Positions 1 to 28,342 of a DNA stretch of 28,342 bases are shown here, piece after piece. The notes below the pieces were generated by a model that saw only the letters and a program-made list of their open reading frames with translations, searched no databases and had not been told where the DNA came from. The stretch lies in the IMG/VR virus record IMGVR_UViG_3300042549_002866, positions 1 to 28,342 of that record; one strand, given 5' to 3'. The DNA comes from a virus. Both the position numbers and the translations under genes were made by a program. The stretch's first letter is position 1; the number at the start of each line of letters is the position of its first letter.

Positions 1-278
1 ACTATGCATTTCTGCGAAGGATTGCCAAGGAAAAGAAACAAAGTTATATTAAAGGTAAGTTAATTCAAGATATGCCATTTGAGATGTTTGAAGTTCAAGA
101 GGGTGATGATAAAGACTATCATAATGCTTATATGGATTTCGTTCAGAACAATAGCACCTTTGACGATTCTTGGATGGATCGCAAAAAAGAAAAAGCAGCA
201 AAACGAAAAGTTGATAATACATTGAATAGTTTTTTGGATGATGAAAATGACACAGGACTTACACAAGTGGATTCGTGA
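1..278 (+). CDS. 55: Late-transcription sigma factor gp55, C-terminal part
   Basis: The reading frame is open from the left edge, codons starting at base 3, to the TGA at 276-278, so only the last ~91 residues are present. The first visible residues (YAFLRRIAKEKKQSYIKGK) resemble the T4 gp55 segment around NAFVQRIKKERKE. The last ~20 residues contain LNSFLDDEND, which parallels the SLDFLYEAND tail by which T4 gp55 binds the sliding clamp. In T4 this small sigma factor directs host RNA polymerase to late promoters when docked on gp45. The position just upstream of gp47/gp46 and the presence of gp45 in the window fit. The identification rests on a partial sequence and on synteny. An internal ATG at 72 is not thought to be the start. 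Confidence 0.72.
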   Translation, partial: YAFLRRIAKEKKQSYIKGKLIQDMPFEMFEVQEGDDKDYHNAYMDFVQNNSTFDDSWMDRKKEKAAKRKVDNTLNSFLDDENDTGLTQVDS

Positions 279-1422
279 ATTGCAAGCAGGACATAATATT
301 GTAACAAGGTCTTTTCCTGCACTAGCAAGAAGCACAAAACGAAAAAGAAGAAAACAAAGTAAGAAACTTCTTAGAAAATATACATGGGATGCGTTTGATA
401 ACCAATTTGATCTGAGTAAAATTATGGATGATAAGAAAATATTTTTAGGTGTTTCTGATTTCGAAGACTTAATCACAGTCGAAATTATGAAGCGTCGTGT
501 TGATGCAAACCTATCAACAGTACAACGAGAAACAACTGTCCTTTGCGATCGTCAACGATGGTCAAAGTGGGCAGAAGAACAATACAGCGATTGCCTGTTC
601 GTTCAAAGCAATTCTTCAACTGGATTTATCGTTGAGGAAAATACTAACAACTTCATCAAGTTTGATGTAAACTCTAACTCAACCACTGTTCGAGCATTCG
701 GTGATGCTGAATATGCAGAAGACATGGTTGAGATTGTTGAGTCTAACTTTGATGTTGTTACATCTTATATCGAATGGATCTATGGTGCTGATGGTAACTC
801 CGTCAATGTTCCATTGAATCGTGATCGCCTCCCAACTGAAGAGATGTATCCATTCCTTAATGGCGAATCCCTTAATGATTACTACGATCGTTACATGGAA
901 TCTTCTGCCAACATTCTCCTACTAATTGGACCTCCAGGAACTGGCAAGACTACATTCATTCGTGGTCTGCTTGCACATCGCAACTGTTCTGCAATCGTAA
1001 CATACGATGCTGGCATCCTTGAGAAAGATGGTTTCTTCGCAAAGTTCATCGAGGATGATGCAGAAGTTATGGTTCTTGAAGACAGCGATGCATTCTTAAA
1101 GTCTCGTAGCGATGGTAATACAATGATGCATCGTTTCTTGAATGTTGGTGATGGTCTTGTTACAACCAAAGGTAAGAAGATGATCTTCTCCACCAATCTT
1201 CCAAGCATCCGTGATATTGACTCAGCATTAGTTCGTCCAGGAAGATGTTTTGATATCCTTACATTCGATACACTGTCACATGGTGATGCTAAGAAGTTGG
1301 CTAAGAAATTGAATGTTACCCTGCCAGACATCAAAGATGCATACTCTATTGCAGAGGTGTTCAATCAACAATCTGATAATACTAAAAAATCTAGTTCAAA
1401 TAGAAAGGTAGGATTTATCTAA
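238..1422 (+). CDS. Classic AAA-family ATPase (BCS1/FtsH-like core)
   Basis: A protein of up to 394 residues, overlapping the end of gp55 by about 40 bases. ATGs lie at 238, 241 and 247; the GGA at 236-238 would best serve the ATG at 247, so the start is uncertain by three codons. The AAA core is in the second half: Walker A GPPGTGKTT (231-239), Walker B VMVLEDSD (277-284), a sensor-1 Asn in STN (residue 320), and RPGR with arginine fingers (333-336). The last feature is typical of classic AAA proteins such as BCS1, FtsH and p97 rather than clamp loaders. The first ~200 residues have no motif I recognise, apart from a basic patch KRKRRKQSKK near residue 34. The substrate is unknown. Position between gp55 and gp47 suggests a role in phage DNA metabolism or protein remodelling, but that is inference. 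Confidence 0.82.
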   Translation: MMKMTQDLHKWIRELQAGHNIVTRSFPALARSTKRKRRKQSKKLLRKYTWDAFDNQFDLSKIMDDKKIFLGVSDFEDLITVEIMKRRVDANLSTVQRETTVLCDRQRWSKWAEEQYSDCLFVQSNSSTGFIVEENTNNFIKFDVNSNSTTVRAFGDAEYAEDMVEIVESNFDVVTSYIEWIYGADGNSVNVPLNRDRLPTEEMYPFLNGESLNDYYDRYMESSANILLLIGPPGTGKTTFIRGLLAHRNCSAIVTYDAGILEKDGFFAKFIEDDAEVMVLEDSDAFLKSRSDGNTMMHRFLNVGDGLVTTKGKKMIFSTNLPSIRDIDSALVRPGRCFDILTFDTLSHGDAKKLAKKLNVTLPDIKDAYSIAEVFNQQSDNTKKSSSNRKVGFI

Positions 1423-1553
1423 TGATAAAAGTTACATACGCAACTCCAGCAACATCGAGCGTTCATTTGTTTAAATGGTTCAAGACTGATCTAGAAGCGA
1501 ATGTTTTTGCATCAACCCTTGGTGATAGATTGATTGGGTTTAACTACGCATGA
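1422..1553 (+). CDS. 43-aa conserved-position small protein
   Basis: A 43-residue ORF filling the gap between the AAA ATPase and gp47. Its ATG overlaps the ATPase stop (TAATG at 1420-1424) and its TGA overlaps the gp47 start (ATGA at 1550-1553), so all three are probably translationally coupled. The sequence begins MIKVTYATPATSSVHLFKWF and ends LIGFNYA. It has no cysteine cluster, membrane segment or recognisable motif. An AGGTAGGA purine stretch about 10 bases upstream could be the ribosome binding site. The double overlap and complete use of the gap are the main evidence that it is real. Function unknown. Confidence 0.6.
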   Translation: MIKVTYATPATSSVHLFKWFKTDLEANVFASTLGDRLIGFNYA

Positions 1554-2605
1554 AAGTAGCCATTATTACTGATCAACACTTCGGTGCTCGTAATGATAGT
1601 ATTGCTTTTCTAGACTTCTTCGAAAAATTCTATGACAATACTTTCTTTCCTGCTCTTGATGCAAATGCTATTGACACTGTTCTTGTTCTTGGCGATACTT
1701 TTGATAGACGCAAGTATGTCAACTTCTACGCACTGGACAGAGCCAAGAAAATGTTCTTCGATAAATTGGAAGAGCGTGGTATTAGAGTGCATATGTTGGC
1801 TGGTAACCACGACACTTATTATAAAAATACTAATGAGGTAAACTCTCCAGATTTACTTCTAGTTGAATACGGTAACATTGATGTTATCTCTAAACCAGAA
1901 ACAATTGTTATTGATGGAACACGCATCTGTATGATGCCATGGATTTGTCCAGAGAACTATCAAGAATCATTGGATCATATTACAAACACTAAAGCCGAGA
2001 TCTGTATGGGTCACTTTGAGATCGCTGGCTTTGCAATGCATAGAGGAATGGAATCAAACGATGGCTTGGCTAAAGAAACTTTCGAAAAGTTTGATTTGGT
2101 TTTTTCTGGGCACTATCACCATAGGAGTAGTAATCAGCATATTCATTATCTCGGAAATCCGTATGAACTTACATGGCAGGACTATAACGATCCCAGAGGA
2201 TTCCATCTGTTTGATCTCGATACAAGAGAACTCGAATTCTTTTGCAATCCTTATCGAATGTTTGAACGAATCGAATACAACGATAAAGAACAAGACCCCA
2301 TCGATCTCGATTTAATTGAACTTGACCAGAAGTATGTAAAGTTAGTAGTTGTAAACAAAACTGACTTTTATAAATTTGACAAATTCATTCAGAAGTTGTA
2401 TAATAAGGGTTGTCATGAAATCAAGATTATTGAAGACATGTCAGAGTTTCAAGATGGTGAGATTGGTGAAGAAATCAATCTTGAAGATACATTGTCTGTT
2501 CTCTCACACTATGTCGATTCAATCGAAACTGATGTTGACAAAGAGCAAATCAAGACTTACATGAGAACACTTTACACTGAAGCGGTGAACATCGAGGTGG
2601 TATGA
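1550..2605 (+). CDS. 47: Recombination nuclease subunit gp47 (Mre11/SbcD-like)
   Basis: A 351-residue calcineurin-like metallophosphoesterase, close to T4 gp47 (339 aa). All phosphodiesterase motifs are visible: D8-x-H10 (TDQH), GD49 in LVLGDTFDRR, GNHD at 85-88, H155 in CMGHFE, and H188/H190 in SGHYHH, together forming the two-metal site. With gp46 it makes the phage counterpart of Mre11-Rad50, which resects DNA ends so that UvsX can start strand invasion and recombination-dependent replication, and which also helps degrade host DNA. It starts in an ATGA overlap with the 43-aa gene. The GAGGTGG before its stop is a ribosome binding site for the next ORF. Confidence 0.95.
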   Translation: MKVAIITDQHFGARNDSIAFLDFFEKFYDNTFFPALDANAIDTVLVLGDTFDRRKYVNFYALDRAKKMFFDKLEERGIRVHMLAGNHDTYYKNTNEVNSPDLLLVEYGNIDVISKPETIVIDGTRICMMPWICPENYQESLDHITNTKAEICMGHFEIAGFAMHRGMESNDGLAKETFEKFDLVFSGHYHHRSSNQHIHYLGNPYELTWQDYNDPRGFHLFDLDTRELEFFCNPYRMFERIEYNDKEQDPIDLDLIELDQKYVKLVVVNKTDFYKFDKFIQKLYNKGCHEIKIIEDMSEFQDGEIGEEINLEDTLSVLSHYVDSIETDVDKEQIKTYMRTLYTEAVNIEVV

Positions 2606-2916
2606 TGCAACAACTTAATATAGAGTATTTCTTTCCACTGACAGAACAGATTCCACTTGAGTTGGATTTTACGCTAACTGAAAAGTATATTTTAGATAAG
2701 CGAGCAGAGCAGTTAAAAAATTCTGTTACGATCTCAGGATTAGTTTTCGGTGGAACTGGTGCTACTACTTGGACAACTATGTCTAATAATCTCGGCAACC
2801 CATCCTTTACTATTAATGTTGACCAGATGCCAATTACTATTATCTCTAAAAAGAAACCTAACTTTGTTAAGCAGTTTATTTACAAAGCACTGGGTATGAA
2901 ATGGAAAGCTGAATGA
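2602..2916 (+). CDS. Conserved hypothetical between gp47 and gp46
   Basis: 104 residues, with an ATG overlapping the gp47 stop (ATGATG at 2602-2607, TGA 2603-2605) and a TGA overlapping the gp46 start (ATGA at 2913-2916). GAGGTGG is correctly placed upstream. The protein is soluble-looking: an N-terminal stretch rich in aromatic and acidic residues, a Gly/Thr-rich middle (VFGGTGATTWTTMS), and a basic C-terminus (KKKPNFVKQF...MKWKAE). I recognise no motif. Being locked by overlaps between the two subunits of one nuclease suggests coordinated expression and perhaps a link to the gp46/47 complex. That is inference from context. Confidence 0.75.
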   Translation: MMQQLNIEYFFPLTEQIPLELDFTLTEKYILDKRAEQLKNSVTISGLVFGGTGATTWTTMSNNLGNPSFTINVDQMPITIISKKKPNFVKQFIYKALGMKWKAE

Positions 2917-4631
2917 TCGTATTTAAAAGCGTACAGTGGAAGAACTTTTTATCTACTGGTAATTCTCCAAACAAAGTCTTACTAAACAAATCACAAACTA
3001 CTCTTATCATTGGTAAGAATGGTGAAGGTAAGAGCACAATCTTAGATGCATTGTGCTTTTCGTTATTTGGTAAACCATTCCGTAACATCAACAAAGGTCA
3101 ACTTGTAAACTCCATCAATGGTAAAGGTTGCGTTGTTGAGATTGAATTTGATATCAATGGTAAAGAATACAAAATCATTCGTGGTATCAAACCCAATATA
3201 TTTGAGATCTGGCAAGATGGTGAGATGATCAATCAAGATGCTGCATCAAGAGACTATCAAAAGATTCTTGAGCAACAGGTTCTTAAATTAAACTACAAGA
3301 CATTCACACAAGTTGTTATCCTTGGTTCTGCATCGTTTGTTCCATTCATGCAGTTGCCAACAACCCAACGAAGAGAAGTTATTGAAGACATTCTTGACAT
3401 TCGTATTTTCTCTACAATGAATCAGCTGTTAAAAGAAAAGGTACAGGAAACTAAAGATGCTATTACCGCAATCGAGAACGAAATCTCCACTGCTAAGACA
3501 AAGGTTGACTCACAAACGCAACTCATCAAAACTATTACTGAAGCGAAAACGAGTGCCATCGAAAGTATCGGAGCAAAGATTTCTGCAAACTCTACTGAGA
3601 TTTTACATGCAGAGGGCGAGATACAACTTATCATTTCGGAGATCGATACTCTTAAAGCAAGCATCAATGACAAGGAAACTGTTGCTGAAGACATTGACAA
3701 AGCCAAGTCCATCAGAAGTAAGTTGCTCCAGAAAATCGAAACTTGCGAGCACAACACAGAGTTTTTTAGCGAACACGATGTTTGTCCATCGTGTAGCCAA
3801 GATATCGCAGAGGAATACAAAGAGGGTATTATCAAAGATCTTAATGCGAAAATGTTGGACAATAACACAAAGATTGGTGAACTCGAAACCATACTCTCCA
3901 ATCTCAATGACAAACTATCGCAAATTAATAAAGTGGTTGAGCAAATTACCGACAAGAACATTGAGTTATCTACAAGGAACTCTACTGTCACCTTACTCAA
4001 CAAACAAATCAAAGAACTTGAAGCTGAGACCCAAAGGGTTAAATCTGACACAACTAACCTCGATGAAGAGAAGGGTAAGTTAAAAGATCTAGCCAAAGAA
4101 GCCATTGGTAAGATTGGTCAAAAGACTCAACTACAAGAGCAAAGAAATCTTGAAGATGTCGCTAATATCCTATTGAAGGACACTGGTATCAAGACAGCAA
4201 TCATTCGTGAGTATCTTCCTATCATGAATAAATTGATTAATAAATACCTTCAAGCAATGGATGCTTATATTCACTTTGAGTTAGACGAAGCATTCAATGA
4301 ATCTGTTAAGTCTAGATTCCGAGATGACTTTACATATGCATCATTCTCTGAAGGTGAGAAGATGCGTATTGACTTGGCAATCCTATTTACATGGAGACAG
4401 ATTGCAAAGATGAAGAACTCTGTCAATACAAACTTACTATTACTGGATGAAATCTTTGACTCATCTTTAGACACAGCAGGAACAGATTACTTTTTGAACC
4501 TAATGAACCAGTTTGGAGACAATACAAATATCTTCGTTATTTCTCACAAGGGTGATCAGTTGTTTGATAAGTTCAGATCCGTTATTAAGTTTGAAAAGAG
4601 AAATGATTTTAGCGTAATCGCAAAGGGATAA
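2913..4631 (+). CDS. 46: Recombination nuclease ATPase subunit gp46 (Rad50/SbcC-like)
   Basis: 572 residues, close to T4 gp46 (560 aa). Domain order is that of an SMC/Rad50 ABC ATPase: Walker A GKNGEGKST (34-42), a Q-loop region, a long coiled coil (about 170-400) rich in Glu, Lys and Ile, a zinc hook C291-P-S-C294 at the coiled-coil apex, ABC signature SFSEGEKMR (around 477-485), and Walker B LLLLDE (508-513). It binds DNA and uses ATP to control the gp47 nuclease. A long antisense open frame (3422-4105) over the coiled coil is only a compositional shadow. It starts in an ATGA overlap with the preceding small gene. Confidence 0.96.
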   Translation: MIVFKSVQWKNFLSTGNSPNKVLLNKSQTTLIIGKNGEGKSTILDALCFSLFGKPFRNINKGQLVNSINGKGCVVEIEFDINGKEYKIIRGIKPNIFEIWQDGEMINQDAASRDYQKILEQQVLKLNYKTFTQVVILGSASFVPFMQLPTTQRREVIEDILDIRIFSTMNQLLKEKVQETKDAITAIENEISTAKTKVDSQTQLIKTITEAKTSAIESIGAKISANSTEILHAEGEIQLIISEIDTLKASINDKETVAEDIDKAKSIRSKLLQKIETCEHNTEFFSEHDVCPSCSQDIAEEYKEGIIKDLNAKMLDNNTKIGELETILSNLNDKLSQINKVVEQITDKNIELSTRNSTVTLLNKQIKELEAETQRVKSDTTNLDEEKGKLKDLAKEAIGKIGQKTQLQEQRNLEDVANILLKDTGIKTAIIREYLPIMNKLINKYLQAMDAYIHFELDEAFNESVKSRFRDDFTYASFSEGEKMRIDLAILFTWRQIAKMKNSVNTNLLLLDEIFDSSLDTAGTDYFLNLMNQFGDNTNIFVISHKGDQLFDKFRSVIKFEKRNDFSVIAKG

Positions 4632-4635
4632 TAAA

Positions 4636-5259
4636 ATGCAAATGAAAGTACAACACATTTTCCCAACTACAATTGTAGATTGGGATCTTGGTAGGGATAT
4701 AACTGAACAAGAAATAACATTGGCAAAATTACATGGCACAGAAGGTAAATGTCATAGAAACATGGGTAATGTAGTTAGTAATGACCGATACCTACTGAGA
4801 GATTGTGCAGAATTGTCTTCTATTAAAGAATTCATAGAAACAGGTGTGCAACATTATGTTGAAAACATATTAATGACTACCAAAGATGTAGAATTTTATG
4901 TAACACAATCTTGGTTAAACTACACTAGTCCTGGGGAGTTTCACCATAAACACAATCATTCGAATAGTATTATTTCTGGTGTGTTTTATTTTAATGCAGA
5001 TCCAGAAAAGGATAAAATTTATTTTTACAACGATCATAATTTTAGACAACTAGACTTTAATAGATCTGGATATAATTTGTCAAATTCTACTAGTTGGTGG
5101 TTTCCAGTCACAACTGGAAAGCTGATGATATTCCCTTCAAGTTTAACTCATATGGTTGAACAAACTACATCAGTAGAGACTAGGATTAGTCTCGCATTTA
5201 ATGTTTTTGCAAAAGGATCTTTGGGTGCTGAAGAAACTCTAACAGCCTTATATTTGTAA
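4636..5259 (+). CDS. Putative Fe(II)/2-oxoglutarate oxygenase (CHP02466-like)
   Basis: 207 residues, starting five bases after gp46, with the purines AAAGGGA upstream. The core has the layout of the putative 2OG-Fe(II) oxygenase family called 2OG-FeII_Oxy_5: a His-rich segment HHKHNHSN (103-110) followed by SGVFYFN (114-120), a strand FPSSLTHMVEQ with the likely distal metal ligand H172, and an Arg in ETRISLAFN (R183) that could bind the 2OG carboxylate. Similar genes are frequent in aquatic T4-like phages, but their substrates are not established. It is the last gene before a strong terminator. The family call is good; the reaction is unknown. Confidence 0.72.
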   Translation: MQMKVQHIFPTTIVDWDLGRDITEQEITLAKLHGTEGKCHRNMGNVVSNDRYLLRDCAELSSIKEFIETGVQHYVENILMTTKDVEFYVTQSWLNYTSPGEFHHKHNHSNSIISGVFYFNADPEKDKIYFYNDHNFRQLDFNRSGYNLSNSTSWWFPVTTGKLMIFPSSLTHMVEQTTSVETRISLAFNVFAKGSLGAEETLTALYL

Positions 5260-5286
5260 AACCCTACTGCAAGTAAGACTATCCAG

Positions 5287-5319
5287 ACCCTGTAAGTTGT
5301 TGAAATTACAGGGTTTTTT
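5287..5319 (+). terminator. Rho-independent terminator after the gp46 unit
   Basis: A perfect 9-bp stem, ACCCTGTAA (5287-5295) against TTACAGGGT (5306-5314), with a 10-base loop and a run of six T starting at 5314. It closes the leftmost transcription unit. The next promoter follows 18 bases later. Confidence 0.88.
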
Positions 5320-5336
5320 CTTTTTAGAAATAAGTG

Positions 5337-5365
5337 TTGTCTTTAATTGCCGACTGTTGTATAAT
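5337..5365 (+). promoter_or_regulatory. Sigma70-like promoter for the 57-aa/CobT unit
   Basis: TTGTCT (5337-5342), a 17-base spacer, and TATAAT (5360-5365). The spacer begins TTAATTG and the -10 box is followed by AGTCGT, both features shared with other promoters in this window. It lies between the terminator and the first gene of the unit. Confidence 0.85.
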
Positions 5366-5389
5366 AGTCGTTATATTATGGAGAAAACT

Positions 5390-5563
5390 ATGGAAAATCA
5401 ATGGGCTGGTTTTGATGACTTTGAGTTAGCATGTTTGTGTCATGGTTATGGTATCGAAGAAGAATGTGTATTTGAAGGCATCCTTCCTGTAAAATTGGCT
5501 AATCGTGCTAAGATTGAAGCACTGTTGACTGAATTCGAATTTGAATTAGCGTTTGGGGAATAA
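5390..5563 (+). CDS. Small acidic hypothetical protein (57 aa)
   Basis: A 57-residue protein. The ATG at 5390 is preferred because GGAG (5380-5383) lies six bases upstream; an in-frame ATG at 5378 is too close to that site and is probably part of the leader. The peptide is acidic (MENQWAGFDDFELACLCHGYG ends its first part) and finishes EFEFELAFGE. There are three Cys in the first half but no clear metal motif. It is the first gene after the promoter at 5337 and sits seven bases before the CobT-like gene, so the two are probably co-transcribed. Function unknown. Confidence 0.72.
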   Translation: MENQWAGFDDFELACLCHGYGIEEECVFEGILPVKLANRAKIEALLTEFEFELAFGE

Positions 5564-5570
5564 ATATATT

Positions 5571-7754
5571 ATGGAAATGAAAGCATCTGATCTATCCGCA
5601 AGACTGCTGGCAACTGAAAACCTTTCAGTGATTCGTGCCAGAACTCGCACTGCATCTTTTGACATCAAGAGTCGTATTCTTACTCTTCCGATGTGGAAAG
5701 ATATGACTCCCGAAATTGAAGATATGTTGATTGGTCACGAAGTGGGTCATGCCCTCTACACCAACGATGACTATCTTGCACCATTAAGGGATACCCCTAA
5801 GTTACACTCATACATGAATGTCCTAGAAGATGTTCGTATCGAGAAACTTATCAAACGCAAATATCCAGGATTGCGCAAACGCATGAACGAAGGATATAAG
5901 CAACTCAATGATCGTGACTTCTTTGGCACGAAACAAGTTCAAGACTTTGACGAACTGCTACTCATTGACAAAATCAATCTTTACTTTAAAGCAGGATTCC
6001 AGTGTGGTGTAACATTCACACCTGATGAAAAGGCATTTGTGAATCGTGCTGAACGAACAGAAACAGTCGATGAAATTGTTGCACTGGCAAATGAGATTTA
6101 TGCATACTCTAAACAAGTAGCCGAAGAGCGTAAACAGAATGCCAAATTCCAAGAACAAGAAGAAGATGAAGGTGATGAAGACGAAGATCCAAACTATGGT
6201 GACTTTGACATCGATGGCGAAGAAGACTTTGAAGAACAAGATGGTGAAGACGAAGATCTGAAACCAGCCAAGAATAATAAATCATCTACACTACAAAATG
6301 ACGACAAGTCAGAAATTGGTGACGATTTAGAATCGAAAACAGAAAGAGCATTCCAAAACAAATTGGAAGACTTAGCTGACGATTCAACTGAATACAAATA
6401 CTGGAAGTTTGACACAGACTACTTCAAAGATCCAGTCATCGGTTACAAACAGATTCTGAATGAAACTAAATCACCTGAGAAGTGGTTACTTGATAGTCCA
6501 GACATGATTGACTACCGCACTCGCAATATGAGTGATGAAGAACGAAATGCTTTCCACAATGCAGAGGATTCAGATTTTGTGCAATTCAAAACTGAGTCTA
6601 TTCGTACTGTGAATTATCTCGTGAAAGAATTCGAGATGAAGAAGTCTGCTCAACTTCACAAGCGTGCAATGGTATCAAAGATTGGTTCATTGGACATGAA
6701 GAAAGTATATGCATACAAGTTGCAAGACGATTTGTTCAAGCGTGTAACTTCTCTGCCACAAGGTAAGAATCACGGCATGATTCTTCTTGTTGATTGGTCT
6801 GGTTCAATGAATGAAGTATTGAAAGATACCATGAAACAAGTTATCAACTTGGCTATGTTTTGTAATCGTGTTCAGATTCCATATCGTGTGTATGCATTTA
6901 CGACTGACTATAACGACAAGAAAACTGAAACTGTAGCAGAACATGAAGCATATCGTGCTTGGAGATCTGCAAGACGAGAAGAAAACAATTTGATTGATTC
7001 TGCCGACAGGTTCCACTTGTTAGAATTCTTCAACAACAAAATGACTACCAGCGAATTCAATTCAATGGCTCGTCGTGTTCTTGACTATCGTTTCCACTGG
7101 AATGAAGGTTACAACACTGGTGGTACTCCATTGAATGAAGCATTGGTATATTGCTACAAAACTTTGGGTACATTTATTAAGAACAACAATATCGAGAAAA
7201 CAACTTTCATTACTCTTACCGATGGCGAAGGTGGTTCATTGAATACCTACACATCTGGTCGTTTTGATGACTCTCGTACAGAGATCGTTGATGGTGTTTA
7301 CAAACGAATCAAAATCAAGAACTTTATCAAAGATGAAGCCACACAAAAGACTTATGAAATTGGTCGCCTGTCTGGTAATCAAACTGAGATGATTCTTCGA
7401 ATGATCAAAGATCGTTACAATATTTCTTCGGTCGGATTTCATATCTGTCAGAATCGTGGTCGTGATTTGCGTTGTGTTGCAAACTCAAACCTACCTGATT
7501 TTAATGGAGACATCTACGCATTGATTGATAGCTGGAAGAAAGAATTCAGAGCACAAGGTTTTGCGTCAGTGAAAAACACTGGTCGTGATGAGTTGTTCTT
7601 GATTCCACAGTCTTCAACCAAGATCCAAGAGGGTGAGATGGATGTAAAAGCCGATGCAAATGCAAGAGCGATTGCAAAGAATTTCGGTAAATTCCTCAAT
7701 GTAAAGAAGACTTCCCGAGTCCTACTCAATCGATTCGTTGGATTAGTAGCCTAA
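5571..7754 (+). CDS. CobT-like protein: HExxH metalloprotease-like region plus VWA domain
   Basis: 727 residues from the ATG at 5571; a longer frame opening at 5553 lacks a better start. The N-terminal part contains H56-E-V-G-H60 followed by ALYTND, with acidic residues in NVLEDVRIEKL (84-93) that could supply a third zinc ligand, as in gluzincin peptidases. Residues ~193-237 form a very acidic Glu/Asp linker. The C-terminal half is a VWA domain with a complete MIDAS: D408-W-S410-G-S412, T519 in TGGTPLNE, and D551 in TLTDGEGG. This architecture resembles phage proteins annotated as CobT (cobaltochelatase subunit), which pair with a MoxR-type AAA+ partner; that partner is the next gene. No other cobalamin genes are visible, so cobalt insertion is doubtful. 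A remodelling or proteolytic complex is an alternative. Confidence 0.86.
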   Translation: MEMKASDLSARLLATENLSVIRARTRTASFDIKSRILTLPMWKDMTPEIEDMLIGHEVGHALYTNDDYLAPLRDTPKLHSYMNVLEDVRIEKLIKRKYPGLRKRMNEGYKQLNDRDFFGTKQVQDFDELLLIDKINLYFKAGFQCGVTFTPDEKAFVNRAERTETVDEIVALANEIYAYSKQVAEERKQNAKFQEQEEDEGDEDEDPNYGDFDIDGEEDFEEQDGEDEDLKPAKNNKSSTLQNDDKSEIGDDLESKTERAFQNKLEDLADDSTEYKYWKFDTDYFKDPVIGYKQILNETKSPEKWLLDSPDMIDYRTRNMSDEERNAFHNAEDSDFVQFKTESIRTVNYLVKEFEMKKSAQLHKRAMVSKIGSLDMKKVYAYKLQDDLFKRVTSLPQGKNHGMILLVDWSGSMNEVLKDTMKQVINLAMFCNRVQIPYRVYAFTTDYNDKKTETVAEHEAYRAWRSARREENNLIDSADRFHLLEFFNNKMTTSEFNSMARRVLDYRFHWNEGYNTGGTPLNEALVYCYKTLGTFIKNNNIEKTTFITLTDGEGGSLNTYTSGRFDDSRTEIVDGVYKRIKIKNFIKDEATQKTYEIGRLSGNQTEMILRMIKDRYNISSVGFHICQNRGRDLRCVANSNLPDFNGDIYALIDSWKKEFRAQGFASVKNTGRDELFLIPQSSTKIQEGEMDVKADANARAIAKNFGKFLNVKKTSRVLLNRFVGLVA

Positions 7755-7755
7755 G

Positions 7756-7774
7756 ACCCTTGCAACCACAGGGT
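7756..7774 (+). terminator. Short CCCT/AGGG hairpin after CobT
   Basis: ACCCT (7756-7760) pairs with AGGGT (7770-7774) around a nine-base loop, directly after the CobT-like stop. There is no T-run, so termination may be weak. Similar ACCCT/AGGGT hairpins precede other promoters in this window. Confidence 0.4.
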
Positions 7775-7784
7775 TAAATAAGTG

Positions 7785-7813
7785 TTGACTTTTATTGTTA
7801 ATTACAGTATAAT
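7785..7813 (+). promoter_or_regulatory. Sigma70-like promoter for the CobS-like gene
   Basis: TTGACT (7785-7790), a 17-base spacer, and TATAAT (7808-7813) followed by AGTTGT. The -35 box is the closest to consensus of the set. The leader carries TTATTATGGAGAAAA, nearly the same as the leader of the 57-aa gene. Confidence 0.87.
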
Positions 7814-7861
7814 AGTTGTTATGAATTTGTGAAAGTGTAATTTTATTATGGAGAAAATGTG

Positions 7862-9025
7862 ATGGCAAAAACTGATACCCAGTTCCGTGAATCGTTTGAA
7901 TTGAAGATGAAAGAAATGTACCCTGACACTGCCACCAAAGGCACTGTTAGTCGTCCAGAACTTTTGGATGTTATGGAAGCAATGAAGACAGAGAAGTATC
8001 CTTTGTGGCTCATGAAGAATAAAGTTGGTCGTGGTTTGTACGCTATTGAAGGTGGTGCAACCCCTATTATTGGAAACACTGCATTGAAAGCACAACCTGT
8101 GAAACAAGAATCCTTTAAGGTGGACTACTCTGATATCTCAGCGTTGATTCCAAAGAAAGACAGCAACTTTGTACCATTCGGTAACTACAATGACTTGGAA
8201 AACATTATCAAGTCTGGTATCTTTTACCCAGCCTACATTTCTGGTCCAACTGGGAATGGCAAGTCAACGATGGTCGAACAGATTTGTGCCAAGCACAAGC
8301 GTCCATTGATTCGTGTTAACCTTAACATGATGACTGACGAAGAACAACTTATCGGTTCCAAGACTTTGGAAGATGGTAATGTGGAGATCGTAGAAGGTCC
8401 AGTATTGATTGCAATGCGTAGCGGTACTGCGTTGTTGCTTGATGAGATCGATGCAGGTTCAGCAAACACTCTACTTTGTTTGCAACCGATTCTTGAGGGT
8501 AAACCATACTACTTCAAACTCAAGAATGAGATGATTGTTCCAGCTGAAGGATTCAACATCTTTGCCACTGCCAATACTAAGGGTAAGGGTTCAGACGATG
8601 GTCGTTATATTGGTACCAATGTTTTGAACGAAGCATTCTTGGAGCGATTCGCTGTTACATTCGAACAGGAATACCCAAATGCAAAAATCGAAGTTAAGAT
8701 TATTAAGAATCTCATGGAAACTTATGGCTGTTTAGATGCCGAGTTTGCAGAGACACTCGTGAAGTGGGCTGAAGCAATTCGTCGCACTTTCGAGGATGGT
8801 GGTGTGGATGAAACTATTACGACTCGTCGTATGATCCACATTGTTCGTGCCTATGCAATTTTTAAGAATCAGCAGAAAGCAGTTGAGTTGTGTTGCAATC
8901 GTTTCGATGCAGCAACCAAAGCTGCATTCATCGACTTGTTCGATAAAGTTGCAAACCCACAACCTGAAGTAGTTGCTACAGAAACTGTAGAGACTCCAAA
9001 GGTGGAAGACGAGATTCCCTTCTAA
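7862..9025 (+). CDS. cobS: CobS-like MoxR-family AAA+ ATPase
   Basis: 387 residues from the ATG at 7862, chosen because GGAG (7850-7853) is eight bases upstream. The AAA+ module has Walker A GPTGNGKST (128-136), Walker B LLLDEIDA (D194, E195), a sensor segment FATANTKGKG, and an ERF arginine motif, as in CobS/MoxR ATPases that energise VWA-domain partners. The first ~65 residues form a separate domain whose end (YPLWLMKNKVGRGLYAIE, 46-63) recurs in the next gene. cobS-like genes are familiar in T4-like cyanophages. Here it has its own promoter immediately after the CobT-like partner, so the ratio of the two could be set independently. The substrate of the pair is not known. Confidence 0.88.
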   Translation: MAKTDTQFRESFELKMKEMYPDTATKGTVSRPELLDVMEAMKTEKYPLWLMKNKVGRGLYAIEGGATPIIGNTALKAQPVKQESFKVDYSDISALIPKKDSNFVPFGNYNDLENIIKSGIFYPAYISGPTGNGKSTMVEQICAKHKRPLIRVNLNMMTDEEQLIGSKTLEDGNVEIVEGPVLIAMRSGTALLLDEIDAGSANTLLCLQPILEGKPYYFKLKNEMIVPAEGFNIFATANTKGKGSDDGRYIGTNVLNEAFLERFAVTFEQEYPNAKIEVKIIKNLMETYGCLDAEFAETLVKWAEAIRRTFEDGGVDETITTRRMIHIVRAYAIFKNQQKAVELCCNRFDAATKAAFIDLFDKVANPQPEVVATETVETPKVEDEIPF

Positions 9026-9034
9026 ATGTAAGTC

Positions 9035-9068
9035 TTGCAATCCCCTGCAACTCGTAGGGTTATTGCAA
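9035..9068 (+). terminator. Terminator-like hairpin after CobS
   Basis: An outer stem TTGCAAT (9035-9041) with ATTGCAA (9062-9068) encloses an inner CCCT (9043-9046) with AGGG (9056-9059). It is followed by A-rich rather than T-rich sequence, so it may act as a processing or stability hairpin instead of a true terminator. Confidence 0.45.
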
Positions 9069-9075
9069 AAAGAAC

Positions 9076-9104
9076 TTGCCTTTAATTCGGAATTGTAGTA
9101 TAAT
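9076..9104 (+). promoter_or_regulatory. Sigma70-like promoter for the 162-aa gene
   Basis: TTGCCT (9076-9081), a 17-base spacer starting TTAATT, and TATAAT (9099-9104) followed by AGT. Same family as the promoters at 5337, 7785, 15447 and 16070. Confidence 0.83.
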
Positions 9105-9155
9105 AGTATCTGTTAGTTAGAAATTTTTTGTGAAACTTTGAAAAGGAAATATATT

Positions 9156-9644
9156 ATGTTGAAATTTGCAAACTTGTCGTTGTCCCAAAAGCGTTTTGTT
9201 GTGACTGTTCTTGAGTCCAACAAGCAGTATAAGAAAGATCCTCAGATTACTCTGAAGGAATGTGCTGCAATTTATTACACTATTCGTGACCAACGAACTG
9301 GTGCGAAGGGTGAAAAGATTGGATACCCTAACTGGTTATTCAATAAGAATAAAGTCGAGCGTGGTGTATACCAGTTGCCGATTCCTACTGATGTCGAGTT
9401 GTCTGCTTATGCCAAAGAATTGGCTGAGAAGAATACTCCAAAGGTAGCAAAGGCTAAAGCCAAAGTTGCGAAACTTGCTAAAGCCAAGACTGTTAAAGTC
9501 AAAGCACCTGCAACTACTGCAGTTGCGAAAGAAGATAAGATAGAAGTATCTCGTCTTCAAAAGATTGTTGATGAATCCGTTGAGTTCGGTGATGACACCG
9601 AAGACTTCAATGCGATCCTTCGTGAGAATGGCATCACAGTTTAA
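9156..9644 (+). CDS. Lys/Ala-rich protein with CobS-type N-terminal domain
   Basis: 162 residues from the ATG at 9156, which has AAAAGGAA upstream; in-frame codons from 9138 are leader. Residues 57-75 (YPNWLFNKNKVERGVYQLP) match residues 46-63 of the neighbouring CobS-like ATPase, so both carry one small domain, probably helical or winged-helix. The middle (about 95-125) is a low-complexity Lys/Ala/Val linker like histone H1 tails or other nucleic-acid-binding linkers. The C-terminus is acidic (VEFGDDTEDFNAILRENG). It could be a DNA/RNA-binding adaptor that uses the shared domain to meet the same partner as CobS. That is inference; no catalytic motif is present. Confidence 0.78.
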   Translation: MLKFANLSLSQKRFVVTVLESNKQYKKDPQITLKECAAIYYTIRDQRTGAKGEKIGYPNWLFNKNKVERGVYQLPIPTDVELSAYAKELAEKNTPKVAKAKAKVAKLAKAKTVKVKAPATTAVAKEDKIEVSRLQKIVDESVEFGDDTEDFNAILRENGITV

Positions 9645-9658
9645 TTAGAGTTTACCTG

Positions 9659-9696
9659 TCATCTGGGGTACTGCCATCGCCCCAGATGATTTTTTT
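9659..9696 (+). terminator. Strong rho-independent terminator
   Basis: A perfect 10-bp stem, TCATCTGGGG (9659-9668) with CCCCAGATGA (9680-9689), an 11-base loop, and a run of T from 9690 to 9696. It ends the transcript of the 162-aa gene. Confidence 0.92.
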
Positions 9697-9726
9697 CATT
9701 TGATGGTTGTTAATTATGGAGATATT

Positions 9727-9987
9727 ATGTCTAAACAAGAATTGCTATTGACGCATCTGAACAAGGGTAAGACTTTCACTGCTAAGCAGATCAAGTCCTC
9801 TTTCGGTATTGCACATCCAGCAAGCACAATTCGTAACTTGCGTGAGCAAGGTTATTGTGTTTACTCTAACCCAGCAGTTGTGAATGGTTCTGAAGTGGTT
9901 AAATACCGCATCGGTCGTCCAACTCGTGCGATGGTTGCCATTGCAAACCGCTATGCTGGTTCATCTGTATTTACTCGTACAGCTTAA
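9727..9987 (+). CDS. Small winged-helix-like protein (86 aa)
   Basis: 86 residues from the ATG at 9727, with GGAG at 9718-9721; the frame is open from 9700 but that part is leader. The sequence reads like a winged helix: a helix MSKQELLLTHLNKGKTF, TAKQIKSSFGIAHPASTIRNLREQGY as helix-turn-helix, then a wing ending in VKYRIGRPTRAMVA. Such proteins appear in many T4-like aquatic phages as putative DNA-binding proteins. It lies between two terminators and has no promoter of the main family just upstream, so it may be expressed by readthrough. A regulator role is plausible but not shown. Confidence 0.75.
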   Translation: MSKQELLLTHLNKGKTFTAKQIKSSFGIAHPASTIRNLREQGYCVYSNPAVVNGSEVVKYRIGRPTRAMVAIANRYAGSSVFTRTA

Positions 9988-10000
9988 TTAAGTGAGTTAT

Positions 10001-10028
10001 AAATGAGCATTCTTCGGAGTGCTCATTT
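10001..10028 (+). terminator. UUCG-tetraloop terminator hairpin
   Basis: A 12-base arm (10001-10012) pairs with 10017-10028 around the very stable C(UUCG)G tetraloop, with one G-U pair. The T-tract is short (TTTGT), so efficiency is uncertain. The 3' arm touches the -35 box of the next promoter. Confidence 0.75.
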
Positions 10029-10054
10029 GTCACATTCATTTGAGGTAGTATAAT
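10027..10054 (+). promoter_or_regulatory. Sigma70-like promoter, 16-bp spacer
   Basis: TTGTCA (10027-10032), a 16-base spacer and TATAAT (10049-10054). Its predicted start of transcription (about 10061) falls inside the next ORF, so it cannot serve the TTG start of that gene. It could drive the diphosphohydrolase-like gene at 10277. Confidence 0.6.
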
Positions 10055-10272
10055 TGCTTTCAATCCGTTGGATTACTACATGGCTTTATATACTTGGTGG
10101 TGCATTTTTAATCTTACTTGATACTCCAGTTTGGATCTGGGCATTTTTAAGTTCACATTTTATACTACTATTCTTATCGATTGATATGAATGATTTTAGA
10201 TTAAAGCTACAATATACTTTCTTAGTGATTGTAGACTTCTTTGTTATTGTCCACTTATTTATTTTGAGGTGA
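10054..10272 (+). CDS. Small integral membrane protein (72 aa), TTG start
   Basis: 72 residues, almost wholly hydrophobic, with three probable membrane spans (about 7-23, 27-42 and 51-70) and a short polar loop SIDMNDFRLK. The only usable start is TTG at 10054, directly after an in-frame TAA, with GAGG at 10042-10045. No ATG or GTG occurs near the start. The TTG overlaps the last base of a TATAAT box, so its mRNA must begin further upstream, or the ORF begins at a rare codon. Its stop overlaps the ribosome binding site of the next gene. No family recognised; an inner-membrane location is likely. Confidence 0.55.
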   Translation: MLSIRWITTWLYILGGAFLILLDTPVWIWAFLSSHFILLFLSIDMNDFRLKLQYTFLVIVDFFVIVHLFILR

Positions 10273-10276
10273 TGTC

Positions 10277-10600
10277 TTGAACGATAAAGTTAAATTATCA
10301 CAAACAGCTACGACTGGTGGTCGTAAATTTGATGGAGGTAAACTACAATATGGTTTGCTTCCTCCACTCGCATTAAAAGCGACTGTAGAGATTCTAACAT
10401 TTGGTGCGGAGAAATACGAACCAGATAATTGGAAGAATGTTCCAGACTCAAAACGAAGATACTTTGACGCAATGCAAAGACATCTTTGGGCATGGAAAGA
10501 GGGAGAGCAAAACGATCCCGAGACTGGCAAGAATCACTTGGCACATGCAATGTGTTGCTTGATGTTCTTGTATGAGCACGATGTTAAATACTCAAAATAA
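10277..10600 (+). CDS. dATP/dGTP diphosphohydrolase-like protein (DUF5664 type)
   Basis: 107 residues from a TTG start at 10277, with GAGGTGAT at 10266-10273; an ATG at 10272 in another frame stops after two codons. The sequence carries the signature of the phage family annotated as dATP/dGTP diphosphohydrolase N-terminal or DUF5664: RKFDGGKLQYGLLPP (16-30), FGAEKY (42-47), RYFDAMQRHLWAW (61-73), and DPETGKNHLAHA (80-91). The conserved His, Glu and Asp suggest a MazG-like all-alpha nucleotide pyrophosphohydrolase fold. Relatives are linked to nucleotide pool control, including the phage system that replaces adenine with 2-aminoadenine. No PurZ- or DatZ-like partner is seen here, so a general pool-sanitising role is the safer reading. 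Confidence 0.7.
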   Translation: MNDKVKLSQTATTGGRKFDGGKLQYGLLPPLALKATVEILTFGAEKYEPDNWKNVPDSKRRYFDAMQRHLWAWKEGEQNDPETGKNHLAHAMCCLMFLYEHDVKYSK

Positions 10601-10602
10601 AT

Positions 10603-10631
10603 TTGTCAAATACCTCATTATGAGGTATAAT
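10603..10631 (+). promoter_or_regulatory. Promoter for the clamp gene cluster
   Basis: TTGTCA (10603-10608), a 17-base spacer, and TATAAT (10626-10631). The spacer contains one perfect palindrome, and a second palindrome follows the -10 box, which suggests an operator (listed separately). Confidence 0.82.
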
Positions 10632-10642
10632 GTATTATACAT
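10611..10642 (+). promoter_or_regulatory. Two perfect palindromes around the -10 box (candidate operator)
   Basis: TACCTCAT-T-ATGAGGTA occupies 10611-10627 and ATGTAT-T-ATACAT occupies 10630-10642. Both are perfect with a single central T, and their centres are 17 bases apart. They bracket TATAAT of the clamp-cluster promoter. Binding here by a dimeric repressor or activator would block or modulate RNA polymerase. No repressor is identified. Confidence 0.5.
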
Positions 10643-10675
10643 AGTAGTGTATCAATTAGAAAAAGGAGATACGAT

Positions 10676-10852
10676 ATGACTCAGATTTTTGTTCGTTGTC
10701 CATTGGATGGTCATGAAAACCAAAAGTATTGTGGACTGGTTGAACACTACAAAGCAAACGGAATTACTGATGAATGTCCTCATCAGCAAGAATGTGTAGA
10801 TTTAAAAACCCATGTTAATAATGAAGAAGGAAAATATAATGAAATTAAGTAA
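10676..10852 (+). CDS. Cys-rich mini-protein before the sliding clamp (58 aa)
   Basis: A 58-residue ORF with an excellent AAAAAGGAG ribosome binding site and first in its transcript. It contains four Cys (C8, C19, C34, C40) and three His (H13, H24, H36) in RCPLDGH, YCG and ECPHQQEC, enough for one zinc site. Its last four codons overlap the start of gp45, so translation of the two is probably coupled. No family is recognised. Given its position it could be a replication or transcription accessory factor, but that is only inference. Confidence 0.7.
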   Translation: MTQIFVRCPLDGHENQKYCGLVEHYKANGITDECPHQQECVDLKTHVNNEEGKYNEIK

Positions 10853-11498
10853 AGAAACCGTAAACCTAATCAAGAACTTTGCTGGTATTAACAGCAATCT
10901 TCTCTTGAAGCAAGGTAACAAACTAGCAACTATCAGTGCACAAAAGAATGTGATGGCTGACGCAACAACTACTGAGTCATTCCCTGACTTTGCCATCTAT
11001 GACTTGAATGAGTTTCTGGGTGCGATGTCTTTATTTGACGATCCTGAATTGGAATTCCAAGACAAGTATGTTTCTATCAAACAAGGTAATATGAACATCA
11101 AGTTCTTTGCTGCAGACCCATCTGTTTTGGTAGCACCACAGAAAGCAATTACCTTCCCTGATGCAGAGATTAACTTTAACATGTCTGCAACGATGTTGGA
11201 TATGATTAAGAAAACTTCTTCAGTCCTTCGTGCAGCCGATGTATCAATCGTTGGTGATGGTAGCAAAGTTACTGCTGTTGTTGGAGACAAGAAGAATGCC
11301 ACTGGTAACTCTTACAGTGAAGCGATTGGTGAAACTGATAAAGTATTTAAAGTTAATCTGAAAGTAGAAAACTTAAAGATGCTTCCAGGTGATTATCAAG
11401 TGTCAATCTCAAGCAAGAAGATTTCTCGTTTCAAAGCACCAAACACTGACTTAGTTTACTATGTCGCAGTAGAAGCAGATTCTACATTTGAGTTTTAA
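10839..11498 (+). CDS. 45: Sliding clamp gp45
   Basis: 219 residues from the ATG at 10839, with AAGGA upstream; an upstream in-frame ATG at 10812 adds nine residues that T4 gp45 lacks. The start (MKLSKETVNLIKNFAGINSN) and end (VYYVAVEADSTFEF) align well with T4 gp45 (MKLSKDTTALLKNFATINSG and NYVVALEADSTHDF, 228 aa). AIYDLNEFLG and AADPSVLVAP are also shared. It forms the trimeric ring that tethers gp43 polymerase to DNA and, with gp55, activates late transcription. It overlaps the Cys-rich gene upstream and is followed by a hairpin. Confidence 0.97.
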   Translation: MKLSKETVNLIKNFAGINSNLLLKQGNKLATISAQKNVMADATTTESFPDFAIYDLNEFLGAMSLFDDPELEFQDKYVSIKQGNMNIKFFAADPSVLVAPQKAITFPDAEINFNMSATMLDMIKKTSSVLRAADVSIVGDGSKVTAVVGDKKNATGNSYSEAIGETDKVFKVNLKVENLKMLPGDYQVSISSKKISRFKAPNTDLVYYVAVEADSTFEF

Positions 11499-11516
11499 TT
11501 GATGAGAGGGTATAAT
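11488..11516 (+). promoter_or_regulatory. Promoter-like element between gp45 and gp44
   Basis: TTGAGT (11488-11493), a 17-base spacer starting TTTAATTG, and TATAAT (11511-11516). The -35 box lies in the last codons of gp45 and the -10 box is the loop of the hairpin at 11504-11524. It could give gp44/gp62/RegA an independent transcript. Confidence 0.6.
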
Positions 11517-11531
11517 TCCCTCTCTGTTTTT
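11504..11531 (+). terminator. Terminator hairpin after gp45 with the -10 box in its loop
   Basis: GAGAGGG (11504-11510) pairs perfectly with CCCTCTC (11518-11524) around TATAATT, followed by TG and five T. It would reduce readthrough from gp45 into gp44, so clamp would be made in excess over its loader. Confidence 0.75.
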
Positions 11532-11550
11532 ATTATGTTTGGAGTGATAT

Positions 11551-12501
11551 ATGATTGATAGTCGTGATGAAATGTTTTTGTGGGTAGAAAAGTATCGTCC
11601 ACAGAAGATTGATGATTGTGTTTTACCACAGGCACTGAAAGAGACTTTCCGCCAGTATGTAGAGCAAGGTGAACTACCTAACTTCTTGTTCACTGGTTCT
11701 GCTGGTGTGGGTAAAACTACAATTGCTAAAGCACTATGTAATGAAATTGGTGCAGAGTTTATGATGATCAACGGATCCGAAGAATCGGGTATTGATACTC
11801 TGCGCACTAAGATTAAGGGATTCGCTTCCACTATATCATTGACTGATGCCAAGAAAGTTGTCATCCTCGATGAAGCGGATTACCTTAATGCTAATTCAAC
11901 TCAGCCAGCACTTCGTGGATTCATTGAAGAGTTTGCCAACAACTGCCGATTCATTCTAACTTGTAACTTTAAGAATCGTATCATTGAACCTATCCACAGT
12001 CGTTGTGCTGTAGTGGAGTTTAAGATTGATTCCAAAGACAAGCAGGAGATCGCTGCAACCTTCTTTAAGCGAGCAGTGTCAATCCTCAAACAAGAGCAGA
12101 TTGAATTCGATCCTAAAGTTGTTGCCGAACTAATCACTAAACACTTTCCAGATTACCGTAGGATTCTAAATGAACTCCAACGATACTCTGTTTCTGGTAA
12201 GATTGATTCTGGCATCCTTGTCAATATGTCTGAGGAATCATTTAAGGGTTTAATTAAACTACTTAAAGAGAAAGACTTTACAGAAGTCCGTAAGTGGGTT
12301 TCTAAAAACTCTGACTCAGATACCACATCACTATTCCGTGAACTATACGATAGTGCTGCAACTACGATTGAACCAAACAGTGTTCCACAATTAGTTCTTA
12401 TTCTTGCAGACTATCAATATAAAGCAGCATTTGTAGCTGACCATGAACTAAATATAATGGCAGCACTCACTGAGATTATGGCTCAGTGTAAATTCAAATG
12501 A
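11551..12501 (+). CDS. 44: Clamp loader large subunit gp44
   Basis: 316 residues (T4 gp44: 319). AAA+ clamp loader motifs: EKYRPQKIDDC near the N-terminus, Walker A GSAGVGKTT (49-57), Walker B VVILDEAD (103-110), and the SRC arginine-finger motif (150-152). The C-terminal collar region contains PDYRRILNELQRYS, close to PDFRKTIGELDSYS of T4. With gp62 it forms the 4:1 loader that opens gp45 and places it on primer-template junctions. TTGGAG lies upstream of the ATG. Confidence 0.97.
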   Translation: MIDSRDEMFLWVEKYRPQKIDDCVLPQALKETFRQYVEQGELPNFLFTGSAGVGKTTIAKALCNEIGAEFMMINGSEESGIDTLRTKIKGFASTISLTDAKKVVILDEADYLNANSTQPALRGFIEEFANNCRFILTCNFKNRIIEPIHSRCAVVEFKIDSKDKQEIAATFFKRAVSILKQEQIEFDPKVVAELITKHFPDYRRILNELQRYSVSGKIDSGILVNMSEESFKGLIKLLKEKDFTEVRKWVSKNSDSDTTSLFRELYDSAATTIEPNSVPQLVLILADYQYKAAFVADHELNIMAALTEIMAQCKFK

Positions 12502-12508
12502 GGCTAAC

Positions 12509-12838
12509 ATGGAACTTATACTACTAGTAGTATTCACATTTGTTGTATGGATAATGGGTGCAGTATCTGGCTGGAACGCTAGAGAAAAACATGCCAAGAA
12601 GCAAATTGAAAAACACTTTAAGACCATACAACAATTTGAAGAACAAGAAGAAGAACAGATCCATATCATTATCGAAAAACATAATGATATGTTATTCGTT
12701 TACGACAAAGATACTAAACAATTTATGGCACAGGGATCTTCAAAGGAAGCCGTAGAGAAAGTCCTTGTAGAAAGATTTCCTGGAAAACGATTTGCTTGTC
12801 ACGAGTCTACACTGAAAGAAGTTGGATTTATATCATGA
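12509..12838 (+). CDS. Membrane-anchored hypothetical protein (109 aa)
   Basis: 109 residues. An N-terminal hydrophobic segment (LILLVVFTFVVWIMGAVSG, 3-21) is probably a membrane anchor. It is followed by a charged, Glu/Gln/Lys-rich stretch (about 25-55, likely coiled coil), then a soluble tail with YDKDTKQFMAQGSSKEAVEK. Its TGA overlaps the ATG of gp62 (ATGA at 12835-12838). T4 has no gene between 44 and 62, so this is an insertion inside a complex-forming pair. No family function is known to me. Confidence 0.72.
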   Translation: MELILLVVFTFVVWIMGAVSGWNAREKHAKKQIEKHFKTIQQFEEQEEEQIHIIIEKHNDMLFVYDKDTKQFMAQGSSKEAVEKVLVERFPGKRFACHESTLKEVGFIS

Positions 12839-13215
12839 CACCATTTGACTTTATTAATGCAATCAATTCCACAAAGAAAGATCTCTTAGCAGAAGACCCG
12901 ATGGCTAAGAAGGACTATGTTCCTTTTATCATTAACAGGGGTTTGGGTTATTTTCCAGATACAGTCCTATATGCAAACGAGATGAATCGCAACTCATCTA
13001 TTCCAGTGGACTGGCAGTTTTCTTTTTTACTAAATAGTATCTCTAAGAAGAAAAGATTCTCCAAATGGCACAAAAAAGATGCCGAAACAGAGTCTCTTCG
13101 ATTAGTTAAAGAATACTTTGGTTATTCCGATTCTAAGGCAGTTGATGCCCTAAGTATATTGACGGAAGATCATTTAGTTATGATAAAAGAAAAATTATAC
13201 AAAGGTGGAAAATAA
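12835..13215 (+). CDS. 62: Clamp loader small subunit gp62
   Basis: 126 residues from the ATG at 12835; the frame is open further upstream, but the ATGA overlap marks the start. The beginning (MTPFDFINAINSTKKDLL), then PFIINRGLGYFPDTVLYANEMN and WQFSFLLNSISKKKRFSKW are typical of the gp62 family in aquatic T4-like phages, which is shorter than T4 gp62 (187 aa). It completes the loader with gp44. Its position between gp44 and RegA matches T4. The stop overlaps the RegA start (TAATG at 13213-13217). Confidence 0.9.
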   Translation: MTPFDFINAINSTKKDLLAEDPMAKKDYVPFIINRGLGYFPDTVLYANEMNRNSSIPVDWQFSFLLNSISKKKRFSKWHKKDAETESLRLVKEYFGYSDSKAVDALSILTEDHLVMIKEKLYKGGK

Positions 13216-13634
13216 TGACTGTCGAATTGATTTATTACGACTGGACAGCTGAGTCCATGCTTGAAGTGATACTACCAGAACCAGATAACTTTCTAAAGGT
13301 TCGTGAGACACTTACCCGCATCGGGATCGCTTCCAGAAAAGAAAACAAGTTGTATCAATCTTGCCACATTTTACATAAGCAAGGTAGATACTTCATAGTG
13401 CATTTCAAAGAATTGTTTGCTCTTGATGGTAAAGAATCTAATATCACGAGTGGCGATATCGAGCGCAGAAATGCTATTGCTGGTTTGCTACAAGATTGGG
13501 ATCTATTAAAGATTCTAAATAATACGCAAGCAGACAATAAGGCATCTTTGTCTCAAATTAAAGTAGTCTCTTTTAAAGAGAAAAATGAGTGGGAACTTGT
13601 TCCCAAATATAACATAGGAAAAAAAGCAAAATGA
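13215..13634 (+). CDS. regA: Translational repressor RegA
   Basis: 139 residues. After an N-terminal extension of about 18 residues it aligns with T4 RegA (122 aa): LPEPDNFLKVRETLTRIGIA, LYQSCHILHKQGRYFIVHFK, and EWELVPKYNIGKKAK. RegA binds the start regions of early phage mRNAs, including its own and those for clamp and loader, and represses their translation. Its place directly after gp62 and before the polymerase region fits T4. The N-terminal extension is unusual relative to T4. An internal start further in is possible but has no better ribosome binding site that I can see. Confidence 0.95.
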   Translation: MTVELIYYDWTAESMLEVILPEPDNFLKVRETLTRIGIASRKENKLYQSCHILHKQGRYFIVHFKELFALDGKESNITSGDIERRNAIAGLLQDWDLLKILNNTQADNKASLSQIKVVSFKEKNEWELVPKYNIGKKAK

Positions 13635-13816
13635 TCAAACTTGAATTGAGTATAGACGATTGTAATATGATTCTTCGTGTATTGGGTAAGCACCCATTTG
13701 AGGAAGTAGTTGCAGTTATCAACAAAATTAAACAGCAAGGTGAACCACAGGTTGTAGCATTAGAAGCAGAAGCTGCAAAAAATGCACCAGCTGAAACACC
13801 TGCAGAAAAAGCATAA
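13631..13816 (+). CDS. Small hypothetical protein after RegA (61 aa)
   Basis: 61 residues starting in an ATGA overlap with regA. The first ~38 residues look folded and helical (LELSIDDCNMILRVLGKHPFEEVVAVINKI). The tail is Ala/Glu-rich low complexity ending PAETPAEKA. The helical part resembles small phage proteins that begin with a similar LSIxExNxIL motif, but I cannot name a function. Last gene of the clamp-loader unit, followed by a terminator hairpin. Confidence 0.72.
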   Translation: MIKLELSIDDCNMILRVLGKHPFEEVVAVINKIKQQGEPQVVALEAEAAKNAPAETPAEKA

Positions 13817-13819
13817 ATA
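13812..13819 (+). promoter_or_regulatory. Candidate late promoter box
   Basis: CATAAATA matches seven of eight positions of the T4 late promoter TATAAATA. It would start transcripts near 13826, in front of the pqqA-like gene and hsp20. A single short match in AT-rich DNA is weak evidence; gp55 and gp45 in this window show the late system exists. Confidence 0.35.
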
Positions 13820-13820
13820 C

Positions 13821-13858
13821 CATTAGGTATAACTAATGATTTTCATTAGCTGGTTTTT
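13821..13858 (+). terminator. Terminator with a competing alternative hairpin
   Basis: CTAATGA (13833-13839) pairs with TCATTAG (13843-13849), followed by a T-run near 13854-13858: a terminator. CATTAG at 13821-13826 can instead pair with CTAATG (13833-13838), which would disrupt it. The two folds are mutually exclusive. Confidence 0.55.
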
Positions 13859-13868
13859 GTCCTCTCAA

Positions 13869-13908
13869 TCCTAAGTAATAAGTCCAACAATGGACAAACA
13901 ATTAGGAG
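13869..13908 (+). promoter_or_regulatory. Leader hairpin that could cover the ribosome binding site of the pqqA-like gene
   Basis: TCCTAA (13869-13874) can pair with TTAGGA (13902-13907), with an inner GTCC (13882-13885)/GGAC (13892-13895) stem. The 3' arm includes most of the AGGAG (13904-13908) that serves the ATG at 13915. Pairing would reduce translation. Stem lengths are modest. Confidence 0.4.
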
Positions 13909-13914
13909 ATTATT

Positions 13915-13986
13915 ATGTGGACAAAACCATCAGCAACAGAAATGAGATTTGGCTTTGAAGTTACAATGTATGTAATGAATAAGTAA
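13915..13986 (+). CDS. pqqA: Coenzyme PQQ precursor peptide PqqA (phage-encoded)
   Basis: A 23-codon gene with a strong AGGAG (13904-13908) six bases before the ATG and tandem TAA stops. The peptide has the length and layout of bacterial PqqA: it begins MWTKPS, has an Arg at position 11, then GFEVTMY (13-19), and ends in NK. Glu15 and Tyr19 are at the positions that the radical SAM enzyme PqqE crosslinks to form the PQQ skeleton in Klebsiella-type PqqA. Pseudomonas-type PqqA peptides start MWTKP and contain GFEVTMY, so the match extends over most of the peptide. No pqqB, C, D or E is in the window, so host enzymes (PqqD chaperone, PqqE and the rest) would have to process it. PQQ is the cofactor of periplasmic methanol and glucose dehydrogenases. 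The gene is far below usual size cutoffs and easily missed. Confidence 0.85.
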   Translation: MWTKPSATEMRFGFEVTMYVMNK

Positions 13987-14127
13987 TAAGAATTCACCTT
14001 AGGACCACTAAGTTACGAATCGTATAAAGCAGGCATGACGCACGATGTCGCTGGAATTGTAACCAGCATTAATGATATGCCTTCGGGGTATCAATTTTAA
14101 TTAAACTCGCTTAATAGGAGAAACACA
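13987..14127 (+). other. Structured intergenic region between pqqA-like gene and hsp20
   Basis: No convincing gene. Several small inverted repeats follow one another: CTTAG/CTAAG (13998-14012), TACG/CGTA (14014-14024), GCTGG/CCAGC (14050-14067), and a GATA/TATC stem with a UUCG loop (14074-14092). The last two may end or process the pqqA transcript. The frame of the PqqA-like gene stays open after its two stops up to a TAA just after the UUCG hairpin, with one ATG at 14035 and no good ribosome binding site. The hsp20 ribosome binding site (AGGAG) lies at the right end. Confidence 0.45.
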
Positions 14128-14634
14128 ATGGTACGACAATTCATCCCCACATTTTTTGGTGAACACTTCAAAGACTTTGATAAGGTGTTCGTAGGTTTCG
14201 ATGACCAGTTCTCGAAGATGCAAAGTCTTCATGACGAACTAACCAAAAACATCCCTAACTATCCTCCATTCAATGTTCGCAAGAACGGTAATACCTACAC
14301 GATTGAAATCGCTGTGGCAGGTTTCGCACAAAACGAAATCGACATTACCATTGATGGTGGTAAACTAATCGTTAAGGGTAACTCTGAGTCAACAGAACCA
14401 GAGGACACTGATTATCTGTTCAAAGGTATTGGCATGCGTGCGTTTACTCGTGCATGGGCAATCGGTGATCAGTATGAAGTTAAAGATGCTGAGTTGTTCA
14501 ATGGTGTATTAAAGATCGCTCTCGATCAATTAATCCCAGAAACACAGAAAGCAAAGAAAGTTCCAGTGAAGACTAAGGGACAGAAGTCATTCTTACAAGA
14601 GGACGCATATGAAAAAGCTGCTGAACAATTGTAA
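14128..14634 (+). CDS. hsp20: Small heat shock protein Hsp20
   Basis: 168 residues with TAGGAG upstream. After an N-terminal arm (about 1-45) there is an alpha-crystallin domain: PPFNVRKNGNTYTIEIAVAG, then ITIDGGKLIVKGN, and AFTRAWAIGDQYEVKDAEL with NGVLKIAL near the end. This is the pattern of bacterial-type Hsp20. Such chaperones hold unfolding proteins without ATP and are regular members of T4-like aquatic phage genomes, where they may help during assembly or stress. The C-terminal tail is Lys-rich then Glu/Ala-rich. The last nine codons overlap the next small ORF. Confidence 0.92.
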   Translation: MVRQFIPTFFGEHFKDFDKVFVGFDDQFSKMQSLHDELTKNIPNYPPFNVRKNGNTYTIEIAVAGFAQNEIDITIDGGKLIVKGNSESTEPEDTDYLFKGIGMRAFTRAWAIGDQYEVKDAELFNGVLKIALDQLIPETQKAKKVPVKTKGQKSFLQEDAYEKAAEQL

Positions 14635-14704
14635 GAATATCATCCTTGGTATTGCTGAGGGTATCCAAGCATTCAGAACTTACAAAGCTGGTAAAGTAAA
14701 ATGA
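14609..14704 (+). CDS. 31-aa basic mini-protein
   Basis: A 31-residue ORF overlapping the end of hsp20 in another frame, with GAGGA (14599-14603) six bases upstream. It is a basic, amphipathic-helix-like peptide: MKKLLNNCKNIILGIAEGIQ, then a Lys-rich end. Its stop overlaps the next ATG (ATGA at 14701-14704), which supports coupled translation. Function unknown; it could be a small membrane-active or regulatory peptide. Confidence 0.55.
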   Translation: MKKLLNNCKNIILGIAEGIQAFRTYKAGKVK

Positions 14705-14775
14705 ACAATTGGATCCCAATGACAGATGACGATTGGGATTGGGTAAACGGTAAAGCACCTAAACCAACCAAGTAA
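14701..14775 (+). CDS. 24-aa mini-ORF
   Basis: A 24-residue ORF begun in an ATGA overlap with the previous mini-gene. It is Trp- and Asp-rich at the front (MNNWIPMTDDDWDWVNGK) with a Lys/Pro tail. The overlap and the neat filling of the gap up to a hairpin are the only support. It may be a real micro-protein or chance. Confidence 0.42.
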   Translation: MNNWIPMTDDDWDWVNGKAPKPTK

Positions 14776-14778
14776 TCG

Positions 14779-14818
14779 TACAAGTAGGGAGAGTTTCGGC
14801 TCTCCCTAAATACTTGTA
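14779..14818 (+). terminator. Long hairpin reaching the start codon of the next gene
   Basis: TACAAGTA (14779-14786) continuing into GGGAGAG pairs with CTCTCCC and TACTTGTA (14811-14818), with two extra A on the 3' side and a TTTCGG loop. The 3' arm ends on the first base of the ATG at 14818. No T-run follows, so it may regulate translation or processing instead of terminating. Confidence 0.55.
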
Positions 14819-15021
14819 TGAAAGCCAAACTATCACCAAACATGATATCTTTCGTCACAGTTCGTCGTGGTGACTGGATATTAAAAATATCTGTTTACAA
14901 AAATAAACAGGTGATGGTAGTTGCACAGCATTACTATGATTATGAAAGAACTATTATTCATTTCTTTACTGATCAAAACTATGCAGCAGATTTTATTGAA
15001 CAACTTGTTATAGAGGATTGA
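14818..15021 (+). CDS. Hypothetical protein (67 aa)
   Basis: 67 residues, beta-rich in appearance: ISFVTVRRGDWILKISVYKN, QVMVVAQHYYDYERT, then a helical end AADFIEQLVIED. No motif is recognised. The ATG lies at the foot of a long hairpin and has no clear Shine-Dalgarno sequence of its own, since GGGAGAG is in the hairpin's 5' arm about 30 bases away. Folding could therefore affect translation. The stop is one base before the next gene. Confidence 0.65.
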   Translation: MKAKLSPNMISFVTVRRGDWILKISVYKNKQVMVVAQHYYDYERTIIHFFTDQNYAADFIEQLVIED

Positions 15022-15022
15022 C

Positions 15023-15319
15023 ATGACAGAGATTAAAGTATTTAAATTGATTAGTGGTGAAGAACTGATTGGTAAAGTAGAAACAACTGCAAATGGATAT
15101 TATGTAGAAGCACCAGCAACTATCCTCATGCAACAAACAAAAGATGGAGTTGGTTTGGCATTGATGCCATACATGCCTTATACCGAAGGAAAGGTAAAAT
15201 TGTTCAGTCAATGTGTTGCCACCGAAGGTGAACCATCCAAGAAAATGGTCAACGAATATAACCGATTATTCGGTTCAGGGATAGAGATCGCTCCAGCGTC
15301 TGCTTTAATCGGTCTGTAA
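15023..15319 (+). CDS. Sm-like (Hfq/LSm-fold) phage protein
   Basis: 98 residues with GAGG upstream. The pattern KVFKLISGEELIGKVETTANGYYVEAPATILMQ resembles the Sm1 strand array of Sm/Hfq-like proteins (a charged GEELIGKV turn followed by strands). A crystallised Sm-like protein of putative cyanophage origin begins in a similar way. Sm-like proteins form rings that bind RNA, so a role in phage or host RNA control is possible. The C-terminal third (EYNRLFGSGIEIAPASALIGL) is outside the Sm core. The fold call is from recalled sequence pattern only. Confidence 0.65.
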   Translation: MTEIKVFKLISGEELIGKVETTANGYYVEAPATILMQQTKDGVGLALMPYMPYTEGKVKLFSQCVATEGEPSKKMVNEYNRLFGSGIEIAPASALIGL

Positions 15320-15350
15320 CCCTCTCTAGGCTTCCCCTAGTCCTCCCTCC

Positions 15351-15375
15351 AAACCCTCTCTCGTAGAGGGTTTTC
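15351..15375 (+). terminator. Terminator after the Sm-like gene
   Basis: AAACCCTCT (15351-15359) pairs with AGAGGGTTT (15365-15373) around a five-base loop, ending in TTTT. Two further ACCC/GGGT-type hairpins follow at 15386-15405 and 15414-15430, making a triple block before the next promoter. Confidence 0.8.
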
Positions 15376-15446
15376 AGCATTCTAAACCCCTGTATCTACA
15401 AGGGTATCTAATCCCCTCAGACTCGTAGGGTTACTCCATAAAGTTG

Positions 15447-15475
15447 TTGTCTTTAATTGCAAATTACTGTATAAT
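15447..15475 (+). promoter_or_regulatory. Sigma70-like promoter for the 112-aa gene unit
   Basis: TTGTCT (15447-15452), a 17-base spacer beginning TTAATTG, and TATAAT (15470-15475) followed by AGTAGTATG. Same family as 5337 and 16070. Confidence 0.86.
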
Positions 15476-15505
15476 AGTAGTATGAAAATTGAAAAGGAAG
15501 TGAAA

Positions 15506-15844
15506 ATGATGAAATATGAAGTGTTACAAATTAACCTGACTCGTGAACAATCTGACTTGGTGAATTCTTCCAAAGATTATCCAGAGTTTTATAATCTGTA
15601 TTTGAATACAACTTTCCGTCCAACTGTTGAAGCCATCAAAGCTGCAAAAGATATGTACAAAAAAGTTGCTGTTATTACTGCCAATTCTTTTGATGGTGTG
15701 TTTACTGCCAGCAATGTTGGTTTTGAAGATCAGATCGAACGATTTGCTCCAATGCACTCTGTGTCTGTTGGTGACATTCTTGTTCGTGAAGATGGTGTTA
15801 GTGTTTATGTTGATACAATGGGCTTCCGTCCAGTTTCACTTTAA
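15506..15844 (+). CDS. Hypothetical protein (112 aa)
   Basis: 112 residues from the ATG ATG at 15506, with AAAAGGAAG upstream. An in-frame ATG at 15482 sits at the expected transcription start and is unlikely to be used. The N-terminal half is helical (LTREQSDLVNSSKDYPEFYN, then TVEAIKAAKDMYKKVAVI). The C-terminal half is beta-like with HSVSVGDILVREDGVSVYVD and a final MGFRPVSL. No catalytic motif is evident. First gene of a unit that continues with the 68-aa basic protein. Confidence 0.72.
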   Translation: MMKYEVLQINLTREQSDLVNSSKDYPEFYNLYLNTTFRPTVEAIKAAKDMYKKVAVITANSFDGVFTASNVGFEDQIERFAPMHSVSVGDILVREDGVSVYVDTMGFRPVSL

Positions 15845-15859
15845 TTGAGAGGAAAATAT

Positions 15860-16066
15860 ATGATGAATACATTCTTTAAATCAAAATCCGAGTTGCGTGC
15901 CGAAACCGAAAAACAAGTAAAGTTGTTTTTGAAAAAAGGTGGAAGCATTGAAGTTGTGAAGCCACGCAAAGCACCAAAGCAACGCATGTCTGGTAAAGTT
16001 ACAAGATCTGCATCCACTGGGACTTCTGGTTTTGCGACTGGATTCCCTCGCAAGAGTTGCATTTAA
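15860..16066 (+). CDS. Small basic hypothetical protein (68 aa)
   Basis: 68 residues from the ATG at 15860, with GAGAGGA upstream; a TTG at 15845 is an unlikely start. An amphipathic helix (SELRAETEKQVKLFLKKGGS) is followed by a basic tail (EVVKPRKAPKQRMSGKVTRS) and a Gly/Thr/Phe end (TGTSGFATGFPRKSCI). The charge suggests nucleic-acid binding, without a known family. Its stop lies three bases before the next promoter's -35 box. Confidence 0.72.
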   Translation: MMNTFFKSKSELRAETEKQVKLFLKKGGSIEVVKPRKAPKQRMSGKVTRSASTGTSGFATGFPRKSCI

Positions 16067-16069
16067 TTG

Positions 16070-16098
16070 TTGTCTTTAATTCAGAATTGATGTATAAT
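16070..16098 (+). promoter_or_regulatory. Sigma70-like promoter for the 125-aa/ligase unit
   Basis: TTGTCT (16070-16075), a 17-base spacer beginning TTAATT, and TATAAT (16093-16098) followed by AGTTGTATG. It probably drives the long chain of overlapping genes from 16129 through ligase, DexA and polymerase, as no terminator is seen until past 23474. Confidence 0.86.
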
Positions 16099-16128
16099 AG
16101 TTGTATGATGATTGAAAAGGAACTGCAA

Positions 16129-16506
16129 ATGTCGAACGAACTCAAATCTTGGGAAGAAATGTCTGTGTTGGAACAAATGCAGTGCCAGTTCTGGGACATG
16201 TACAAGGATGCGTATGGTGTTCGTCCTCGTGGTATCGATACCACTGATTGGACTGAGGAAGAATTCATGGCTGAATTCGAAACTCTTGGTCGAGTCATCG
16301 AGCGTGAAGAAGCTGATCGCAAAGAGCGTGAGGCAGAAGCAGTGGTGAAGTTTGAACAGCATGTCACCAATACAATCTGTATGGGTGCGAAGGATCGTAC
16401 TACTGCTCTCCGCTGGATCATGGACGCTGGACATGCAAATGGTGACTGGGAATACTTCTGTTACCTCAATGGTCTGCCCTATGGTTACTTTCGGGAAGCA
16501 GCATGA
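16129..16506 (+). CDS. Conserved phage hypothetical (125 aa)
   Basis: 125 residues from the ATG at 16129, with AAAAGGAA upstream; earlier in-frame codons are within the promoter. The protein is helical and charged: SWEEMSVLEQMQCQFWDMYK, DAYGVRPRGIDTTDWTEEEF, a Glu/Arg-rich coiled stretch, and the end NGLPYGYFREAA. Very similar proteins, sharing YKDAYGVRPRG and LPYGYF, are found in many unrelated phages, with no function known to me. The stop overlaps the next start (ATGA at 16503-16506). Confidence 0.8.
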   Translation: MSNELKSWEEMSVLEQMQCQFWDMYKDAYGVRPRGIDTTDWTEEEFMAEFETLGRVIEREEADRKEREAEAVVKFEQHVTNTICMGAKDRTTALRWIMDAGHANGDWEYFCYLNGLPYGYFREAA

Positions 16507-16862
16507 TTCTTGTTAGAGAAATAACTGTTTGGGATATAGACTTTCAACCGAATCATACATATGTTATGAATGAATCGATGGACAAAATCTTTGGTTACTT
16601 CATGTGGAACGATCCACAAAAATTTAAGATGTTCAGCAAGCCAATGCGGTTTGATACTCGTTATCGTAAATTCAAAGTTCTCAAACGAAACCTACACTTC
16701 GAAGGACAGAAGTCCACGAATAAAATTTGGGAAATTAAAGGTAGCAAAGACCATGTATATACCGTAGAAGAATCAGAAAATGGTATGGTCTGTAGTTGTA
16801 TCGGTTTTAAATATCATGGTAAGTGTAAACATATTGATGGAGTGATGAATGAACATAAATGA
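16503..16862 (+). CDS. SWIM-type zinc-finger protein (119 aa)
   Basis: 119 residues. The C-terminal segment VYTVEESENGMVCSCIGFKY with the following KCKH gives C97-x-C99...C108-x-H110, the CxCx(n)CxH pattern of SWIM zinc fingers. SWIM domains bind DNA or proteins and occur in ATPases, recombination factors and transposases. The first ~80 residues are beta-rich and contain KRNLHFEGQKST, without a catalytic motif. The gene overlaps ligase by 14 bases, so it may act in DNA handling, but this is inference. Confidence 0.72.
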   Translation: MILVREITVWDIDFQPNHTYVMNESMDKIFGYFMWNDPQKFKMFSKPMRFDTRYRKFKVLKRNLHFEGQKSTNKIWEIKGSKDHVYTVEESENGMVCSCIGFKYHGKCKHIDGVMNEHK

Positions 16863-18153
16863 ATTTCTAAACAGTCTTGCTGAAAATGCCTCACGCAATT
16901 TCAAGATCGACCAATTAAACGCACAGAGCGATAACGAAACTCTGCGTGAGGTTATTCGGCTAGCACTGGATCCTTTTACTCAATTCTATCAACGAAAGAT
17001 TCCTGAGTATACCACTGACTCAAAACAAACAAGTCTCACTCAAGCCATGTTGGCATTGTATGACTTGAAGGAAAGAGTCGTTACTGGTAATGCAGCAATT
17101 GAATATCTCCGTATGCTTCTCTCATCCGTATCGGCTGACGATGCTAAGGTACTGGAGAGAATCATCTCCAAAGATCTGAAGTGTGGTGTTGATGTATCGA
17201 CTGCCAACAAAGTTTGGTCTGGTTTGATTCCTGAATACCCATGCATGTTATGCAGTCCATTCGAACAGAAGTTGGTTGACAAGATTAAGTTCCCAGCCTA
17301 TGCTCAAATGAAGATGGATGGTATGCGATTCAATGCGATTGTCCGTGATGGTAAGGTAGAATTCCGCAGTCGAAATGGTAAACAGATTCTGTTGTTGGGT
17401 AATCTAGAAGCAGAGTTCGCTGCACTTGCTGGTAATATTGATTGTGTATTTGATGGTGAGTTGTTGGTTATGGATGACATGACAATGCAGTTCGCAGATC
17501 GTCAAACAGGTAATGGTATCCTCAACAAAGCAAACAAGGGTACAATCTCTGCCGAAGATGCAGCAAAGGTTCATGCCACTGTTTGGGATTTGATTCCTTA
17601 TGTAGCATTCGTTGATGGATATTGTTTGACTCCATATGCAAAACGATTCTCTACTCTACAGGCAATTGTAGATAAACAAAAGTCTGCAGGCAAAAAGATT
17701 TGGTCTGTGACATCAACCATTGTTGAAACATTGGAAGACGCACAAGAGATTTTCCAAGGTTATCTTGCAGATGGATACGAAGGTATCATTCTTAAAGATG
17801 GTAGTGGTGAATGGGAAGACAAACGAAGTAAGACTCAGATTAAATTCAAAGGTGAATTGGAATGCGATCTTAAGATTGTTGCAGTCGAAGAAGGTAAAGG
17901 TAAAGCAGTAGGTATGCTTGGTGCAATTATCTGTGAATCCGCAGATGGAATTGTAAAGGTAAATGTAGGATCTGGTTTTAATGATGCCCAACGAAAGCAA
18001 TATTGGAAAGAAAATATAGTTGACAAAATCGTGGCAGTGAAGTATAATAGTCGTATCAAGAACAAGGCTGGAGAAGAATCTTTGTTTCTTCCAGTGTTCA
18101 TTGAACTGCGTGACGACAAAGATGTTGCAGACAACTCAAAGGTAATAAAATGA
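16849..18153 (+). CDS. 30: ATP-dependent DNA ligase
   Basis: 434 residues. The ligase motifs are clear: adenylation motif KMDGMR with catalytic K155 (155-160) in AYAQMKMDGMRFNA, motif III VFDGELLVM (200-208), motif IV EGIILKD (311-317), and motif V IKFK (331-334). The N-terminal ~140 residues form the DNA-binding domain and the C-terminal part the OB fold. It joins Okazaki fragments, using ATP, as T4 gp30 (487 aa) does. GGAG at 16839-16842 supports the ATG at 16849. Its stop overlaps the next gene by ATGA. Confidence 0.95.
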   Translation: MNINEFLNSLAENASRNFKIDQLNAQSDNETLREVIRLALDPFTQFYQRKIPEYTTDSKQTSLTQAMLALYDLKERVVTGNAAIEYLRMLLSSVSADDAKVLERIISKDLKCGVDVSTANKVWSGLIPEYPCMLCSPFEQKLVDKIKFPAYAQMKMDGMRFNAIVRDGKVEFRSRNGKQILLLGNLEAEFAALAGNIDCVFDGELLVMDDMTMQFADRQTGNGILNKANKGTISAEDAAKVHATVWDLIPYVAFVDGYCLTPYAKRFSTLQAIVDKQKSAGKKIWSVTSTIVETLEDAQEIFQGYLADGYEGIILKDGSGEWEDKRSKTQIKFKGELECDLKIVAVEEGKGKAVGMLGAIICESADGIVKVNVGSGFNDAQRKQYWKENIVDKIVAVKYNSRIKNKAGEESLFLPVFIELRDDKDVADNSKVIK

Positions 18154-18521
18154 AAGTAGCAATTAATACATGTTTTGGTGGATTCGGTATCTCAAATATC
18201 GCATTCGAGAAGTTGCTTGACCGAAAGGGTATTGCATTCGATAAAGTGCCAGCCAAGTTTCCAATTCGTGGAAATGACTCAGACTATTACAAAGCTGGTA
18301 GTCCACAATCTGATGCGACATACCTAAGTGAGTATGAGTTCTATGAACAACGCAATGATCCAGATTTGATCGCAGTGATTGAAGAGTTGGGTAAAGATTC
18401 ATGGGGTTGGGCATCAGAACTAGCAATCTTGGATATTCCAGATGATGTTGAATGGCACATTGGCGAATACGATGGACTTGAACATGTAGCTGAAAATCAT
18501 AGGACTTGGTATGGAGATTAA
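18150..18521 (+). CDS. Conserved phage hypothetical (123 aa)
   Basis: 123 residues starting in an ATGA overlap with ligase, with AAGG upstream. It opens MKVAINTCFGGFGISNIAFE, then DSDYYKAGSPQSDATYLSEY, and ends VEWHIGEYDGLEHVAENHRT before WYGD. This pattern (VAINxCFGGFxLS near the start, IxEYDGxExVxExHxxW at the end) is recurrent in phages and some bacteria. No enzyme activity is known to me. It belongs to the run of coupled genes between ligase and polymerase. Confidence 0.8.
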   Translation: MKVAINTCFGGFGISNIAFEKLLDRKGIAFDKVPAKFPIRGNDSDYYKAGSPQSDATYLSEYEFYEQRNDPDLIAVIEELGKDSWGWASELAILDIPDDVEWHIGEYDGLEHVAENHRTWYGD

Positions 18522-18523
18522 TT

Positions 18524-18679
18524 ATGTTAGACTTCGAAGAAATTAGATTGGCTCGAACACTAGGTCGTGCCATTGAAGAAGAAATAAAGAATGGTAACAA
18601 AGTACCTGACGAAGTTCTTCGAGCATATGAAGAATTATACAAACACTGGCAGTTACAAATGGATAGAGAATTATCATGA
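18524..18679 (+). CDS. Small helical protein (51 aa)
   Basis: A 51-residue ORF with GGAG about eight bases upstream of the ATG and a TGA overlapping the next start (ATGA at 18676-18679). It is predicted to be a helical hairpin: FEEIRLARTLGRAIEEEIKN, then VPDEVLRAYEELYKHWQ. No motif. The good start signal and overlap support a real gene. Confidence 0.68.
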   Translation: MLDFEEIRLARTLGRAIEEEIKNGNKVPDEVLRAYEELYKHWQLQMDRELS

Positions 18680-19206
18680 AACGAGAATTAGACGAAGCAC
18701 TCTGTGCTAAGTATCCGCTGATCTTCAAAGATCGTAATGCAGATATTCGCACCACAGCCATGTGCTGGGGTTTTGAATGTGGTGATGGTTGGTATAACAT
18801 CATCGATGTTCTTTGTGGTCTATTGACTAGTGATTATCGCCAAGCACAAAGTCGTTATGAATCTATCAAAGATAAAGTTGATCAACCACGCTGGGAAGGT
18901 AGTAAAGATATTATCACCCAAGAAAAGATTGACGAAGCCAAAGTAAAACTAGATGAAGAAACACTGAAGGTTCCAGTTGCTGCTCAAGTAAAAGAGAAGT
19001 TCGGTGGACTTCGATTCTATGTTCAGGCAGCAACCGATAAACATTATCAATATATCTCGTTTGCTGAGAGTATGAGTTATCATACATGCGAAGAATGTGG
19101 TGCTCCAGGAAAAACATACACTGATGGTTGGCATACAACTCTTTGCGACATCCATGCAGCAATGGCTGGCAAGGAAGAAGAATATGAGTATGAGGAGAAT
19201 GAATAA
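18676..19206 (+). CDS. Conserved phage protein with C-terminal zinc site (176 aa)
   Basis: 176 residues. The middle carries VAAQVKEKFGGLRFYVQAAT, then a stretch with CEECGAPG and LCDIH, giving C138-x2-C141...C157-x2-H160, a likely zinc ribbon. KFGGLRFY followed by a Cys-rich tail is a widespread phage protein type. An N-terminal MCWGFECGDGWYNII is also typical. Function is unknown. The acidic tail (EEEYEYEENE) is low complexity. The stop overlaps the next start (TAATG at 19204-19208). Confidence 0.8.
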   Translation: MKRELDEALCAKYPLIFKDRNADIRTTAMCWGFECGDGWYNIIDVLCGLLTSDYRQAQSRYESIKDKVDQPRWEGSKDIITQEKIDEAKVKLDEETLKVPVAAQVKEKFGGLRFYVQAATDKHYQYISFAESMSYHTCEECGAPGKTYTDGWHTTLCDIHAAMAGKEEEYEYEENE

Positions 19207-19571
19207 TGTTTTACGGTAAAGAATCTATTGACAACCAATTCAATCCACTCCTAAAGAAATTAGGAGAACAGGAATTGTTTCTGTTTGAACCAATGCCAAG
19301 CTACAAACTAAACGAAAGATGGACTGATGAATTCCGTATTCGTGATGGTCATACTAAACTGGCTGATGGTACATGGGTAACTATTCATAAAGTAGCTACA
19401 TATATTGAGGCACTTCAGAAAAGTACCAACGATTTGTATGACACTTATATGAAAATTTCTCGTGAGTTAGAAAAGGTAAGACAACAAAAGAATGAGATGG
19501 AATTTGGTCTGCGTCATGCGCAGAATTCTTTAAACAAAGCACTGGCAATGAAAGGTGATAATGATGAGTAA
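19206..19571 (+). CDS. Hypothetical protein with coiled-coil tail (121 aa)
   Basis: 121 residues. The N-terminal ~70 residues have no known motif (GEQELFLFEPMPSYKLNERW, then DGTWVTIHKVATYIEAL). The C-terminal ~45 form a likely coiled coil (SRELEKVRQQKNEMEFGLRH). It overlaps both neighbours. Function unknown. Confidence 0.7.
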   Translation: MFYGKESIDNQFNPLLKKLGEQELFLFEPMPSYKLNERWTDEFRIRDGHTKLADGTWVTIHKVATYIEALQKSTNDLYDTYMKISRELEKVRQQKNEMEFGLRHAQNSLNKALAMKGDNDE

Positions 19572-19866
19572 ATTAAAAGAAGGTTCGGTATGGGTTTTGG
19601 TCGAAGCCATTCAATCATATCGTATGCGATATATGGTGGAAGCACCAGCAACTAATCCAGAGTGGGCAATGGATGATGTTACTTGTGAAGACGCAAAAGA
19701 GTTTTCTCAATTGGCACTTCCAGAAGTGATTACATCACATCGTGTTCTTACTGAAGAAGAAGCACTTGCTCTTTGTGATATTGATAATAACTATACTAAT
19801 GAATGGACTGTCGATCAAAAGATCAAAGCCTTCTTCACCAAAGAAGGTGAAGGAAGAGTGCTATAA
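19561..19866 (+). CDS. Hypothetical protein (101 aa)
   Basis: 101 residues from the ATG pair at 19561/19564, with AAAGGTGAT upstream; the in-frame GTG at 19555 is unlikely. The start LKEGSVWVLVEAIQSYRMRY followed by MVEAP is characteristic, and the rest is acidic (TCEDAKEFSQLALPE, LTEEEALALCD). No motif is recognised. It overlaps the coiled-coil gene by 11 bases, and its stop overlaps the DexA start (TAATG at 19864-19868). Confidence 0.7.
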   Translation: MMSKLKEGSVWVLVEAIQSYRMRYMVEAPATNPEWAMDDVTCEDAKEFSQLALPEVITSHRVLTEEEALALCDIDNNYTNEWTVDQKIKAFFTKEGEGRVL

Positions 19867-20435
19867 TGTTTATGTTCGATGTAGAAACGCTGGGAGTAGA
19901 ATCCAATTGTGTGGTTCTTTCTGCAGCTATGGTTCACTTTGATCCAGAGAAACGACCAACCTATCAAGACTTGTTGGACAATGCATGCTTTGTAAAGTTC
20001 GATGTCAAGGAACAGATGGGTGTTGGTCGCACTGCATCAAAGTCTACACTTGAGTGGTGGAAAGGTCAACATGAATATGTTCGCAAGACTTCTCTTGATC
20101 CATCCCGTGAAGACATGACTGTTGAAAATGGAATGCAAAAGTTCTATGATTACATGAAGCAATTCCCAAATGCGGATAAACAAACTATGTGGGCACGAGG
20201 TTCATTAGACCAGATGGCTATTGATTCGCTTGCTGTTAAATTTGACTTGCAAGAGATTACAGGGTATAATGTATGGAGAGATGTGAGAACTGCAGTTGAC
20301 ATTATGTTTGGAACCACGAATGGCTATGTAGAAGTGGATCATCCTCTGTTCAAACGACACGAAGTTATCAAACATCATCCTGTCCACGACTGTGCACTTG
20401 ATGCAATGCAACTAATGTATGGAAAACAAGTTTAA
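19866..20435 (+). CDS. dexA: DexA-like 3'-5' exonuclease
   Basis: 189 residues with DEDDh exonuclease motifs: D5-x-E7 in FDVETLG, D115 in WARGSLDQMAI, and H174...D179 in HDCALDA. The segment FVKFDVKEQMGVGRTASKST with LEWW is close to the corresponding part of T4 DexA (exonuclease A, 227 aa). DexA degrades single-stranded DNA from the 3' end. Some relatives act on RNA (Rv2179c-like), so the substrate is not certain. It sits directly before polymerase with a TAATG overlap, suggesting co-expression. Confidence 0.85.
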   Translation: MFMFDVETLGVESNCVVLSAAMVHFDPEKRPTYQDLLDNACFVKFDVKEQMGVGRTASKSTLEWWKGQHEYVRKTSLDPSREDMTVENGMQKFYDYMKQFPNADKQTMWARGSLDQMAIDSLAVKFDLQEITGYNVWRDVRTAVDIMFGTTNGYVEVDHPLFKRHEVIKHHPVHDCALDAMQLMYGKQV

Positions 20436-22930
20436 TGGAATTTTATACCAGCGTCCACCCAGTGGGCGACAAGATCCTCGTTAGGGGATATCAAAACGGC
20501 AGGGCATATCAGCGTAAGGTAGATTTCTATCCTACGCTTTTTGTCACTTCTAAGGTTCCATCAAAATGGAAGACTCTTGAAGATACATTCGTTGATGAAA
20601 TAAAACCTGGAGGTATCCGTGAGACTCGTGACTTCCTAAAACGATACGAAGGTGTTGAAGGATTCCCAGTTTACGGTAACACCAACTACGCATATCAATA
20701 TATCAGTGACACTTACGAAGACGATGTCAACTGGGATATGGAACAGATTAAAGTATTCACAATTGACATTGAGACTGAAACTGAGAATGGATTCCCAGAT
20801 ATCAAGTCTGCCAACGAAGAAGTTCTTCTAATCACTATCAAGGATCTTCAATCAAAGAAGGTTGTTACCTTTGCTCAAACAAAGTATGGTGAGTATAAGT
20901 CTCCTCGTTCTGATGTTACGATGGTCAATTGTCGTGACGAACAACACATGCTCAAAGAGTTTATGATTTGGTGGCAGGGTAACTATCCAGATGTCATCAC
21001 TGGTTGGAACACTGACTTCTTCGATAATGTTTACTTGATCCATCGCATCCAGCGAGAGTTGGGTGATACATTTGCCAACAAGATTAGTCCATGGGGTTAT
21101 GTCAATCAACGAAAGACTTTCATTAAAGGTAATGAACAGATTCACTATGACATCATGGGTATCTCTCAGCTAGACTATCTTGAACTTTACAAGAAATATA
21201 CATATACAAAGCAAGAGTCATATCGTTTGGATTACATTGCTGGTGAGGAACTAGATGACGAAAAGAAAGAGAATCCAGGAAATGACTTCAAAGATTTCTA
21301 TACAAACTACTGGAAAGACTTTGTTGAATATAATATTCACGATGTGGAGTTAGTTGACAGACTCGAAGACAAAATGCGTCTGCTTGAACTGCATCTGACC
21401 ATGGCATACAATGCAAAGATTAACCCTGAAGATGTTTACTCTCAGGTTCGTATGTGGGACACTATCATTTACAATCACCTTCGCAAGAAAGGTATTGTCA
21501 TTCCAGCTAAGACTTACTCTGGAAAAGATTCCCAGTTCGAAGGTGCTTATGTAAAAGATCCAATGATTGGTATGCACAAGTGGGTTGTTTCCTTTGACTT
21601 GAACAGTTTGTATCCTCACTTGATCATGCAATACAACATCAGTCCAGAAACTCTAACGAGCGAGAAGTTGTCAGTCACTGTTGACAAGTTACTCAACAAA
21701 GAGATTGATACTGACTATCTTAAACGAAGAGACCTTGCCATGACTGCAAATGGTTGGACATATCGCAAAGACATCAAAGGGTTCATGCCTGAGTTGATGG
21801 AAGAGATGTATATCAATCGTTCCAAGTTTAAGAAACAGATGTTAAAGATTGAACAGGAATACCAAAACGATAAGACAAAGGTTCACCTGCTAAAAGATAT
21901 CTCTCGTCTTAACAACCTGCAGATGGCTATGAAGATTGCTCTTAACTCTGCTTATGGTGCGATGGGCAATCAGTACTTCCGTTACTTTGATATTAGAATG
22001 GCAGAGGGTATTACAACTTCTGGTCAGTTATCCATTCGTTGGATGGCGAACAAGTTGAATGCATTCCTCAACAAGACTCTCAAGACAGAGGGTAAAGACT
22101 TTGTCATTGCGATTGATACTGACTCAATCTATCTTACACTTGAACATCTCATCGAGAAAGTTTGCGAAGGTAAGAACACTGAGCAGAAGATCAAGTACAT
22201 GGATAAGATTTGCGAAGATGTTTTCCAACCATTCATTGATCAAGGTTACACCGAACTATCAGATTACATGAATGCATACAGTCAGAAGATGGTCATGAAG
22301 CGAGAAGTTCTTGCGGACAAAGCCATCTGGACTGCCAAGAAAAGATATATCATTAATGTTCACAACTCAGAAGGAGTTCAGTTTGCGAAACCTAAGATCA
22401 AAGTTATGGGTTTGGAGATGGTCAAGTCGTCTACACCTGCGGTTATTCGTACAAAGTTGCGTGATTCACTTCAAGTTATCCTCGCAGGGGATCAAAAAGA
22501 TCTACATACATATGTTATGGAGTTTAGAAAAGAGTTTGACAAATTACCGATTCAAGAGATTGCTTTCCCGAGAGGTATAAATGGATTGAAGCAGTACACT
22601 GGCTCTCCAATTTATACAAAGGGTACACCAATTCATGTTCGTGGTGCATTGTTGTTCAATCACCACTGCAAGCGATTCGGTATTGACAAGAAGTATCAAC
22701 CAATCCGTGATGGTGATAAGATTAAGTTTGTGTATGTGCGCACTCCGAATCCTCTGCAGGAAGATGTGATTGCATTCCCACAGGTTCTGCCAAAAGAGTT
22801 TAAATTAGAATCATACATAGATTATGACAAGATGTTTGAGAAGGTATTCCTCGATGCATTACAGATTGTTATTGAACCACTGGGTTGGAAGACTCAAGAA
22901 GAAAGTTCATTGGAGGATTTCTTTGGCTAA
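20435..22930 (+). CDS. 43: Family B DNA polymerase gp43
   Basis: 831 residues (T4 gp43: 898). N-terminal 3'-5' proofreading exonuclease: D111-I-E113 in FTIDIETET, GWNTDFFDNVYL (exo II), and YNIHDVELVDRL (exo III). Polymerase domain: motif A D388-LNSLYP, motif B KIALNSAYGAMGNQY, and motif C D561-T-D563 in AIDTDSIYL. The C-terminal tail SLEDFFG is probably the clamp-binding peptide that docks on gp45. It is the phage's replicative polymerase. No inteins or splits are seen. Confidence 0.98.
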   Translation: MEFYTSVHPVGDKILVRGYQNGRAYQRKVDFYPTLFVTSKVPSKWKTLEDTFVDEIKPGGIRETRDFLKRYEGVEGFPVYGNTNYAYQYISDTYEDDVNWDMEQIKVFTIDIETETENGFPDIKSANEEVLLITIKDLQSKKVVTFAQTKYGEYKSPRSDVTMVNCRDEQHMLKEFMIWWQGNYPDVITGWNTDFFDNVYLIHRIQRELGDTFANKISPWGYVNQRKTFIKGNEQIHYDIMGISQLDYLELYKKYTYTKQESYRLDYIAGEELDDEKKENPGNDFKDFYTNYWKDFVEYNIHDVELVDRLEDKMRLLELHLTMAYNAKINPEDVYSQVRMWDTIIYNHLRKKGIVIPAKTYSGKDSQFEGAYVKDPMIGMHKWVVSFDLNSLYPHLIMQYNISPETLTSEKLSVTVDKLLNKEIDTDYLKRRDLAMTANGWTYRKDIKGFMPELMEEMYINRSKFKKQMLKIEQEYQNDKTKVHLLKDISRLNNLQMAMKIALNSAYGAMGNQYFRYFDIRMAEGITTSGQLSIRWMANKLNAFLNKTLKTEGKDFVIAIDTDSIYLTLEHLIEKVCEGKNTEQKIKYMDKICEDVFQPFIDQGYTELSDYMNAYSQKMVMKREVLADKAIWTAKKRYIINVHNSEGVQFAKPKIKVMGLEMVKSSTPAVIRTKLRDSLQVILAGDQKDLHTYVMEFRKEFDKLPIQEIAFPRGINGLKQYTGSPIYTKGTPIHVRGALLFNHHCKRFGIDKKYQPIRDGDKIKFVYVRTPNPLQEDVIAFPQVLPKEFKLESYIDYDKMFEKVFLDALQIVIEPLGWKTQEESSLEDFFG

Positions 22931-23474
22931 CATTAGAGTTATCAAAAAAGGTATCAATGTTTCTAAGATACTGAAACAGTTACAACAATACCCAGAGGAC
23001 TGGGGTGCTCAGAAAGACATTGAAGGTGTGCACGATTTAGTTAATGAGTATGGATTCCCTGCAGTACAAGCAGGTGTCCTTCAATTAAAAATTGGTACTG
23101 TAAAAGACCTAAATCAATATGTGGGTGATAGTCAATCATCCGTAGAAACACCAGCGTATAGCAGACACACAGAGATTGTAGGATTCTTAAAAAGAAACTT
23201 TAAGAAATTTGATAGATGCGGATTCCTTTCGTTGCCAGTTGGTGGAGAAGTTGGGCAACATATCGACATCGGAGATTATTATCTTACAAGAGACAGATAC
23301 CATCTTGCAATACAAGGTTCATATGTTTACACTGTTGGTGGAGAATCTGTAAAGATTGATGCTGGTGATTTGATTTGGTTCAACAATAAACTACTACATG
23401 GAACTAAGAATGTTGGTGATGTAGTTCGCATTACATTTGTGTTTGATGTTCCACATTCCAAGAACAATCCATAG
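22923..23474 (+). CDS. Aspartyl/asparaginyl beta-hydroxylase-like oxygenase, TTG start
   Basis: 183 residues from a TTG at 22923, with GGAGG (22912-22916) six bases upstream, inside the end of gp43; the frame is open from 22824 but earlier codons are not convincing. The oxygenase motifs are H113-I-D115 in GQHIDIGD, then DRYHLAIQG (H127), a strand VKIDAGDLIWFNNKLLHGTK (H159), and R169 in VVRITFVFD. This is the layout of Asp/Asn beta-hydroxylases, Fe(II)/2OG enzymes with a double-stranded beta-helix. The first ~80 residues are a separate helical part. The substrate is unknown. TTG instead of ATG may keep its level low. Confidence 0.75.
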   Translation: MANIRVIKKGINVSKILKQLQQYPEDWGAQKDIEGVHDLVNEYGFPAVQAGVLQLKIGTVKDLNQYVGDSQSSVETPAYSRHTEIVGFLKRNFKKFDRCGFLSLPVGGEVGQHIDIGDYYLTRDRYHLAIQGSYVYTVGGESVKIDAGDLIWFNNKLLHGTKNVGDVVRITFVFDVPHSKNNP

Positions 23475-23503
23475 TTGCCTTGCAACAAAAGTTACTGTAT
23501 AAT
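23475..23503 (+). promoter_or_regulatory. Sigma70-like promoter for the thioredoxin-UvsX-gp41 unit
   Basis: TTGCCT (23475-23480), a 17-base spacer and TATAAT (23498-23503). The -35 box is inside a short inverted repeat GTTGC/GCAAC (23474-23486). AGGAG follows just after the -10 box, giving a very short leader. Confidence 0.78.
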
Positions 23504-23514
23504 AGGAGATATAA

Positions 23515-23766
23515 ATGAAGCTGTTAAAATTTTATGCCGATTGGTGTGGTCCATGCAAAGGACTCTCAATGGTCATCAATGGCGCAAAAGATAAGATTGA
23601 TATTCCAATTGAAGAATATGATATTGATAATGAGATGAAGATGGCTCAAGAACACAAAGTTCGATCTGTTCCAACTATGGTTTTAGTTGATGACACTGGA
23701 AAAGAAATCAGACGACAAGTGGGTATGGTCACCGAAGAAAAACTGTTAGAATTCCTGAAAGGTTAA
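23515..23766 (+). CDS. Thioredoxin-like protein
   Basis: 83 residues, a minimal thioredoxin fold. The active site WCGPC (about 10-14) follows LLKFYADWCGPC, and the cis-Pro loop VRSVPTMVLVDD comes later, then the final helix TEEKLLEFLKG. It is shorter than E. coli thioredoxin (~108 aa) but has the full redox motif. Phage thioredoxins can keep ribonucleotide reductase reduced or act as accessory factors; no such target is visible here. TAGGAG is well placed upstream of the ATG. Confidence 0.93.
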   Translation: MKLLKFYADWCGPCKGLSMVINGAKDKIDIPIEEYDIDNEMKMAQEHKVRSVPTMVLVDDTGKEIRRQVGMVTEEKLLEFLKG

Positions 23767-23767
23767 T

Positions 23768-24841
23768 ATGAGCATTTTAGATAAGATTAAAAAGAATAGT
23801 ACCATCAAAGACTCTGCGATTCTATCAGAATCAAAGTTCTTTAAGAAGAAGGATATGATTCCTACTTCTGTTCCAATCATCAATGTGGCTTTGTCTGGTC
23901 GTCTTGATGGTGGACTTACTCCAGGAATTACAATGTGGGCTGGTCCAAGCAAACACTTCAAGACAGCATTCTCATTGCTAATGGCTAAGTCCTACATGGA
24001 CAAGTATGAAGATGCAGCGTTGTTGTTCTATGATTCAGAGTTCGGTACTCCGCAGTCTTACTTCGATACATTCGGTATTGATACAAAGCGAGTTGTTCAT
24101 ACTCCACTCACTGATGTGGAACAATTGAAGTTCGATATTATGCAACAGTTGTCCAATGTAGAGCGTGGTGATCATTTGATTATTGTCATTGACTCCATTG
24201 GTAATCTGGCTTCTAAGAAAGAAGTTGAAGATGCCATGGAAGGTAAGTCTGTTGCAGATATGTCAAGAGCAAAACAGATGAAGTCATTGTTCCGTATGGT
24301 AACTCCACACTTGAACTTGAAAGATATTCCACTCGTTGTAGTGAACCATACATATATGGAGATCGGAATGTTCCCGAAAGCAATCGTTGGTGGTGGTACT
24401 GGTGCAATGTATTCAGCAGATAATGTATACATTCTTGGTCGTCAGCAAGAAAAAGAAGGCACTGAGATTGTAGGTTACAATTTTATTATCAATGTAGAGA
24501 AGAGTCGTTATGTTAAAGAGAAATCTAAAATTCCTGTTTCTGTATCTTTTGATGGTGGGCTCAGTAAGTGGTCTGGTCTACTTGACCTTGCTCTTGAATC
24601 CAAGCATGTGGTCAAACCAAGTAACGGATGGTATTCCAAATGTGACCCTGAGACTGGTGAAGTAGAAGCCAAGAAATATCGTATCAAAGAAACTGACAAC
24701 AAAGATTTCTGGTTATCGATTCTTACAAGCAAATCATTCTATGACTTCATTAAGAGCAAATACTCAATTGGTCAAGGTGGACAGATGATGCAAGAAGATG
24801 ACTTAGACAAAGCATTGGAAGAGTTAGATTTCGATGAGTAA
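23768..24841 (+). CDS. uvsX: RecA-like recombinase UvsX
   Basis: 357 residues (T4 UvsX: 390). The Walker A is GPSKHFKT (59-66), the divergent form typical of UvsX (T4 GPSKSFKS), with Walker B LIIVID (D142). LSGRLDGGLTPGITMWAGPS and VVVNHTYMEIGMFPKAIVGG also fit. The C-terminus is acidic (EDDLDKALEELDFDE), as in other UvsX/RecA proteins. It coats single-stranded DNA and drives strand exchange for recombination-dependent replication, after end resection by gp46/gp47. It overlaps the next ORF by eight bases. Confidence 0.96.
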   Translation: MSILDKIKKNSTIKDSAILSESKFFKKKDMIPTSVPIINVALSGRLDGGLTPGITMWAGPSKHFKTAFSLLMAKSYMDKYEDAALLFYDSEFGTPQSYFDTFGIDTKRVVHTPLTDVEQLKFDIMQQLSNVERGDHLIIVIDSIGNLASKKEVEDAMEGKSVADMSRAKQMKSLFRMVTPHLNLKDIPLVVVNHTYMEIGMFPKAIVGGGTGAMYSADNVYILGRQQEKEGTEIVGYNFIINVEKSRYVKEKSKIPVSVSFDGGLSKWSGLLDLALESKHVVKPSNGWYSKCDPETGEVEAKKYRIKETDNKDFWLSILTSKSFYDFIKSKYSIGQGGQMMQEDDLDKALEELDFDE

Positions 24842-25169
24842 TTTTAGATACCAAGTTCTTGAACACAAACACAGTGGACTTCAAGCAATTAAGTTGACTG
24901 AAGGTGCGTTTGAGGGTATAATCTATACATATGGAAAGGTGTCATTCGATCCAGATGAAAAGAATGACTCCTTGCATTTAAAGTTTGAGTATGAGATACT
25001 TGAGAATGCTGATAAAGGTATGACAGACTTCAAACCTTTTGAAGCATACATAGGTGATATACTACAAGAATTGCTGCATCAAGGTGTGGAAGAAAATAAT
25101 TTAACATATACAGGCGGAACAGAAATTGATGCGAATAGAACAAAAGATTCTGAGCAATCTGATATTTGA
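24834..25169 (+). CDS. Hypothetical protein between uvsX and gp41 (111 aa)
   Basis: 111 residues, overlapping uvsX by eight bases and the gp41 start by about 40. Beta-rich N-terminal part: NFRYQVLEHKHSGLQAIKLT, then GAFEGIIYTYGKVSFDPDEK, and a helix DFKPFEAYIGDILQELLHQG. No motif is known to me. A small gene also sits between uvsX and 41 in T4 (gene 40), but I see no convincing sequence resemblance to gp40. The synteny suggests a recombination or helicase accessory role only by position. Confidence 0.72.
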   Translation: MSNFRYQVLEHKHSGLQAIKLTEGAFEGIIYTYGKVSFDPDEKNDSLHLKFEYEILENADKGMTDFKPFEAYIGDILQELLHQGVEENNLTYTGGTEIDANRTKDSEQSDI

Positions 25170-26520
25170 TGAGAAGTATTGTCGTAAAGTAATTCCATTT
25201 ATCAAGAAAGAATATTTTGCAGAGCGCAAAGAAGTAATCTTGGCAGACGAGATTGTTTCTTTCTTTACGAAGTATAACAAGCCAGCATCCAAAGAAATCC
25301 TACAGATTGAAATTAGTAATAGGAAAGATCTCAACGATAAAGAGTTGTCTGAACTTGGCGACTTTATCGGCACATTGAGTCAGGAACCAGTCAATGAAGA
25401 CTGGATGTTAGAACATACTGAAAAGTTTTGTAAAGATAGGGCAGTTTATAATGGAGTTCTCTCGGCAATCAGAATCATTGACGGAAACGATAAGCACCAA
25501 ACGAAAGATGCTATACCATCTATTCTTTCTGATGCTCTTGCCGTTTCATTTGATAATCATATTGGGCATGACTATCTTGATGACCACAACGAGAGGTATG
25601 ATTTTTATCATAGGGTGGAAGAGAAGGTTGCATTCGACCTTGACATGTTCAATAAAATCACTAAGGGTGGACTATCAAAGAAAACGCTTAACATTTGTCT
25701 TGCTGGCACTGGTGTTGGTAAGTCTTTGTTTATGTGCCATGTGGGTGCTGGTTGTCTAACCCAAGGAAAAAATGTATTATACATAACTATGGAAATGGCA
25801 GAAGAACGAATCGCTGAAAGAATTGATGCGAATCTTCTTAACCTAACCATGGATGAACTAAAAGTTATTGACAGGGATATCTACGAAAGTCGTATTGCTA
25901 AGATTACAGCTAAGACTAAAGGTAAACTAATTGTCAAAGAATACCCAACTGCTGGTGCTCACTCTGGTCATTTCCGTGCACTGCTGGAAGAACTAAAGTT
26001 GAAACGAGAATTTAAACCTGATATTATCTTCATTGACTATCTCAATATTTGTGCGAGTCAACGAATGAAGCAAGGTGGAAGTATTAACTCTTATACATAT
26101 ATTAAGAGCATTGCAGAAGAACTAAGAGGATTGGCAGTTGAGTATAATGTTCCCATTGTCTCAGCCACTCAAACAACTCGTTCTGGATTCACAAACTCGG
26201 ATCCAGGACTTGAAGATACCTCTGAATCTTTTGGATTGCCAGCGACAGCTGACTTTATGTTTGCTTTGGTCAGCAATGAGGAGTTGGAAGGATTGAATCA
26301 GATTATTGTTAAACAGTTGAAGAATCGCTATAACGATCCAGGATTCTATAAGAGATTTGTTATTGGAGTTGATCGAGCGAAGATGAAACTCTATGATGTA
26401 GAGGCATCGGCACAAACGCTGAGTGACTCTGGAAAGAGTGATGACGATGAACCCATGTTTGATAAAAGTAATTTTGGTCGCAGACAAAAAGCAGAATCAT
26501 TCGAAGGATTTAAGTTTTAG
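25129..26520 (+). CDS. 41: Replicative helicase gp41 (DnaB-like)
   Basis: 463 residues from the ATG at 25129 (a TTG at 25126 precedes it). It aligns with T4 gp41 (475 aa): ILSNLIFDEKYCRKVIPFIK at the start, Walker A AGTGVGKS (192-199), NVLYITMEMAEERIAERIDA, and ESFGLPATADFMFALV. It is a hexameric 5'-3' helicase that unwinds the fork and recruits primase. Its start lies inside the preceding gene in another frame. The ribosome binding site (GGCGGAAC) is modest. Confidence 0.97.
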   Translation: MRIEQKILSNLIFDEKYCRKVIPFIKKEYFAERKEVILADEIVSFFTKYNKPASKEILQIEISNRKDLNDKELSELGDFIGTLSQEPVNEDWMLEHTEKFCKDRAVYNGVLSAIRIIDGNDKHQTKDAIPSILSDALAVSFDNHIGHDYLDDHNERYDFYHRVEEKVAFDLDMFNKITKGGLSKKTLNICLAGTGVGKSLFMCHVGAGCLTQGKNVLYITMEMAEERIAERIDANLLNLTMDELKVIDRDIYESRIAKITAKTKGKLIVKEYPTAGAHSGHFRALLEELKLKREFKPDIIFIDYLNICASQRMKQGGSINSYTYIKSIAEELRGLAVEYNVPIVSATQTTRSGFTNSDPGLEDTSESFGLPATADFMFALVSNEELEGLNQIIVKQLKNRYNDPGFYKRFVIGVDRAKMKLYDVEASAQTLSDSGKSDDDEPMFDKSNFGRRQKAESFEGFKF

Positions 26521-26529
26521 GAGAAAGTT

Positions 26530-27891
26530 ATGGTAAAAGTAATTGTAGCAGATAATAAAATCAATTGTGAGCATCTTATTGGACAGTTTGTGGATGAGAG
26601 TCACTATGATCATCTACTTGAAGAAGACTGTGATGTTTACATGCCAGCCAACTGCGATCTAGCAACTCAAGCTGAGTGTGAACAAGAGTGTTCTTCTTGC
26701 GACATCGGTGCAGATGAAAGACGAATTGTTTTGAAGTTCCGTAAGAACTACTTCAGTAAAGAACAACAGGATGCAGCGTATGCTGGTCTTCGTGAAGCTG
26801 CAACTGAAACTCAGAATCGTGGTGCTGCAGCTGGTCCACGAAATGAGAAATTAGGTAATCGTGAATGGGTTACTGAATATGAATCAGACATCATTGAATA
26901 CTTCTTGGATCCGAAAGCATCATTGGATGGAGATCCAATTGATATCATCAAAGCCAAGCATGAAGGTAAGACTGATAAACCATCTACACGAAATAATGTT
27001 TGGGGTATTCAAGCAGTTAAGAAAGATGGATTCGTTTTCAATGAGTGGGTAGAAAGAGTTCGTAAGTTAGATGCAACTGAAATGATTTCAGAAGCAAGAC
27101 GAATCGAGAAAGCATATGTTTGCGCAACTACCTATGCCAATGGTGTTATGTCTGGTATTGCTGGATGGTTCGATCGTTATCCTCGCATTCCTTATGGTCG
27201 TGCGACTTCTTATACTGCGAGAAATCCAGAGAAGTTTGCTATGGCATATCCATTCCTCCAGCAACTTGCTGTAGGTTTTAAAGATTTGCTACCATGGCGA
27301 TATAACAATCAGATGGAAGCAGCAAAGAAACTAGATCCTGCTTTCTTAGTTCCTGAAACTCCATTCACTACTATCACTGTGAACAAAACATTCCGCACTG
27401 CTGCACATAGAGATGCTGGTGATTTGAAAACTGGTTTGAGTAATCTCTTGGTTCTTTCCAACAATGGTAACTACTCTGGTGGTTATTTGATTGCTCCAGA
27501 ATATCGTGTTGCCGTAAATGTAAGACCTGGAGATTTGTTACTCATTAATAACCATGATGTTATCCATGGTAATACCCCAATCGTATTAAACGATGCAACA
27601 GCAGAGCGTGTATCATTGGTATGTTACTTCCGTGAAAAGATGGCTGAGTTGGGATCTAAAGAGTATGAAGATTGTCGTTATGAATTTGTTGAGCAACGAA
27701 GACTTAACAAAGAACATCCAGACCAAAAGTATGAAGATGGTTCACAACGACATCTTTGGAATGGTGTGAGTCCTTCAATGTGGGATTCTCAAGAGTGGTA
27801 TGAATACCTTGAAAGTAAACTTGGTCGTGAAACTTTAATGAAGTATCACCCAGATGCGCAAGAGGCAAATTCACTTGAAGGATTCTTTTAA
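26530..27891 (+). CDS. TET/JBP-like Fe(II)/2OG dioxygenase
   Basis: 453 residues with TTAGGAG upstream. The catalytic core is in the second half: VNKTFRTAAHRDAGD contains H293-x-D295, and GDLLLINNHDVIHGNTPI gives the distal His (H346, or H342), with R360 in ERVSLVCYFREK. These are features of the TET/JBP family, which oxidises the methyl group of 5-methylcytosine or thymine in DNA; marine phage members are known. A Cys/Glu-rich segment (ECEQECSSCDIG) near residue 50 could bind metal. No cytosine methyltransferase or glycosyltransferase is in the window, so the substrate base is not shown. It lies next to the replication genes. Confidence 0.8.
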   Translation: MVKVIVADNKINCEHLIGQFVDESHYDHLLEEDCDVYMPANCDLATQAECEQECSSCDIGADERRIVLKFRKNYFSKEQQDAAYAGLREAATETQNRGAAAGPRNEKLGNREWVTEYESDIIEYFLDPKASLDGDPIDIIKAKHEGKTDKPSTRNNVWGIQAVKKDGFVFNEWVERVRKLDATEMISEARRIEKAYVCATTYANGVMSGIAGWFDRYPRIPYGRATSYTARNPEKFAMAYPFLQQLAVGFKDLLPWRYNNQMEAAKKLDPAFLVPETPFTTITVNKTFRTAAHRDAGDLKTGLSNLLVLSNNGNYSGGYLIAPEYRVAVNVRPGDLLLINNHDVIHGNTPIVLNDATAERVSLVCYFREKMAELGSKEYEDCRYEFVEQRRLNKEHPDQKYEDGSQRHLWNGVSPSMWDSQEWYEYLESKLGRETLMKYHPDAQEANSLEGFF

Positions 27892-28342
27892 TGTGTTCAG
27901 TCATTGGCGCAATTATTAAAGAACCTCGTGCCGAGGATTTCTTAATGCTTCATCGTGTGTTCCTTGAGTCCAAGATTCGAGGAATGCATGCCACTGGAAT
28001 CTCCTATGTTAAACATGGAAAGATTATCACTGAGAAGCGACCAGTTCCTGCCGATGAATTTCCATTTAACTTTCCAAGTTATGTCAATGAAGATGGTAGT
28101 CTTTATCTAATTGGTCATTGCAGATACAGCACCAGTGACTTAGAATTTAATCAACCAATTGCCAATGAGAATCTTTCCGTAGTCCACAATGGGGTTATCA
28201 CACAAGAGTTACCTGAGAAGTGGAAAGAGTTATATGGTTATGATTGCGAAACTAAAAACGATACAGAACTAATCTTACACACAGCAGAAGATTGCATCAG
28301 CCCATTGATTCGTTGGAAAGATTCTAGTCTTGCAGTTATAGA
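27891..28342 (+). CDS. Class II glutamine amidotransferase, N-terminal part
   Basis: Starts in a TAATG overlap with the preceding gene (27889-27893) and runs past the right edge, showing 150 codons. Cys2, which becomes the catalytic N-terminal Cys after Met removal, starts MCSVIGAIIK. Further class II motifs are GHCRYSTSD (75-83), NQPI (88-91), HNGVI (99-103), and NDTELILH (123-130). This Ntn-hydrolase domain releases ammonia from glutamine in GlmS, PurF and asparagine synthetase. Which synthase domain follows, if any, cannot be seen. Neighbouring DNA-modification and replication genes make base or sugar modification one option; that is inference. Confidence 0.85.
   Translation, partial: MCSVIGAIIKEPRAEDFLMLHRVFLESKIRGMHATGISYVKHGKIITEKRPVPADEFPFNFPSYVNEDGSLYLIGHCRYSTSDLEFNQPIANENLSVVHNGVITQELPEKWKELYGYDCETKNDTELILHTAEDCISPLIRWKDSSLAVI

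Follow-up and report, generated by a model that had tools for sequence, protein, structure and literature searches.

The DNA analysed here, which we call the window, is a virus record of 28,342 bases with T4-type replication genes; its products include a gp62-like clamp loader (Pfam Phage_clamp_A) and RegA (Pfam Translat_reg, E 2e-47). The gene of interest is pqqA, whose 23-residue product scores above the cut-offs of both Pfam PF08042 (43.3 bits, cut-off 21.1, E 3e-11) and NCBIfam TIGR02107 (40 bits, cut-off 20). Its neighbourhood contains a 61-residue open reading frame (ORF) without a Pfam match and hsp20. Directly upstream of hsp20 in phage relatives, there are matches to the ROSE_3 RNA thermometer (L083:1445-1510 and L069:4506-4572; L numbers denote individual loci), and an Rfam scan of the window found no match of this type at its own hsp20 leader. 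The following features, all on the + strand, make up the pqqA leader and gene:

13812-13819, + strand: CATAAATA, a second late-promoter-like octamer and putative promoter, overlapping the stop codon of the 61-residue ORF
13821-13826, + strand: CATTAG, arm 1
13833-13849, + strand: perfect dyad CTAATGATTTTCATTAG, candidate PQQ-regulon operator (host weight matrix and phage motif)
13869-13874, + strand: TCCTAA, 5' arm of a predicted stem at the ribosome-binding site (RBS)
13871-13877, + strand: CTAAGTA, -10-like element of the putative pqqA promoter, 21-22 nt past the operator (alignment and spacing)
13882-13895, + strand: small inner hairpin GTCCAACAATGGAC, predicted by folding; similarly placed hairpins of other sequence occur in L061, L120, L030 and L060
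13902-13908, + strand: 3' arm TTAGGA (13902-13907) with the Shine-Dalgarno sequence (SD) AGGAG (13904-13908)
13915-13986, + strand: pqqA, encoding the PQQ precursor peptide MWTKPSATEMRFGFEVTMYVMNK (PF08042, TIGR02107)

The dyad ends 65 nt before the pqqA ATG. The octamer at 13812-13819 is the sole match to [TC]ATAAATA within the window, and CATAAATA or CATAAGTA is also present in L087, L061 and L120. At the start region, AUUAUUAUGUGG is similar to the SELEX consensus of T4 RegA quoted in a passage of PMC3014915, and similar starts are also found in non-T4 loci.

Viral PqqA has already been reported as an auxiliary metabolic gene in the T4-like viruses VP_139 and VP_266 from Lake Baikal, and for VP_266, a virus of Methylophilaceae, it was proposed to raise PQQ for methanol dehydrogenase (passages of PMC7678222). 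Those passages name no operator or leader, and what the present analysis adds is a regulatory site and the spread of that site across many phage loci. Among 50,697 phage records, 12 matched PqqA (E up to 10), nine of them from phages of Methylophilales or Methylophilaceae, and seven of the 12 matches fall where no feature is annotated. For instance, pqqA is unannotated in the isolates MT375522.1 (9977-10045), KX815270.1 (28085-28153), MW452941.1 (3316-3384), OP830907.1 (43050-43118) and MZ577097.1 (76140-76205), and the annotation of phage Melnitz has instead an ORF on the other strand. In IMG/VR, at least 120 stretches encode the PqqA core GFEVTMY. We read 127 phage loci (the window, 120 from IMG/VR and six from phage records), of which 123 had enough clean upstream sequence and gave 105 leaders after dereplication.

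A preliminary description of this DNA read the leader as an RNA switch, in which CATTAG (13821-13826), CTAATG (13833-13838) and CATTAG (13844-13849) form two alternative hairpins, one of them a terminator with a T-run, while TCCTAA and TTAGGA pair over the RBS. All five hexamers lie where it placed them, and the hairpins are indeed mutually exclusive, because arm 2 is common to both and pairs with either arm 1 or arm 3. The terminator, however, does not hold up: only two of the seven pairs in the arm 2/3 hairpin are G-C, the T-run lies 4 nt past the stem instead of directly following a G-C-rich one, and a consensus scan for terminators did not list it. As RNA, this hairpin folds at -5.1 kcal/mol around a 3-base loop. 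The covariation analysis that had been suggested was carried out on an alignment of eight T4-like leaders (the window, L087, L061, L120, L030, L060, L117 and L072), and it gave a borderline result for the arm 1/2 stem (89.6% paired, with 28 of 500 shuffles equally high) and no excess for the arm 2/3 stem (82.1%, 222 of 500) or the RBS stem (68.8%, 328 of 500, in an alignment that shifts some arms by at least one base). Two pairs of the arm 2/3 stem are broken in four of the eight leaders, and these changes track the host operator consensus described below, which argues against attenuation through alternative terminator folds. Arm 1 is kept in the window's nearest relatives L087, L061 and L120 and in L072, and lost in L030, L060 and L117. 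The window has no Rfam match at gathering score and two sub-gathering matches (E 0.49 and 3.1) far below threshold, which speaks against a riboswitch of a known family. RNA regulation does occur in a T4-like OM43 phage, since Melnitz has a glutamine riboswitch (passages of PMC9004378), whereas the window matches no Rfam family. The presence of three arms and the borderline arm 1/2 stem are what could be said for an attenuator or ligand riboswitch with alternative terminator and antiterminator folds, but the weak stem, the displaced T-run, the covariation tests and the loss of arm 1 led us to reject such a switch. Moreover, the element is conserved at a constant distance from a -10 box that follows it, and therefore lies upstream of that start. 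We consider this explanation highly improbable and read the leader mainly as a DNA control site, not as an RNA attenuator.

The nature of this site can be seen in the bacteria. A scan of bacterial genomes for stretches coding for ATEMRFGFEVTMY returned at least 120, and the 80 titles among the matches listed were of Methylophilales genera or of betaproteobacterial, Nitrosomonadales or proteobacterial bins. From 125 pqqA leaders of Methylophilaceae, dereplicated to 113, a de novo search recovered the dyad YTMATGAWWWTMMTKAG (LL 905, compared with 90-99 for shuffled leaders), and the resulting host weight matrix reaches at least 12 bits in 103 of the 113 leaders and in 3 of 565 shuffles. When 15 host genomes picked for carrying this pqqA were searched for the strict palindrome, with a single mismatch allowed, 37 sites were found in 13 of them, compared with six occurrences on forward reading of a control pattern read backwards. 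Most of these sites (27 of 37) precede pqqA or pqqB. One, in a single genome, precedes a PqqU-like TonB receptor, which matches NF041535 at E 1e-113 (the fragment available scores 380.7 bits, below the cut-off of 1200 for the full length) and whose nearest PDB entries are YncD and a PQQ transporter; six have no clear link to PQQ. Three others (L287, L298 and L309) precede the gene of a pentapeptide-repeat protein whose N-terminus weakly resembles YHS, possibly a further gene of the PQQ regulon.

Several observations on the host genes are relevant here. Tandem pqqA, with two copies about 200 nt apart, is found in the OM43-type loci L144, L147, L204, L214, L220, L238 and L317, and in such genomes a good operator match lies at the first copy only. 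Methylophilaceae tend to have several copies of pqqA (3 to 12 in one comparison), while the other pqq genes are usually single (passages of PMC4109929), so precursor dosage may matter. A literature search in an open-access library found no paper describing the operator in its title or abstract, and a term search of PMC8024684 and PMC10580990 found no mention of PQQ. A close parallel is the pqq operon of Pseudomonas, where, as proposed here, a transcriptional activator governs the genes for PQQ synthesis (passages of PMC12997753); there the activator is AgmR/ErbR, whereas for Methylophilaceae we describe a candidate DNA site.

In the window, the site at 13833-13849 comprises arms 2 and 3 and reads CTAATGA-TTT-TCATTAG, with seven pairs in a dyad that is perfect over 17 bp. 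It has the YTMATGAWWWTMMTKAG dyad of the Methylophilaceae operator and, like it, lies upstream of a PQQ gene. With 22.0 bits, it is the top host-matrix score of the window (the runner-up has 12.3), and none of 200 dinucleotide shuffles of the window reached that value (maximum 21.0); by the plain dyad pattern with up to three mismatches, the number of matches is ordinary (28 of 100 shuffles). An EM search of the 105 phage leaders converged on a single element, with consensus TTYAATGRTTTTMNKTAK, nearly always in + orientation and mostly 45-100 nt 5' of the ATG. Rebuilt without the window, the phage motif had an LL of 551, compared with 66-72 in three shuffled sets, and again scored best in the window at 13833-13849 (19.5 bits); in two-fold cross-validation, it was found in 84 of 104 held-out leaders and 44 of 1040 shuffles. 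Upstream of pqqA, the element is present in 93 of the 105 phage loci, namely 87 of the 89 with a Methylophilaceae-type PqqA, as assigned by a simple sequence pattern, versus 6 of the 16 others. The host matrix at 12 bits or more finds it in 45 of 105 phage leaders versus 10 of 2100 shuffles, and the right half-site is weaker in phages. The isolates Venkman and MEP402 have no good forward-strand site at the usual place; Venkman (38.6 kb) has a site near pqqA on the opposite strand (16.5 bits), tied with one intragenic site. We rejected the idea that the dyad is a motif repeated across phage genomes, as it is the single strong match in the window and the best-scoring place in the 50 kb of Melnitz.

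The distance to the promoter is also conserved. In all seven dereplicated T4-like leaders, the distance from the operator to the start of TAAGTA is 21 or 22 nt (22 nt in the window), and the columns of CTAAGTA are invariant in the alignment; TAAGTA differs from the canonical TATAAT. Among host operators, 53 of 104 end 43-45 nt before a -10 box (shuffled mean 2.8, maximum 7), while among phage operators the favoured spacing is 20-22 nt (35 of 91; shuffled mean 4.6, maximum 11), with 11 of 91 at the host distance (shuffled maximum 10); the typical values are 44 nt in hosts and 21 nt in phages. The -35 boxes are poor, mostly with two or three of six matches to TTGACA. If the -10 begins at -12, as our start positions assume, the centre of the operator would fall at about -42 in phages and about -65 in hosts, 23 bp or roughly two helical turns apart, which are probably activator positions; together with the poor -35 boxes, they would fit an activator that contacts RNA polymerase.

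Thus, motif identity, association with PQQ genes, fixed spacing and conservation are the grounds for reading 13833-13849 as an operator. From these sequence comparisons, we give a probability of roughly 75% to the leader being a promoter-operator region, in which the phage has kept the operator of the host PQQ regulon together with what appears to be an activator-dependent promoter. Against this reading, it can be said that the host matrix at 10 bits or more reaches only 57 of 105 phage leaders, that Venkman and MEP402 deviate as described above, that the host genomes were picked for their pqqA and that 10 of the 37 host sites are not before pqqA or pqqB. Against activation, it can be said that a late-type TAAGTA promoter may have no need of an upstream activator and that a constant distance would be compatible with a repressor as well. 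In the latter case, the dyad would turn pqqA off when PQQ is plentiful, a feedback that the phage would have kept. The phage operator, at 21 nt from the -10, does adjoin the -35 region, and the linked genes serve synthesis and, once, uptake; nevertheless, the gap between operator and -10 is 44 nt in hosts, which is far for simple repression, and poor -35 boxes are typical of activator-dependent promoters. We therefore regard a repressor site as unlikely.

A different kind of control could act on translation. The octamer CCTAAGTA (13870-13877), a possible late-type promoter, overlaps the 5' strand of the predicted RBS helix, and the stem 13869-13874/13902-13907 encloses the -10 TAAGTA. According to passages of PMC3014915, inhibitory leader hairpins of T4 genes e, soc, 49 and I-TevI hold the RBS in a helix with a late-type promoter on its 5' side, an arrangement that the window may share. 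The window differs in having TAAGTA and not TATAAATA, in its host-type operator upstream and in that its effect is predicted by folding. In Melnitz, the late-type octamers over 50 kb are TATAAATA, with eight on the + strand, all near an SD and ATG. There, AATCCCTTGT and ACAAGGGATT enclose the late promoter TATAAATA ahead of a gp5 OB-domain gene next to pqqA (L249:16300-16370), which is another gene e-like arrangement.

One could suppose that such a gate acts alone and the dyad is incidental; pqqA would then stay silent while early read-through RNA is made and be translated from late RNA. In its favour, the SD of the window is predicted to be unpaired at 0.20 in the long RNA and 0.89 in the short one, and the corresponding values are 0.20/0.84 in L087, 0.15/0.62 in L120, 0.35/0.75 in L030, 0.02/0.46 in L117 and 0.18/0.59 in L122. 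The fold predicted for the segment 13866-13916 has -11.9 kcal/mol and a z of -3.9 (only -1.1 with other segment limits), and hairpins around TAAGTA have a mean z of -2.1 in eight T4-like leaders, each folded alone and without the near copy L087 (range -4.2 to +0.3, window -1.1). The control was a mean of -0.54 at 171 other TAA[AG]TA sites, used in place of late-promoter leaders of other genes (n=2). Different arms form such stems in Melnitz (GCCCTC/GAGGGC) and L120 (TTCTCC/GGAGAA). However, shuffled 5' parts hide the SD of the window equally well (0.19), which makes the masking prediction unspecific; the SD is hardly freer, or less free, in the short RNA of L061 (0.40/0.41), L072 (0.31/0.33) and L060 (0.52/0.30); the folds of L030 and L060 are ordinary; and a gate alone would leave the operator in hosts and non-T4 phages unexplained. 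We find this explanation possible, though rather doubtful. As for the covered RBS of the preliminary description, the stem is indeed predicted and masking is plausible in read-through RNA, but the pair counts in the alignment give no support to conserved pairing between the two arms. A general hairpin after the -10 of phage pqqA leaders was likewise set aside, as the excess is only modest (mean z -1.07, n=105, versus -0.47 in 250 other phage gene leaders). A gene e-type gate may act in the window in addition to the promoter-operator; masking would then plausibly affect read-through RNA only, as in gene e, and would not be a ligand switch.

A separate structured RNA (UCAA, a 6-bp helix and GANCUG) lies about 65-95 nt upstream of pqqA in 13 phage loci (L035:798-857, L083:3020-3079, L064:613-672 and 10 more) and six host loci with tandem pqqA (L144:6997-7061, L147, L204, L214, L220 and L238). 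It is absent from the window. Of its aligned cells, 97.4% are paired and 28 carry changes in both partners, a number that none of 500 shuffles reached, with compensatory changes in four of six pairs, and it was found in seven of the eight OM43-type genomes searched. In the 13 phage loci this RNA matched no Rfam family at gathering score, and it is a candidate for a new cis-regulatory RNA of PQQ synthesis.

With the leader taken as a promoter-operator, the following picture can be proposed. In Methylophilaceae the operator lies upstream of pqqA and pqqB and once of a putative importer of PQQ, and the phage would carry the host-type operator with its own copy of pqqA, under an activator-dependent promoter copied from the host regulon. 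The regulator that switches on host PQQ synthesis would then probably also switch on viral pqqA. The extra PqqA could feed the host PqqB-E enzymes and so sustain the PQQ-dependent methanol dehydrogenase during infection. In T4-like phages, a hairpin would in addition surround the late-type -10 TAAGTA; the RBS may be hidden in read-through RNA, and RNA begun at TAAGTA would do without TCCTAA, because this arm overlaps the -10. Tentatively, and with less confidence than in the operator, we suggest that unrelated methylotroph phages have wired a one-peptide gene into an undescribed host PQQ regulon and rebuilt its switch, and that the T4-like line has added a timing hairpin.

If this is true, the shift of the operator towards the promoter by about two helical turns (-42 versus -65) could strengthen or hasten the response of viral pqqA in comparison with the host's own several copies. 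A candidate operator of the PQQ regulon is now defined for an entire bacterial family, and phages appear to have kept it, as a control site of the host, upstream of an auxiliary gene that is missing from most phage annotations. The 17-bp dyad may thus serve both as bait for finding what regulates PQQ synthesis in methylotrophs and as a handle for testing whether viruses steer methanol oxidation.
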